This document shows, in pieces, positions 1 through 64,000 of a DNA stretch of 64,000 nt. Position numbers and translations under genes: made by a program. Positions within the stretch are counted from its first letter, which is position 1, and the number at the start of each line of letters is the position of its first letter. The stretch covers positions 310,001 through 374,000 of the forward strand of contig JAJVIF010000002.1 in assembly GCA_022072165.1 (NCBI GenBank), read 5' to 3'. This stretch comes from a bacterium. Its GTDB lineage: Bacteria > JAJVIF01. The notes under the pieces are model-generated. The model saw nothing but the letters and a program-made list of their open reading frames with translations, was not told the origin of the DNA and searched no databases.

Positions 1-1
1 T

Positions 2-130
2 CTGGTCGCCGGGAGTCGGCTCCCGATGGCCCTGCTCCTCGACAGCCTGCTGGAAGCGGCCCAGGCACATGCTGGCGGACAAACCCTGAGCGATGATGTC
101 GCGCTGATTGGACTGGAGCTTCAGGCCTGA
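2..130 (+). CDS. PP2C/SpoIIE-like phosphatase, C-terminal fragment (5' end outside window)
   Basis: Frame 2 is open from the window edge to a TGA at 128-130 and encodes the last 42 residues of a protein. The tail holds a Ser-Asp-Asp-Val-Ala-Leu-Ile block just before the C-terminus. PP2C/SpoIIE/RsbU-type serine phosphatases end this way: a paired Asp of the metal site followed by a hydrophobic final strand. The family call rests only on that short tail. The stop overlaps the stop of the convergent exonuclease gene by 10 bases. Confidence 0.5.
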   Translation: MVAGSRLPMALLLDSLLEAAQAHAGGQTLSDDVALIGLELQA

Positions 131-1083
131 GTCTGGCCAGTCCGGTGATATGCAACATTGGCGAGCAGGTAGGTCTTCGCCCCAAAGTCAGAGGCCATCG
201 GGTCCGGTAACGCATCGACCACCTGCTGGAGGGGCAAGAGAGTATCGAGGTCCTGGTCGTCCGCCCGTTCCCAGTGGATGATCCGGTCGTGTCGAAAGTG
301 GCGCTGCGCCTGCTTCAGATGGCAGTACCCCACCAGGACATGCGCGGCATGCTGCATCGACATCCCCTCCGGGTCCACCACCCGCAGGGAGTACTCACTG
401 TTAGCGTTGCGATAGATGAGGAACAGCCGGGTCCCCAGTTCGCAGTGCCGGTAGAGCTGCTGCAAGTCATCAGAGAGGGGAGGGGGCTGGTGCCGGGATT
501 CCGGCAATGGTTTGCTCAGACGCTGCCAAAATTGCTCGGCGGACTGGCCGCTCTGCATCAGCTGGCGATAGCCCATCGTGAAAAGTGTGGCCGCCGCGAT
601 GGCGTCGTCCAGAGCCCGGTGCGCGCTGTCCTCCGGGAGCGCCAGGGCGGTCCGGAGATTCACCAGCTTGTACGAGCGGAGTCCGGGGAAGGCCCAGCGG
701 GCCAGATGGACGGTGTCAATGCACCGGAGGAACTGGAGCGGTCGCCCCAGCAGGCGCGACCGATACTGCAGGAATCCGAGGTCGAAACTGATGTTGTGTC
801 CGATCACCAGCGGATGGCTCCCCAGAAACTCTTCCAGCGCGCTAAAGGCGACCCCGACCCGTGGCGCATCGATCACCATCTCATCCGAAATGCCATGAAT
901 CGCCCGGACATTGGCGGGAATGGGAGTTCCCGGATTCACCAGCGTCTGAAAACGGTCCAGGACCTCGCCGGTCTCCGGGCGAAAGCGGACCGCTCCAATC
1001 TCCACGATTTCCGACAGGTGCGGGTGGAGGCCGGTGGTCTCCAGGTCCAGTGCGATCAGTTCGGGCAGTGCCTCGATCAGCAT
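121..1083 (-). CDS. DEDDh 3'-5' exonuclease (DnaQ/epsilon-like) with C-terminal WYL-like domain
   Basis: 320-residue protein starting at ATG 1083. An upstream GTG extension to 1146 would add 21 unconserved residues. The N-terminal ~175 residues are a DEDDh exonuclease: ExoI motif DLETTG, ExoII motif HNISFD, and ExoIII motif with His and Asp in HRALDDA. The C-terminal ~90 residues (IYRNANSEYSLRVVDPEGM, then a YC block and a FRHDRI block) match the pattern of WYL domains, which bind ligands or nucleic acid in bacterial regulators. The enzyme should trim DNA 3' ends with two metal ions. The WYL-like part could gate or target it. The exonuclease assignment is firm; the WYL assignment is by pattern only. 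Confidence 0.85.
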   Translation of the reverse strand: MLIEALPELIALDLETTGLHPHLSEIVEIGAVRFRPETGEVLDRFQTLVNPGTPIPANVRAIHGISDEMVIDAPRVGVAFSALEEFLGSHPLVIGHNISFDLGFLQYRSRLLGRPLQFLRCIDTVHLARWAFPGLRSYKLVNLRTALALPEDSAHRALDDAIAAATLFTMGYRQLMQSGQSAEQFWQRLSKPLPESRHQPPPLSDDLQQLYRHCELGTRLFLIYRNANSEYSLRVVDPEGMSMQHAAHVLVGYCHLKQAQRHFRHDRIIHWERADDQDLDTLLPLQQVVDALPDPMASDFGAKTYLLANVAYHRTGQTQA

Positions 1084-1160
1084 TCCTGAAGCGCATCCTA
1101 CCACCCGAGCAGCGACCTGCGGGAGGCTGCGCGGAGCCCCGGCCACCTAACAAGTGCAAA

Positions 1161-1187
1161 CCGCCCCATCGACCAGCGACAGGGCGG
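1161..1187 (-). terminator. possible hairpin terminator after the zinc-ribbon gene
   Basis: Six-base arms CCGCCC (1161-1166) and GGGCGG (1182-1187) with a 15-base loop lie just beyond the stop of the minus-strand zinc-ribbon gene. Only a weak T-rich stretch follows on the minus strand, so this is a tentative call. Confidence 0.3.
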
Positions 1188-1213
1188 CAGTGGTGAGGTG
1201 TGGTCCCGTCGCT

Positions 1214-1420
1214 TTAATTCGGCGGCGGGTTATCGGTGACGCTGCCGCAGTCATGGCAGAGGGTGAGACGTCGGTCTTCCACCACCAGAGTCTTGATATG
1301 CAGCGACGCACAACGCGGGCAACCAATCAGCAGCGCGATCTCCTCCAGGTGCAGAAAATCATCCACCACACTTTCGGGGGTAAGGTACTGCTGCGGGTCC
1401 GCGAACAGACTATGGATCAT
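1214..1420 (-). CDS. small zinc-ribbon protein
   Basis: 68-residue protein. ATG 1420 is chosen because AAAGGAG lies about 7 bases upstream; a GTG two codons earlier is too close to that site. It contains two CxxC knuckles (CPRC and CHDC) about 20 residues apart, the signature of a small zinc ribbon. The N-terminal half is an acidic helix-like segment. No family was recognised. It is transcribed in the same direction as the downstream exonuclease but is separated from it by about 130 bases that include a possible terminator. Confidence 0.65.
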   Translation of the reverse strand: MIHSLFADPQQYLTPESVVDDFLHLEEIALLIGCPRCASLHIKTLVVEDRRLTLCHDCGSVTDNPPPN

Positions 1421-1491
1421 GGCCACTCCTTTGCGCGATGCCGCGTACGGGGCGGACCCCCTCCTTGCGGTGTTCGCATTGTGCCACAGCG

Positions 1492-2478
1492 TCAGAACTT
1501 CAACGAGGGGTCTGCGGCTTTCGTTCCACTTTTTTGCCCTCCGGGGTTAACCGGAACCTGGGCAACCACATCAGACACAATCTGCCTGAAGAGGCTGTAG
1601 GTGGCATCGTCATACGTCTCGCGATGCACTGCCCGCATCACGCCGGTATGGTCGATGAGAATCAGGTACGGATGCTGGTCGACCTGCAGCGCGTGATGCC
1701 ACACCGACTTGTCATCCATCACCACCGGCACCATCATCTTGTTGTCGGCGAGGTACTTCTCCATCCGCTCCTTCGAGTGCTCGGAGATGTTCATGACATA
1801 GATCGGTTTGCCCTTGAGTTCCTCGTACCACTTCTTCACCGCTTTCATGTGCCGCAGGTTGTCGTCCCGGAACATGTTCTGCACCTGGTCATCGAACGAG
1901 AGCAGGACCGCATGCTCTTTGCTCAGCGCAAACTCCATGGAGAAAGAGCGTCCGCTCATAGTGGCACCCTTGAGACGGTTGTCTGTGATCTTGTCCCCGA
2001 CCGTCACCCAGTTCGCACTCGCCATGTCGTACCGATGCGCCTGCACCAGAAACCACTGGTCGCCGATCTTCTCGAAAATGCAGAGGAGGGAAATCACGGT
2101 GGGGAGCTTGCCGAACTGGCCCGTCACCTGCGGATAGATCGCCTTGTAGAAGGAGTCGCCGTTGAACATCCCTTCCCCAAAGCGATAGGTCACCTTGGTC
2201 TGCTTCAGGATCTTCGTCAGCTCCGGATACGACCCCAGAAACTGATCCCGGGTCTTGAGAAACCGGGAGTCAATCACGCCCCGTCGGGGATGGATCCATT
2301 TCCCCATTTTGGCCGTATCCCCGGCCATGTAGTCGGCGATGAACTGTTTGGCGAAGTCATCCGGCACCTCAATCTGCCCCGGTGCCAGGGTCGGCAACTG
2401 CGCTGACGCCGGGACCAGCAGGCAGCCGAGCAGGATCAGAACCAGGGACCAGAGGGTGCCGAAGCGATGCAGAGCCAT
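1492..2478 (-). CDS. exported thioredoxin-fold protein without CxxC
   Basis: 328-residue protein. The start at ATG 2478 is supported by a signal peptide (Met-Ala-Leu-His, a hydrophobic stretch, ending near PASAQ) and by a CATAAT -10 box (2485-2490) only six bases upstream, as in other leaderless genes here. The first ~150 mature residues look like an NTF2/DUF3887-type fold (FIADYMAGDTAKMG). The C-terminal ~150 residues look like a TlpA/redoxin fold: a strand LLSFDD, a helix with KKWYEELKGK, a strand PIYVMNIS, then PVVMDD and HPYLILIDHTG. The usual CxxC redox pair is absent, so it is unlikely to be a disulfide oxidoreductase. Possible roles are a peroxiredoxin-like scaffold or binding protein. 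Confidence 0.65.
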   Translation of the reverse strand: MALHRFGTLWSLVLILLGCLLVPASAQLPTLAPGQIEVPDDFAKQFIADYMAGDTAKMGKWIHPRRGVIDSRFLKTRDQFLGSYPELTKILKQTKVTYRFGEGMFNGDSFYKAIYPQVTGQFGKLPTVISLLCIFEKIGDQWFLVQAHRYDMASANWVTVGDKITDNRLKGATMSGRSFSMEFALSKEHAVLLSFDDQVQNMFRDDNLRHMKAVKKWYEELKGKPIYVMNISEHSKERMEKYLADNKMMVPVVMDDKSVWHHALQVDQHPYLILIDHTGVMRAVHRETYDDATYSLFRQIVSDVVAQVPVNPGGQKSGTKAADPSLKF

Positions 2479-2636
2479 AAACCGATTATGGCTGCCACAT
2501 CCGGGACCGGCAAGATAACCACCCCTGTGATTGCCGGATTCCCCTGAAACTGCGCCCTGTGAGGCACATCCCGACGTCCCGGCTCCGATAGTAAGTAGCC
2601 ACACGCTGTAAAGCGGAGGAGGAAGCGGCATTCTGC

Positions 2637-3755
2637 ATGGCTGATGAACGACGCGCTCAGGTCCTGGCCCGGCTCGCCGCCCGCGAATCCCTCGCAGGCT
2701 GGGATCTGCGTGGCATCAATCTGGCCGGTGCGAAGTGCTATACGGTCGCTGCCGATGGTCAGCTCATCAAAGCCGCCGACTTCCGGGGGGCGAACCTCGC
2801 CGGAGCGGACCTCTCGGGAGCCGACTGCCTCGATGCCGACTTCACCGGCGCGGTCCTCGCCGGCGCGACCCTCGCGGGCACCTACCTGTTTGGCGCGACT
2901 CTCAATGAAGCGGACTGCCGTGGCATCCGGGCCCAGCATCTGCACTGCTACAGCACGACCGCCGAGGGTGCGACCTTCGATGAAGCGGACCTCACCGATG
3001 CCCAGCTGACCGCATCGGTGTTCGCCCAGAGTTCCTTTATGGGCGCGCTGATTAACAACGGCAATCTCTCAGGGACTGATTTTCGGGGAGCCGACTTCCG
3101 GGGGGTCCAGGCCCGGGGCTGCGACTGCGCCGGCGCGAAGTTCATCGGGGCGAAGCTCGCCGACAGCCGTTGGCCCCACTCCCGCTTCACCGCCTGCGAT
3201 TTAACCGATGTCCATGCCGCCCGGGTCGACTTCCAGGGGGCGATCTTCGGGACCCCCCGCGACAAGGCTGCCCGCTGTACCGGCGCGGACCTTGCCGATG
3301 CCGACCTGCGTCATGCCCACGCCTGTGGTGTCTCCTTCGCTGGTGCGGTCTGCACCGGCACCGCCTGCGATGGCGCGGTCCTGAGCCTGGCTGACTTCTC
3401 GGATGCCCTGGTGGACTGCAACACGCGGCTGCGAAACGCCACGCTCCATGAAGCGAACTTTGCCCGGGTTGCGCTGGAGACGCTGTCCCTGCAGGGGGCC
3501 CGGCTCTTTAAGACGCAACTCAGCCAGACCCAGCTCGGCGAGCGGCTGGTCGAGGAATGCCTGGGCGACTATGAAGCCGCCCGCCTGATCTATATCAGTC
3601 TGGCCGAAAACTTCAAGGAACTCGGCCATCAGCAGGAAGCCGCCTGGGCCCGACGCAAAGCGGAGCAGATGCGTCGACGCGCTGCGGGTCCCGACCCGGC
3701 GGCCGCGGTCCTGGGGCCGATGCGGGAATTCTTCGCCCGCAAAGTCGGCGGCTAA
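2637..3755 (+). CDS. pentapeptide-repeat protein
   Basis: 372-residue protein with GGAGGAGG upstream of ATG 2637. From about residue 25 to 290 it is built of A(D/N)LxG-type pentapeptides (for example GANLAGADLSGAD), which form a right-handed quadrilateral beta helix. The last ~80 residues are helical and charged and end the repeat. There is no signal peptide, so it is probably cytoplasmic. Some family members mimic DNA and inhibit gyrase; nothing here shows that specifically. It is transcribed away from the thioredoxin-fold gene, with 158 bases between the two starts. Confidence 0.85.
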   Translation: MADERRAQVLARLAARESLAGWDLRGINLAGAKCYTVAADGQLIKAADFRGANLAGADLSGADCLDADFTGAVLAGATLAGTYLFGATLNEADCRGIRAQHLHCYSTTAEGATFDEADLTDAQLTASVFAQSSFMGALINNGNLSGTDFRGADFRGVQARGCDCAGAKFIGAKLADSRWPHSRFTACDLTDVHAARVDFQGAIFGTPRDKAARCTGADLADADLRHAHACGVSFAGAVCTGTACDGAVLSLADFSDALVDCNTRLRNATLHEANFARVALETLSLQGARLFKTQLSQTQLGERLVEECLGDYEAARLIYISLAENFKELGHQQEAAWARRKAEQMRRRAAGPDPAAAVLGPMREFFARKVGG

Positions 3756-3806
3756 CCCCGCAGCCGAGCACGGGACCTCCGATTCGTTCGCGGTCGTCCC
3801 GAGTCT

Positions 3807-4802
3807 TTAGAACTGGAACGTCGCCAGGGTCCGCCAGCCTTCTGTACTGTAATGGTAGTCGTCGGTTAACCGCTCAATTTTCGGTCCTTGCGGACCGATC
3901 GGATCCGGCACGAAGTTTTCATTCAGGCCGATACCATCGATCCAGCGAGGGCGCCCGTCCGCCAGGATCACCCGCCAACGGATGTCCTGCGTTGAGTCGT
4001 TAGCCTCCAACAGCACCCCTCCTGGGCCAGGCCACGCCTGATGGGGGAGCGGCATCCCCTCCCCCCTCGGTACGCAGTCCACCATGGTCCAGAGTTCCTC
4101 AATCGTCTCAGGAAAGCGCCCCCGATCGGTCGAGAATTTAAAGAGGAGCTGGGAGTATGTTTCTGCAAGATGTTTTTGTCGAATGCGCAATGGGGTGTCT
4201 GGTGGACGTCGCGTCCCGGCGAGGAATTGCCGGGCCTGCTCGTAGCTCCGCACATAGAAGCCGACATTCACCACATCCACCGTGTGCTTGTCTACCGGCA
4301 TCTGGCGGGAACCATGGATTTCAATCCGGAGTTGTTCCGGTGCAAAGTCGAGCCATACTCCTGGGGACTCCGGGGGCACCGAAGCGCTGGCCGTGTGCAG
4401 TGTCAGCGGTTGCCCTTGACTGTTTGCCGGTGCCAGGAGCCAGAGCCCGGCGGCCTCCAGGGCTGCGGCATCCGGAGGCAACCCGCCTGTGAGTTTCAGA
4501 TAGCTGCGAACACATTTGGTCAGAGAGTGCTGCACGAAACTGGCCTGCAGCCCAGTAATGTGCACCTGGTGATCGGCCATCCAGCCCTGGTAGTACCCGG
4601 TGCTGAACTCGTTTGCGCTGAATCGCGCAGTTGCAGGAACGGTAGCCGAGGGCCGTTGCTGGGGAGACGCCGGAGGAAGAAACTGGCGCTGCAGTGCTCC
4701 CAGCTGTGACAACCCGGACTGACTGCATCCGGGCGTTACGACTCCACCCAGTAACAGCAGGACCCCGATGATCCAACGCTGACTTTGCATGACGACTGAC
4801 AT
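3807..4802 (-). CDS. lipoprotein with two pilin-like GxxP segments (cassette 1, second gene)
   Basis: 331-residue protein starting at ATG 4802, which has GGAGG seven bases upstream. The N-terminus is a lipoprotein-type signal (hydrophobic core, then TPGC). The mature part contains two segments with the layout of pseudopilin cores, an amphipathic helix with Tyr followed by Gly-x-x-Pro and a helix. These are SYLKLTGGLPPDAAALE and QLLFKFSTDRGRFPETIEEL. It lies 42 bases after the Cys-rich protein gene and is probably cotranscribed with it. The same gene order, signal type and double GxxP layout recur at 28871-30372. No known family was recognised; an envelope role is inferred. Confidence 0.7.
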   Translation of the reverse strand: MSVVMQSQRWIIGVLLLLGGVVTPGCSQSGLSQLGALQRQFLPPASPQQRPSATVPATARFSANEFSTGYYQGWMADHQVHITGLQASFVQHSLTKCVRSYLKLTGGLPPDAAALEAAGLWLLAPANSQGQPLTLHTASASVPPESPGVWLDFAPEQLRIEIHGSRQMPVDKHTVDVVNVGFYVRSYEQARQFLAGTRRPPDTPLRIRQKHLAETYSQLLFKFSTDRGRFPETIEELWTMVDCVPRGEGMPLPHQAWPGPGGVLLEANDSTQDIRWRVILADGRPRWIDGIGLNENFVPDPIGPQGPKIERLTDDYHYSTEGWRTLATFQF

Positions 4803-4844
4803 CCTCTGCACCTCCGTCCACTTCCCCTCGCGTTTGTACTCTGA

Positions 4845-5429
4845 TCAGACTTCCGTCGGACAGCAGTCCGACTCCGCACAGTTCAGACAGATCTCGGGTG
4901 GATACCCGGCTGCGGAGCAAGGCCCGGGAAATCCGGGGGGCACGAAGCAATTCTGGCCTTCCATCGGCGTCGGTGGACACAACTCATGTGATGAGCGCTC
5001 AGGGTCATTACTCCAAATCTCGAAATAGCTCAGATTGCCATAACAGAGATTGAATTTATCGCAGCCTACAGACGACCCAGTGATCTCATGGCGACCGCCT
5101 GCGGCATCGAAAAGCAGCGCCGGGATTGTTTCGCAGGCCTCTGCCCCTAACCATTCGCCACTCTCTTCTTCCCGATGGAAACAAGCCAGATCTGCCCACG
5201 GGCCGACGGTTTTCACCTGGTAATTGCAAACCATGAGCGTATGCGTAACCGGGTCCTCACAAACATAGGTAACAGGCTTGCTGCAATGAACAAATTCTTC
5301 CACGTAGTAGACGCAGCAGCCGAAATCCACGGGCTCTTCCGAATGCCCCACTTGGGGAGCTAAAAGCACCACCACCGCCAGGGCCAGCAACCCGGCTTTA
5401 CGGACTAACGTGAAAGATCTGAAGCGCAT
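4845..5429 (-). CDS. Cys-rich secreted protein (cassette 1, first gene)
   Basis: 194-residue protein. ATG 5429 is preceded by GAGGAGG at good spacing. An in-frame ATG at 5453 lies almost at the predicted transcription start and is less likely. A signal peptide of about 29 residues ends near VGHS-EE. The mature ~165 residues hold 16 cysteines, an even number typical of disulfide-stabilised exported proteins, including CC pairs near both ends. No catalytic motif or family was recognised. GC content is visibly lower than in neighbouring genes. Expression is predicted from the CT-repeat promoter at 5469-5497. Confidence 0.7.
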   Translation of the reverse strand: MRFRSFTLVRKAGLLALAVVVLLAPQVGHSEEPVDFGCCVYYVEEFVHCSKPVTYVCEDPVTHTLMVCNYQVKTVGPWADLACFHREEESGEWLGAEACETIPALLFDAAGGRHEITGSSVGCDKFNLCYGNLSYFEIWSNDPERSSHELCPPTPMEGQNCFVPPGFPGPCSAAGYPPEICLNCAESDCCPTEV

Positions 5430-5468
5430 GATGCGGCACCTCCTCACGGTCATGTTTACTGTTATCTG

Positions 5469-5497
5469 ATTATAGAGAGAGAGAGAGAGAGAGTCAA
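5469..5497 (-). promoter_or_regulatory. sigma70-type promoter with dinucleotide-repeat spacer (predicted phase-variable)
   Basis: Read on the minus strand: TTGACT (5492-5497), a 17-base spacer made only of alternating C and T (5475-5491), then TATAAT (5469-5474). The predicted transcript starts near 5462 and reaches the Cys-rich gene after a leader of about 33 bases that contains GGAGG. Change of a repeat tract in a -35/-10 spacer switches promoters such as Haemophilus hifA/hifB. Slippage by one unit would give spacers of 15 or 19 bases. Confidence 0.75.
5474..5493. repeat. AG/CT dinucleotide tract (10 units)
   Basis: Uninterrupted AG repeated ten times on the plus strand, overlapping the inner edges of both promoter boxes of the Cys-rich/lipoprotein cassette. 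It is the only perfect dinucleotide microsatellite of this length that I saw in the window. Confidence 0.95.
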
Positions 5498-5527
5498 GCG
5501 TCCTCAATGAAATTGTCACGACACAAA

Positions 5528-5551
5528 CATCCCCCGGTTGCCCGGGGGATG
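5528..5551 (-). terminator. perfect 10-bp hairpin between murC and cassette 1
   Basis: Arms CATCCCCCGG (5528-5537) and CCGGGGGATG (5542-5551) flank a TTGC loop. It lies after the murC stop (minus strand) and before the cassette promoter, so it probably ends murC transcription and insulates the switch. Only a weak T-rich run follows (TTTGTGT). Confidence 0.6.
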
Positions 5552-5687
5552 CCTGTTCACACGCTCTCGCTCGCTTACCTCACAGGAGGTCGCTCATGCG
5601 ACAAAAGAAGCTGTGGGGGTCCGGGCTGGCAGGCCGTGGAACCCTGATGGGTGTCGCGACGAATGCTGGAGGTCCTGCAGAAAGGCG

Positions 5688-7079
5688 CTAGTGGGCGCTG
5701 GCAGCGAGTTCTTCTGCCACAAGCCGGACATCGCCGGCTCCCAGGGTGATCACCAGATCATGCGGCCGCTGCCGGGAGCGGACATAGGCCGGGATATCCG
5801 CCAGCAGGGGGATGTACCGGACCGGAGGCTGACCAGGGCAGCTGGTCAGGCTGTTGAGAATCAGGGCGGCATCGACTCCCTCCACCGGCGACTCGCCAGC
5901 AGAGTAGATGTCGGTGACGATGACCTCGTCCACCCCGGCGAAGCTCTGCCCGAAGTCCGCATGGAGCTGCTGGACCCGGGAATACCGGTGGGGCTGGAAG
6001 ATGCCAATGATGCGATCCGGATGATTGGCCCGGGCGGCACTCAGGGTGGCCCGGATCTCGCTCGGATGGTGGGCATAGTCATCCACCACGATCATGTCAT
6101 CAGAGGCATGCAGGATGTCGAAGCGACGTCGCACGCCCTCGAACGCCGGGAGCGACTCGCGGATCGACTCCAGCGGGACCCCGGCATGGCGCGCCACCGC
6201 GATGGCGGCCAGGGCATTGGTGATATTGAAGCGACCAGGGCGGTTCAGCCGGAAGCGGCCGAGGCTGCTTCCCCGATGCAGCAGGGTGAATTCGGTAGCA
6301 AAGGAGCCCTCGAAGAGGTCCACCGCCATGTAGTCGGCGGGCTGCTCCAGCCCAAAGGTCACCACCTGACGGGCAAAGAACTGGCTCAGTCGCAGGCAAT
6401 TGGGGTCATCGACCGCCAGGAAGATCGCGCCATCCTGCGGCACCTTGCTCAGGAACTGCGAGAAAGTCCGGACCAGCGCATCCAGGGAGCCGTAGTGATC
6501 CATGTGGTCGGTGTCGATATTCGTGACGACCACCAGCTCCGGATTCAGTTCCACCAGCGATCCATCAGATTCATCGGCTTCCGCGACAAAGTATTCGCCG
6601 AGGCCCAGACGGGCATTCCCGTCGAGTTCCCGGACCTCGCCCCCCACAATGGCGGTGGGGTCAATGCCGGCCCGCACCAGGAGGCTGGCGATCATGGCGG
6701 TGGTGGTGGTTTTGCCGTGGGTCCCGGCGACCGCGATCCCCCGGCTCGAATTCATCACACAACCGAGCATCCGCGCCCGGGAGACCACCGGGAGGCCCTG
6801 CCGACGCGCTTCCATCAGTTCGGGGTTGTCCTGGCGGATGGCCGAGGAGGTCACCACGACATCGGCCCCCCGGAGATACTCCGGATGATGCCCCACATGG
6901 CATTGAATCCCCTGGTGCGCCAGACACTCCAGCATCCGGGACGCCTTGCTGTCGGACCCCGACACCACATAGCCCAGCCCGTTCAGAAGCTGGGCGATGC
7001 CCGACATCCCAATACCGCCAATACCCACGAAATGGACGTGGCGGGCGGCGGATGGCGATGCGAGGTAGTTGTGGTGCAT
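5688..7079 (-). CDS. murC: UDP-N-acetylmuramate--L-alanine ligase MurC
   Basis: 463-residue cytoplasmic Mur ligase that adds L-Ala to UDP-MurNAc using ATP in peptidoglycan precursor synthesis. Seen: N-terminal Rossmann motif GIGGIGMSG, central P-loop GTHGKTTTT (~residue 121), EADESDGS, the DTDHMDHYG motif, and the C-terminal domain block DDYAHHPSE. The start at ATG 7079 is chosen because the family begins just before the GIGGIGMSG strand; an upstream extension to 7166 is unlike the family. Only a weak AAGGA lies upstream. It stands alone rather than in a dcw cluster. Confidence 0.95.
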   Translation of the reverse strand: MHHNYLASPSAARHVHFVGIGGIGMSGIAQLLNGLGYVVSGSDSKASRMLECLAHQGIQCHVGHHPEYLRGADVVVTSSAIRQDNPELMEARRQGLPVVSRARMLGCVMNSSRGIAVAGTHGKTTTTAMIASLLVRAGIDPTAIVGGEVRELDGNARLGLGEYFVAEADESDGSLVELNPELVVVTNIDTDHMDHYGSLDALVRTFSQFLSKVPQDGAIFLAVDDPNCLRLSQFFARQVVTFGLEQPADYMAVDLFEGSFATEFTLLHRGSSLGRFRLNRPGRFNITNALAAIAVARHAGVPLESIRESLPAFEGVRRRFDILHASDDMIVVDDYAHHPSEIRATLSAARANHPDRIIGIFQPHRYSRVQQLHADFGQSFAGVDEVIVTDIYSAGESPVEGVDAALILNSLTSCPGQPPVRYIPLLADIPAYVRSRQRPHDLVITLGAGDVRLVAEELAASAH

Positions 7080-7361
7080 GGTTGGTCCGGTCCTTGGGCC
7101 GTCCACGGAACAGGGAGTATGCCAAAAGGGACCCGCGCTGTGCCAGCGGCATCCCCCGGCAACCAATCGGCGCTAAACCGATACAGGCGTCCCGGCGCGG
7201 CTTAATTGGCCTATATTGGCCAGCAAGCGCGATGGGAGCGATGTAAACGCCCGTTACCGGGTCTGACACCATCCGCCGCCACTCTAATATCGTGTCTTCT
7301 CCGTGTCCCCAGCACCACACACCACTCCCAACAAGCCAGACCACCGCGCATCCCGGATCCG

Positions 7362-8789
7362 CTAGCCCCCCTCGAAATAGATGTCCCGCCCGGCCCCCGC
7401 CACCACCTCTCCGAAGGTGGTGTATCGCTTCTGGAAACGCATCTCGATGTCCCGGGTCTGGCCGTTGCGATGCTTCGCCACCACCAGACTGATCTCGGCC
7501 TCCGCCCGCATGTCATCCAGATTGGCCCGGGGCGGGGCATACCCCGCGCCGGGGGCCGCCGGTCCAGCCGGGGCCTGGTCTTTGCGCCAGAGGAACATCA
7601 CGATGTCGGCATCCTGCTCGATAGATCCGGACTCCCGGAGGTCGCTGAGCTGCGGACGTTTGTCCGGGCGATTCTCGATGGCCCGGGACAACTGCGACAG
7701 CGCCACGACCGGCACATTGATTTCCCGTGCGATCCCCTTGAGGGTCCGGCTGATTTCTGAAATCTCCTGCGCCCGGTTATCCGATCGCTTCAGGCTCGGC
7801 CCCTGCATGAGCTGGAGGTAGTCCACGATCACCAGGTCCAGGGGCTGATCGCCCTGGCGCTGCAACATACGGAGTTGCGCCCGCAGTTCGAGTGGTGTGA
7901 GCGCTGGCGTATCGAAGATGGTGATGTCGCACCGCTGCAGCCGGTTCGTGGCGTTCAGCAGTTCCCGGACACCCACGGTCCCCCGCTTCAGTTCCATGGA
8001 GTCGACCATCCCCGCAATCGACACCAGGCGATACGCCAGCTGCTTCGCGCTCATTTCCAGCGAGAAGATCGCCACCCGGGAACCATTGTGCGCGGCGTTG
8101 AACGCCATGTTCAGTGCCATGGCGGTCTTCCCGACACTGGGACGCGCCGCCAGAATGATCAGGTCGCTCCGCTGAAGCCCCAGAGTGAGGTGGTCGAGGT
8201 TGGTGAAGCCCGTCCGGGTCCCGGTGAAGGGATCGGTTTGATTCTGACGATCCTGCAGCTCCCGGATGATGGGGGCCAGCAGGTCCCGGACATTCACCGA
8301 TGAGGAGTCATGCCGCACCTGAACAATCGCGTTGAACTGACGAGTGGCATCGTCGAGGAGGTCCGTGAGCGAGGACTGGTCATCCGACGCCCGCTCCATG
8401 AGCTGTCGTCCGAACGACCGCAACTGCCGCAGGACCGCCTTGTCTTTGATGATCTCGCCGTAGGTCTGCACATGTCCCGGGTCCGCCACCCGGTCGAAGA
8501 GACTCGCGAGGCGGGGATAGCCCCCGACCCCTTCCAGCTGATGATGCGACGTGAGCCAGTCCGCCAGGGTCACCAGGTCGATGGGGCGACCCTGGTCGTG
8601 CATGGTCTTGAGGGCGGCATAGAGCCGGGCATTGGCCTCGCTAAAAAAGTGCTGCTCATGCAGCGACACCGGCGGCGAAATCACTTCATTCAGGCAACTC
8701 GGCTGCAACAGAATCGCGCTCAGCAACGCCTCCTCGGCATCGAGGTTGCTGGGCAGGGCGGACTCGGGACGTACGACACGAACTGACAC
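7362..8789 (-). CDS. dnaB: replicative DNA helicase DnaB
   Basis: 475-residue hexameric 5'-3' replication-fork helicase. The N-terminal primase-interacting domain begins LPSNLDAEEALLSAI. The RecA-like domain has Walker A ARPSVGKT (~residue 218), Walker B (LVIVDYLQLM) and the DnaB-typical blocks SLEMS and LSQLSRAIE, ending with DIEMRFQ. The start is placed at GTG 8789 because the family begins only about 10 residues before that Asn-Leu-Asp block; AAGGA lies upstream. Readings upstream of this GTG give Pro/Gly/Arg-rich sequence typical of non-coding high-GC DNA. Confidence 0.95.
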   Translation of the reverse strand: MSVRVVRPESALPSNLDAEEALLSAILLQPSCLNEVISPPVSLHEQHFFSEANARLYAALKTMHDQGRPIDLVTLADWLTSHHQLEGVGGYPRLASLFDRVADPGHVQTYGEIIKDKAVLRQLRSFGRQLMERASDDQSSLTDLLDDATRQFNAIVQVRHDSSSVNVRDLLAPIIRELQDRQNQTDPFTGTRTGFTNLDHLTLGLQRSDLIILAARPSVGKTAMALNMAFNAAHNGSRVAIFSLEMSAKQLAYRLVSIAGMVDSMELKRGTVGVRELLNATNRLQRCDITIFDTPALTPLELRAQLRMLQRQGDQPLDLVIVDYLQLMQGPSLKRSDNRAQEISEISRTLKGIAREINVPVVALSQLSRAIENRPDKRPQLSDLRESGSIEQDADIVMFLWRKDQAPAGPAAPGAGYAPPRANLDDMRAEAEISLVVAKHRNGQTRDIEMRFQKRYTTFGEVVAGAGRDIYFEGG

Positions 8790-9135
8790 GCGGGACCATC
8801 CTTGGATGCGAGGACCAGCACGTTGGGCTGGTCCGGTACTGCGCCGGCCGGACTCTGGTGAGCAGAGCCCGATGGGGGGAGGAGCGTACGCCCCTTTTCG
8901 GTCGCTGTACCCCCCGGGGGAAGCAATACGGAGGAGATGTGACGGGGCTGGGGAGAACTCCTGCTTGACCGACTCGGGGTCTTGCGTACTCCCGCCTACC
9001 ATGCGGATGCTTCGGGTGCGGATGATCGGTGCCACACGGAAGTTTCCGAAAAGAGTCTCCCGCGGATACCTCCAAACTGGTGGCCACATACAGGCCGGGA
9101 CCAGACGTCAAGCACCGAATTCTGGACACCCGGCG
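8790..9135. other. 346-base intergenic region between livF and dnaB
   Basis: No gene is supported here. It holds an 8-bp perfect hairpin near dnaB (GGACCAGC 8812-8819 and GCTGGTCC 8827-8834) that would lie in the dnaB leader. I saw no clear promoter or known RNA motif. Confidence 0.5.
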
Positions 9136-9861
<726 letters not shown>

Positions 9862-9902
9862 CGCGGGGCGAGTATAGGACGCGACGGGCCACTACGGGTC
9901 GG

Positions 9903-9908
9903 TACAAT
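9903..9908 (+). promoter_or_regulatory. TACAAT -10 box, leaderless start of the M14 peptidase gene
   Basis: TACAAT lies six bases before ATG 9915, so transcription would begin at or next to the start codon and no ribosome-binding site is present. This is the clearest of about fourteen cases of this arrangement in the window. Confidence 0.6.
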
Positions 9909-9914
9909 CGCCCT

Positions 9915-11216
9915 ATGTCGCGTCTGTGGTGCCCCCTGATCGCCGGGCTCCTGCTGCTGCTCCCCATACCTGCCATCGCGGTCGGCAGCGGGTCCCCGCA
10001 CTTTGTGCCACCCGTGACCTTCCACGCCGGAGCGCACCTGGATCCCGGTCTCGCCAATCCTGGCCACTTGCGACATCCCCAGAGCACGGCCCTGCTGCGG
10101 GGCTGGCCTGCGACGTTTGACATCGAGGCACTCACCTTCGGTGCCCCGGAAGGGGCCAGCCGTCGCATCCTGCTCATCGGGGGGATTCACGGCGATGAGG
10201 CCGTGAGCTTTCTGTTCGCGGAGCTGTTGCGACGGCAGCTGGAGGCCGAAGAGCGGGCGGGAGCGGTCGATGGACTGCTCTCCACACTTCGCGCCGCCGA
10301 TACTCAACTGGTCATCATCCCCTGCCTGAATCCCTACGGCACCCTGGCCGGCCTCCGCCCAAATTTTCGCCGGGAGCTGCCGGCAGAAGCGCAACTGAGT
10401 GAACTGGGCGACGACTGGCTGACTCGTCCCCCGTGGTGGGATCGCCGTCGGGGCGTGGACCTCAATCGCAACTTTCCCGTCAATCTCTCCTGCAGCGACC
10501 CCGCCCTGCAGCGCGTCGATGGCGAGGGGACCCATCAGTGGGATGCTCTCGGGGGCTGCCATCAGCAGGAGTACTACTACGGTGGCCTGCTGGACTGGAC
10601 CGACTGCGCCCCGGAGCCCGCCAATCAGTTTTTGCTGCGGGTGATACGCCAGCTTCGCCCGGATGTCGTCATTGCGCTCCATCAGGAGGCCCGGGTGATG
10701 TATGTCGATGTCGCAGAGTCGCTGATCACAGCAGCTCCGCGCTGGGCTCCGTTTATCGATGCGATGCACGAGGCGTTTAACGCCTCACTCCTGCCCCGGC
10801 AGCGGGGAGCCGGGAGTGGTCCGGTGACCTTCGGCCGGCGGGTGAACGGGAGTGTTATCGCCCCGGAAGCGCTTGTGAATGATTTCTCACCGGGGGGCTA
10901 TGGGGCCGCGCTGTCGCTCTACAGTGGAGTGGTCCTCACGCTGGAACTGACCCACGATCAGTCCGATGCTGAGACGGATGCCTGCTGGTTCCCGGAAGGG
11001 ATGCTCCTCACCTACACTGATGATCTCTCCATCCGGCAGCTACGGGAAGTCGACCGGCTCGATACCCTGCTGAGTCGCTTTCGGGGTCCGCTGTTGCAAT
11101 GGATCCTGACCCTTGACCCGGAGTGTCCGGATCATTTTGAACTCCCATCAGACCATGTCGTCACTGGGGCTCGGCTCCTGGTCCCCCGGACGATGCTGGA
11201 TCAACTGGCGCCGTGA
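9915..11216 (+). CDS. exported M14-family zinc carboxypeptidase
   Basis: 433 residues starting at ATG 9915 with a signal peptide (hydrophobic to about PAIAVGS). Zinc-site motif HGDE (HxxE, ~residue 92), the substrate-binding block DLNRNFP (~183), a second His ligand in ALHQEA (~255) and a catalytic Glu candidate in LTLELTHD (~343) appear in M14 order. It should cleave C-terminal residues of peptides, or peptidoglycan peptides, outside the cytoplasm. An ~80-residue insertion between the Asn-Arg-Asn block and the His block contains a PxxWWD and a YYYGGLL segment. It converges with moaA. Confidence 0.85.
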   Translation: MSRLWCPLIAGLLLLLPIPAIAVGSGSPHFVPPVTFHAGAHLDPGLANPGHLRHPQSTALLRGWPATFDIEALTFGAPEGASRRILLIGGIHGDEAVSFLFAELLRRQLEAEERAGAVDGLLSTLRAADTQLVIIPCLNPYGTLAGLRPNFRRELPAEAQLSELGDDWLTRPPWWDRRRGVDLNRNFPVNLSCSDPALQRVDGEGTHQWDALGGCHQQEYYYGGLLDWTDCAPEPANQFLLRVIRQLRPDVVIALHQEARVMYVDVAESLITAAPRWAPFIDAMHEAFNASLLPRQRGAGSGPVTFGRRVNGSVIAPEALVNDFSPGGYGAALSLYSGVVLTLELTHDQSDAETDACWFPEGMLLTYTDDLSIRQLREVDRLDTLLSRFRGPLLQWILTLDPECPDHFELPSDHVVTGARLLVPRTMLDQLAP

Positions 11217-11238
11217 AACGGCGTGAACGTACGGCCTG

Positions 11239-12342
11239 CTAGCCGCCAGTGGAGCGAATCCACGATGCCACCTGCTCCCCTCCCTGCCAGTCTTCTTCCG
11301 CTTTGAGTCCATGCCCCTCGGGCTTGTTCATGACCGCCTGGTGATAGGCCCAGATCAGTTCTTCATCTGAACGTTCATTCAGGAGGAGGGGCCGGAAATC
11401 GACCCCGATGGGACTGAAGAGGCAGGGACGCAGGATTCCGGTGGCGGTAAAGCGGAGCCGACTGCAGCTGCCGCAGAAGTTCGCTGACAGGCTCGCGATG
11501 AACCCCACTTTGCCGGGGGAATCGACATGCTGCCAGACCGTGGCGACTCCGCCATCAGCCGGCAGTGGCCGGAGGGCATAGCGCTCCTGCAGGGCCTCGT
11601 TCAGCCCGGTCAGGGGCCTGAAGGCTTCCTGCCGCCACCCGGTGCCGCACAGGGGCATGAACTCGATGAAGCGCAGTTCCAGATCCCGCTGGCGTCCAAA
11701 CTCCACCAATCGCTCCGCTTCCTCCAGGGTCAGATCATTGAGGGCCACCGTATTGAGCTTCACCTCGAGCCCGGCATCCAGGGCCGCCTCGATGCCATCC
11801 AGGACCGGCGCGAGTTGCCCCCCCCGGGTAATGACCGCGAAGCGATGGGGGTCAAGGCTGTCGATGCTGATGTTGATGGTCCGCAGACCCGCCTGGGCTA
11901 ACGGACGGGCCAGGTCGGCCAGCAGGACCCCATTTGTGGTGAGTCCAACGCTCGTGATCCCTGGCAGCTGACTGAGTCGCCGGATGAAGGTCGTGAGCCC
12001 GGGGCGAATCGTCGGCTCGCCACCGGTGACCCGGATTTTGGTGATCCCAAGTCGCGCCCCGATTTCTGCGAGCCGCTCCAGATGCGCGAAGGTCAGGAAG
12101 TCCTCCCGCTGCGCCAGTGGTACGCCTTCCTCGGGGACACAGTAGGTGCAGGAGAGATTGCAGCGATCAGTCACCGACAGCCGCAAGTAGGACTTGGGGC
12201 GGCCGAAGCGATCCACGAGGCGGGTCGGCAATCGGTCATCAGCGGGTTGCGCCAGATCGGGGGTGGTGCGGCTCACATGCTTATGGGGCGAAAAGGCCTC
12301 TGCCAGGGGTGGCCACTGGTCCTGGAGGGTGTCGATGCTCAT
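11239..12342 (-). CDS. moaA: GTP 3',8-cyclase MoaA
   Basis: 367-residue radical SAM enzyme that starts molybdenum cofactor synthesis from GTP. It has the N-terminal cluster motif CNLSCTYC (~60), TGGEPTIRP, and the C-terminal second cluster FCGSCSRLRFTATG followed by LRPCL. It ends in the Gly-Gly pair characteristic of MoaA. About 45 extra residues precede the radical SAM core. The start at 12342 has an AAGGGGG-like site upstream. It is divergent from the XdhC-like gene; moeA is at the other end of the window. Confidence 0.95.
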   Translation of the reverse strand: MSIDTLQDQWPPLAEAFSPHKHVSRTTPDLAQPADDRLPTRLVDRFGRPKSYLRLSVTDRCNLSCTYCVPEEGVPLAQREDFLTFAHLERLAEIGARLGITKIRVTGGEPTIRPGLTTFIRRLSQLPGITSVGLTTNGVLLADLARPLAQAGLRTINISIDSLDPHRFAVITRGGQLAPVLDGIEAALDAGLEVKLNTVALNDLTLEEAERLVEFGRQRDLELRFIEFMPLCGTGWRQEAFRPLTGLNEALQERYALRPLPADGGVATVWQHVDSPGKVGFIASLSANFCGSCSRLRFTATGILRPCLFSPIGVDFRPLLLNERSDEELIWAYHQAVMNKPEGHGLKAEEDWQGGEQVASWIRSTGG

Positions 12343-12434
12343 CGGTCTGGCGTTCCCCCTTGCGCTCGCTGCGCTGTATCGTACCCGGCCCTGCGGGCAA
12401 AAAATGTGAGGTATGCTAATTAATTGAAGGCCGG

Positions 12435-12440
12435 TACACT
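12435..12440 (+). promoter_or_regulatory. TACACT -10 box, leaderless start of the XdhC-like gene
   Basis: TACACT ends six bases before ATG 12447. The intervening bases are all C, so there is no ribosome-binding site. Confidence 0.55.
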
Positions 12441-12446
12441 CCCCCC

Positions 12447-13268
12447 ATGGCCCTGGTGCAGCCCGACATCTATGCCGCAGTCGTTCGGCTGCTGGATGGC
12501 GCTCAGCGGGGAGCCTTGTGTGTCGTGGTGCGGGCCACCGGGTCGGTGCCGGGCAAGCTCGGCGCGAAGATGCTCCTGTACGCTGATGGGTCGCAACTCG
12601 GGACCATCGGCGGCGCCGGGCTGGAAGAGCAGGTCAAAGCTCGTGCCCGGGAGGCCATGGCTACCGGACAGAGCGGCTGCTTCCGATTCGACCTGAGCAA
12701 ATGGAAGCCCGGGGGCCTCAACAGCCTCTGCGGCGGGACCGTGGAGGTCTACGTGGAAGCCCTCATCCCCCTCCCTCATCTGCTTCTCTGCGGTGGCGGC
12801 CATGTCGCACAAGCCCTGGCGCGCCAGTGCGACCTGCTGGGCTATCGCTACGCCGTCCTGGATGACCGTCAGGACTTCCTGGACTCCGCCATCTTCCCAG
12901 CGGCGACCGGGCGGTATCTCTCGACTCCGGCCCAGCTCCTCCCGCCAGAACTGGATCTGGCGGCCTACTCGCATATCTATCTGCTGGGGTATAGCTGGGA
13001 GCTCGATGCCCGGTGGCTGGCGGCAATCCTGCCGCAGACGGCGCACTATGTCGGTGCCATCGGCAGCAAAACCAAGGCGACTTCGTTGCGCCGGGAACTG
13101 GCGGAACAGGGGCTGGAAGCCGGGACCATCGACCGGCTAGTCTGTCCCATCGGACTCGCCATTGGCGCTGAGAGTCCCGCAGAAATCGCCGTCGCGGTGG
13201 TAGCCGACCTGATTCAGCAGACCAAGCCTGCGGCGGCGGCGGGTTCGACCACCAGCCCTCCGGCATAA
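12447..13268 (+). CDS. XdhC/CoxI-family protein
   Basis: 273 residues. The N-terminal XdhC domain has VVRATGSVPGKLGAKML and GTIGGAGLE. The C-terminal Rossmann-like domain has LLLCGGGHVAQALA (~113), a DDR block and YVGAIGSKTK. Family members carry and sulfurate molybdenum cofactor for xanthine dehydrogenase/CO dehydrogenase-type enzymes. The position opposite moaA fits. No molybdoenzyme structural gene is in the window. The C-terminus is a short Ala/Ser/Thr-rich tail. Confidence 0.85.
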   Translation: MALVQPDIYAAVVRLLDGAQRGALCVVVRATGSVPGKLGAKMLLYADGSQLGTIGGAGLEEQVKARAREAMATGQSGCFRFDLSKWKPGGLNSLCGGTVEVYVEALIPLPHLLLCGGGHVAQALARQCDLLGYRYAVLDDRQDFLDSAIFPAATGRYLSTPAQLLPPELDLAAYSHIYLLGYSWELDARWLAAILPQTAHYVGAIGSKTKATSLRRELAEQGLEAGTIDRLVCPIGLAIGAESPAEIAVAVVADLIQQTKPAAAAGSTTSPPA

Positions 13269-13275
13269 TCATCCC

Positions 13276-13689
13276 GTGTCCCGTGCCACTGACCGGCTCT
13301 GGAATGCTGCCGGTTCCGAACCGGACCCACCGGTGGAACCGACTCCCGGTCCTCCTGAATTGCAACATTTGATGCGCCGCCTGCACGATCAGGAGCCCGA
13401 CGACTCCGGGGAACCATCCCCGGCCCCGCCGACACCGGAGCGGGATCCGCGTCTGCTGTACACCACGACCTTTCTGCAACTGATCCTCATTCCCGCTATT
13501 CTCTTTGGGCCGATGCTCTCGTATCCGAGCAATGCCCTGGCGATGGGCTCTTCCGGGGGACTGGCGCTAATTCTGGCGTATCTGGAACTCCAGAATCGGC
13601 AGAAGTGGTTTGCCCTGATTTCGTTGGTGGTGGGGCTGATGCTGTTGGCCAACGCGCTGGCGATCCTGAGTCAGGGGGCATCAGGCTGA
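13276..13689 (+). CDS. small membrane protein, Pro-rich N-terminus
   Basis: 137 residues from GTG 13276, with a CATAAT box (13264-13269) six bases upstream. The first ~60 residues are Pro/Glu/Asp-rich and soluble. The rest forms about three hydrophobic helices, around FLQLILIPAILFGPML, GGLALILAYLEL and ALISLVVGLMLLANALA. No family was recognised. It sits between the XdhC-like gene and the iron-transport promoter. Confidence 0.6.
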   Translation: MSRATDRLWNAAGSEPDPPVEPTPGPPELQHLMRRLHDQEPDDSGEPSPAPPTPERDPRLLYTTTFLQLILIPAILFGPMLSYPSNALAMGSSGGLALILAYLELQNRQKWFALISLVVGLMLLANALAILSQGASG

Positions 13690-13710
13690 CACAATTTTGA
13701 TGTGAGTCAC

Positions 13711-13738
13711 TTGACGGGCGGAGCGAAATGGGTAGGAT
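13711..13738 (+). promoter_or_regulatory. promoter of the iron-transport operon
   Basis: TTGACG (13711-13716), 16 bases, TAGGAT (13733-13738). It is followed immediately by the palindromic operator at 13744-13764. Confidence 0.6.
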
Positions 13739-13743
13739 GCTCC

Positions 13744-13764
13744 TGCAATTGCAACGCAGTTGCA
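13744..13764 (+). promoter_or_regulatory. overlapping palindromes, probable metal-responsive operator
   Basis: Two overlapping inverted repeats: TGCAATTGCA (13744-13753) and TGCAAC-GCA-GTTGCA (13750-13764). They cover the expected transcription start, where a repressor would block initiation. TGCAA/TTGCA half sites resemble those bound by some Fur/Mur-type regulators. The regulator itself is not in the window. Confidence 0.55.
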
Positions 13765-13797
13765 GTTACACATCAGCATCCCGCCAAGGATCACCAC

Positions 13798-14808
13798 ATG
13801 TCCCGCACCGCCCCCCTCGCTCTCCTGGCACTCGCCGCACTCCTCCTGGCCCCGGCGCAGCCGGCCGTTGCCGACTCCCCCTCGCTGGTCCTCTACTCCG
13901 GACGCTCCAAGAGCCTCGTGGATCCGCTGATCCAGGCGTTCACCAAAGAAACTGGCATTCGGGTCCAGGTCAACTATGGCGGCAGCACTGAGCTCGCCCT
14001 GACCCTCCTCACCGAAGGGAAGCAGAGCCCCTGCGATGTCTTCTGGTCGCAGGAAGCTGGAGCCCTCGGACAGCTTTCAGCGAATGGCAGTCTCAGGGGC
14101 CTTCCCCAGGGCATCCTGGGTCAGGTGCCGTCGCGGTATCGCAGCGAAAAGGGGCACTGGATCGCCACCAGCGGACGTGCCCGGGTGCTCGATTACTCCA
14201 CGGAGCGCGTCAAGCCCGAAGAGCTCCCCGCAAGCGTGATGGATCTGACCCAGCCGCAATTCGCGGGTCGAGTCGGCTGGGCACCAACCAACGCTTCCTT
14301 CCAGGCGTTTGTCACTGCTATGCGTGGGGAATACGGTGAAGAGCAGACCCGGACCTGGCTGAAGCAGATGGATGCCAACGGGGCGAAGCGTTTTGCCAAC
14401 AACTCCGCCATTGTCGAAGCGATTGCGGCGGGACAGGTCGATTTCGGCCTCACCAATCACTACTACCTCCTGCGCTACAAGAAGGCAAACGCCAACTACC
14501 CCGTGACTGCCGGTCGCTTCCAGCCCGGAGACCTGGGGAATCTGGTGAATGTCGCTGGCGTGGGCATCATGAGCACCTCAAAGAACCAGGCAGCCGCTGA
14601 GACGTTCATCAAGTACCTGCTGACCCCGATGGCCCAGCAGTATGTGACCTCAGACATCTTCGAGTATCCCGTCACGGCCACGGCGATTCCCCCCAGTGCC
14701 CTGCTGCCAACCGAAGAGCTCCTGCAGCTGGCACCGGCAGTCGACCTCGACAGCATGGCGGACCTGGATGGCACGCTGGCACTGCTTCAGGAGGCGGGGC
14801 TGCTATAG
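13798..14808 (+). CDS. fbpA: iron(III) ABC transporter substrate-binding protein (FbpA type)
   Basis: 336 residues from ATG 13798 (AAGGA upstream) with a signal peptide ending near AVADS. The family blocks are clear: LVLYSGRSKSLVDPLI, DVFWSQEAGALG, SGRARVLDYS, GRVGWAPTNASFQ, and the tyrosine pair in NHYYLLRY (~residue 222) that binds ferric iron in FbpA/FutA proteins. It should capture Fe3+ in the periplasm and deliver it to the permease encoded next. The molybdate-binding (ModA) alternative is rejected by these iron-type motifs. Confidence 0.9.
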   Translation: MSRTAPLALLALAALLLAPAQPAVADSPSLVLYSGRSKSLVDPLIQAFTKETGIRVQVNYGGSTELALTLLTEGKQSPCDVFWSQEAGALGQLSANGSLRGLPQGILGQVPSRYRSEKGHWIATSGRARVLDYSTERVKPEELPASVMDLTQPQFAGRVGWAPTNASFQAFVTAMRGEYGEEQTRTWLKQMDANGAKRFANNSAIVEAIAAGQVDFGLTNHYYLLRYKKANANYPVTAGRFQPGDLGNLVNVAGVGIMSTSKNQAAAETFIKYLLTPMAQQYVTSDIFEYPVTATAIPPSALLPTEELLQLAPAVDLDSMADLDGTLALLQEAGLL

Positions 14809-14831
14809 CCACCAGCGCGATTCCGGTCACG

Positions 14832-16421
14832 ATGCAGCAATCCCGCAGGGCCGGCACCACAGCGCCGGTCCTGCTGCTGTCTGGCGCGATCCTGCTGATC
14901 CTCCTGCTGGTGCTGCCGCTTTGCTTTTTGTTCGTGCAGGCAGTGCAGGCGGACCCGCAGCAACTCCGTGACTGGGTGCTCCGCCCGCGAACCCTGCGGC
15001 TGCTCGGCAATACGCTGTTACTCAGCGCTGGTGTCGGAGTTCTCACCACGCTGATGGCCGCGCCGCTAGCCTGGCTGACAACTCACGCGGACCTGCCGGG
15101 ACGTCGCTGGTGGACTCTCGCCGGAGTTTTGCCCCTCGCGATCCCTGGGTACCTGATGGCGTACACCCTGTTGGGACTGGGAGGCTACACGGGTCTGATC
15201 GCCGAATTGACACCCTTTGATCAGGTCCAGCGTCTGGCGGGCTACCCCGGAGCGCTTCTGGCGCTTTCCCTCGCGAATTTTCCCTATCTCTATCTGCCAC
15301 TCCGCACCGGTCTGCTGCGGCTGGACCCCGCACTGGAAGAGACCGCCCGTTCCCTGGGGGCAACTCCTGCAGAAGTATTTGGGCGCATTACGCTTCCGCA
15401 GCTGGTCCCCGCCTATGCGGGAGGACTTTTACTGGTGCTGCTGCATGTGATCGGCGACTTCGGGGTCGTGAGTCTGATGCGGTACGAGACCCTCTCGTAT
15501 TCGCTCTACGCCTCGCTCTTCAGCCGCGGGTATGCCGCAGTAATGGGGTTGCTGCTGGTGGCCCTCGCCTGTCTGTTGCTGCTCGCGGATGCCCGTCTCA
15601 TTGCGGTCCTGCGGCTGGATCGAACAGGATCCGGCGCGGGGCGACTCCGTCAGCCGGTGCCGCTGGGGCGACTCCGCTTCCCCGCACTCTGCTGGTTGGG
15701 GATCATCTCGCTGCTGAGCCTGGGGCTGCCGTTGTTGTCGCTGGCGTTTTGGAGCCTCAAAGCCTCCTGGTGGTCGTTGCTGGTGGATCTGTTCCGCGCA
15801 TTGGGAGCTTCGTTGTCCGGCAGTCTGCCGGCGGCACTGCTGACACCACTCCTCGCGCTCCTCCTCGCCTGGCTGGCGCGACGCCATCCATCGGGGGCCA
15901 GTCGCTGGCTCGAGCGCGGGGCGTTCCTCGGCTATGCCACTCCGCCGCTGGCCTTCGCGCTGGGGTGGGCCATTCTGGCGCTCCGTGTCCCAGCCCTGGG
16001 GCTTTATCAGTCGCTCCCTCTGCTGGTACTTGCCTACAGCCTCCACTTTCTGGCTGAGGCGATCGGCCCCTTGCGGACCAGTCTGCAGTTGGCGAGTCCC
16101 CGCCTTGAGGAAGCCTCGCGGGCCCTGGGCTGGGGTCCAGTCCCGACCTTTCGCCGTGTGACCCTGCCGCTGCTCAGCGGCGGACTCATCGCCAGCGCTG
16201 CGCTGGTCTTTTTATCGTGCATGAAGGAACTCCCGCTCACGATGGTGCTGGCACCGTTGGGACATCACACGCTGGCGTATAACCTGTACGATCGGACCTC
16301 CGAGGCGGACTTCGCTGCCGGAGCGCCCTATGCGCTGGCGATACTGCTCTTCGCCGCCGCGTTCGTGGGGCTGCTGCTGCAGCAGGAGCGAGCCTCCACC
16401 ACAGCTCCCAAGTCCAGCTAG
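14832..16421 (+). CDS. fbpB: iron(III) ABC transporter permease, fused double-domain (FbpB type)
   Basis: 529 residues with about twelve hydrophobic segments in two homologous halves. Each half has an EAA loop that docks on the ATPase: EETARSLGATPAEVFGRITLP (~170) and EEASRALGWGPVPTFRRVTLP (~426). The fused two-permease layout is typical of ferric iron (FbpB) and thiamine importers. The start is 23 bases after the binding-protein stop and 18 bases separate it from the ATPase gene, so this is one operon. Confidence 0.9.
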   Translation: MQQSRRAGTTAPVLLLSGAILLILLLVLPLCFLFVQAVQADPQQLRDWVLRPRTLRLLGNTLLLSAGVGVLTTLMAAPLAWLTTHADLPGRRWWTLAGVLPLAIPGYLMAYTLLGLGGYTGLIAELTPFDQVQRLAGYPGALLALSLANFPYLYLPLRTGLLRLDPALEETARSLGATPAEVFGRITLPQLVPAYAGGLLLVLLHVIGDFGVVSLMRYETLSYSLYASLFSRGYAAVMGLLLVALACLLLLADARLIAVLRLDRTGSGAGRLRQPVPLGRLRFPALCWLGIISLLSLGLPLLSLAFWSLKASWWSLLVDLFRALGASLSGSLPAALLTPLLALLLAWLARRHPSGASRWLERGAFLGYATPPLAFALGWAILALRVPALGLYQSLPLLVLAYSLHFLAEAIGPLRTSLQLASPRLEEASRALGWGPVPTFRRVTLPLLSGGLIASAALVFLSCMKELPLTMVLAPLGHHTLAYNLYDRTSEADFAAGAPYALAILLFAAAFVGLLLQQERASTTAPKSS

Positions 16422-16439
16422 TCCCCGCCAGGAGCGACA

Positions 16440-17480
16440 GTGCCCCCCCTCCTCGAAGCCAGCAACCTGGTGAAGCGGTTTCCTGGCGCGACCGACGCCG
16501 CGGTTGATGATGTCAGCCTGCGGGCGGAGACGGGGGAAATCGGGGTCCTCGTAGGGCCCTCCGGCTGCGGCAAGACCACGACGCTGCGACTGATCGCGGG
16601 CTTCGAGCATCCCGATGCCGGCAGTGTGAGATGTGATGGGAAGCTTCTGGATGGAGCCGGAGTCCATCTGCCGCCGGAGCAGCGGGGCATTGGGATCGTC
16701 TTTCAGGACTATGCCCTCTTTCCGCATCTGGATGTCCTTGGGAATGTGGCCTTCGGATTACGGCACGGATCCCGTCAGGAACGGGAGCAACGCGCCTTCG
16801 ATGCGCTGCAGCAGGTGGGACTCGGCGATGTCGCCCGACGTCGCCCCCATGATCTTTCCGGCGGACAGCAACAGCGAGTCGCCCTCGCCCGGGCTCTGGC
16901 TCCGGCCCCCCGAGTCCTGCTCATGGATGAGCCCTACTCCAATCTCGACACCGGCCTGCGTCAGCAGCTCCGGAGCCAACTCCGGCAGCTTGTGCAGGAG
17001 CGGGGGCTCGCGATTCTGCTTGTCACCCACGATCAGGAAGAAGCCCTGAGTCTCGCCGACTGGCTGGCGGTCATGGACCAGGGACGCATCCTGCAGATGG
17101 GGTCACCCCGGGAGGTCTACACCACCGCCGCGTCCCGCTTTGTCGCCCAGTTTCTGGGGGGAACCAATCTGCTGGAGGTCACCGCTGCAGGCACGGCGGC
17201 CGAGTCGGTGCTGGGGCCCCTCGCTCTGGCTAACCCCGCCACTGGTCGCTGCTGGGTCTCGGTTCGTCCGGAAGCCCTACGGCTAATGAGTCCGACAGGC
17301 TGCGTCGGGGAAGCCGTAGGGCAGGTACTGGACTCCACGTATCTCGGGTCGCATCAGTTGCTGGAAGTCCAGGTAGGTGAAACTCGGATCCTTGTCCGGC
17401 AGGAGTCCGCGGAAGTCTGGGCTCCGGGTGCGAGAGTCGCTATCGCTGCCCGGGGGGCCTGCACGGTGCTGCCGGATTAA
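16440..17480 (+). CDS. fbpC: iron(III) ABC transporter ATP-binding protein (FbpC type)
   Basis: 346 residues from GTG 16440 with CAGGAG upstream. Walker A GPSGCGKT (~40), QDYALFPHL, signature LSGGQQQR (~140), Walker B LLMDEPYSNLD (~160) and the H-loop VTHDQEEAL are intact. The last ~100 residues form a TOBE-like domain (VSVRPEAL), as in FbpC. It powers iron import through the adjacent permease. Confidence 0.9.
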   Translation: MPPLLEASNLVKRFPGATDAAVDDVSLRAETGEIGVLVGPSGCGKTTTLRLIAGFEHPDAGSVRCDGKLLDGAGVHLPPEQRGIGIVFQDYALFPHLDVLGNVAFGLRHGSRQEREQRAFDALQQVGLGDVARRRPHDLSGGQQQRVALARALAPAPRVLLMDEPYSNLDTGLRQQLRSQLRQLVQERGLAILLVTHDQEEALSLADWLAVMDQGRILQMGSPREVYTTAASRFVAQFLGGTNLLEVTAAGTAAESVLGPLALANPATGRCWVSVRPEALRLMSPTGCVGEAVGQVLDSTYLGSHQLLEVQVGETRILVRQESAEVWAPGARVAIAARGACTVLPD

Positions 17481-17625
17481 CGATTGGGGCAATTGTTACG
17501 CCGTCGTTGACGCCTGTTACATTGCTGCAATCTGTTCGTAATCACCGTTCGGTATCTCTGATGGCGTTGTGGGTCTGTGCCGGTGGCACAGATCAGTGCC
17601 TGCCTGTCACAGGAGACCGTGCCCC

Positions 17626-18741
17626 ATGCCCGGACGCCCCCGGCCCGCCTTCACCCTGATCGAACTGCTGGTCGTGATCACCATCATCGGCATCCTCGCT
17701 GCCATCGCCCTCCCGAACTATATCCGGGCGAAGGACAAGGCGAAGGAAGTACAAACCAAGAGTGCCATCAAGTCGCTCCAGGTCGCCATCGAGCGCTACC
17801 AGGTCGATCAGGAGGAGTACCCCCTGTGGCTGCTGGGGGGCGATGTCGAGGGCTGGCGCTACTGGCATCAGCGCTTCGATGAAGCGACTCCGGTACGAGG
17901 TGTGCCCCAGAACGCCTGGGTCGATGATCCGCTGATCGTGGGGGGGTACATCGACTCCTATCCGGTTAATCCCTTTGTCGACAGTGGCTATGCCCTCATC
18001 GCTCAGACGGGGCGTCCCACCGGACCGGGCGGCGACTACCAGGCCGGTGATGGGGATCCCCGCTTCGGCTTTCGGGGAACTACCATCGGGAATGGTGTCG
18101 AGTACCCGATGGTCTTCAGGAATTGGGACAGCAATCCGGCGCAGGGGATTGAAACCGAGCGGACCGTCCTCACGGTGACCAACAACAATCCGGGGAGCAA
18201 GGGCTTCGGGGTCCCGACCGATGATCCCCGGGGGATGCACTACGCCATGGGGGGCCGCAAGGGTCGCAGCGGCGACAAGAGCGAGACCCTCACCACCCAC
18301 TGGCCGGGGAACTTCTTCTATCGCGGCTTCTCCGACCGGCCCTACCAGAACAAGGGCTGGGAGCGCCTCTATCCGACTACGTTTGCAGGCATGGAAGTGA
18401 ACCGGTACATGCTTGGCGGCTACGGGGCCTACACCTCCCTGGGCGAAGATGTGATGCGCCTCGCGACCAAAGACGACAACGGCAACCAGATGTACTACCG
18501 CTCCCCGCCCCCCTGGAGCCCCTCGGATCGGGCATTGCGCCTCAACTACGATGTTGATCCCTCGGAATGGAAAGGGGGCCTGCCCGAGATGGCGGGCGGG
18601 GGGAGCCAGACCGAAGGGCCGATGTTCCCCTACGACCGGGATCCGGGGTTCCCCAATCAGTTCATCTATGGCGCGCCTGATGGCCACGAGGATGGCGTCA
18701 TCATCGTGCTCACACCTGGCGAGGACGTGAAGGGGTACTAA
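17626..18741 (+). CDS. type II secretion/type IV pilus-like prepilin protein
   Basis: 371 residues from ATG 17626 with AGGAG upstream. It has a class III prepilin signal: a short basic leader, then FTLIELLVVITIIGILAAIALPNY, with Glu at +5 for assembly. The residue before the cleavage site is Ala rather than the usual Gly. The helix continues into the GspG-like KSLQVAIERYQVDQEEYP segment. A long C-terminal globular domain of about 290 residues is rich in Gly, Tyr and Trp, much bigger than GspG. No secretion ATPase or peptidase gene is nearby, so it acts with machinery encoded elsewhere. Confidence 0.85.
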   Translation: MPGRPRPAFTLIELLVVITIIGILAAIALPNYIRAKDKAKEVQTKSAIKSLQVAIERYQVDQEEYPLWLLGGDVEGWRYWHQRFDEATPVRGVPQNAWVDDPLIVGGYIDSYPVNPFVDSGYALIAQTGRPTGPGGDYQAGDGDPRFGFRGTTIGNGVEYPMVFRNWDSNPAQGIETERTVLTVTNNNPGSKGFGVPTDDPRGMHYAMGGRKGRSGDKSETLTTHWPGNFFYRGFSDRPYQNKGWERLYPTTFAGMEVNRYMLGGYGAYTSLGEDVMRLATKDDNGNQMYYRSPPPWSPSDRALRLNYDVDPSEWKGGLPEMAGGGSQTEGPMFPYDRDPGFPNQFIYGAPDGHEDGVIIVLTPGEDVKGY

Positions 18742-18826
18742 GCTGGTTCAGCCGGGGTCAGCGGGTCCGCTTCCGAGCGCTCCCCTGTACAATCCTGCTG
18801 TTCGCACGTTACGCAAGGAGCCCGGC

Positions 18827-19339
18827 ATGTCCACCACCATTTCCCAGACCAAGCAGGCCGACCAGACCAAGGGCAAGGTCATCATCGATGGCTCCATGTG
18901 GCGGCCCCTGAAGCAGATCCCCGATGAGCGCGGACGCCTCATGGAGATCATGCGTCGCGACTGGGAGGGCTTCTTCACGGAGTTCGGCCAGTGCTACCTG
19001 ACCACAGGCTACCCCGGCGTGGTGAAAGCCTGGCACTACCACCGGCATCAGGATGACCACTTCTGTGTGGTCCACGGCATGATGAAAGTGGTGCTCTATG
19101 ACGACCGGGAAGGATCGCCCACCCGGGGCGTCATCAATGAGTGGATCATGGGTCCCCTGAATCCGGGGGTCCTCAAGATTCCCCGCCTCGTCTTCCACGG
19201 TTTCAAGACCGTCAGCGAGCACGAAGCCCTGCTGATCAACCTGCCGACCAACACCTACAACTACGCTGACCCCGACGAGTACCGGACCCACCCCCACACC
19301 GGCGAAGTCCCCTACGACTGGTCGCGCAAAGACGGGTAA
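18827..19339 (+). CDS. dTDP-4-dehydrorhamnose 3,5-epimerase-family protein (RmlC-like)
   Basis: 170 residues, with AAGGAG before ATG 18827 and a TACAAT box (18788-18793) upstream. Cupin features of RmlC are seen: WRPLKQIPDERGRLMEIMR, the AWHYHRHQDDHFCVVHG metal/active-site region with the catalytic His, LYDDR, and the PRLVFHGFK strand. The family epimerises keto-sugar nucleotides for surface glycans. The exact substrate cannot be told. The other sugar-nucleotide enzyme genes lie 38 kb away in the window. Confidence 0.8.
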   Translation: MSTTISQTKQADQTKGKVIIDGSMWRPLKQIPDERGRLMEIMRRDWEGFFTEFGQCYLTTGYPGVVKAWHYHRHQDDHFCVVHGMMKVVLYDDREGSPTRGVINEWIMGPLNPGVLKIPRLVFHGFKTVSEHEALLINLPTNTYNYADPDEYRTHPHTGEVPYDWSRKDG

Positions 19340-19362
19340 CCCCGCTCCTGACGCTGACGTTT

Positions 19363-19387
19363 CGCCCCCTGAAATGGCGGGGGGGCG
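19363..19387 (+). terminator. hairpin after the epimerase gene
   Basis: Arms CGCCCCC (19363-19369) and GGGGGCG (19381-19387) with an 11-base loop lie 24 bases beyond the epimerase stop. There is no clear T tract. Confidence 0.45.
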
Positions 19388-19504
19388 TGGTATCCTCCGT
19401 GGCAGGCGTGCCGGACTCCCGCGTTTGCCGCAGGCTCCTGCCAGAGTCGCATGCGGGATCACATACTGCCTGTCCATCAGTAGTGCAGGGAAGGACCACC
19501 ACCG

Positions 19505-20452
19505 ATGAGTGACAACCGCTTCACCTGGGTGAACGGACGGATGATGCCCAAGGACCAGGCGGCGATCTCGCCGTTTGATCACGGTTTTCTTTATGGTGAT
19601 GGCTGCTTCGAGGGGATCCGGATCTACAACCACCGGATTTTCAAATTCGACGAGCACATCGACCGGCTCTATGACTCCGCGAAGGTCATGCTCATCGACA
19701 TTGACTCCCGCATTTCCCGGGCGGACCTCGAGACCGCGATTTTCGAAAGCATCCACGCGAATGAGATCTACGACCGGGGCTACATCCGCCTGGTCGCGAC
19801 CCGCGGAGCGGGCGACCTCGGTATCAATCCCCGTAAATGCACCGAACCCCCGACCGTGGTGATCATCGTCGACACCCTGAGCATCTATCCCCAGGAAGAC
19901 TACGACAAGGGGATTCGGGTCATCATCTGCTCGACCCGCAAACTGAGCCGCAATGGCTACAAGGCCCGGGTGAAGAGCCTCAACTACCTGAACAACATCT
20001 ACGGCATCATCGAGGCAAACCGGGTCGGCGCCAAAGAAGGGATCATGCTCACCGACGAGGGCTATGTCGCCGAAGCCACGGTGGACAATGTCTTCATCCT
20101 TCGCAAAGGGGTGCTGAAGACCCCGCCCTGCGTGGTCGGTGCCCTCGATGGCATCACCCGCCAGACTGTCATCGAACTGGCACGGCAGCACGGCGTGGAT
20201 GTGCGCGAAGAAATGATGACGCCCTACGATCTTTACACCGCCGATGAGATGTTTCTCACCGGCACCGGGGCCGAACTGATCCCGGTGACGATGGTCGACG
20301 ATGTCACCATCGGTCACGGCCGTCCAGGAGCCAAAACCCAGGAAATCCTCGGCTGGTTCCGGGAATACGCCAACGCCAACGGTCGGGACATCCCCTCCAA
20401 AGAGGCGCTGCAGAACGGCACCATGATGTCCGCGACGGCGCAGCGGACGTAA
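19505..20452 (+). CDS. ilvE: branched-chain amino acid aminotransferase (class IV)
   Basis: 315-residue PLP enzyme interconverting branched-chain amino acids and their 2-oxo acids. Fold-type IV blocks: VNGRMMPKDQAAISPFDHGFLYGDGCFEGIR, the RLVATRGAGDLG strand, the PLP lysine in ARVKSLNYLNNI (~158), EGYVAEATVDNVF, and the phosphate-binding LTGTGAELIPV. The length and motifs fit IlvE better than D-amino acid transaminase. It appears monocistronic. Confidence 0.9.
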   Translation: MSDNRFTWVNGRMMPKDQAAISPFDHGFLYGDGCFEGIRIYNHRIFKFDEHIDRLYDSAKVMLIDIDSRISRADLETAIFESIHANEIYDRGYIRLVATRGAGDLGINPRKCTEPPTVVIIVDTLSIYPQEDYDKGIRVIICSTRKLSRNGYKARVKSLNYLNNIYGIIEANRVGAKEGIMLTDEGYVAEATVDNVFILRKGVLKTPPCVVGALDGITRQTVIELARQHGVDVREEMMTPYDLYTADEMFLTGTGAELIPVTMVDDVTIGHGRPGAKTQEILGWFREYANANGRDIPSKEALQNGTMMSATAQRT

Positions 20453-20632
20453 ACGACTGACCCACACCCGCCCCCGGACTCCCGGGAGCATTGACGGAGC
20501 ACCCGTGCGGGGGCCGCTCCGATGAAGCAGGGCCGGATCGCCCCGCTTCGTGACACGAGCAGGTCCAGGCTGGACAAATACGGACTTGACAACCACGGAC
20601 CTGCGCCAGGGGTCCGTCCGGAGGTAGCTGCC

Positions 20633-21607
20633 ATGTGGGAAAAGTTCACGCCCGGAGCCCTCGACATCATCCGGACCGCCACCCGCGAAGCCCGCCTTTC
20701 CGGCCAGCCCGCCGTCGATACCAGCCATCTTCTCTTTTCCATGATGCGCCAGAAGGGCGATGCGGTCCGGGCCGCCCAGGTGCTGCGGGACTTTGATCTC
20801 CGCCCCGAAGAGGTCTACTCAGAGCTCATCGCCGCCCATCTGCAGTCACCGACTGATGGCAAACTGCCACTCGCGCCCGAAGCAGAAAGTGTCCTGCGTA
20901 ACGCGCTGCAGACCGCCAAAGAAGAACAGTTCCCCCGCATCGGTGGCGACCAGCTTCTGCTGGGACTGCTGCGGACTCCCGAAGCGGTCGCGACCCGCTA
21001 TCTCTCGACCCGGGGTATCACCCCCGAGACCGCCCAGCTCAAGCTGATCGAACTGGCCCTTCTGGAAGACATCGATTTCCATCTGGGGCAAACCCGGGAT
21101 CAGTACACCCCGCTGGCGCGTCGCGCCACCCGGTCCCTGCGTCGTAGCATTCTGCAGGGGGTGAAGCAGGCGCTGGAATCAAAAGCCGGTGTCATGCTGC
21201 CATCCCATGTCCTCTCTGGGGCCCTGTTAGGGGATAACGAACTCACTGCGCAGTTGCGGACTCTCGATTTCCCCAATGAAATCCTGTATCGCAATCTCAC
21301 CATCAACCCACCGGAAGATTGCACACCTGCCGCCCCCTCCCCGGCGACGCTTCCCCCAGCGCCAGCACTGATCGCTCTCATCCAGGAGATGGAACAGGAA
21401 GCCCAGAGCCTCGGCGATCCACAGTTGTCCACCATCCATCTGCTCCTGGCGATTCTCCACCGATCAAAAGACCCGCTGCACGATGCCATGATGGCGCTGA
21501 GTCAGTCTGGGGATGTCAACATGCACAGCATGGGGTATCTCCAGAGCCTGTGCTACGACCGGATCCGGGAACGGATCATTGAGCAGCGGAGTAGTCGCGC
21601 CGAATAG
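20633..21607 (+). CDS. Clp-N-repeat protein without AAA+ modules
   Basis: 324 residues from ATG 20633, with GGAGGT upstream. It starts MWEKFTPGALDIIRTATREA, closely matching the start of the ClpC in this window (MWEKFTQ). It contains about four ~70-residue Clp_N half repeats (near 1-70, 75-145, 160-230 and 245-315) including HLLFSMM, QLLLGLL and HLLLAIL. No Walker motif is present, so it cannot unfold proteins. It may be an adaptor or competitor that binds ClpC substrates or adaptors. Its 3' end overlaps the convergent Wzz-like gene by 32 bases. Confidence 0.8.
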   Translation: MWEKFTPGALDIIRTATREARLSGQPAVDTSHLLFSMMRQKGDAVRAAQVLRDFDLRPEEVYSELIAAHLQSPTDGKLPLAPEAESVLRNALQTAKEEQFPRIGGDQLLLGLLRTPEAVATRYLSTRGITPETAQLKLIELALLEDIDFHLGQTRDQYTPLARRATRSLRRSILQGVKQALESKAGVMLPSHVLSGALLGDNELTAQLRTLDFPNEILYRNLTINPPEDCTPAAPSPATLPPAPALIALIQEMEQEAQSLGDPQLSTIHLLLAILHRSKDPLHDAMMALSQSGDVNMHSMGYLQSLCYDRIRERIIEQRSSRAE

Positions 21608-23057
21608 CACCCGTGGGGACTTCGGGGGCCAGGAGGCGATCACGGAAGGCGAGCCAGCCTCCCGCCGCCAGTGTCCCCAGGAAGTACAGCGCCAGTCCGA
21701 GCACCACCAGATTAGGCTCGGTCGGTTTGCCTGACGCCAGGGCATCCTCGAACGGAATCAATGACTGTTCCTTCTTCGCGACCATGCTGCGCGCCATATC
21801 CTCCAGGTCTCGCATCCGCCCCAAGAGCGCGCTGTTGATGCGCCGTTGCCGTAGCAGCGTCAGCAAATCCAGTTCCCACCGGGGATAGTTCCCAAGCGTG
21901 GCTTCCAGCGCTGCCGCTGCTTCCGCATAGACTTCACTCCGTGCGTGTGCAGCCACTGATTCAAGCAGATACTTCCCCGCCTCGACCTGGTTGTTCTGCA
22001 CCAATAAATCGACAATCGCCTGCCGGACCTGTCGGATTTCTTCCGACCGCCCCGCCACCGCCGGATGCGCCTCGGTGTAGCGCAGCAGGTCCCGCTCCTG
22101 GGCCATGTACAACGTCGCCAGGTCTTCCCGCAGCCGTGAGAGCGTGGGATCGCGATAGATGAGATCGCTCGCCGCCGGACGATCCAGCGCCGGATCGGCC
22201 CCCAGGTCCATCAACGACAACTGTCGGCGCATCTCCAGGGCGGCATCGGCCCGGTCGACCAGGAGCGCGACGTAGGTGTCCGCCGCCTGCGCGAGGGCCT
22301 CCTGACGCGCCTGGCGTTCCCGGAGTCCCAGCAGTTCGGTGTACTTCGCCGGCAGGTACTTCGTTGGCGCGATGAGGGATTCCTCGGCCTGATACGCCGC
22401 GATGCGCGCATCAAGCTGCGCCAACTCCTGCTCCAGGTCCTGCACCCGACTGGTTAGCCGCCCGAGGGTCACCGTGTCTTTCTCATCCAGCATGGCATCT
22501 ACCGACTCCCGCAACAGGTCGCGGTAAGCCAGCGCCATACGCTCAGCGACCCTGGGATCGGAAGCCGTGAAGGCGATGGTGAGGAGTTGTGAGTCCTCAT
22601 CGACATCCACTTTCAGGTCCTCCATGACCCTGGCGGCCAGGAGGTCCGGCGGCTCGGCTGCTACCCCCAGTGCCTCAGCAGCACTGGCGCGTGCGACTGC
22701 TTCCAGCTGCGTGGAGCGCGAGTACAAAAACGGACGAAAGTCGTAGGCATCGAAGGCGAGCTGGTCGAGGAGAAAGTAGAACGTGGTTTCCCGCCAGAGG
22801 CTCAGCGATGCTCCCTGGCCGCCAGCCAGTTCCTTCGCCAGTTCGTTCCAGTCGTCGCTCCCCGCCTTCGCTTCCCAGGTCGGGAGCTTGCTGGTCTTGA
22901 ACCCCGCCCAGGGGAGTCGATCTTTTTTGATGAGGAGCGTAGTGGTGGCGGTGTACCGCTTTGGCGCGACGAGAGCAACCATCACCAACGACGCCGCCAG
23001 CACCAGCCACCAGCGGAGGAGCGCAGGCCACCAGGAGTGGGTTGTCAGGGCAGTCAC
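21576..23057 (-). CDS. Wzz-like polysaccharide co-polymerase / chain-length determinant
   Basis: 493 residues. GTG 23057 is chosen because TATCCT (23065-23070) lies seven bases before it. An N-terminal transmembrane helix (LLRWWLVLAASLVMVALVA) is followed by the Wzz signature KRYTATTTLLIKK. A long periplasmic coiled-coil region follows (about 150-430, with LTSRVQDLEQELAQLDARIAAYQ), then a C-terminal transmembrane helix (LVVLGLALYFLGTLAAGGWLAF). There is no cytoplasmic tyrosine-kinase domain. Such proteins control polymer length in Wzy-type surface polysaccharide assembly. Confidence 0.8.
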   Translation of the reverse strand: MTALTTHSWWPALLRWWLVLAASLVMVALVAPKRYTATTTLLIKKDRLPWAGFKTSKLPTWEAKAGSDDWNELAKELAGGQGASLSLWRETTFYFLLDQLAFDAYDFRPFLYSRSTQLEAVARASAAEALGVAAEPPDLLAARVMEDLKVDVDEDSQLLTIAFTASDPRVAERMALAYRDLLRESVDAMLDEKDTVTLGRLTSRVQDLEQELAQLDARIAAYQAEESLIAPTKYLPAKYTELLGLRERQARQEALAQAADTYVALLVDRADAALEMRRQLSLMDLGADPALDRPAASDLIYRDPTLSRLREDLATLYMAQERDLLRYTEAHPAVAGRSEEIRQVRQAIVDLLVQNNQVEAGKYLLESVAAHARSEVYAEAAAALEATLGNYPRWELDLLTLLRQRRINSALLGRMRDLEDMARSMVAKKEQSLIPFEDALASGKPTEPNLVVLGLALYFLGTLAAGGWLAFRDRLLAPEVPTGAIRRDYSAAQ

Positions 23058-23078
23058 CACCCGGAGGATAGCAAGCCG

Positions 23079-23513
23079 CTACACCTGATCAGACCAGTCG
23101 CGCTCACGGGCCTTCCAGGCGGCATCCACCAGTCGCCAGGCCGCCCGGACCCGGGTCCGCAGCCACTGCAGAGGCGGCATCTTGCGGGGATCGATCCCCT
23201 CCTCCACTGCGGTCATTCCCAGTCGGAACGCATCCTCCCGACTCAGGCAGCCCCAGGTCCGGCAGACATAAGGCCGTCGCGCATAGATGGAGCAGCGATC
23301 GGTCGCCTCATCCAGATATTGACAACTCCCCGACGCCTGCCGGGCGATCACTGGTGAGGGCTGACCATCGATGGCTGCGAGGGTCGCGTCGCCGGCGGCG
23401 ATGATCGACCGGTCCCAGGCGTAGCGCGGGTCCAGCGGAATCACCGACACCCGGCAACAAAGCGCCCGACAGGCAGCACACTCCGGGACTCGCAGGGTCG
23501 GGACGTTGGTCAT
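23079..23513 (-). CDS. YkgJ-family cysteine-cluster protein
   Basis: 144 residues. The N-terminal CAACRALCC and the later CQYLDEATDRCSIYARRPYVCRTWGC give the conserved cysteine pattern of the YkgJ/UPF0153 family, thought to bind zinc or an iron-sulfur cluster. The function is unknown. ATG 23513 has TACACT (23520-23525) six bases upstream, so it is probably leaderless. It is divergent from the NTF2-like gene. Confidence 0.85.
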   Translation of the reverse strand: MTNVPTLRVPECAACRALCCRVSVIPLDPRYAWDRSIIAAGDATLAAIDGQPSPVIARQASGSCQYLDEATDRCSIYARRPYVCRTWGCLSREDAFRLGMTAVEEGIDPRKMPPLQWLRTRVRAAWRLVDAAWKARERDWSDQV

Positions 23514-23575
23514 AGCGGCAGTGTAAGTAGAATGCCGACGTTCTTCATCTCGCTCGCATCGTGCAGGAGCTGCCC

Positions 23576-23977
23576 ATGTCCTCGTCTTCCCGGGATGTCA
23601 TCACCGCCCTCTATACCGCGTTTGCTGCCCAGGACCTCCCCGGCATTCTGGCGCTGCTCCATCCCGAGGTGGAGTGGGTGTTTCATGTAGCAAATCCGCC
23701 TGCTGGACCAGGGGGTGTGCGTCGGGGGCATGTGGGCGCGACCGAGTTCTTCCAGGAAGTTGGCATGGCCGAAGAGATCCACGAGTTTGTCATTGATCTG
23801 ATGGCCGTCGATGGGGAAGAGGTGGCGGTGCGTGGGCATGAGCGAGTGACTCATCGGGGGACTGGCAAGAGCTGGGGATGCCCCTGGGTCCACTGGTGGA
23901 CGGTCCGCGATGGCCTGGTGGTGAAGTACGAAGGCTTCATCGACTCGGCGAAAGTCGAAGCGGCATACACCCCCTAG
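23576..23977 (+). CDS. NTF2/SnoaL-like protein
   Basis: 133 residues from ATG 23576 (GCAGGAG upstream). The pattern VITALYTAFAAQDLPGILALLHPEVEW, then EFFQEV, an RGHERVTHRGTGKS strand and WVHWWTVRDGLVVKYEGFID, is that of SnoaL-like folds: a conical barrel with a hydrophobic pocket. It may be a small-molecule isomerase/hydrolase or a binding protein. A TAGAAT box (23528-23533) lies upstream. Confidence 0.75.
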   Translation: MSSSSRDVITALYTAFAAQDLPGILALLHPEVEWVFHVANPPAGPGGVRRGHVGATEFFQEVGMAEEIHEFVIDLMAVDGEEVAVRGHERVTHRGTGKSWGCPWVHWWTVRDGLVVKYEGFIDSAKVEAAYTP

Positions 23978-23995
23978 CCACCAGCCCGTACCCTG

Positions 23996-24835
23996 ATGCG
24001 CATCAGCTTTTCCCGGAAGGGCTTCGACTCCGCTGCAGGTGGGGTGCCGAGCCCCATGTTGGATGGCCGTCCGGTCTCGTTGCCGATCCCGGCCAACGGG
24101 ACTCCCAGCGTCACGCGCTATGGTGACCTGCAGGGCGACTACGCGACACTGGTCACCGACCTGACACGCGGCAGACTCACCGGGGCAGACTATTGCCACT
24201 GCGATCCGGACCTCATCGCCGGGCTCCTGCCGCGTCAGGCAGACTGGCGCGGCGCGCTGGGAACTGACAAGATCGCCCTGAGCCATCTGCGGAATCAGCA
24301 GTTCGGTCCCGGCGACCTCTTTCTCTTCTTCGGGCTTTTTCAGCCAGTCATGCGTAGCAGGGATGGTTATGTCTTCGCTGGTCCCCGGGAGCATCGGTTG
24401 TGGGGCTGGCTCCAGGTCGGCGAGGACATCGATCTGGGTCCCGATGGGTCGCACGCAGTCCGGCAGTACCCCTGGCTGGAGACTCATCCCCACACCCGCG
24501 CTGGCTGGCAGCATCCCAATGGCATCTTTCTCGCGACTCCACGGCTCACCCTCCCTGGCCTGACTCATCTCCCCGGATGGGGGACCTTCGCCATGGGACT
24601 CCCACTTACGGCCCCCGACGCGCAGGTTTCGACCTGGCAGGTCCCCGCCTGGCTGCATCCTGGCCAGGGCGGCACGGGGCTTACGTATCACGACCAGGCA
24701 AGCCGCTGGCTGGAGCCCGGACGACTCCGTGTCGCAGGGCGAGGACAGGAGTTTGTGGCCGATGTCGGGGATCGGAGCGATTTCCTCGACTGGCTGCACT
24801 GGCTCTTCGCGACCGCGGTTCCTGAGATCCCCTGA
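23996..24835 (+). CDS. Nmad3-like (nucleotide modification associated domain 3) protein
   Basis: 279 residues. The start RISFSRKGFDSAAGGVPSP, then RYGD, CDPDL, ALGTDKIALSHLRNQQFGPGDLFLFFG and LWGWLQVG, match what I recall of the Nmad3 family. Those proteins were predicted from genome context to take part in DNA base modification in phages and bacteria. No modification partner is next to it here, and the start lies 18 bases after the NTF2-like stop. The family call is from memory of the motif order; the chemistry is unknown. Confidence 0.65.
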   Translation: MRISFSRKGFDSAAGGVPSPMLDGRPVSLPIPANGTPSVTRYGDLQGDYATLVTDLTRGRLTGADYCHCDPDLIAGLLPRQADWRGALGTDKIALSHLRNQQFGPGDLFLFFGLFQPVMRSRDGYVFAGPREHRLWGWLQVGEDIDLGPDGSHAVRQYPWLETHPHTRAGWQHPNGIFLATPRLTLPGLTHLPGWGTFAMGLPLTAPDAQVSTWQVPAWLHPGQGGTGLTYHDQASRWLEPGRLRVAGRGQEFVADVGDRSDFLDWLHWLFATAVPEIP

Positions 24836-24842
24836 AACAACT

Positions 24843-24872
24843 CACCCCCCGGACCATTGGATCCGGGGGGTG
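24843..24872. terminator. perfect 11-bp hairpin, bidirectional terminator
   Basis: Arms CACCCCCCGGA (24843-24853) and TCCGGGGGGTG (24862-24872) with an 8-base loop sit between the convergent Nmad3-like and clpC genes, eight bases after the former's stop. Neither side has a strong T tract. The rest of the gap to 25046 shows nothing else. Confidence 0.65.
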
Positions 24873-25046
24873 CAGCGAAGCTGATGAAACCGATCGGCGC
24901 ACCAGGCGCTCGTGTCACATCATGCGGTCGCTGGCGCCTCCAGGGACGGGAGCTTGCCCCGTCGAAACTGCTGGAGGTGCATCCGACCTCGTTCGCGGCG
25001 ATCCAGCCGAGCGTACCGGCGACCGTGCGAACACGTCGGGGGAGCT

Positions 25047-27533
25047 TTACGTCGAGGCGACGGCCACATCGCGCTCGGAGCGCTCGAAGCCGAACTCGCC
25101 GTTGCGATACGACACCCGGATGACATCCCCGGTCTCGAACTCCCGCCGCAGCAGGTACTCCGAGAGGGGATCCTCGATCCGGCGCTGGACCGTCCGGCGC
25201 AGGGGACGAGCGCCCTGCGTCCGGGAGAAGCCTTCGGAGACCAGCTGGTCCTTGGCTTCCGGTGAGAGTTCGAGGGTAATCCCGAACTGGGTGATGGACT
25301 CCTCGATCCGTAGCAGGAACTTGTCGAGGATCTTCACGATCTGGTCGTAGCTCAGGGGCTTGAAGATCACGACCTCGTCGAGGCGGTTGAGGAACTCCGG
25401 CCGGAAGTTCTTCTTGAGGGCATCGTGCACCTTGGGGGTGTACTGCCGGGCGATTTTCTCCGGGTCAAAGCTTTTATCCCCTTCCAAAGATTCCTTGGAG
25501 CGAAAGCCCATGCCATGCTCCAGACCGATCTCACCCGTTCCCAGGTTGGAAGTGAGGATGAGGATGATGTTCTTCAGATCGACCGTGCGGCCCTGGGAGT
25601 CGGTGATGATGCCGTCTTCCATGACCTGGAGCAGGATGTTGAAGACCTCGGGGTGGGCCTTCTCGATTTCGTCCATGAGGACGATCGAATAGGGCCGTCG
25701 CTTCACCGCCTCGGTGAGCTGTCCCCCTTCGTCGTAGCCGACATATCCCGGAGGCGCACCGACCAGCCGCGACACAGAGAACTTCTCCATGTACTCCGAC
25801 ATGTCGAAGCGAATCAGGGCTGACTCATCGCCGAAGAGAAACTCAGCGAGGGCCTTTGCCAGTTCGGTCTTGCCCACACCGGTGGGTCCTGCGAAGAGGA
25901 ACGAACCGGTGGGGCGTTTGGGGTCCTTGAGTCCGACCCGGCTGCGACGTAGTGCCCGGGCGATGGCGTTGATGGCTTCGTTCTGCCCGATGAGCCGCTT
26001 GTGGAGGTAATCCTCCACCCGCAGCAGTTTCTCGGTCTCTTCTTCAGCGATGGCAGTCACCGGGATACCGGTCCAGGCATGGACCACTTCCGCAATGTCC
26101 TCTTCGGTGACCCGCTGGACTTTCAGTTCCGTCGGGGCCGTCCCGGCTCCTTCCAGGTCGCGCTTCATCGCCTCCGAGAGGTCGGGCTCTTCCAGGCCGT
26201 TGTCATCTTCGGTCTCGCCGAAGTCTTCCAGCGGCAGGGGGAGATCGTCCTCTTCCTCCGCGAGGGCGGAGCCGCCCCGGGCGAGGCGTCCGCCAGCCTC
26301 CAGGTCGGCGGGCGTCAGCTGCTTGAAGGTGAGGCCGACATGGACCTTGGCTGCTGCCTCATCCATGAGGTCGATGGCTTTGTCCGGCAGGGACCGGAGG
26401 GTTACGAAGCGATGCGAGAACCGGGCCGCCGACTCCAGCGCTTCATCGGTGATCTCCACCATGTGATGCTGCTCGTAGCGCTTCCGCAGACCCCGCAGAA
26501 TCTCGATGGTCTGCTCCACGGTGGGCTCGTTGACCATCACCGGCTGGAAGCGTCGCTCCAGCGCGCCGTTCTTCTCAACATGCTTCTTGAACTCGCCGGT
26601 GGTGGTGGCACCAATGGCCCGCAGCTTGCCCCGGGCGAGGGCGGGCTTGAGGATATTAGAGGCATCGATGGCCCCTTCGGCCGCGCCGGCACCAATGATG
26701 GTGTGGAGTTCATCGATGAAGAGAATGATGATCTGGTCGCTGGTCATGATTTCGCGCATGACCCGCTTGAGGCGATCCTCGAACTCCCCGCGGAACTTGG
26801 TCCCGGCCACGAGGCCCGCCAGGTCGAGGGAGATCAGGCGCGCGCCCCGCAGATGCTGGGGCACTTCGCCCTTGGCGATGAGCTGCGCCAGGCCTTCCAC
26901 AATGGCGGTCTTGCCGACCCCCGGGTCCCCGATCAGGACCGGGTTGTTCTTGGTCCGCTTGCTCAGGATCTGGATGATCCGGTTGATTTCCATCTGGCGG
27001 CCGATGACCGGGTCGAGGTTGCCATCCCGGGCTTCCCGGGTGAGGTCGTGGCCGAATTCATCGAGGGTCGGGGTCTTGGTCTTCTGCTTCGACCCCTTGG
27101 TCTGCTGACTGATGATGGTCTGGACGGTATTCCGGGCGGACTGATAGGTCACGCCGAAATCCTTCAGATGCCGCGATGCCTTCCCCCCGGTCGTCTTGAT
27201 CAGGCCCAGCAGGAGATGCTCGGTCCCGATGTGGGAGTGCTTGAGCTGTCGGGCTTCCTTGAACGCCGCCTCCAGGACATCTTTGGAGAGGTCGCTGAAA
27301 GTGATGTTCTCGTAGTCAAAGTTCCCCAGCTTGATGTCGTGCTGCACCACCAGGCGCAGCTTCTCGATGGGCACCTCCAGCTGCTGGAGGATCTTCATGG
27401 CGAAGGCCTTTTCATCCTTCAGGAGCCCCAGCAGGAGATGCTCGGTATCGACCGCATCGGAGCGGAAGTGCCGTGCCTCCTCCGTGGCGTACTTGATCGC
27501 CTTCTTCGAGGACTGGGTGAATTTCTCCCACAT
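25047..27533 (-). CDS. clpC: ATP-dependent Clp protease ATP-binding subunit ClpC
   Basis: 828 residues if started at MWEKFTQ (ATG 27533), where the family begins; ATG 27581 is possible, and neither has a strong ribosome-binding site. Order: Clp_N double repeat (1-145), AAA1 with GDPGVGKT, a linker, AAA2 with GPTGVGKT, the IGF-region equivalent, and the C-terminal D2-small domain. The protein unfolds substrates for ClpP. The linker where ClpC normally has a UVR-like coiled-coil M domain is instead Gly/Leu- and acid-rich with no coiled coil, so adaptor control may differ. No ctsR or mcsAB genes are adjacent. Confidence 0.9.
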
Positions 27534-27895
27534 GGTTCGGTCGCTTTCCCGGTGCGGCAGGATGTCGGGACCGGACGGCATCCCGAACAGCCTGCTGGCA
27601 CCTGCCAGAAGTCGCTCCCGCTGGCCTGAAGCGGCTCGAGAGCGTCAGACGGGCCACAGATCCCTGCATCAGGGGGTGTGGCAGGCGGTACAGGGGGGGC
27701 TCAGTACCGGCCAGCCTGGACCGTACACCGGGAGTGCCAAGAAATGCCGCACCCCGTCGGGACGGTCGCCCGTACCCTAGTATCCCACCTCCTTAAGGAA
27801 TGTTGATTAGTTTGTACGGCGACTTTAGGGTGCCAAATGGATACTGTCACCCCGCTATCCCGCTTCCCATGCGGTCAACCTGCTACGCTGCCGGT
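27534..27895. other. 362-base divergent intergenic region between clpC and the CoA-binding protein gene
   Basis: No gene is supported. On the plus-strand side it holds the TACGCT box (27884-27889) of the CoA-binding gene. On the clpC side no CIRCE (HrcA) or CtsR-type repeat was seen. A TAAGGAGG sequence on the minus strand near 27787-27795 has no start codon at a useful distance. Confidence 0.5.
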
Positions 27896-28348
27896 ATGAC
27901 AGGACGCGATTTGTCGCAGATTGACAGCGCTCTGCGGGCAGCGCTGGAGGCGACCCAGACGATCGCCATTGTGGGCGCTTCGCCACATCCCTGGCGGGCG
28001 GCCCACGGCATCATGCGCTACTGCCAAAAGCAGGGGTATCGCTGCTTCCCGGTCAATCCCAACCACGACGGGGTGCTGGGCGAGCCGTGCTACCCACGCC
28101 TGTCAGAACTGCCGGAGCCGGTCCAACTGATCAATGTCTTTCGGCAGCTGGACGCCATTCCATCCCTGGTAGACGAGATACTGGCTCTCCCCTGGCGGCC
28201 AGTCTGGGTCTGGCTGCAGGAAGGGCTCCGGGACGCGCCCAACATGCAGCGCCTGATGGATGTCGGGATCGATGTCGTGCAGGACCGCTGTCTGTACAAG
28301 GAACACTGGCGACTGATCGGCATCGCCCGGGAACTGGAGCGGCAGTGA
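27896..28348 (+). CDS. CoA-binding-domain protein (YccU type)
   Basis: 150 residues from ATG 27896, with TACGCT six bases upstream and no ribosome-binding site. A single Rossmann-like CoA-binding domain is seen: TIAIVGASPHPWRAAHGIM, GYRCFPVNPNHDGVLGEPCYPRLSELPEPVQLINVFR, VWVWLQEGL and DRCLYKEH. The family is widespread; its physiological role is not established. Confidence 0.85.
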   Translation: MTGRDLSQIDSALRAALEATQTIAIVGASPHPWRAAHGIMRYCQKQGYRCFPVNPNHDGVLGEPCYPRLSELPEPVQLINVFRQLDAIPSLVDEILALPWRPVWVWLQEGLRDAPNMQRLMDVGIDVVQDRCLYKEHWRLIGIARELERQ

Positions 28349-28375
28349 CCGCTTGTCACAACGCCCCGGCCTTCA

Positions 28376-28771
28376 CTACGGGGTATCGGACACCACTTCG
28401 ACCTCGACCCGAATGCCCCGGGCACGCAGGCCGGCCAGCTGCGACTCCAGCGGCGCGGCTGCCGCACCTGTCACCCGCAGCTTCAGGACTTCCAGGGAGA
28501 CCGCCGCTTCCAGGCCGGTGAGGTCCCGGATTTGCGTCTTGTGCGTGAGATCCAGGTAGGTGACCCGCGCCAGGTCCCCTTTGCGGAAGGGACGATCGAC
28601 GGGTTGGCGCAGGACTTCATGGAGGGCGGCCCGCAGGACCGGGTCGGGGATGGCAATGGTCGCCTGCTGCTGCCAGAGCGGGACCATGAAAGCGATGGCC
28701 GCTATCAGGATCAGCAGCAACGTCACCCGGGGGACAGGGAACCGTTGCCGACCGGTGGCTGTCGTGCTCAC
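28376..28771 (-). CDS. small membrane-anchored leucine-rich-repeat protein
   Basis: 131 residues from GTG 28771, with CATAAT (28780-28785) eight bases upstream. An N-terminal hydrophobic helix (VTLLLILIAAIAFMVPL) anchors it. Residues 38-115 follow the cap-plus-repeat pattern of internalin-type LRR domains (IPDPVLRAALHEVL, then RVTYLDLTHKTQIRDLTGLEAAVSLEVLKL). Only about two repeats are present, so it may bind a partner but is short for the family. Confidence 0.65.
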   Translation of the reverse strand: MSTTATGRQRFPVPRVTLLLILIAAIAFMVPLWQQQATIAIPDPVLRAALHEVLRQPVDRPFRKGDLARVTYLDLTHKTQIRDLTGLEAAVSLEVLKLRVTGAAAAPLESQLAGLRARGIRVEVEVVSDTP

Positions 28772-28870
28772 AGCAGGGGATTATGCGTTGTCGTGACCAG
28801 TTGCCAGCCACATCCTGTCCCCTCGAATGGTGGACCCGTCAGCGGCATAGTCCCCATCGGAGAGGCTAAT

Positions 28871-29923
28871 TTATGGCAAGCGATGGTGACCAGTGGACTG
28901 AGACTGCGCCAGATTGGCGGGATCAGCGGGTCGTGGAGCATCGATGCGTGGCACGGTCTGCAAGGTACTCCAGTCCGCCCAGAATTCCACACCCCGCAGC
29001 CAGGAGTCGATGCTCTGCTGGACTCGCGGGTTCGTGGGATATCCCACCGGGAGTACCGAGGTGTTGCGACCATCTGCACTCTCATGTTTCAACAGCAGGC
29101 GCGGCTCGGTCGATGAGCCCTCAAGAAGCAGCCCAAAAGACTGTCCATCTCCTGAACGGAAAAAGGTCCGTTGTGGATATGCCGCTTCCAGCGCACCGAC
29201 TGATTCGCGAATCAGCGCGAGTTCGTACATTTGGAACGCTTCCAGTGGAGTCACTGGATAGCTTCCAAGCTGCGCACGATAGGTAGAGATCACGAGACAG
29301 AGATTTGAGGCGTACATCCCGAGGCTGGGATCGACACCCCGGAAATCCTGCTGGCGCAAGCGTGCACCGGTTTCGGTCTCCCATGAAGGCGCAAAGAAGC
29401 TCGTAAAGGGCCGCAAAGGAGCCCCATCGAATGCCGTCGACTCGATCACCAGATCGAACGGCTGGAGAGTAGATCGCGGATCAAGCCACATCTGAGGGTA
29501 CTGCGCCGTAGGTCCAGCTGCCCACAGCGGCCAGGGTACACCATCCGGCGTAAGGGGCCAGGCGACAGTCCCTGGTAGCAGATTTTCGACGCGCGAGGGA
29601 AGCTGTCCGTTAACGCCATAGTGCAGGTTAAGAGCATTGTTTAGCAGCGGCAGCATCAGAAGACGCTGCGCAATCGCGATACTGTGCACATCGCCCTGCT
29701 CCAGCCCGGAACGCAGATCAAAGGAACGTAACTGCGCCTCAGTCCAGTCAGCGCCAGGCTGGGTGGCGACTCTCGCGGATGCCGGAGGTGTCGGGTCCAA
29801 GGTTTCCAAGGGACGGGAACTTTGTTCCCGGCCCCCCACCTGACAGCCATTGAGGACGACAACCGCCCACAGCAGAATGCCGCTCAGGCTAAGAACTGCG
29901 TACCGTTGAGTTGTAGCTATCAT
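28871..29923 (-). CDS. lipoprotein with two pilin-like GxxP segments (cassette 2, second gene)
   Basis: 350 residues. ATG 29923 has GAGGAG upstream, and the signal peptide ends in a good lipobox (LNGC). As in the 3807-4802 protein, two segments have the pseudopilin-like pattern of helix, Gly-x-x-Pro, helix: LNLHYGVNGQLPSRVENL and VISTYRAQLGSYPVTPLEAF. It follows the cassette 2 Cys-rich gene by 35 bases. It is probably a distant paralogue of the cassette 1 lipoprotein. No family was recognised. Confidence 0.7.
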   Translation of the reverse strand: MIATTQRYAVLSLSGILLWAVVVLNGCQVGGREQSSRPLETLDPTPPASARVATQPGADWTEAQLRSFDLRSGLEQGDVHSIAIAQRLLMLPLLNNALNLHYGVNGQLPSRVENLLPGTVAWPLTPDGVPWPLWAAGPTAQYPQMWLDPRSTLQPFDLVIESTAFDGAPLRPFTSFFAPSWETETGARLRQQDFRGVDPSLGMYASNLCLVISTYRAQLGSYPVTPLEAFQMYELALIRESVGALEAAYPQRTFFRSGDGQSFGLLLEGSSTEPRLLLKHESADGRNTSVLPVGYPTNPRVQQSIDSWLRGVEFWADWSTLQTVPRIDAPRPADPANLAQSQSTGHHRLP

Positions 29924-29958
29924 CGTTCGCTCCTCGCGTTCCGTAAGACGGAAAAAGA

Positions 29959-30372
29959 TTAAGGACACTGTACTTCCCGTATGACCACTGTACCCGGACC
30001 CGAAAGTGGCGGGCAATCGTTCGTGCACCAGAAGTATCCTGGTTGTACGCAGGGATTGGAGGCTGTCGCTGTATAGCTCCCGGTGCATTCGATTCTTGAC
30101 GCATACTGACCAGACTCCACCAGTTCACAGGGCTCTTCGCACGGCTCCTCTGCTCCCAGCACATAAAGGTCATAACCCTGTTCTGTGCCGCCGGAAAAAG
30201 TAATAGTCACCGGAATCATCCCGACAATGAGGCAGTCACAGAAACACTGGACTTGCAGGCTTGTACAAGCGTTCAGGGAAGGGAGTGGGCAGTGACAGCA
30301 ATCAGCATACGCTTGCCCTCCCACAAGGCTCCCTCCAATGGCGACGATCAGGGCCAGTTGCAGTCGTTTCAT
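29959..30372 (-). CDS. small Cys-rich secreted protein (cassette 2, first gene)
   Basis: 137 residues from ATG 30372 with an AAAAGG site upstream. A signal peptide of about 23 residues ends QAYA-DCC. The mature ~114 residues hold 14 cysteines (DCCHC, CFCDC, PCEEPC and others), an even and very dense set suggesting a disulfide-knotted exported protein. It is not obviously alignable with the cassette 1 Cys-rich protein, but has the same position and signal. GC content is lower than in flanking genes. Confidence 0.7.
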   Translation of the reverse strand: MKRLQLALIVAIGGSLVGGQAYADCCHCPLPSLNACTSLQVQCFCDCLIVGMIPVTITFSGGTEQGYDLYVLGAEEPCEEPCELVESGQYASRIECTGSYTATASNPCVQPGYFWCTNDCPPLSGPGTVVIREVQCP

Positions 30373-30408
30373 GTTTTGGACCTTTTCTCTTGCTCCGTGC
30401 CAACCCTG

Positions 30409-30440
30409 AGTATTCTCTCTCCCTCTCGCGCGCCTGTCAA
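30409..30440 (-). promoter_or_regulatory. candidate promoter of cassette 2 with simple-sequence spacer
   Basis: On the minus strand TTGACA (30435-30440) is followed by a 20-base tract of GC and GA dinucleotides with few interruptions (30415-30434), then AATACT (30409-30414), four of six matches to TATAAT. The predicted leader of about 30 bases matches the geometry of cassette 1. The spacer is longer than optimal, so it may be weak or off in this state. Confidence 0.5.
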
Positions 30441-30468
30441 CCATCAAGATAGGAAAACATCTAAACAG

Positions 30469-30491
30469 ATGCCCCGGTGGTCCCGGGGCAT
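30469..30491 (-). terminator. perfect 9-bp hairpin between the PIN-TRAM gene and cassette 2
   Basis: Arms ATGCCCCGG (30469-30477) and CCGGGGCAT (30483-30491) with a 5-base loop. On the minus strand it follows the PIN-TRAM stop, and T-rich sequence comes after it. Its placement relative to the cassette promoter mirrors the hairpin at 5528-5551. Confidence 0.6.
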
Positions 30492-30528
30492 GGAGTCAAG
30501 TCGCGTTCACGATGCCCAGCCTGGATGC

Positions 30529-31590
30529 CTATCCCAACGGGCGGGCAAAGATCAGGCGACCAGCGGCTGTCTGCATCAGACTCGTCACGCTGACCCCGAT
30601 TTCCTTGCCGATGTGGCGGTCGCCCCCCTCCACCACGATCATGGTGCCGTCATCCAGGTACCCCACGCCCTGCCCCTGTTCCTTGCCATGCTTCATGATC
30701 TGGACCCGGAGTTCCTCGCCGGGAAGCACCACCGGCTTCAGGGCGTTGGCGAGTTCATTGATGTTCATGACATCGACCCCCTGCAGGACCGCGACTTTCT
30801 GCAGGTTGTAGTCATTGGTGACCACTTTCGCGCCCAGCTTCTGGGCCAGGACCACCAGCTGGGAGTCGACATCGAGAATCTCGGTGGCGTTCTCGTCGTA
30901 ATCGTCATAAATCTCGATGGGGAGCCCCATCTGGCCGCGCATTTTTTCGAGGTTGTCGAGGCCGAGTTTGCCGCGATTGCGCTTGAGCAGGTCCGGGGAG
31001 TCCGCGATTTTCTGCAGCTCCCGCAGGACCGACTGCGACACGATGACTGGCCCCTCGATGAACTTCGCCTTGAAGATGTCGGCTATCCGGCCATCGATGA
31101 TGATGTTGGTGTCGAGGATCTTCGGCTGGGCAGCATAGCTCCCCCCACCGCCGAGGGCCCCGAAATTGAGATTGCTAAAGAGGAACGCAAAGATGTAGAC
31201 CATGAAGATGCCGATGATGACCATGAAAGCCAGGCCAATCGCGCTGGCGGTCATCGGTTCCATGGTGTAGAGCGACGGCCGGATGATCAGGACATTAATC
31301 AGGAACGCCAGGACGAAGCCGAAGAGGGCACCGAAGGCCCCTCCCAGAATTTTGTGGCCCGACGCGTGGGCCAACTGTTCGATGAACCAGGCGTTGAACT
31401 TCAGCAGGTAGCGATACGCCAGGGTGGCGAGCATGAAGCCGATCAGGGCGAAGGCGAATGCCAGCCCTGGGCCGTTGGGGATCAGGTCCTGCTGGCTCGG
31501 GGGAACGGAGGCCGAGAAGACACTCCAGATGGCGTAGCCAAGCACGCCCCCGATGGCAAAGCAGACGACCCGCATGAGATTGAGGCCCAT
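30529..31590 (-). CDS. PIN-TRAM domain membrane protein (YacL type)
   Basis: 353 residues. ATG 31590 has GGAGGG upstream and a TATTAT box just before that. About four transmembrane helices occupy residues 1-160. A PIN nuclease domain follows (KILDTNIIIDGRIADI with the catalytic Asp, later VDSQLVVLAQ and VVTNDYNLQKVA), then a TRAM RNA-binding domain (~290-350, GVGYLDDGTMIVVEGG). This is the YacL architecture common in Firmicutes, Cyanobacteria and Deinococcus. The likely role is RNA cleavage at the membrane. Confidence 0.9.
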   Translation of the reverse strand: MGLNLMRVVCFAIGGVLGYAIWSVFSASVPPSQQDLIPNGPGLAFAFALIGFMLATLAYRYLLKFNAWFIEQLAHASGHKILGGAFGALFGFVLAFLINVLIIRPSLYTMEPMTASAIGLAFMVIIGIFMVYIFAFLFSNLNFGALGGGGSYAAQPKILDTNIIIDGRIADIFKAKFIEGPVIVSQSVLRELQKIADSPDLLKRNRGKLGLDNLEKMRGQMGLPIEIYDDYDENATEILDVDSQLVVLAQKLGAKVVTNDYNLQKVAVLQGVDVMNINELANALKPVVLPGEELRVQIMKHGKEQGQGVGYLDDGTMIVVEGGDRHIGKEIGVSVTSLMQTAAGRLIFARPLG

Positions 31591-31808
31591 GTGTGAGGCC
31601 CTCCTCTGCGGCGATAATAGGGTATGACCGGCCGCCGCGGATAACCCGCCGCGCCTCTCCAGTATATCAGTCAAACCGATTCACCATGACCCCGCTGCTA
31701 GAATCATCGGTGCCCAGTCACCTTCCAGACAACGGATTCCAAGGGCACGGCAGATTCTCCCAGATGGCACAACACGGCATCGGGTACGCGGTAAGCCGGA
31801 GGAGCAAA

Positions 31809-34800
31809 GTGACTGAACATCTGGACCGGCTAAAAGATCTCCTCGCGGAACTCTTCCAATTCGATCATGCCGACCTGGACTTTGGCCTCTACCGCATCCT
31901 CAACGCCAAGCGGGAGGAAGTGACGCGCTTCCTCAACGAGACCCTGCTCGGACAAGTCGCCGATGCGTTCGCGAGCTACGAGTCGCAGGATCGCGCCGCG
32001 CTAGAGCACGAGCTAGAGGCGGCGCGGAAGCAAGCCGAAGAGCTGGGCGTTGATCCCGACACGACGCCACGCGTCAAGGAACTCCGCGCGAAGATGGCCG
32101 ACGTGCCTGACCGTGCTGCGCTGGAGTCGGCGGTGTACTCGCACCTCTACACCTTCTTTCGGCGCTACTACCACGAGGGGGATTTCCTCACGCTGCGGCG
32201 CTACAAGGAAGGGGTCTATGCCATCCCCTACGCGGGCGAGGAAGTGAAGCTCCACTGGGCGAACCACGACCAGTACTACATCAAGACCAGCGAGCACTTC
32301 CGCGACTACTGCTTCACCGTGGCGGACGGACGGCGCGTCCATTTCAAGCTGGTCAGCGGCGATACCGAGCGCGACAATAACCGTGCGCAGAACGGCAAGG
32401 ACCGGCGCTTTGTCTTTGTGGGACAGGGCGAGTCCGGCGACAGCGCGTTGGTCTTGCAGTTCGCGTACCGGCAACCCGACGGAAAGAAATCGAAGCAGGC
32501 GGAGCTGAATGCCGAGGCTGCCCAGCGCGTCCTGGCGCTTCCGGGCATTTCGGCATGGGTGGCTGAACTGACTGAACCACGCCCGACCGACAAGTCGCCG
32601 AGCCGCACGCTGCTGGAGAAGCACCTCGCTGAGTACACCGCGCGGAACACGTTTGACTACTTCATCCACAAGGACCTGGCAGGCTTCCTCAAGCGCGAGC
32701 TGGACTTCTTCATCAAAGCCGAGGTCATGCACCTCGATGACATCGAGCACGACACCGCGCCGCGTGTGGAACAGTACCTCGCGCAAATCAAGGTGCTGCG
32801 GGCGCTCGCGCACCAGATCATCGCATTCCTCGCCCAGATCGAAGACTTCCAGAAGAAGCTCTGGCTGAAGAAGAAGTTTGTGGTGGACACGCAGTGGTGC
32901 GTGACGCTGGACCGGCTGCTGCGAATCGAGGACGCCGCCGAACGCGATTGGCTCCTCGCCGAGATCATCGCCAACGACGCGCAGCGCGAGGAGTGGGTCC
33001 GCCTGTTTGCCATCGACAACCTGGCGGGCGATTTAACGACGCCCGGCTACGCCGCGCCGCTCACGGCGGATTTCCTCCGCTCCCATCCGACGCTGGTGGT
33101 CGATACGCGGCACTATGCCATCGAGTTCCGTGACCGGCTGCTGGCGACGTTCGCGGACATTGACGCTGAGACGGACGGCGTACTGCTCCACAGCGAGAAC
33201 TTCCAGGCGCTGCGATTGTTGCAGGCGCGGTACGAGGGTGCGTTAGCGTGCATCCACATCGATCCCCCTTACAACACACAGACCAGCGGGTTTCTGTACC
33301 GAAATGATTATCAGCACTCGAACTGGCTGGGAATGATGGGGGATCGGCTTCAACTTGGCTGGCAGTTACTAGCTCCAGAAGGAAACTTACTGTGCCATAT
33401 TGATGAAAATGAGAACGAGCGCCTGCACCTCCTTTGTGACTACTTGGGACTGTCCAATGCGGGAACCGTTATCTGGGACAAGCGGAACCCCATGTTGGGG
33501 CGAGCTGGCATCGCTACCCAACATGAGTATGTTCTCTGGCGCACACCGAATGACGACCCCGTGTACCTACGAAACGTGAACCAACGCATGATTTTGGAAA
33601 AGGCCGCTGAGATTATCCAGCAGTCGAACGGGGTTTCTGAGGAAGCTAGGCGAAAATTTGCATCATGGGTTGGCTCATGCCTCGATCTCTCTGGGGGCGA
33701 GAAAGCCTATCGGTTCCTTGAGCACGATGGTCGAGTCTACCGTGGCGTTGCGATGGGAGCGCCAGAGCCTCGTACTGACCCCAAGTTTCATGAGCCGCTA
33801 ATCCATCCCATGACTGGACAGCCGTGCCCGGTTCCTCCAAACGGCTGGTCACGTACACCCCAGTCCTTACGGGAACTGCTTGCCCACGATGAACTCATGT
33901 TCGGCCCTGACCACACATCACAACCGCAACGCAAGGTGTATCTAACTAAAGACTCCCAACGTCAGGTCCCTTCCTTAGTGCAAGAGGCAGGGAGCGGAAA
34001 AGCTGACCTCGACAAGCTGGGCCTGGACTTTCCTTACTGTCATCCAGTCGGTCTCTACATACACCTCATGGGAGCAGCCTGCCCAAAGAAAGCTGTTGCC
34101 TTAGACTACTTTGCTGGAAGCGGAACGAACGGCCACGCGGTTATTTCCCTGAATCGCGAAGACGGAGGGTCCCGTAAGTTTGTCTTGGTGGAGGTCGGAG
34201 AGCAGTTTCGCACTGTCCTCTTGGAGCGCATCAAGAAGGTGACCTACACGCCGGAATGGAAAGACGGTAAACCGAAACGTCTCCCCACGGCAGAGGAGAT
34301 TGAACGCAGCCCCCACTTCATCAAGGTCCTCCGCCTCGAATCCTACGAGGACACGCTCAATAACCTCGCGCTGCACCGTTCGCCCGCGCAACAAACGCTG
34401 CTCGACCGCAACGACGCGCTGGCCCACGAGTACAGGCTCCACTACCTCCTCGATGTCGAAACGCGCGACAGTGCGTCATTGCTCAACATCGCGCAATTCG
34501 CCACGCCCTTCGACTACCGGCTGGACATCGCCACGGACAGCGTAGGCGAAACAGTCCCGACCGTCGTGGATTTGGTGGAGACCTTCAACTACCTCCTGGG
34601 CCTGCGCGTCCAGACGATGCGGACGGTTGAAGGCGTCCGGGTCGTCACGGGCTCGACGCTGGACGGCCAACGGGTCTGCGTCCTGTGGCGCACAGTCGCG
34701 GAGGTCGATAACGCTAAGCTGCGAGGGTGGTTTACGCGTCATCTTCTTGACCGGGCTGATGACTTCGACCTGATCTACGTGAACGGGGACAACACTTTGG

Positions 34801-34885
34801 CCTCATTGCGGCTGCCCAACTGCCAATGGACCGTGCAGCTCACAGAGGAGGCCTTCCACCGGCTAATGTTCGAGGGGGTAGAGTA

Positions 34886-34886
<1 letters not shown>
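31809..34886 (+). CDS. large adenine-specific DNA methyltransferase, type III-like Mod subunit
   Basis: 1025 residues from GTG 31809, which has a strong GGAGGAG five bases upstream. The catalytic motif DPPY (HIDPPYNT, ~485) comes before the AdoMet motif FAGSG (DYFAGSGTNG, ~768), the order of beta-class and type III Mod enzymes. About 480 residues precede the catalytic motif, much longer than classical Mod proteins. They contain a helical segment (30-110) and a YYIKTSEHFRDY region. The stretch between the motifs, where the target-recognition domain lies, has visibly lower GC. The stop overlaps the next start (TAATG), indicating cotranslation with the Res gene. Confidence 0.9.
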
Positions 34887-38083
<3,197 letters not shown>

Positions 38084-38149
38084 CCATGTGGAATTAGGCG
38101 GGAGACCGCTTCCACTAGAATCGCCCTGCCTAGGGAGGGTTCCGCCCCG

Positions 38150-40687
<2,538 letters not shown>

Positions 40688-40699
<12 letters not shown>

Positions 40700-40715
40700 T
40701 CGGCATGTCTATAAT
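40688..40715 (+). promoter_or_regulatory. promoter of the GmrSD-like gene
   Basis: TTGTTC (40688-40693), 16 bases, TATAAT (40710-40715). The -35 box lies in the last codons of mutS, so the downstream gene is transcribed independently, with a predicted leader of about 33 bases. Confidence 0.6.
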
Positions 40716-40754
40716 GCGGTTCTCGCATCATTCACGTTGCATCGGAGCTTCACT

Positions 40755-42548
40755 GTGGCAAACGACGGCATGCTATTTAGGGATACGGGCCATCCACTGG
40801 AGTGGCTGCTGGCAAACATCGCACAGGGCGATCTTGCGCTGCCAGACATCCAGCGACCCTTTGTGTGGAGCAGCACCAAGGTGCGGGATCTGTTTGATTC
40901 CATGTTTCGTGGTTTTCCCGTAGGGTTCCTTCTCCTCTGGGAGAGTCCGCATGATATTGACTCGCGACAGGTAGGTGTGGAACAGAAATCCCGCCAACGG
41001 CCGAAGTGGCTGATCATCGATGGACAACAACGCCTGACGTCGCTGTACGCCGTCATGCGCGGCATCCCCATTCTGGACAAGGAGTACCGGGAAAAGCACA
41101 TACATATTGCTTTCTGCCCGCTGGAGGGCAAGTTTGAAGTCACGGATGCAGCCATCCGAAAAGACCCGATGTGGCTACCGGACATCACTGAAGTCTGGGC
41201 TCCAGGCTCCAGCCAGAGCAAACTGCGCAAGGACTTCATCCAACGGCTGGCGAAGGCCCGAGAGGAAAAGGGGTTACAACTGACGGAGGCAGAAGAAGAG
41301 CAGATCGAGCAGATGCTCAATCGCCTGTTCGCCCTCAAAGATTTCCGTTTCACGGCCCTCGAAGTCGACAGCGGCGTAGCAGAGGATCAGGTGGCCGAGA
41401 TTTTCGTACGCATTAACAGTCAGGGAGTTGCACTAAAGCAAGCAGACTTCATCCTGACGCTGATGTCGGTGAACTGGCCAGAGGGGCGGGTTCAACTGGA
41501 AGAGTTTTGTACATCCGGTGTACGGCCCTCACCGAACAAAGCAGCCAGTAGCTACAACTATGTGCAGGAGCCAGATCCCGCAGGTTTTCTGAGGGCTTCA
41601 TCAGCCCTGGCATTCAATCGTGCCCGGCTGCGATTCGTGTATCAGATTTTGCGGGGTCGCAATCCGGAGACCCAGGAGGTCACTGAGGAACTGCGAGAAT
41701 CACGGTTCAGGCAACTGGAAACTGCCCAGCAGGCAGCACTAAATCTGAATAACTGGCATGGGTTCATTGATTCCCTGCGGGGGGCGGGCTTTCTGAGCAA
41801 AGACCTGATCTCCTCCGAGCTGGCGGTCTGGTACAGCTACGCCATTTACCTCATTGGCCGGGAACGATACCAGGTCTCCAGTGTCACGCTGGATTGGCTC
41901 ATTCCTCAGTGGTTTGTGCTGTCCCTGCTGACTTCACGGTATACCGGCTCTTCCGAAACCCAGGCGGAAGAGGACCTGCAGGCGCTGCATGTACCGCAAT
42001 CCGCTGATGAGTTTATCCAGACTTTGCGACGCCTTATGGATCTGGTTGCCACAGATGCTTACTGGAAGGAAGAGTTGGTAAAACAACTCGACAGTTCGGG
42101 TGCCCGCAATACAGCCTTCATGACCTTCCTTGCCAGTCAAAATGCCCGAAAAGCCCCAGTCCTATTTTCTCAAAAGCTGGTGCGTGACCTGATGGACCCG
42201 CAGATTCGTCGCAAACGAACTGCCATCGAAAAGCACCACCTCTTCCCTAAGGCATTCCTGAAGCGCTCTGGGATCACAGACCAGAAGCAAGTCAATCAGG
42301 TGGCCAATCTGGCGATTCTGGAGTGGCCGCAAAACCTGAAAATTTCAGATGAAGCTCCCCAGGACTACGCGCCACGCCTCCTGATGATGGCTTCATCCGA
42401 AGACGCGAAGGCGTGGTCAGAAGCCCACGCATTACCAGAGAACTGGTACCTCATGGAGTATGACGAGTTCCTGCTGGAGCGCCGAAAGCTCATGGCCCAA
42501 CTGATACGCCAACACTTCGAATCCCTCTGCCCTGTCACAGTTTCATGA
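40755..42548 (+). CDS. GmrSD-like type IV restriction enzyme (DUF262 + DUF1524 HNH)
   Basis: 597 residues from GTG 40755 (GGAG upstream); ATG 40770 is an alternative. The N-terminal DUF262 domain carries the nucleotidase motif DGQQR (WLIIDGQQRLTSLY, ~95). The C-terminal DUF1524 domain has the HNH nuclease block EKHHLFPKAFLKR and NQVANLAIL (~495-520). This is the fused layout of GmrSD, BrxU and relatives, which cut DNA with modified bases. GC content is clearly lower than in mutS, suggesting acquisition by transfer. Confidence 0.9.
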   Translation: MANDGMLFRDTGHPLEWLLANIAQGDLALPDIQRPFVWSSTKVRDLFDSMFRGFPVGFLLLWESPHDIDSRQVGVEQKSRQRPKWLIIDGQQRLTSLYAVMRGIPILDKEYREKHIHIAFCPLEGKFEVTDAAIRKDPMWLPDITEVWAPGSSQSKLRKDFIQRLAKAREEKGLQLTEAEEEQIEQMLNRLFALKDFRFTALEVDSGVAEDQVAEIFVRINSQGVALKQADFILTLMSVNWPEGRVQLEEFCTSGVRPSPNKAASSYNYVQEPDPAGFLRASSALAFNRARLRFVYQILRGRNPETQEVTEELRESRFRQLETAQQAALNLNNWHGFIDSLRGAGFLSKDLISSELAVWYSYAIYLIGRERYQVSSVTLDWLIPQWFVLSLLTSRYTGSSETQAEEDLQALHVPQSADEFIQTLRRLMDLVATDAYWKEELVKQLDSSGARNTAFMTFLASQNARKAPVLFSQKLVRDLMDPQIRRKRTAIEKHHLFPKAFLKRSGITDQKQVNQVANLAILEWPQNLKISDEAPQDYAPRLLMMASSEDAKAWSEAHALPENWYLMEYDEFLLERRKLMAQLIRQHFESLCPVTVS

Positions 42549-42656
42549 ACGTCACCCAAAAACATCCGACCGCTGGCCTGGGGGGTGTATAACGCAGGTA
42601 CAGCATCGACCGGGGCGGTCAGTTTCACAGTCGCCCCTGTTAGGAGGGTTCCGCTC

Positions 42657-43268
42657 ATGACATCACTCGTACGGCTCCTGCCGGTACTGCTCCTCGCTGT
42701 TGGCCTCCTCACGCCCGCCGCCGCCAGCGCGGCTCCTGGCGATGGCACAGGCCTGCCGCAGAAGCGACGTCCCGATACGCCCCTGGCCCCCGGCACAGAC
42801 TGCTCCGCCAACCCCCTGAATCTGGATGGGGTAGAAGCGCGGCTCGGGGATCACATGGGTGAAGAGGGCCTGATCCTGATTCAGCTCACCGAAGACCCCA
42901 CCAAATGGAACTGGGCAGCGCTGCAGCGCTTCGCCTCAAAGGAGTACCAGCCGCTGCTGGAGGGCGTGATGGTGATCGCGGTCTATCCCGACACGCCGTA
43001 TACCCGCTATGCCGCCGAGGATCTCGACCACCTGCGGGAGTTCCTGCCGGTGGGGATCATCGATGACGCCACACGTCGCTGGCTCCCGGCGGTCCAGGAC
43101 CAGATCCACTATGCCGTGTTTGATTTCCCGGGGTCCTACAGCGCTGGTCGCTTCGATGGGACCGACAATAGCACCAAGGCGCTGGATAGTTTCATTAACG
43201 CCACCACGTCGGCTATTAAGAAGAAGGCGGCCCCCAAAAAAGGCAAAGGCGGCGACCAAAAGGGGTAA
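42657..43268 (+). CDS. exported protein of unknown function, Lys-rich tail
   Basis: 203 residues from ATG 42657 with TAGGAGGG upstream. A signal peptide ends near AAASA. The mature domain has an LILIQLTEDPTKWNW strand-helix, a VMVIAVYPDTPYTRYA segment and DQIHYAVFDFPGSYSAGRFDGTD, which could be a degenerate thioredoxin-like fold without cysteine pairs. It ends in a strongly basic tail (KKKAAPKKGKGGDQKG). No family was recognised. Confidence 0.65.
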   Translation: MTSLVRLLPVLLLAVGLLTPAAASAAPGDGTGLPQKRRPDTPLAPGTDCSANPLNLDGVEARLGDHMGEEGLILIQLTEDPTKWNWAALQRFASKEYQPLLEGVMVIAVYPDTPYTRYAAEDLDHLREFLPVGIIDDATRRWLPAVQDQIHYAVFDFPGSYSAGRFDGTDNSTKALDSFINATTSAIKKKAAPKKGKGGDQKG

Positions 43269-43336
43269 CTTGCGGCAACCGGGCACCAGTCGCCTCCCCT
43301 GGCGGCTGCCGTATGCTTCACGGCAGGAGGCCGCAT

Positions 43337-44722
43337 ATGTCTTTTCCTGCCACGACTTACCAGCAGCGTCGTCAGACCCTGCGATCGCAGGTCCCTGGCG
43401 GCGCTTTGCTGTTGCTCGGCGCGCCGGAAGTCCCCCGGAACTACGCTGCGAATACCTATCCGTTTCGGCAGGATTCGACCTTCCTCTACTACACCGGACT
43501 GCAGCAGCCGGACCTGGGGCTCTGGGTCTTTCCCGATGGCCGGGAGTGCCTGATCGCCGATCCCGGATCGCTGGAGAGCGTGGTCTGGACCGGACCGGTC
43601 CCCTCCCCGGCTGATCTGGCGGCCCAGGCGGGCATCGCCTCCGCCATCACCTGGGTGCAACTGGCGGACCTGGTGCAGGACGCCGACCACGGGCGGGTGG
43701 TGGTGCATCACCTGTTGCCGGTCCAGGCAGCGAAGCAACTTGCCCTCGCCGCGCTCTGCAACGTGTCGGTCGCCCAACTCGCAGCGCGCTGCTCCACGGT
43801 GCTGCGGGATGCGGTGATCCAGCAGCGTCTCGTGAAATCCGCTGAGGAAATCGCGGAAATCGAGGGAGCCCTGGCGGTCACCGACCGGATGCACCGGGCG
43901 GTGATGGCGGGCTGTCGCCCCGGCGCGACCGAGCAGGCACTAGTGGCGGAACTGGAGCAGATCGCCCTCGCGGCGGGCTGCCAGCAGTCGTACCACCCGA
44001 TCCTGACGGTCCGCGGGGAGATCCTGCACAACCACGGGTATCAGCACACCCTGCAACCGGGCCAGCTGCTGCTCAACGATTCCGGCGCGGAGAGTCCGAT
44101 GGGATATGCCTCGGACATCACCCGGTCCCTCCCGGTGAGTGGCCAATTCACGGACCAGCAGCGACTGATCTATACGCTGGTCCTGGACGCGCAATTGTTG
44201 GCGATTGAGCAGATCCGTCCGGGGATCCCCTATCAGGCGGTCCACGAGGCGGTCTGCCTCCATTTCGCAACGGGCCTCTGCGACATTGGACTCATGCAGG
44301 GGGATCCGGCGGAAGCGGTCGCGGCCGGCGCACACGCCGCCTTCTTTGTGCATGGGCTGGGACATGCCCTCGGGCTCGATGTCCATGACATGGAGGACCT
44401 GGGGGAGGACGCGGTCGGCTACGGGCTCTCGTATCAGCGCTCGTCCCATTTCGGCACGCAATTCCTGCGCTTCGCCCGGGAAGTCCAGCCGGGATATGTC
44501 CTGACAGTCGAGCCGGGACTCTATTTCATCGATGCCCTCTTCGATCAGTGGGCCGCCGAGGGGCGCCATCGGGATTTCCTCCGGTACGACCAGCTCGCGC
44601 AGTGGCGGGGCTTCGGGGGCATCCGGATCGAAGACGATGTCCTGGTCACCGACACCGGTGCCCGGGTCCTGGGACCGGGGATTCCGAAGGGGATCGCCGA
44701 GGTCGAGGCCGCGATGGCCTGA
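43337..44722 (+). CDS. pepP: Xaa-Pro aminopeptidase (M24B)
   Basis: 461 residues from ATG 43337 with GCAGGAGG upstream. The N-terminal aminopeptidase-P domain (NTYPFRQDSTFLYYTGL) is followed by the pita-bread fold. Metal ligands are in order: Asp in LLNDSGAE, Asp in YASDITRS, His in VHGLGHALGLDVHD, Glu in TVEPGLY and Glu in IRIEDDV. It removes N-terminal residues preceding proline, probably in the cytoplasm since there is no signal peptide. Confidence 0.9.
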   Translation: MSFPATTYQQRRQTLRSQVPGGALLLLGAPEVPRNYAANTYPFRQDSTFLYYTGLQQPDLGLWVFPDGRECLIADPGSLESVVWTGPVPSPADLAAQAGIASAITWVQLADLVQDADHGRVVVHHLLPVQAAKQLALAALCNVSVAQLAARCSTVLRDAVIQQRLVKSAEEIAEIEGALAVTDRMHRAVMAGCRPGATEQALVAELEQIALAAGCQQSYHPILTVRGEILHNHGYQHTLQPGQLLLNDSGAESPMGYASDITRSLPVSGQFTDQQRLIYTLVLDAQLLAIEQIRPGIPYQAVHEAVCLHFATGLCDIGLMQGDPAEAVAAGAHAAFFVHGLGHALGLDVHDMEDLGEDAVGYGLSYQRSSHFGTQFLRFAREVQPGYVLTVEPGLYFIDALFDQWAAEGRHRDFLRYDQLAQWRGFGGIRIEDDVLVTDTGARVLGPGIPKGIAEVEAAMA

Positions 44723-44767
44723 GTTGCGGGGGCTTCTCCGGCAACCGGACCCCGCCATCAGGGGTCC
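44723..44767 (+). terminator. tandem hairpins after pepP
   Basis: GTTGC (44723-44727) pairs with GCAAC (44741-44745). GGACCCC (44747-44753) pairs with GGGGTCC (44761-44767) across a 7-base loop. They lie directly after the pepP stop; no T tract was seen. Confidence 0.45.
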
Positions 44768-44820
44768 TATCCGGGTATCCTTAGCCGGTAACGCGGCGCC
44801 GTGTGCGCCAGGAGGCTACA

Positions 44821-47079
44821 GTGACCCTCGATACCCGTCAACTTCGCACCCTGATTGGACGCTTCCGGGCGCAACATGCCCTGGAAGTCGGGGCGCGTGG
44901 CCTCTTCTATGGCGGTCTGGGATCAGCAGTTGTCATTCTGGCTGACAAGATCCGGCCGTTTCCCACCTCCTGGGACCCGGGCTTTCTCGCACTGGGCGTT
45001 GGTGTCGGCCTCGGAGTGCTGGCGGGGGCCTGTGCGCTGCTGAAGCGCTATCAACTCGAGGATGCCGCCCGGGCGATTGACGCGCACTATGGGCTCCAGG
45101 AGTTGCTCGGGTCGGCGCATGAACTCGCGCCGGTCGCCGCGGGCGAGTTCGAAGCGGCGGTCGCGACGGCGGCTGACCGGCTGGTGAAGTCGCAGAACTT
45201 CACCCGCGATTTCCGGCTTCGCCCACCCGCGTATACCCGTCAGGCGACCGCCAGCATCGCGGTGGCTGGTCTCCTCATTTTTGTGCCGCCGCTGCAAACC
45301 CTGAATCCGGCGAAACGGGCAGAACTCGCGGAACTCAAAGCCCGGGAAGCGGCGCTGCAGGAACTCGCCCGCGACCTGAAGGAAATCCGCAAAGACGATG
45401 CCGCCCTGGAGGAACTCGCCCGGGAGGTGGAGGACCTGGCGGTCCGCTCCCAGAAGCAGCGACTGACCAAAGAGGACTTCCTGCGCGAACTGGATGAGAT
45501 TCAGAAAGAACTCGAATCCCGGATGGCGGACCTCGACAAAGAGGGGACCGCGAAAGCGCTGGAGTCGCTGAAGGAATCGATGTCGGATCTCGCGATCCCC
45601 GAGGTGGGTGAAGCGAAGGACCTCGCGGCGCAGATGGATGCCCTCCAGAAGCGTCTGGAAAAGAAGGACCTGAAGTTCGATCAGCTCGACCAGCTGGAAA
45701 AGACCCTCAAAGCCCAGCAGGAAAATCTGAAAGACCACAAAGAACTCAACAGCCTGAACAAAGAGCTGGGGCGTATGCGCGAGGAAGCGCTGAAGCAGCA
45801 GCAGGAGAAGCTGGGCGGCGAGGTGAATCGCCTGCTGGATGAGATGTCCAAAGAGGCGAAAGAGGGCGCGCAGAAGACCCCCGAGCAGCTCAAACAGCAG
45901 TTACAGCAGCAGGTCCAGCAGATGCAGCAGGAGGCCCGACAGGGGCAGCTCGGGCAGGAAGACACCAACAGCCTGCAGCAGAAAATCGATCAGCAGCGCC
46001 AGTCGGACCCCGCATCCGCCACCCGGATGCAGGAGCTCAACGACCGCCTCAACCAGGCCCTCAGCAAAGAACAGCAGCTGGGCAACGAGGTCCAGCAGCA
46101 GCAGTCCCAGAATCAGCAACCGTCACAACAATCCCAGCAAGGCCAGCAGGGCGAACAGCAACAGGGGCAACAGTCCCAGCAGGGGCAGCAGGGCGAACAG
46201 GCCCAGCAAGGCCAGCAGTCCCAACAGGGACAGCAGGGGGAGTCAGGACAACAGCCGGGCCAGCAGTCCCAGCAGGGACAGAGCGCAGGCCAGCAGCAGT
46301 CCGGCCAGGGGCAACAAGGACAGTCCGGCCAGTCACCCAGCCAGCAGCCCTCCCAGAATCCTGATGGCCAGGGGCAGGGACAGGGCCAGATGACGGTCGA
46401 GCAGTGGATGCAGCAACAGCAGCAGTCGCAGCAGGGGAACTCCCAGGGTCAGGGCGGTCAGCCGATGGAAGGCTCTCCGCAACTCGGACCCCAGGGTCAG
46501 AATCCCGGTCAGGGGCAGGGTCAGGGGAGTGGCCAGGGGTCCCAGGGCTTCTCCTCCATGTCCCCGGAAGAAATGCGCAACTGGGCTGACATGCTCAAGG
46601 AGTACCAGGGTCTCTCTTCCACCAATCGCAAGCTGGGACAGACTCGTAGCGGCGGATCTGGCAAGCCCGGTGAGGGGAGCGGCGCCGGAGGCGGCAACGG
46701 CTGGGGCCTCGGGCATAACCCCGGAGGGACTCCCTCGAATCAGGGGAGCGGGCAAGCCCAGAACCAGCCGGGGATGAAAACACAACAGAGCAAGCTGACC
46801 CTGGACCAGATGCTCGACTTCCAGGCGCTCTACGATCCCCATCTCATAGATGCCCGGATCCGCGACGAGCACAAAGTCCAGGGCTACCTCCAGGAAGGCG
46901 AGTCCGGCGGCTTTACGATGGTTAAAGCCCCCAACGTGGAAGAGGGGGATGCGCTGACGCCGTACTTTTCCGTGGACCCCAAGACCGCCGATGCGGAGGT
47001 CCAGGCCCTGGAAAATCAGGAAATCCCGGCGAATCTCAAGGACCTGGTGCGGCAGTACTTCGACAGCCTGAAGCAATAG
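44821..47079 (+). CDS. membrane protein with long Gln/Gly/Ser-rich repeat region (DUF4175-like)
   Basis: 752 residues from GTG 44821 (AGGAGG upstream). There are two hydrophobic helices at ~25-75 and another at ~145-160. The segment QLEDAARAIDAHYGLQELLGSAHEL is typical of large membrane proteins found near MoxR/BatA genes and of DUF4175 proteins. Residues ~170-400 are a charged coiled coil (ELARDLKEIRKDDAALEEL). About 415-575 is almost pure Gln/Gly/Ser, and the end (IPANLKDLVRQYFDSLKQ) matches the tail of those proteins. A cell-envelope scaffold role is inferred. Confidence 0.7.
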   Translation: MTLDTRQLRTLIGRFRAQHALEVGARGLFYGGLGSAVVILADKIRPFPTSWDPGFLALGVGVGLGVLAGACALLKRYQLEDAARAIDAHYGLQELLGSAHELAPVAAGEFEAAVATAADRLVKSQNFTRDFRLRPPAYTRQATASIAVAGLLIFVPPLQTLNPAKRAELAELKAREAALQELARDLKEIRKDDAALEELAREVEDLAVRSQKQRLTKEDFLRELDEIQKELESRMADLDKEGTAKALESLKESMSDLAIPEVGEAKDLAAQMDALQKRLEKKDLKFDQLDQLEKTLKAQQENLKDHKELNSLNKELGRMREEALKQQQEKLGGEVNRLLDEMSKEAKEGAQKTPEQLKQQLQQQVQQMQQEARQGQLGQEDTNSLQQKIDQQRQSDPASATRMQELNDRLNQALSKEQQLGNEVQQQQSQNQQPSQQSQQGQQGEQQQGQQSQQGQQGEQAQQGQQSQQGQQGESGQQPGQQSQQGQSAGQQQSGQGQQGQSGQSPSQQPSQNPDGQGQGQGQMTVEQWMQQQQQSQQGNSQGQGGQPMEGSPQLGPQGQNPGQGQGQGSGQGSQGFSSMSPEEMRNWADMLKEYQGLSSTNRKLGQTRSGGSGKPGEGSGAGGGNGWGLGHNPGGTPSNQGSGQAQNQPGMKTQQSKLTLDQMLDFQALYDPHLIDARIRDEHKVQGYLQEGESGGFTMVKAPNVEEGDALTPYFSVDPKTADAEVQALENQEIPANLKDLVRQYFDSLKQ
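46090..46530 (+). repeat. Gln-rich coding minisatellite
   Basis: Imperfect CAG/CAA/GGC-based units (commonly 9-15 bases, CCAGCAGGGGCAG-like) repeat through this part of the membrane-protein gene. The repeat keeps the reading frame, so changes in copy number would lengthen or shorten the Gln-rich region rather than disrupt it. Confidence 0.8.
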
Positions 47080-47126
47080 GTCGCGCCGCGCCATGAGGTG
47101 AATCGTCGCGTATCCTCCAGTCCCAC

Positions 47127-48146
47127 ATGACGCGACTTCGACTCCCGGTCCTGCTCGGGCTTCTCTGGTGTACTGCGTCCCAGGCCGCACCTATCGTCGA
47201 TGTCACTCCGGCCGACTTCACGCACCTGGGGACTCGTCCGGTCGGCATGGGCGGAGCCTGGGTCGCCTATGGGCCAGATGAGCAGGGACTCTTCCACAAC
47301 CCCGCGACCCTGGCGCGTCACAAACTCCCCCGCTTTGGCACCTCGCACTCCGCGCGACATTTTCCTGGTCCCCGCGAACGGGACCACCTCGATGCCGACC
47401 CCACTGCGCTGATCTGGCCCCTCACGCCATGCTTCACCATCGGCCAGGGATGGGTCACGCAAGGGGAACTGGGCTATGCCCACCACGACCTCTCAGACCC
47501 GGCGTTCCCGCCACAACACCTCTGGGGGACCGAGCGGAGCGAAGCCCTCGCCTGGGACCTGTTGCTGCTGCAGCTCGGTGTCAGTCACCGGACCCAGACT
47601 TATCGCTACGCCGATCCTGAAGCGTGTCGCCGGACCCCCGAGTCCCCGGCGCTGGATGGTCCCAGCCTGACGATGGCTGGCGAGGGACTCACCTGGGGAC
47701 TCCTGGCGCAGGTCGCGCCGGGGGTGCGCTATGGCTATAGCGAATCGAAGCTGGAGCAGGATTACTTCCCCGCTGGAGCTCCGACTTACGGTGTCTCCAA
47801 GGTCCAGACGAGTCAGGGCTGGGCGGTGCATCCCACCGGCTGGCTGACGCTCACCCGGCAGACTGATCAGGTCCGTTACCGGACACTGATCGATGGCGTG
47901 AAAGCGAAGCAGAGCGAGTCGCCGGTGGCCTGCTGGGGGGTGGAGTGCTGGCTCGGTCCCTGGCTGGCGGTCCGGACCGGGGGCAGCGACATCGGTCGCA
48001 CCTGGGGTGTCACCCTCGATCTGCCGTTGCTGCCAGCGCTCCACTATGGGGAAGCCGAAGCCCTGATGCAGCGGATCAGCCTCGCTCCCTGGCCTGCAGG
48101 CAAGTACGAGAACACCCATCACTATTCCTGGTCGCTGGGCCTCTAG
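47127..48146 (+). CDS. PorV/UPF0164-like outer-membrane protein
   Basis: 339 residues with a signal peptide ending near ASQAA. The N-terminal signature GTRPVGMGGAWVAYGPDEQGLFHNPATLA is that of PorV/FadL-related barrel proteins of diderm bacteria. The rest alternates short hydrophobic strands and ends in an aromatic/hydrophobic C-terminal strand (HHYSWSLGL). It supports an outer membrane in this organism. The gene starts 47 bases after the Gln-rich membrane protein gene, with a TATCCT box ten bases before the ATG. Confidence 0.75.
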   Translation: MTRLRLPVLLGLLWCTASQAAPIVDVTPADFTHLGTRPVGMGGAWVAYGPDEQGLFHNPATLARHKLPRFGTSHSARHFPGPRERDHLDADPTALIWPLTPCFTIGQGWVTQGELGYAHHDLSDPAFPPQHLWGTERSEALAWDLLLLQLGVSHRTQTYRYADPEACRRTPESPALDGPSLTMAGEGLTWGLLAQVAPGVRYGYSESKLEQDYFPAGAPTYGVSKVQTSQGWAVHPTGWLTLTRQTDQVRYRTLIDGVKAKQSESPVACWGVECWLGPWLAVRTGGSDIGRTWGVTLDLPLLPALHYGEAEALMQRISLAPWPAGKYENTHHYSWSLGL

Positions 48147-48176
48147 CCCGGGCGAACTGTGGTAAGCCTGTCGCAT

Positions 48177-48977
48177 ATGGCCATCGCCCTGTCGGTCCGA
48201 AACCTCACCAAGCGATATGACCGCTTCACTGCTGTCGAAGGAATCGACTTTGAGGTGCATGGGGGCGAGATTCTCGGACTCCTCGGCCCCAACGGGGCGG
48301 GCAAGACCACGACGCTGAAAATGCTGGCGGGGGTCATGGCTCCAACTGCCGGCGAAATTCGCCTCGGTGAGATTGATGTCGTGCGGGCCCCCCAGGAAGC
48401 AAAGCGCTGGCTCGGGTACCTTCCGCAGGAGCCCTATGCCTATGAAAAGCTCACGGGTCGGGAGTTCCTCCATTTCATTGCCGAGGTCCGGAGCATCCCG
48501 GTGGCGCGACGTGCCACCCTCTTCGAGCACTGGCTGACCGCATTTGATCTCACCAAAGATGCCGACAAACTGCTGGAGAGCTACTCCGGCGGGATGCTCA
48601 AGAAGCTGCTGCTGATCGCCACCCTTATGCACGAGCCTCCAGTCCTGCTGCTGGATGAGCCGACCATCTCGCTGGACCCCCTGACTGTCCGGAAGGTGCG
48701 TCAGCAACTGGAGCTGCGAGCTGCCGCCGGCAGCGCCATCATCCTGAGCACCCATGTGCTGGAGATTGCAGAAAAACTCTGCGACCGAATCGCCATCATC
48801 TATGGCGGACAGCTCTGCGCCCTGGGGACCATGCCCGAGCTACAGGCCGCCTGGCTCGGTGATGTCCCGGGCACCCTGGAAGACATCTTTCTCCGGGCCA
48901 CCGGCGCCGAGCTGGACGAGGGCGCGTTGCCGGAAGGCGACAGCGCGTCGGTCGCCGGGAGCAGCCTCGAGGCATGA
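48177..48977 (+). CDS. ABC transporter ATP-binding protein
   Basis: 266 residues from ATG 48177. Walker A GPNGAGKT (~40), Q-loop LPQEPYAYEKLTG, signature YSGGMLKKLLL, Walker B VLLLDEPTISLDP and H-loop STH are intact. The style (gliding/Na+/multidrug exporter type, DrrA-like) and the following permease indicate an export or membrane-remodelling transporter. The stop overlaps the permease start (ATGA). Confidence 0.9.
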   Translation: MAIALSVRNLTKRYDRFTAVEGIDFEVHGGEILGLLGPNGAGKTTTLKMLAGVMAPTAGEIRLGEIDVVRAPQEAKRWLGYLPQEPYAYEKLTGREFLHFIAEVRSIPVARRATLFEHWLTAFDLTKDADKLLESYSGGMLKKLLLIATLMHEPPVLLLDEPTISLDPLTVRKVRQQLELRAAAGSAIILSTHVLEIAEKLCDRIAIIYGGQLCALGTMPELQAAWLGDVPGTLEDIFLRATGAELDEGALPEGDSASVAGSSLEA

Positions 48978-50656
48978 CCCCGCAGACGCCCACCCCCGCC
49001 CTCTCCTGGCTCCGCGCTGCCTGGATCATCGAGCGGACACGGCAGCAACAGGGCTGGAACCTGGTCCGCTACGCCAAACCGGGGGAACGGATCCGCCGCT
49101 GGGGCGGCCTCGCGTTCCGCATCCTCTGGCCCCTGGGGGGGACACTCTTTGGGGCGTATGTCTTTCGGGGCCTGCGGCACGCGTCGCTCTTTGGCGATGC
49201 CTCCGCGAATTTTCTCCTCGCGATGCTGGCCCTCTTTACAGCGCTCCTGCTTTTTGTGTCCGCGATCAAGTTCGCCTACCAAACCTTCTTCGGCGCTCCC
49301 GACCTCCCACTCTTGCAGTCGCTCCCCCTGCCGACTCGCGGGATCTTTGTCGGGAAGTACCTCGACAACCTCGCTTTCTCCAATCAGCTGGTCTCGATCT
49401 TCGCCCTGGGTCCGTTTCTGGCGTACGGGCTGGCCTTCGACTGGCCCTGGTCCCGTCTGCTCGTGGCGGTCCTGGGGCTCCTCTACCTCCCGGTCTACAC
49501 CACGGCCCTCGGGATCCTGATCAGTGTCCCTATCAGTCGCTTTGTCTCCCGGAGCCGGATGCGGGAGACCCTGATGCTGGGGAGTATGGCGGCAAGTGTG
49601 GCGTGTTACGCCCTCATGCGGCAGGCGATCCGGATTGAGATGAGTGGCGGCCCGCCGGATGTCCATGCGCTCCTTTGGGACTGGCTGCCAGTCTCCTGGC
49701 TCGCGTCCTGGGCTATCGCCCCGACCGACCCCGCAAGTCAGACCCTTCTCGCGCAGTACTTCTGGCTCGGTACAACCCTTTTTGTGGCCTCGGCCTGGCT
49801 CGGCGATATGGCGTATCAGTACGGTATCTCGCATCTGGAGCTGGAAGCGGAAGGAAGCGGGTCCTCGGCGACTCCCTGGCTGTTGCGGATCGACCGGGGG
49901 AGCCCCTCCCCGGCCCGGGCGTTCTGGTTCAAGGACCTGCTGACCTTCAGCCGGGATCCGCGGCAGTGGTACTACCTGGTTTTCTTCGGGGTCCTCTTTT
50001 TCCTGCCTGTCGACCCCACCGGCACGATGACTGGCGCACATGGGATGGGGCGTCTGCTGGTGAACACTATCTCCAATGCGTTCATCGTGGTCATCATGGC
50101 GACCATGGCGCTGCAGGAACTCTCCGTGCTGGGGTATAGCCGGGAGGGGTCGCGACGCTGGCTCCTGCACGCGCTCCCCTTGCGTCCGATGCAGCTGCTG
50201 CTGGGGAAGTTCCAGGTCATTCTCTTTTGCACGGTGATCCTGGCGACCTTCGGCGTCCTCTGCCTACTCGGCGTGGGACAGCTGGCCCCGGCGGATGTCC
50301 TGCCGACCCTGGCGGGGTCGTTGCTGATGGCGGGGACCCTCAACTTTGCCTTTTTGTCCCTGGGAGCCCGGTGGCCCGACTTCGAGGGCTACGCCCAGCG
50401 GCAGCGGGTGAGTCCGACCCTGGCGCTGGCGATCGCTATGGTGGATGGCGTAGTAATCGGCGTATTCCTGCTGCTCGCGACCCTGCTGGCGAGTTATACC
50501 GAATGGGCTCCCTGGATTCCGGCGCTGTCGGGGATTTCGTTCAGCGTCCTGCTGGGGGTAGCGGTCGGCATCATGGGACTGACATTGCTGGGGCTGATCG
50601 TGATGAGTCTCTGGAACGGCTTCGTGGCCTCAAAGCGGGTGCTGCAGGAGCGGTAG
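48974..50656 (+). CDS. ABC transporter permease
   Basis: 560 residues starting within the last codons of the ATPase gene, so translationally coupled. About twelve hydrophobic segments lie in two groups around a soluble middle (~285-330, with LELEAEGSGSS). There is no binding protein gene, in line with an exporter. The substrate cannot be deduced. Confidence 0.85.
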   Translation: MTPQTPTPALSWLRAAWIIERTRQQQGWNLVRYAKPGERIRRWGGLAFRILWPLGGTLFGAYVFRGLRHASLFGDASANFLLAMLALFTALLLFVSAIKFAYQTFFGAPDLPLLQSLPLPTRGIFVGKYLDNLAFSNQLVSIFALGPFLAYGLAFDWPWSRLLVAVLGLLYLPVYTTALGILISVPISRFVSRSRMRETLMLGSMAASVACYALMRQAIRIEMSGGPPDVHALLWDWLPVSWLASWAIAPTDPASQTLLAQYFWLGTTLFVASAWLGDMAYQYGISHLELEAEGSGSSATPWLLRIDRGSPSPARAFWFKDLLTFSRDPRQWYYLVFFGVLFFLPVDPTGTMTGAHGMGRLLVNTISNAFIVVIMATMALQELSVLGYSREGSRRWLLHALPLRPMQLLLGKFQVILFCTVILATFGVLCLLGVGQLAPADVLPTLAGSLLMAGTLNFAFLSLGARWPDFEGYAQRQRVSPTLALAIAMVDGVVIGVFLLLATLLASYTEWAPWIPALSGISFSVLLGVAVGIMGLTLLGLIVMSLWNGFVASKRVLQER

Positions 50657-50721
50657 AGGTCAGCGAAGGTGAAGTGTGATTCAGTTCTGCATCTACTCGG
50701 CCAGGTTCTGTGGCTGTCTGC

Positions 50722-50727
50722 TATGCT
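50722..50727 (+). promoter_or_regulatory. TATGCT -10 box, leaderless start of the TPR gene
   Basis: TATGCT ends seven bases before ATG 50735; no ribosome-binding site lies between. Confidence 0.5.
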
Positions 50728-50734
50728 AAGCAGC

Positions 50735-51802
50735 ATGAATATCATACGACTGGCAGAACAGGCCCTGAAGGCAGCAGGCGACGCGGTAGATCGCTGGGCT
50801 GCGCAGGAACCACCGCTTGCGAATCCGGCGGAGGCTGAGGCAAGTCGCCTTCGTGGGGATGCCTGCTTTGAACAGGGGGATATGGATCAGGCCATCGCTC
50901 ATTACACCGAGGCAATCCGGCTAAATCCAGCAAGTGCGCTCTGTCATGGCTTGCGGGGTACCGCCTTTCAGCTTCAGGGTGACTTGCATCACGCCATCGC
51001 AGACTACACCGAAGCGAAGCGCCTGAATCCGGCAGAAGCAAACTACAGCTATCTGTGCGGGCGGGCATACAGTTTGCTGGGAGAGTTGAAGCCCGCGATC
51101 GATCATTACTCGGAAGCCATTCGGCTGAATCCTGCTGGCGCGAAGGCCCATGCCCATCGCGGTTCAGCTCACCTGGCGCTGGGTTCTGCAGAGCAGGCGA
51201 TCGCGGACTTCACTGAAGCCATCAGACTGAATCCGTCAGATACAGACAGTCTCCACGCCCGCGCCCTGGCTTATCAACGGTTGGACAAGGCTGACCTGGC
51301 GATAGCGGACTTCACTGAGCTCATCCGGCAGAGCCCGGCCGATGACAGCGCTTATGCGAATCGGGGGTTTCTCCAGTTTGCTCTGGGACAAACTGCTGCA
51401 GCGATCGCTGACTACTCGGAGGCGATCCGGCTGGATCCGACGGACGCCGAGAGCTTTTGCCTGCGAGGACGTGTGTTTCAGCAGACGGGAAATCTTTCGC
51501 AGGCGATCGCTGACTATTCGGAGGCCATTCGCCTGTCCCCTGCCAACTCCCCCTACTTTGTGTTCCGCGGGTCCGCGCTTGAGCACCAGGGCGAACTGGA
51601 GCAGGCTGTCGCCGACTTCTCAGAGGCAATTCGACTGGATCCGGAGGACCCTGTTATCCACTGTGCCCGTGGGAAAGCGTTTTCAGCACTGGGGAATCTG
51701 GACCTGGCCATCGCGGACTATCAGGCGGCACTCAGGCTCGCTCCGGACGACGACGTTGTGGCAGAGGCGTTGGCTGATGCAAAAGCCCGTCGCGGGAACT
51801 AA
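50735..51802 (+). CDS. TPR-repeat protein (nine tandem repeats)
   Basis: 355 residues. After a ~35-residue N-terminal helix there are nine consecutive 34-residue TPR units with the consensus AIADYSEAIRLNP, filling the protein to its end. There is no signal peptide or membrane helix, so it is a cytoplasmic scaffold for protein-protein contacts. The repeats are similar enough in DNA sequence (for example GCGATCGC at the AIAD codons) to recombine. Confidence 0.9.
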   Translation: MNIIRLAEQALKAAGDAVDRWAAQEPPLANPAEAEASRLRGDACFEQGDMDQAIAHYTEAIRLNPASALCHGLRGTAFQLQGDLHHAIADYTEAKRLNPAEANYSYLCGRAYSLLGELKPAIDHYSEAIRLNPAGAKAHAHRGSAHLALGSAEQAIADFTEAIRLNPSDTDSLHARALAYQRLDKADLAIADFTELIRQSPADDSAYANRGFLQFALGQTAAAIADYSEAIRLDPTDAESFCLRGRVFQQTGNLSQAIADYSEAIRLSPANSPYFVFRGSALEHQGELEQAVADFSEAIRLDPEDPVIHCARGKAFSALGNLDLAIADYQAALRLAPDDDVVAEALADAKARRGN

Positions 51803-51965
51803 CCAGCTTCCTCAGTTTTTCGTGTGTTGCGTCCGTTTCCCTTTGAACATCCTTGCGGGAACCGCCGGATGCAACCGGAACCGCGGCTGCAGCGTCTAAG
51901 ATACGACCAGGTGTTCCAGCCGGACGCGGGCGTCGGGCTGTCAGCAGCAGAGGGAGGACCCGTCG

Positions 51966-52673
51966 GTGAACTACAGCAACCAGATGATGAATCAGGCGCA
52001 GGAGTACTTCGGGCGTCCGGCCATCATGGAGTCAGCCGATGTCCGCTCCCAGTTTCTGGGGAAGGTCTATGCCCTCCTGGGGACCGGCCTGGTGCTGGCT
52101 GGAGGGGCCTGTGTCGCGACCCTGAACTCCAAGCCGCTGCTTGGGGCAGTGATGGGGCTCATGCAGAACCCACTGTTCTACATCCTGGCCATTGTCGGGC
52201 TCACCTTCGGGGTGCAGGCGGTCGCCAGAATCCCCGTGCTGAATGTGGTGGGGTACGGCGTCTTTACGCTCTTCTTCGGTGCCATCACCGCGCCGCTGGT
52301 GATGATGGCTGTCATGGCCACCGGATCCGGCGATGTGGTGGTGCAGGCCCTGGGACTCACCGCCATCCTCTTTGTCGGCCTGAGCGCCTGGGCGCTGACG
52401 ACCAAGGAAGACCTCAGCCGGTGGGGGACCTACCTCTTCATTGGGGCGCTGATCCTCTTTGGTATCGGGGTCGTCGGGATGTTCACCAGCTTCAATGTCG
52501 GCCTCTGGTGGAGCGCCCTCTGGGTCGCGCTGCTGGCGGGGTATGTCATGTACGACACCCAGATGATCCAGCGCCGTTATGCCGTCACCGATGTCGTCCC
52601 GGCGAGCATCGCCCTCTTCACGGACTTCATCGTCATGTTCTGGCACATCCTGCGACTGCTGTCGCGTCGCTAA
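51966..52673 (+). CDS. Bax inhibitor-1/YccA-family membrane protein
   Basis: 235 residues from GTG 51966 with GGAGG upstream. Seven hydrophobic helices are seen, with the family block GYVMYDTQMIQRRY near the end and the final helix ending in LLSRR. Bacterial relatives (YccA, YetJ) act on FtsH control or as calcium leak channels; the role here is not shown. Confidence 0.9.
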   Translation: MNYSNQMMNQAQEYFGRPAIMESADVRSQFLGKVYALLGTGLVLAGGACVATLNSKPLLGAVMGLMQNPLFYILAIVGLTFGVQAVARIPVLNVVGYGVFTLFFGAITAPLVMMAVMATGSGDVVVQALGLTAILFVGLSAWALTTKEDLSRWGTYLFIGALILFGIGVVGMFTSFNVGLWWSALWVALLAGYVMYDTQMIQRRYAVTDVVPASIALFTDFIVMFWHILRLLSRR

Positions 52674-52716
52674 CGCCACACCAGTTCCTGCCAGGGATTG
52701 CGGTACGCTGCCGGTC

Positions 52717-53565
52717 GTGCCCATACGTCCGCCCCTGGTCCTGACCGCTGCCACGAATCCCCGACTGAAGGCCGCTGCCCTCCTCCGCAATCCTGCGGAC
52801 CGACGGGCCAGCGGTCTTTTTCTGTGTGAGGGGCGACGGGCCATCGGACGCGCCCTGGCAGCCGGACTGGAGGCGGTGGAACTGTTCCATGCTCCGGAGC
52901 TGACCGGCCAGTCGACTGCCGACCTGCCCCACTGGCTTCCAGAGCTGGCGCAGATTCCGACGCACTGCGGCGTGTACGAAGTCCCCGGAACACTGCTGGG
53001 GAAGCTCGCTTATCGACAGGAGCCCGAGGGACTCGTGGTCGTGATGCGGCAGCCGGCGTGGACCCTCGAGGCGATCCGCGACCGGGCGGGCGACTCGCCG
53101 CTGCTCCTTCTCATCTGCGCCGGCATCGAAAAGCCAGGGAATCTGGGGGCGATGGTCCGGAGTGTCGCTGCCGCCGGCGCGCACGGGCTGATCCTCACCG
53201 GCGGCCCCATCGATGCCTGTAATCCCAATGTCATCCGGGCCAGCACCGGCGCGATTTTCGAGTTGCCGGTCCTGTCGTCCACTGAGCAGGCCCTCGCAGA
53301 CTGGCTCACAGCGCACCAGGTGCAGGTGCTGGTCGCGACTCCTTCGGCCACTTTGCCGTATACGCGTGCCAATCTGACCCAGCCGACCGCGTTGCTCATC
53401 GGTGCGGAAGCGACCGGCGTACCGGCGTTCTGGCTCCAGCACGCCTCGCAGCAGGGAGCGCAGATCCATATCCCGATGGCTCCGGGGAGTGTCGTGGACT
53501 CGCTGAACGCAGCGGTGACCGCCGGGATCCTGCTCTTCGAGGCGGCACGGCAACGACAACGTTAA
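52717..53565 (+). CDS. SpoU/TrmH-family RNA 2'-O-methyltransferase
   Basis: 282 residues. GTG 52717 is supported by TACGCT (52704-52709) seven bases upstream. The N-terminal substrate-binding domain (FLCEGRRAIGRALAAG) is followed by the SPOUT knot: EKPGNLGAMVRSVAAAGAHGLILTG, NVIRASTGAIFELPV, LIGAEATGVPAFWL and IPMAPGSVVDSLNAAVTAGILLFEA. It methylates a ribose in rRNA or tRNA; the site is not predictable from motifs alone. Confidence 0.9.
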   Translation: MPIRPPLVLTAATNPRLKAAALLRNPADRRASGLFLCEGRRAIGRALAAGLEAVELFHAPELTGQSTADLPHWLPELAQIPTHCGVYEVPGTLLGKLAYRQEPEGLVVVMRQPAWTLEAIRDRAGDSPLLLLICAGIEKPGNLGAMVRSVAAAGAHGLILTGGPIDACNPNVIRASTGAIFELPVLSSTEQALADWLTAHQVQVLVATPSATLPYTRANLTQPTALLIGAEATGVPAFWLQHASQQGAQIHIPMAPGSVVDSLNAAVTAGILLFEAARQRQR

Positions 53566-53633
53566 GCAGCGTTGGTGGTCGTTACAATGTCGTGTTGGCT
53601 GCCCGCATTCCTCATCGTCTGAAGGTGTCGCCC

Positions 53634-55193
53634 ATGCGTCCTGTCACTGCACACTGTTACCTGACCCTTGCATTGCTGCTAATCGGCATCCTCCCTGCGA
53701 TTGCCGCTGACCCGCTCCCCGACATGCTGGCGACGATCGATGGCGGGGAAGCCCGGGCACTGGCGCAGGAACTGGCGGGCGTGGAGTACCGGGGGCGTAT
53801 GACCGGAGAGCCGGAGTTGTATCAGGCTGCGAGCCGCATTACGGACCTCTGGCGGGAATGGGGCATCACCCCGGTCGGAGACACAGGCTTTCAGCAGCCC
53901 TTTACAGTCCTCTCATCGCGGGTGACCGACATCGCACACTGCACCCTTCAGGTACCGGATGCCGAAGCGATCGCGTTCAGCGACATCGAGGATTTTCATC
54001 CATTCCCCTACGGTGGATCATCCCCAGTGACAGGCGACGTGGTGTTCGCGGGGTATGGCATCCACGCGCCGGACCTGGACTACGACGACTACGCCGACAT
54101 CGATGTGACGAACAAGATTGTCTTCGCCATGCGGCATTGCCCGCAGCACGACATGACCCGGTTCGATGCCCATGCGACGTTTGTGAAAAAGGCGCAGACC
54201 GCGAAGGAGCAGGGAGCGATTGGGCTGGTCCTGGTCACCGACCCCAATGGGCACGATGCGTTCGCGCCGCTGGACTTTCCCAACGCGTCCATCAATCTGG
54301 GAGAGGGCTTCGCGGCGATCTTTCTGCATACTCGTCATGCCCAGACCTGGTTTAACCCCTCAGGGCAACTGTTGACCGCGATCCAGGCTGCCATCGATGA
54401 GACGGCGACGCCCCTGAGCTTTCCGCTGGGCGTCCAGGCGACCCTGGAGGTCCCAACGACATTCCAGCCTGAACAGCCGACCGTGAATGTGGTGGGCTAT
54501 CTGGAAGGCCAGGACCCGCTCCTGAAGCGGGAGATCGTGGTCATTGGTGCTCACCTGGACCATCTGGGCTATCGGGGGGACCGCATCTACCCCGGCGCTG
54601 ACGACAATTGCTCCGGCACGGTGGCGCTCCTGAGTGTCGCCCGGGCATTTGCCACAGCGTCTGTACGGCCGGCCAGGTCGCTGCTGTTTGTCCACTTTTC
54701 AGGCGAAGAGATGGGGTTGCTGGGGTCCGAGCACTTCGTGAAATCGCCATTGATCCCGGCGGGAAGTCGGATGGTGGCAATGCTGAACATGGACATGGTG
54801 GGCCTCGGCAACGGCGGCATCACGACCCTGGTCCCGCCGGAGGGAGGCAGTGACCGCCTCCGGGGGCTGGTGGAGCTGCAACGCGGACGCTATCTCGCGT
54901 CGGAGCTTCCGGTCGACAAGCTGGGGTATGGGGTCGCGCAAAACAACAGCGACCATGCGCCTTTCGCAAAGTCCGGGATCCCGGCCCTCTTCTTTGTCTC
55001 GTCGGGCGACCATCCGGACTATCACCAGCCGGGGGATACCCCGGACAAACTCGACGCGTCGATCCTGCAGCGGGCAGCGCGCCTCTGTACGGCGGTGGCG
55101 TGGCGGATCGCCCAGGAAGGGGTCCCGACCCAAGCGCTGGCCTGGGAGGTCACGGACCACCGGGTCTATCACGCCCACGATGATGAAAGCTAG
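53634..55193 (+). CDS. exported M28-family zinc aminopeptidase with PA domain
   Basis: 519 residues from ATG 53634 (GAAGGTG upstream) with a signal peptide ending near AIAAD. A protease-associated insert covers roughly 100-270. The catalytic part has VVIGAHLDHLGYRG (~305), GADDNCSG (~322), SGEEMGLLGS (~358), NMDMVG and the last His in HPDYHQPGDTPDKLD. The set of two-zinc ligands and the Glu base is complete. It degrades peptides outside the cytoplasm. Confidence 0.9.
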   Translation: MRPVTAHCYLTLALLLIGILPAIAADPLPDMLATIDGGEARALAQELAGVEYRGRMTGEPELYQAASRITDLWREWGITPVGDTGFQQPFTVLSSRVTDIAHCTLQVPDAEAIAFSDIEDFHPFPYGGSSPVTGDVVFAGYGIHAPDLDYDDYADIDVTNKIVFAMRHCPQHDMTRFDAHATFVKKAQTAKEQGAIGLVLVTDPNGHDAFAPLDFPNASINLGEGFAAIFLHTRHAQTWFNPSGQLLTAIQAAIDETATPLSFPLGVQATLEVPTTFQPEQPTVNVVGYLEGQDPLLKREIVVIGAHLDHLGYRGDRIYPGADDNCSGTVALLSVARAFATASVRPARSLLFVHFSGEEMGLLGSEHFVKSPLIPAGSRMVAMLNMDMVGLGNGGITTLVPPEGGSDRLRGLVELQRGRYLASELPVDKLGYGVAQNNSDHAPFAKSGIPALFFVSSGDHPDYHQPGDTPDKLDASILQRAARLCTAVAWRIAQEGVPTQALAWEVTDHRVYHAHDDES

Positions 55194-55341
55194 CCACAAG
55201 TCCCCTGGCAGCCCCGCAAATCGGGTCTGGGACTGGAAAATCGGGCCTTCTGCCTGGGTGGTCTCCTTGACACCATCGGTCTGGCGGCGTAACTTGACCC
55301 ACAATTAGGAACCTGCCCCGCAACCCCCAAAGGAGCCACCC

Positions 55342-56295
55342 ATGCGCTCAGCCGTGGTGCTGTCCGGACTTTGCACCCTTTGCCTGCTGCCTGCCGGAAC
55401 CGCCATCAGCGCCCCAGCCCCTGCCTCCGCCAAGGCCCCCGCGGTGCTGAGCAGTGGCCAGCGCGTGGTGTACGAGTCGGACGTCAACAAAGATGGGCAG
55501 CCGCTGATCTACACCTTCACCCTGGAAAACACGACCCCGGTGCAGGTGACCGACGAACCAGCGAGCCATCCCGGCATCTCCCGGAGCGGCGACATCTACT
55601 ACAACCGGGTCATTACGCCCGTGTGGGGGATCATCACCAAGATCTACCACCGGCAGTGGCCCAACGGGACCGAGCAGGGTGTCACCGCCAACGAACTTGG
55701 CGATGAGTATCAGCCGGCCATCAGCCGGGACAACCAGATTCTGGCCTTTACGGCGAAGCGCTACTTCACCCCGAAGGTGGGTCGTCCCCAGGACGTCATC
55801 GACCTCATGGCCTACAAGCGTCCGTTTGTCGAGCAGCGGCAGCTCACGCAGTCGGTGGCGGTGGAGTCCAACCCGGCGGTCGATGCGACCGGGCAGTACA
55901 TTTATGCCACCCAGACCAACGGCGAGCACACCGAAGTCTGGCGCTATGCCTACGCGGATGCCAAGGCGGAGCGGATCGCCGGGATTGAAGATGGGGTCCG
56001 CACGAACTGCCACGAGCCCGCTGTCGATGGTCAGAATCGCTGGTGTGTGTACTCCTCCACCCGCGATGGCAACAGCGAGATTTACATCCGCGACCTGAAA
56101 ACCATGGTCGAGACCCGGCTCACGACCAACGAGTCTTACGACGGGCAGCCGTCGATCACGGAAGATGGCAGTCGCATCGTCTTTGTCAGCGATCGCGATG
56201 GGGACAAGGAGTTGTTCGCCATGGACCGCACCGGCGGCAACCTGCGACAGCTCACCAACAACACCTGGGACGACACCAGCCCCTCGGTGCAGTAA
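55342..56295 (+). CDS. exported TolB-like PD40 beta-propeller protein
   Basis: 317 residues, AAGGAG before ATG 55342, signal peptide ending near AISAP. WD40-like PD40 repeats are seen (YESDVNKDGQPLIY, HPGISRSGDIYY, YQPAISRDNQILAFTA, QPSITEDGSRIVFVSDRDGDKELFAMDRTGGNLRQLT), about five or six blades. It resembles the TolB propeller but lacks the N-terminal TolB domain and tol gene neighbours, so it is probably a periplasmic binding propeller. Confidence 0.8.
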   Translation: MRSAVVLSGLCTLCLLPAGTAISAPAPASAKAPAVLSSGQRVVYESDVNKDGQPLIYTFTLENTTPVQVTDEPASHPGISRSGDIYYNRVITPVWGIITKIYHRQWPNGTEQGVTANELGDEYQPAISRDNQILAFTAKRYFTPKVGRPQDVIDLMAYKRPFVEQRQLTQSVAVESNPAVDATGQYIYATQTNGEHTEVWRYAYADAKAERIAGIEDGVRTNCHEPAVDGQNRWCVYSSTRDGNSEIYIRDLKTMVETRLTTNESYDGQPSITEDGSRIVFVSDRDGDKELFAMDRTGGNLRQLTNNTWDDTSPSVQ

Positions 56296-56336
56296 CCGAC
56301 CCGCGGTCCTCCGGCCATCCTGACGATTTACGCCTC

Positions 56337-56360
56337 AGGGCAGCCCGCAAAGGCTGCCCT
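56337..56360 (+). terminator. 9-bp hairpin after the TolB-like gene
   Basis: Perfect arms AGGGCAGCC (56337-56345) and GGCTGCCCT (56352-56360) around CGCAAA lie 42 bases after the stop. No T tract follows. Confidence 0.55.
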
Positions 56361-56424
56361 GTCGCTTGCGTGGCGGTTCACCAGCTGACTGCGATCGGCA
56401 GAGCGAATCAGTACACTGATGGGG

Positions 56425-57387
56425 ATGCAGAGGGTGCAGCAACCGGACTACTACGCGCTCCTGGGAGTCGAACCGACGGCGTCCCCGGAAGAGCTCCGGG
56501 TGGCGCATAAGCGCGCCATGAAGGCAGTGCACCCAGACCTAAATCCTGAGGTGGATCCCACCGCCGCCGCGCAGGTGAATGCCGCCTTCGAGGTCCTGAG
56601 CGATCCGGCCAAACGACAGGCCTATGACGCCACCCGCCGGCCCCGTCGCCCTACTCTCTCGACCCGTCACGATCCGCAAGTCCGCGATGCGCGTCGCGAA
56701 GCCGAACAGGCGGCATCGAGTCGGGCCAGAGAAACCCGACGTCCAGCGCCGAGTGCAGCAGAACTCGCGGCGGCAGAGGCCAAGCGGGAAGCGCTGCGTC
56801 GGGATAAAGAAGCCGCACAGCAGCGACTGGCTGCCGACAAAGCGCGGCTGGCGGCCACCGCCGCTGAACGCAATGCGAAACGTCGGGAACAACGAGAAAA
56901 GAAGGAGGTCGCGCAGGAGACTACGACGGCCCGCAAGGCGGCCATCGATGCCCGGATGCGGCAGCCGACCCGTACACCAGCGCAGGCGCGACAGGAGTCA
57001 GACTGGCAGGCTTTCCGGGCAATGGCCTTGAAAACCCTGCGAAGTCCGGTCTTCCTGCAGGACTGCGGCGCCCCGTATCGCGAGGGACCAGGGCGCTGGG
57101 AAGCCCATCGCGATGGCATCTTCTGGATTCCGCAGCAGGGGCGTCCGGTGCTGCTGAAGAATCTCGACATCGATGCCACGCTGCAAAAGCTCTGGCAAAC
57201 CGGGCGGGTCAGTCAGCAGGCGATGATCGAATCTTTTATGCGTCGTACGGATGATATCACCGCCCGGCGCTCCGGCTGGTCGTTGTTTCGCCTGTTGCAG
57301 CAGGCTCCCTTTTTTGATGTTCGTCCTGACCCCTCATGGGCGTTGCTCTTCAATCGCCAGGTCTGGGAGACCGACAGCCTCAGATAG
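56425..57387 (+). CDS. DnaJ-domain protein with novel C-terminal domain
   Basis: 320 residues. ATG 56425 rather than 56419 is preferred because TACACT (56412-56417) lies seven bases before it. The J domain (DYYALLGVEPTASPEELRVAHKRAMKAVHPDLN, with HPD) recruits DnaK. Residues ~75-190 are a very basic/acidic helical linker, and the last ~130 residues (WQAFRAMALKTLRSPVFLQDCGAPY onward) are an unrecognised domain rich in Trp and Phe. It lacks the G/F and zinc-finger regions of true DnaJ. The 3' end overlaps the convergent SDR gene by 8 bases. Confidence 0.8.
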   Translation: MQRVQQPDYYALLGVEPTASPEELRVAHKRAMKAVHPDLNPEVDPTAAAQVNAAFEVLSDPAKRQAYDATRRPRRPTLSTRHDPQVRDARREAEQAASSRARETRRPAPSAAELAAAEAKREALRRDKEAAQQRLAADKARLAATAAERNAKRREQREKKEVAQETTTARKAAIDARMRQPTRTPAQARQESDWQAFRAMALKTLRSPVFLQDCGAPYREGPGRWEAHRDGIFWIPQQGRPVLLKNLDIDATLQKLWQTGRVSQQAMIESFMRRTDDITARRSGWSLFRLLQQAPFFDVRPDPSWALLFNRQVWETDSLR

Positions 57388-58117
57388 CCGCCGTGTTATC
57401 GAGGCCGCCGTTGCAGTCGATGACCGCCCCGGAGATGTACCCTGCCGCCGGGGAATGCAAAAAGCAGACGAGCTCCGCAAGGTCTGCCGGTTGCCCGACC
57501 CGTCGCAGGGGGACCTGCTGGGCAGCCCGCGCAAAGAAGGCCTCGCTGTACATCCCGTTGTGGATGATGCCGGGATTCACGAGATTGATCCGAATTCCGG
57601 CGGGGCCTTCGGCCTGGGCGATGGTGCGGGTCAGGACTACGAGTCCCGCTTTGGCCGCGTTGTAGCTTGCCCATCGTGGCGCTGCCGCAAGGTCCTGGAT
57701 GCGGTTCTGCCCAATGAGCGTGATGACACCCCCGCCGGTGGCACGAAAGCGTGGCATGAGGAGTTGCAGCAGTTGCCAGGGGCTCAGGAGATTGGTCTGC
57801 AGCAGCATCTGGTGCTGGGCGGGTGAGAGGGCATCCCAACTGCCGGTGAGAAAGGGTCCGACCGCGCACACCAGCCCCGACAGAGGGCCTTCGCTCCAGA
57901 CCGCCGCCAGATGCTCGACCTCGCCGGGCCGCCGGAAGTCGCATGAGGTGCAGTCCAGGAGCGCATCCGCCCGGAGGGGCTCCAGGGTCGCATACGCCCG
58001 GTCCCGCGTGGCACCCGGACCGCGATCCTGCAGCCGGACCTGATAGCCCTGCTGTACCAGCGCCACCGCGATTCCCAGGCCAATCCCGCCGGTCCCTCCC
58101 GCAATCGCGATCGCCAT
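57380..58117 (-). CDS. short-chain dehydrogenase/reductase
   Basis: 245 residues with CAGGAG before the ATG. NAD(P)-binding motif GGTGGIG at the N-terminus, catalytic YNAAK, INLVNPGIIHN and the C-terminal GAVIDCNGG are present, so a classical SDR. The residue two before the first Gly block suggests no strong cofactor preference. It is the last gene of a minus-strand run with a sugar nucleotidyltransferase 21 bases upstream, so a role in sugar or polyol precursor synthesis is possible. Confidence 0.85.
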   Translation of the reverse strand: MAIAIAGGTGGIGLGIAVALVQQGYQVRLQDRGPGATRDRAYATLEPLRADALLDCTSCDFRRPGEVEHLAAVWSEGPLSGLVCAVGPFLTGSWDALSPAQHQMLLQTNLLSPWQLLQLLMPRFRATGGGVITLIGQNRIQDLAAAPRWASYNAAKAGLVVLTRTIAQAEGPAGIRINLVNPGIIHNGMYSEAFFARAAQQVPLRRVGQPADLAELVCFLHSPAAGYISGAVIDCNGGLDNTAAI

Positions 58118-58138
58118 GACCAGTCTCCTGTCAGCGGA

Positions 58139-59125
58139 TCAGAGTGCGGCTGGGGGCCGGTAGTCCTCGAAGTAGAGGTCGTATTCCGGCGTAATCAGGT
58201 TGTTGCGGATGTGCGGCTGGGGCCGGACCCGGGAGTGACTGAAGATAACAGTGTCCTGAATCAGGGTGACCTCTTCGGGAATCGACACCTGCGCTCCAAC
58301 AACCGCCCGGACCAGCTTGCAGCCCTCCGGGACGTCGGTGGAGGGATCGACCACGGCATCAAGCCCCCGTCGCTCCAGCTCCCGGGCACTGATGCGGAGG
58401 AGATCCTCGGGGACCGTGACATTCATGTCGGCTTTAATCACATTTGCCGGATAGACCGCCGCGCCATCGTCGATGAAAATCTGGATCGCCTCGGTGAGTT
58501 CATACTCATCTCTGAGCGCGGTCCGGGGGGTTCGGCGGATGGCATCGAAAATCGTCACATCGAACAGATAGATGCCGCAGCCCTTGAGGGGATTGTTGAC
58601 GTAGCGGGGCTTTTCGATGACCCGGACGACCCGGCTGGAAGGGTCCAGGGAGCCATCAGGACGAGTCGCAAGTCGCACCGAGAAGTTCCGTCGGATGTTC
58701 TCCGGCGTGTCTTCCATGACGGCGAGAATCGCCCCGGCTTCGCGCTGGTGAAAGAGTTCCACCATCCGCTCCAGGCGGTCGGGGATGATGAAGATGTCGC
58801 CCAAAAACAGCAAAAACGGATGCGCGATGTGCTTTTCGAGTTTCCCGACGGCATGGGCGATGCCGAGCTGCGATTCCTGCTCCAGGTAATGCAGCGTCAT
58901 GCCGAGGGATTCCCCATCGCCGAACCAGTCGCGCAGCCGCTCCTTCAGGTGCCCCACCACGAGATACGCCTCGCGGATCCCCGCCTGGTGCATCAGTTCG
59001 AGCTGGTACTGAATGATCGGCTTGTTGCAAATGGGGAGGAGCGGCTTGGGCCACGACTCGCTCAACGGGAGGATACGATCCCCCCGCCCTGCCGCCAGAA
59101 TCGCGCCGACAATGGGCTGGGCCAT
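58139..59125 (-). CDS. sugar-1-phosphate nucleotidyltransferase (RmlA/GlmU-N type)
   Basis: 328 residues. Signature GAILAAGRGDRILPLSESWPKPLLPICNKPIIQYQLELM, then GIAHAVG, the metal site LLFLGDIFII, and VIEKP belong to the NTP_transferase family. Residues after ~235 form a partial left-handed helix-type domain (VVGAQVSIPEEVTLIQDTVIFSHSRV). It activates a sugar phosphate with NTP for glycan synthesis; the nucleotide cannot be told. TATTAT (59133-59138) seven bases before ATG indicates its own leaderless promoter. Confidence 0.85.
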   Translation of the reverse strand: MAQPIVGAILAAGRGDRILPLSESWPKPLLPICNKPIIQYQLELMHQAGIREAYLVVGHLKERLRDWFGDGESLGMTLHYLEQESQLGIAHAVGKLEKHIAHPFLLFLGDIFIIPDRLERMVELFHQREAGAILAVMEDTPENIRRNFSVRLATRPDGSLDPSSRVVRVIEKPRYVNNPLKGCGIYLFDVTIFDAIRRTPRTALRDEYELTEAIQIFIDDGAAVYPANVIKADMNVTVPEDLLRISARELERRGLDAVVDPSTDVPEGCKLVRAVVGAQVSIPEEVTLIQDTVIFSHSRVRPQPHIRNNLITPEYDLYFEDYRPPAAL

Positions 59126-59148
59126 GGGACTGATAATAGCAATGCGCC

Positions 59149-60123
59149 TTATGCGCCGTGCGCCGGGAGCTCCGCCTCGAAGCGTGCCCGGGCATCCAGC
59201 CAGACCGGGTTCGTCGTCTCGCTGATAAGTCCGCCCTGCCCATCCGCCCAGCCAAGGACTTCCCCGGGGTCATCCAGCCGGTCCACCACCAGTGCTCCGG
59301 CAGGACCGAGCAGGCCTCCAGCGACCAGCGTGATTCCCGCCGCCGAGCGGGTGCCGGCGTGACGAGTCAGCAAGGTGCGGTACTGGCGTCCCTGGGTGAT
59401 GGCCGCTGCCAGTGCGCCCCGCATATCAGGCCGCCAGACTGGCCAGCCCTGCTCCCGGGCGTACTCGAGAGCAGCGGTCGTGAAAGTCCCGATGCCTCCA
59501 TCGATGCAGAGCGGCTGCACACCATCTGCTGCAATCGCTTCCAGTGCCGGGGCATCCATGACCGGCGTGTGAAAGCTGGTTCCGATCAGTGTTAGCTGGC
59601 CCGGTTCGGCACCAAGGATGGCGAGGCTCCGGACCACATCAAAGCCAAACGACAGGCCGCGCTGTGCCACCGCATCGGTGAGGGGGCTGGCTCCGACGAG
59701 AAGGAGTTCTTCGGCGGGCGAGGGTCGTCGGTGATGCAGCACCAGCGCCAGGACCGCGTCGGCCCAGATGGCCAGATCGCTGTAGCAGCCGACGTCGGGA
59801 TGGTCTGCCAGCAGGTCGCGGTACTGCTGCGACGCGGGTCCTTTGCTGCTGCTATCGAGCCAGACATCCAGTTCATAGGCCGGAGCGAGCGCCATGGCGG
59901 CTGCCGCTTCATCCGGCGTGGCAACTTCCAGATTCCCGATAAGGAGCGAGCCTGACCGGGTCGCGGCATGCCAGCGACTGCGGGGTGTCGGCCAGACACT
60001 CTGCGCCAGGGTCAGGACTGGTGTCAGCCCCCGGGCGGTCGCACCGACTGCCAGACGGCGCAGTGATTCCTCGTGTGTTTCGGTCGATGTCATGGGTGTG
60101 GGTCGGAGGGTCGTGCTGGTCAT
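59149..60123 (-). CDS. protein of unknown function, aldolase neighbour
   Basis: 324 residues if started at ATG 60123; ATG 60093 is also possible and neither has a good ribosome-binding site. Alternating strand/helix segments with Rossmann-like patches are seen: ELLLVGASPLTDAVAQRGLSFGFDVV, LTLIGTSFHTPVMDAPALEAIA, CIDGGIGTFTTAALEYA and ITLVAGGLLGPAGALVVDRL. There is no signal peptide. It lies between an HMGL-like aldolase gene (74 bases upstream) and the sugar nucleotidyltransferase. It does not resemble the acetaldehyde dehydrogenase that usually accompanies such aldolases. Not recognised. Confidence 0.6.
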   Translation of the reverse strand: MTSTTLRPTPMTSTETHEESLRRLAVGATARGLTPVLTLAQSVWPTPRSRWHAATRSGSLLIGNLEVATPDEAAAAMALAPAYELDVWLDSSSKGPASQQYRDLLADHPDVGCYSDLAIWADAVLALVLHHRRPSPAEELLLVGASPLTDAVAQRGLSFGFDVVRSLAILGAEPGQLTLIGTSFHTPVMDAPALEAIAADGVQPLCIDGGIGTFTTAALEYAREQGWPVWRPDMRGALAAAITQGRQYRTLLTRHAGTRSAAGITLVAGGLLGPAGALVVDRLDDPGEVLGWADGQGGLISETTNPVWLDARARFEAELPAHGA

Positions 60124-60197
60124 CGTAGGCCTGTTCGTAGACTCCAACCTGATGGGAGTATGCCGGTCGGTTTGACCGGCGACAACTGGCGACTGGA

Positions 60198-61283
60198 TCA
60201 GAGCGGGATGCGGGCCGGGTACTCACCCGCTGAGGCCGCTTCCCGAACCAGGGAGGCGGCGAGGCGGCGCATCAGCTCCGGGGTCGGATGTTCGGGGTCC
60301 ACCGCCCCGACCGCCAGGACCAGTTGTCGGGCATCGAGATCGTACTCCCGGGCGATGGCGGTGGCTTGTGCCAGGTACGACGAGTGGAAGCGGGCGGCAC
60401 CCAGGGTGAGGTCCAGCGGCTCGATGCCCCCGCGATGTTCAAGATAAGGACGAATGGCCCGATGTCCCAGGTCCTGGATACGGATGGGATCGATTCCGGT
60501 CTGATACCCCGCCCGCTCGAGGACCAGGACCAGCGACTCCGTGATGGCATTGCCCGCCGAGCGTCCGAGGCCGTTCAGCGTGCTGTCGACCCAGACCGCC
60601 CCGGCATCCAGGGCAGCAAGGGCGTTGGCGTTGGCGAGTCCGAGATTGTTGTGACCGTGAAAGCCCAACACCATCGCTGGCTCGGCCTGCAGGGCGGCAT
60701 CAACATACCGCGCGACTTCCGCGGGGAGCATCCCACCGGCGGAGTCAACAACCGACACCACCTGCGCCCCCATCTGCCAGCACTGGCGGGCGAAGTCGGC
60801 GAATTGCGCAGGGGTGACGGCGTAGCTTTTCATCAGATTCGCACAGGGCACGACACCCGCGTCGATAGCCTGCCGGATAAAGGGCTCCATCTGGTGGCAT
60901 TCGGTGACGTTGGTACCGATGCGGACAAAATCGAGTCCGGCGCTGATAGCGGCCGCCAGTTCCTCATGGACGCCGATGCCAGGGATGAAGAAGACACCCC
61001 ACCTGGCGGAGGTCAGGACCGCATCGACCGCCTCGCAGTACTCCTGATCGGTCGCCGCCGACTGGCCATGCCCCCGGGTGCTGGCCCCCAGTCCCAGGCC
61101 GTGGCCAATCTCGATCCAGCGGACTCCTGCCTGTTCCAGGCCCTGCGCCAGCGCCGCGGCCTCGGCAGCGGTAAAGGCGTAGTCGATAGCGTAGGAACCA
61201 TCGCGCAGGGTGCATTCCAGGAGTTCCGCCGCCCGGAGTCCGGGGGCCGCAGTCGCCGGCAATGGGGAAAATGCCAGGGCCAT
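60198..61283 (-). CDS. HMG-CoA lyase-like / 4-hydroxy-2-oxovalerate aldolase-like enzyme
   Basis: 361 residues from ATG 61283 (GATAAT nine bases upstream; the longer reading would need a TTG). TIM-barrel blocks of the HMGL/DRE-TIM family: ECTLRDGSYA (Arg-Asp of the active site), IEIGHGLGLGAS, VRIGTNVTE, VSVVDSAGGMLPAEV, FHGHNNLGLANANALAALDAGA (metal-binding HxH) and STLNGLGRSAGNA. This is close to DmpG/MhpE aldolases, which release pyruvate. The neighbours (sugar nucleotidyltransferase, SDR) suggest a biosynthetic rather than aromatic-degradation job. Confidence 0.8.
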   Translation of the reverse strand: MALAFSPLPATAAPGLRAAELLECTLRDGSYAIDYAFTAAEAAALAQGLEQAGVRWIEIGHGLGLGASTRGHGQSAATDQEYCEAVDAVLTSARWGVFFIPGIGVHEELAAAISAGLDFVRIGTNVTECHQMEPFIRQAIDAGVVPCANLMKSYAVTPAQFADFARQCWQMGAQVVSVVDSAGGMLPAEVARYVDAALQAEPAMVLGFHGHNNLGLANANALAALDAGAVWVDSTLNGLGRSAGNAITESLVLVLERAGYQTGIDPIRIQDLGHRAIRPYLEHRGGIEPLDLTLGAARFHSSYLAQATAIAREYDLDARQLVLAVGAVDPEHPTPELMRRLAASLVREAASAGEYPARIPL

Positions 61284-61329
61284 GTCCGACGGATTATCGG
61301 CTGGCAACGCCAGCGCTTAAAGCGGCAGT

Positions 61330-62346
61330 TCAGGCAGTGACGAGCTGTCCGCAGGCGGCCCCAACATCCTGGCCCCGGGACCATCGGACAAACGCCGGGA
61401 TGTGGGCTCGCTGGAGGGCGTCCTGAAAGAGGGCGATGACCTCCCGCTCCGGACGACTGTAGGTGGCGTGCGCTGTGGTGTTGTAGGGAATCAGATTGAC
61501 CTTCACCCGACAGCCGCCAAAGACCCGGACCAGTTCCCGAACATCTTCCGGGCGGTCATTGATCTCGGCCATGAGGGGATACTCCAGCGTCACCCGCCCC
61601 CCCCATTTGGGATCGATCTGCCGGATGGTCTGCGCGATCCGGGCGACCGGGTACTTGCGATTTATCGGCATCAGCACACTGCGGGTCTCATCAAAGGGAC
61701 TGACCAGGCTGATGGCGAGATTCACCTGCGGAAAGTCGTGATGGAACTCCAACAGCTCATCCATGAGTCCGGCAGTCGACAAGGTGACGCGGGTCAGGGA
61801 GAAGCCATAGCCCGCCAGATCACCGAGGGCATGCAGTAAGTGGTCCAGGTGCGGGCGATTGTGCAGCGGCTCCCCCATCCCCATCAGCACCAGATTATCC
61901 GGACGTCGCTCGAAGCGTCGATCCAGCAACAACACCTGTTCCAGATACTCGCCGGGAGTCAGCTGACGGACCAGTCCCATGGTCCCGGTCGCGCAGAAGG
62001 TGCATCCCAGCGCACAGCCGACCTGTGATGAGAGACAGAGCGTGAGCCTCGACTCGGTCGGCATCCAGACAGTTTCGATCCGCGCGCCATCCCGTAAGCG
62101 CCACACCACTTTGCGGGAGCCATCGGCGGATTCAAGGATCGCTTCCGCTTCCAGCATCGTGGGGACAACAGCAGCCGCAAGGGCAGCCCGCAAAGCCACC
62201 GGGAGATTGGTCATCTTCGCGGGATCGCTTTCCCGCTGCTTGAAGAGCCACGACTGCACCTGCTGCAGCCGAAATGAGGGCTCCCCCACCGCGGCGATGA
62301 GGGCCGCCAGTTCCGGCGATGAGTAATCGTAGAGGGACCGTTCCAC
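61330..62346 (-). CDS. rlmN: dual-specificity 23S rRNA/tRNA adenine C2 methyltransferase RlmN
   Basis: 338-residue radical SAM enzyme that methylates A2503 of 23S rRNA and A37 of some tRNAs. The cluster motif CALGCTFCATG (~113), LMGMGEPLHN, TLSTAG, NLAISLVSPFDETRSVLMPINRKYP and LIPYNT are clear, with a C-terminal Cys (DVGAACGQL) as the second catalytic cysteine. GTG 62346 has TAGACT (62354-62359) seven bases upstream, so it has its own leaderless promoter just after moeA. Confidence 0.95.
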   Translation of the reverse strand: MERSLYDYSSPELAALIAAVGEPSFRLQQVQSWLFKQRESDPAKMTNLPVALRAALAAAVVPTMLEAEAILESADGSRKVVWRLRDGARIETVWMPTESRLTLCLSSQVGCALGCTFCATGTMGLVRQLTPGEYLEQVLLLDRRFERRPDNLVLMGMGEPLHNRPHLDHLLHALGDLAGYGFSLTRVTLSTAGLMDELLEFHHDFPQVNLAISLVSPFDETRSVLMPINRKYPVARIAQTIRQIDPKWGGRVTLEYPLMAEINDRPEDVRELVRVFGGCRVKVNLIPYNTTAHATYSRPEREVIALFQDALQRAHIPAFVRWSRGQDVGAACGQLVTA

Positions 62347-62356
62347 GCCGGGGAGT

Positions 62357-63565
62357 CTACACGTCGGTGCCAGGAAGGAGATGACAGGTGACGGGCGTTC
62401 CGATGGGCAGGAGACTTTCAGTCTCTGGAATCACGATCAGGCAATGGGCATGGGCGAACCGGCTGAGCTGATGCGATCCCTGGCCTTCCAGGGGCGAGAC
62501 TCCCTGGGAGGTGAAGGTGCCCCGCAGGAATTGCGTCAGTTCCGGTATACCCGACACAGCGGACATGAGCGGCAGCAGCCGTGATGGCAAGTGGGTCTCC
62601 CGATAGCCGAGCATCCCGCGCAGCAGGGGCCAGGCATAGATGTAGAAGCAGGTGAGCGCGCTGACCGGATTGCCGGGGAGCCCGAGGATCACCTGCCCTG
62701 CAGGACCCCGGGCGATGAGCAACGGCTTGCCGGGACGCTGTCGCACGCGCCACAGGAGGGGAGTCGCGCCCAGAGCGTTGAGGGCGCTCTGTACGAAATC
62801 GAAGTCCCCGACCGACACCCCCCCGGTCGTGAGGATGACATCGCACTCTTCCAGCAATGTCTTCAGTCGCTCACGCACAGCTTCGGGCTGGTCGGGGGCG
62901 TAGCTGGTCGCATGGGGCGTGAGACCAAGTCCCTGCAGGGCGGCGGCCAGCATTGGGAGATTGCCATCGATGATCTGATGCGGCAGGGGGGTATTGCCAG
63001 CCGGGACAACTTCATCCCCCGACGTAAAGAGCCCGATGCGGGGAGCCTGACAGATGTCGACTTCGGCGATTCCCAGAGAGCTGAGGAGTCCGACCGCTGC
63101 CGGATTCAGCGTCTCCCCAGCGGACAACGCCACCGCTCCGGCGGCGAGGTCGCTCCCCTGCTTCCGGATGTACTGCCCCGCGGTCAGCGCTCCGGCGACC
63201 TCAATCTCTTCGGTTGTTCCTCCAGTGACGAACTCCTGCATGACTACCGCTTCGGTCCCTGATGGCAGCGGACTGCCCGTAAAGACCCGGATTGCTTCTC
63301 CTGGCTGCAGGGCCATCGCGGTCTCGCTTCCGGCCTGCATCTGCCCGATCACCCGCCAGCGATCACAGACCGGGGGGAGTCCGGCGAGAGCAAAACCATC
63401 CATCTGCGAGTTGTCGAAGCCTGGGAGGTCGCGAGGCGCGATGAGATCCCGGGCCACCGGACGCTGGCACGCCTCGAGGAGCGACCTGCGGACGAGGGGG
63501 TGGGGTTGCGCCAGCTCTGCGATGAGCTGGAGGGCCTCGGAGACCGGCACGGGGGCAGCGGACAT
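62357..63565 (-). CDS. moeA: molybdopterin molybdenumtransferase MoeA
   Basis: 402 residues inserting molybdate into molybdopterin. Family blocks: DLPGFDNSQMDGFAL, VFTGSPLPSGTEAVVMQE, IRKQGSDL, GLFTSGDEVV, DGNLPMLAAAL, the MPT-binding TTGGVSVGDFDFV, RPGKPLLIARG and GLPGNPVSALTCFY. ATG 63565 is preferred over ATG 63577 because TATGCT (63573-63578) lies seven bases before it and overlaps the earlier ATG. With moaA and the XdhC-like gene this shows active molybdenum cofactor metabolism. Confidence 0.95.
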   Translation of the reverse strand: MSAAPVPVSEALQLIAELAQPHPLVRRSLLEACQRPVARDLIAPRDLPGFDNSQMDGFALAGLPPVCDRWRVIGQMQAGSETAMALQPGEAIRVFTGSPLPSGTEAVVMQEFVTGGTTEEIEVAGALTAGQYIRKQGSDLAAGAVALSAGETLNPAAVGLLSSLGIAEVDICQAPRIGLFTSGDEVVPAGNTPLPHQIIDGNLPMLAAALQGLGLTPHATSYAPDQPEAVRERLKTLLEECDVILTTGGVSVGDFDFVQSALNALGATPLLWRVRQRPGKPLLIARGPAGQVILGLPGNPVSALTCFYIYAWPLLRGMLGYRETHLPSRLLPLMSAVSGIPELTQFLRGTFTSQGVSPLEGQGSHQLSRFAHAHCLIVIPETESLLPIGTPVTCHLLPGTDV

Positions 63566-63572
63566 GGACGGG

Positions 63573-63601
63573 AGCATACCCTGCTGACGGATTCGTACAA
63601 T
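63573..63601. promoter_or_regulatory. divergent promoter region of moeA and the YfhO-like gene
   Basis: Minus strand: TATGCT at 63573-63578 for moeA. Plus strand: TACAAT at 63596-63601, twelve bases before the proposed TTG start of the membrane-protein gene. Confidence 0.5.
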
Positions 63602-63613
63602 GCCATCACCACG

Positions 63614-64000
63614 TTGAGTACTTCCCCCCCACCCATCTCAGATCAGAGCCGCGTATCAGGTCGTTGGTGGCTTGTCCTTTTAGCAGGACTGGCCCCCTGG
63701 CTGGTGGGCCTGCAGGTGCTCCTGAGGGGGGACCTGCTCGTCCCTCCGGCGGCGATCGAAGCATTTCACGCAGTGGTGCTGCAGCATGTCGCGCTCGCGA
63801 CGGGGTGGCAACCGGTCCTGTGGGACCCCGCCTCGATCCTCGGCGGGTATCCCCTGTATGCCGCATCGCAGGGGGGGGCTTGGTACCCCGGCCACTTGCT
63901 GATGCTGCTAATACCGGACCCGGCGACCGCCTGGAATCTCACGCTCCTGCTGCATCTGAGTGCGGCGGCCATGCTCGGCGCAGCCCTGGCGACACGTCTA
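63614..64000 (+). CDS. YfhO-like integral membrane protein, N-terminal part (3' end outside window)
   Basis: An open frame runs from TTG 63614 to the window edge (129 codons). No ATG or GTG start lies close to the promoter in this frame, so the TTG start is uncertain. After ~20 polar residues there is a helix (WWLVLLAGLAPWLVGLQVLL), then a loop with WQPVLWDPASILGGYPLYAASQGGAWYPGH, and further helices (LLMLLIP, AWNLTLLLHLSAAAMLGAAL). The Trp-Asp-Pro, Gly-Tyr-Pro and Tyr-Pro pattern resembles YfhO-type membrane proteins linked to glycosylation of cell-surface polymers. Confidence 0.6.
   Translation, partial: MSTSPPPISDQSRVSGRWWLVLLAGLAPWLVGLQVLLRGDLLVPPAAIEAFHAVVLQHVALATGWQPVLWDPASILGGYPLYAASQGGAWYPGHLLMLLIPDPATAWNLTLLLHLSAAAMLGAALATRL

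Follow-up and report, generated by a model that had tools for sequence, protein, structure and literature searches.

In Haemophilus influenzae, a tract of nine to eleven TA units lies between the -35 and -10 elements of hifA/hifB, and a change in unit number shifts their spacing (PMC2651432, PMC3899988). A repeat in the promoter spacer likewise sets the transcription of an exported protein at porA of Neisseria meningitidis (PMC3899988). Dinucleotide insertions and deletions occur in the repetitive promoter spacer of vmm in Mycoplasma mycoides, and each member of the vlp surface lipoprotein family of M. hyorhinis has its own poly-A promoter tract (PMC10502178). At sabA of Helicobacter pylori, a promoter-proximal T-tract slips and tunes transcription (PMC4081817).

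The promoter described here resembles hifA/hifB, where surface-structure genes are controlled, in that a dinucleotide tract lies within the -35/-10 spacer. The repeat unit of hifA/hifB is TA and the locus is one divergent fimbrial promoter pair, whereas CT, AG and GT units were found here at ten operons, which encode unrelated exported proteins and no fimbrial genes. The porA tract is homopolymeric G at one locus, against dinucleotides at ten loci here. That of sabA adjoins the -35 element and acts through RNA polymerase alpha/UP-like contacts, not core spacing. The vmm and vlp systems belong to AT-rich, wall-less host pathogens, whereas the present lineage has 63% GC and carries peptidoglycan genes (murC); in contrast to the poly-A tracts of vlp, the present operons have two genes and mixed dinucleotide units. 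Judged on its anatomy, the present system would work like hifA and vmm. An analogy to hifA/hifB and porA had been drawn in an earlier note on this DNA and holds, the repeat lying in the -35/-10 spacer there too (PMC2651432, PMC3899988).

The DNA analysed (the window) was a 64-kb stretch, G000:C2:310001-374000, of a 3.26-Mb genome comprising 4 contigs, 99% complete and with approximately 63% GC. Read on the minus strand, the promoter region is CGCTTGACTCTCTCTCTCTCTCTCTCTATAATCAG. The earlier note had described TTGACT and TATAAT separated by 17 bp of pure C/T sequence, and these were found on the minus strand at 5497-5469 (Table 1). A perfect short tandem repeat fills the spacer, and the recognisable -35 and -10 elements (5/6 and 6/6) stand at near-optimal spacing. 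The leader with GGAGG and the signal-peptide gene that it had reported were located at 5444-5440 and from the ATG at 5429, and its description of the controlled genes as an exported Cys-rich protein and a lipoprotein fits P0001 and P0002. The promoter was thus correctly identified but is not a one-off, being one of ten; a second cassette (30440-28871) also lies in the window. Among sigma-70-type sites at 17-bp spacing in the 64-kb window, the promoter scored highest (11/12), and the only second site with a score of at least 10/12 was at 30440. No other perfect dinucleotide array as long as the (CT)10 tract was present within the window. Transcription of the operon is predicted, from spacing alone, to start near 5462. 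The hairpin behind murC probably acts as a terminator that insulates the promoter from murC read-through. Elsewhere in the window, CAGCAG-type tandem repeats with periods of 9, 27 and 42 bp were observed at 46114-46281, probably a Gln-rich coding repeat.

Table 1. Features of the window promoter, its operon and the second window cassette, in window coordinates.
Feature	Position	Strand	Remarks
-35 element TTGACT	5492..5497	-	consensus match 5/6; TTGAC common to 9/10 tract promoters
Perfect (CT)10 tract	5474..5493	-	17-bp spacer is bases 5475-5491, all alternating C/T
-10 element TATAAT	5469..5474	-	consensus match 6/6
Shine-Dalgarno-like GGAGG	5440..5444	-	between tract and ATG 5429
P0001, exported Cys-rich protein, 194 aa, class A	4845..5429	-	signal peptide, many Cys
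P0002, lipoprotein, 327 aa, second gene of operon	3807..4790	-	
Strong hairpin	5520..5558	-	after murC; 68-nt fold -34.5 kcal/mol, z -4.65
Second-cassette promoter TTGACA-17-GAGAAT	30412..30440	-	spacer is interrupted GC/GA low-complexity sequence
Second-cassette Cys-rich exported protein, 137 aa	29959..30372	-	
Second-cassette lipoprotein	28871..29923	-	lipobox guided choice of start codon

An alternative in-frame ATG for P0001 is present at 5453. P0001 gave no Pfam match up to an E value of 1, and neither P0001 nor P0002 reached the cut-off of a family model in Pfam, NCBIfam or PADLOC; Imm72 matched P0002 at E 0.024, under the cut-off of that model. No homologues of P0001 were found across 58 other genomes. 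AlphaFold predictions from single-sequence input had a mean pLDDT of 36 for P0001 and 32 for P0002. Signal peptides and lipobox-like motifs were recognised by inspection of the sequences, and the products may be surface-exposed. The second window cassette was missed by profile searches, and its GC/GA spacer is perhaps a decayed tract.

The whole genome was searched for dinucleotide repeats with AG/CT, GT/AC and AT units. Exactly ten perfect tracts of AG/CT or GT/AC reach 14 bp in the 3.26 Mb. Each of them ends 12-71 bp before the start codon that opens a cassette of this family. TTGAC directly precedes nine of them, the exception being L051, which has no clear -35 element; the chance of such adjacency is approximately 0.4% per tract, allowing three offsets and both strands. 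AG/CT tracts with (AG)5 occur 11 times. Seven of these, 14-23 bp long, all begin directly after TTGAC or TTGACA, with CT units in the window and L039 and AG units in L037, L038, L040, L041 and L042. The remaining four are short (approximately 10 bp) and none adjoins TTGAC. Three of the ten long tracts are GT/AC: two in L072, at 5189 and 8684 and after TTGAC, and one in L051. No (AT)5, i.e. no 10-bp AT tract, was found genome-wide. One further GT/AC tract of at least 12 bp was present, 13 bp long, at C2:574789 (L073, near 3790). An unrelated lipoprotein gene starts approximately 20 bp downstream of this AC tract, which has no TTGAC and is possibly a young or chance repeat.

Expected counts were taken from a first-order Markov model built from the window, a simple null. 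For one genome it predicts 0.11 words of AG/CT and 0.02 of GT/AC at a length of 14 bp, and 4e-5 AG/CT words of 20 bp; a chance origin of the window tract was rejected. The pattern TTGAC-(AG)7 occurs in five copies here and in a single copy in each of 2 of the 288 other genomes. It is absent from the other genomes of the class (three class-level relatives), and its reversed control pattern had zero occurrences in the same comparison with 288 genomes.

Because the cassettes are paralogous, a single ancestral tract might have been copied along with them, and spacer sequence is weakly constrained; the promoters of a duplicated family might then have inherited or tolerated functionless repeats. We regard this as quite unlikely. 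The three different units are not simple copies of one tract, and when the flanks of nine tract promoters were compared the promoter DNA was unlike and TTGAC alone was invariant. The spacers of other promoters should be equally free to take up repeats, yet such tracts are confined to one gene family. This confinement, together with the anchoring to TTGAC, argues against neutral microsatellites.

On the sense strand, CT, AG and GT units occupy the same promoter position. AG/CT tracts are polypurine/polypyrimidine and triplex-capable, and a regulator that recognises the repeats, or unusual DNA (H-DNA) formed by them, would co-regulate all ten promoters at a fixed tract length. The units differ, however; GT is not polypurine/polypyrimidine and has no site in common with CT, and tract length ranges from 14 to 26 bp across the ten loci. 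Such a fixed-length role is very unlikely. The unit diversity disfavours a factor that reads the sequence and favours a selected, slippable spacer.

Downstream of each tract lies a gene for an exported Cys protein, followed by a lipoprotein gene. Two classes were distinguished. Class A comprises the window, L037, L039, L042 and the two L072 loci (L072a and L072b); in most of its Cys-rich proteins a CC pair lies close to the N-terminus of the mature form, and its lipoproteins are divergent. L039, L042 and both L072 loci carry two tandem Cys/lipoprotein pairs per operon. Class B comprises L038, L040, L041 and L051, all four with a lipoprotein of approximately 420-450 aa. The class B AG-tract loci (L038, L040, L041) encode a Cys protein with a conserved core, and L051 a short protein. 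With a profile of the class B lipoprotein, six members were found in this genome; in the rest of the 289-genome set it matched one protein in G003, of the same class, and gave a single marginal match elsewhere. None of the scanned cassette proteins reached the cut-off of a family model in Pfam, NCBIfam or PADLOC. The cassette list is probably incomplete, because the profile searches missed the second window cassette and one upstream of L037.

Some cassettes carry no repeat. These include L052 (TTGACA-17-GATAAT) and the cassette just upstream of L037 (TTGACG-17-CATATT), whose Cys protein and lipoprotein are 41% and 34% identical to those of L037. In the class-level relative G003, the homologue has TTGACA-17-TATATC upstream of the Cys gene, again repeat-free. 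The L050 cassette has neither a repeat nor a clear promoter. As the promoters recognised in repeat-free cassettes have 17-bp spacers, this is the ordinary form of the promoter; in operons with a tract, a microsatellite takes the place of the spacer, and three different units are used.

Spacer lengths were assigned from the best -10 choices, with tract lengths from the assembly that may deviate by one repeat unit. The spacer is 16 bp in L040; 17 bp in the window, L038 and L072b; 15 or 17 bp in L041; 18 bp in L051; 19 bp in L042; 19 or 21 bp in L037; 21 bp in L039 (TACAAT); and 25 bp in L072a. Some tract loci have weak -10 hexamers (TACTTT, TAGCGT and TAACCT, 3/6 each), and ON/OFF calls for single loci are therefore uncertain. 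The clearest contrast is between the window (17 bp), predicted to be ON, and L039 (21 bp; hexamers 6/6 and 5/6), predicted to be OFF. At three promoters (L072:5189-5226, L072:8684-8714 and the minus strand of L039, start 4130) the start codon lies 6-8 nt past the putative -10 element, a gap that suggests leaderless mRNAs.

Slipped-strand phase variation through -35/-10 spacing is the likely mode of control at the ten sigma-70-type promoters of this exported-protein system. The CT tract would give a housekeeping-type (sigma-70) promoter a spacer of variable length, with two bases gained or lost per step of slipped-strand mispairing. In the assembled state of 17 bp, the -35 and -10 elements would be well placed and the operon for the Cys-rich protein and lipoprotein would be ON; with a spacer of 15 or 19 bp it would be weak or OFF. 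A 2-bp step away from 17 falls outside the spacing tolerated by sigma-70 promoters, where the spacing effects are taken from E. coli-like sigma-70 and may not be those of this lineage. With the same device at ten operons with CT, AG and GT units, cells would differ in their combinations of exported products, and this population heterogeneity may amount to bet-hedging. The window promoter had been read as a phase-variable switch in the earlier note, which is partly supported. The idea is much strengthened because nine more tract promoters, with three units in all, precede paralogous operons, and because spacers range from 16 to 25 bp across loci while the repeat-free relatives stand at 17 bp.

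Tract length might instead tune output stepwise, via spacing, helical phase or DNA shape, a form of graded control with a precedent in the T-tract beside the -35 element of H. pylori sabA (PMC4081817). Spacers of 16-19 bp may all keep some activity, and many intermediate lengths are present. Here, however, the core spacer itself consists of the tract, and a change of 2 bp from 17 exits the tolerated range, so steep steps are expected. Graded control is unlikely, and its difference from slippage-driven switching is one of degree, not kind.

Many repeat-tract contingency genes are switched by tracts that shift the reading frame. In 4 of the 10 loci, the window among them, the frame is open from tract to start, and slippage in an in-frame tract could act on translation there. 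In the other six, the frame running from the tract is closed by a stop codon ahead of the start, and on these grounds translational frameshifting was ruled out as a general mode. It would also leave unexplained the TTGAC directly before 9/10 tracts, and the window locus has a good ribosome site downstream of the tract and ahead of the start codon. As an account of the system it is very unlikely, and phase variation through promoter spacing is retained.

Similar promoters were sought in 84,980 species genomes, from which the source genome's records were perhaps left out. The pattern TTGAC-N(0-4)-(CT)6-N(0-6)-TATAAT was found in 13 stretches, six of them from one MAG, RB_MAG_00013, labelled Candidatus Campbellbacteria. 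Promoters of the form TTGACAn(CT)n-TATAAT number ten in this MAG (L023-L025, L030-L032, L083-L092), and their spacers are all even (14, 14, 16, 16, 18, 20, 20, 20, 20 and 22 bp). Most of the promoters share the leader AGCTTTCA...TGATTAACA...GGCG, and several precede lipoprotein-like genes. This multi-locus set of CT-spacer promoters seems to be a second, independent instance of such a design. In Helicobacter vulpis (L027:5497-5523), approximately 30 bp before an open frame, and in an Actinomycetes MAG (L028:854-880), a single TTGACT(CT)n-G-TATAAT promoter with a 15-bp spacer was observed; both are candidate phase-variable promoters. No system of repeat-driven phase variation in candidate phyla was found in the literature searched.

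To our knowledge, most known cases of phase variation by a promoter spacer are single loci of host-adapted pathogens. The mechanism proposed here is of a known kind; its occurrence at many loci with different units appears to be new, as does the gene family. Every long AG/CT or GT/AC repeat of this genome of approximately 63% GC appears dedicated to spacer switching. The mixed units in the same position, together with the repeat-free relatives, constitute a natural experiment on the origin of spacer switches, and the role of the undescribed exported two-gene family can be tested on read-level repeat lengths alone. We suggest tentatively, at slightly less than even confidence, that in this bacterium, whose class is little sampled, ten independently slipping promoters with three units yield a repertoire of surface or secreted products that is combinatorial and phase-variable, drawn from diversified lineage-specific pairs of exported Cys-rich proteins and lipoproteins. 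If so, these products could serve as phage receptors, adhesins or recognition proteins, among others.
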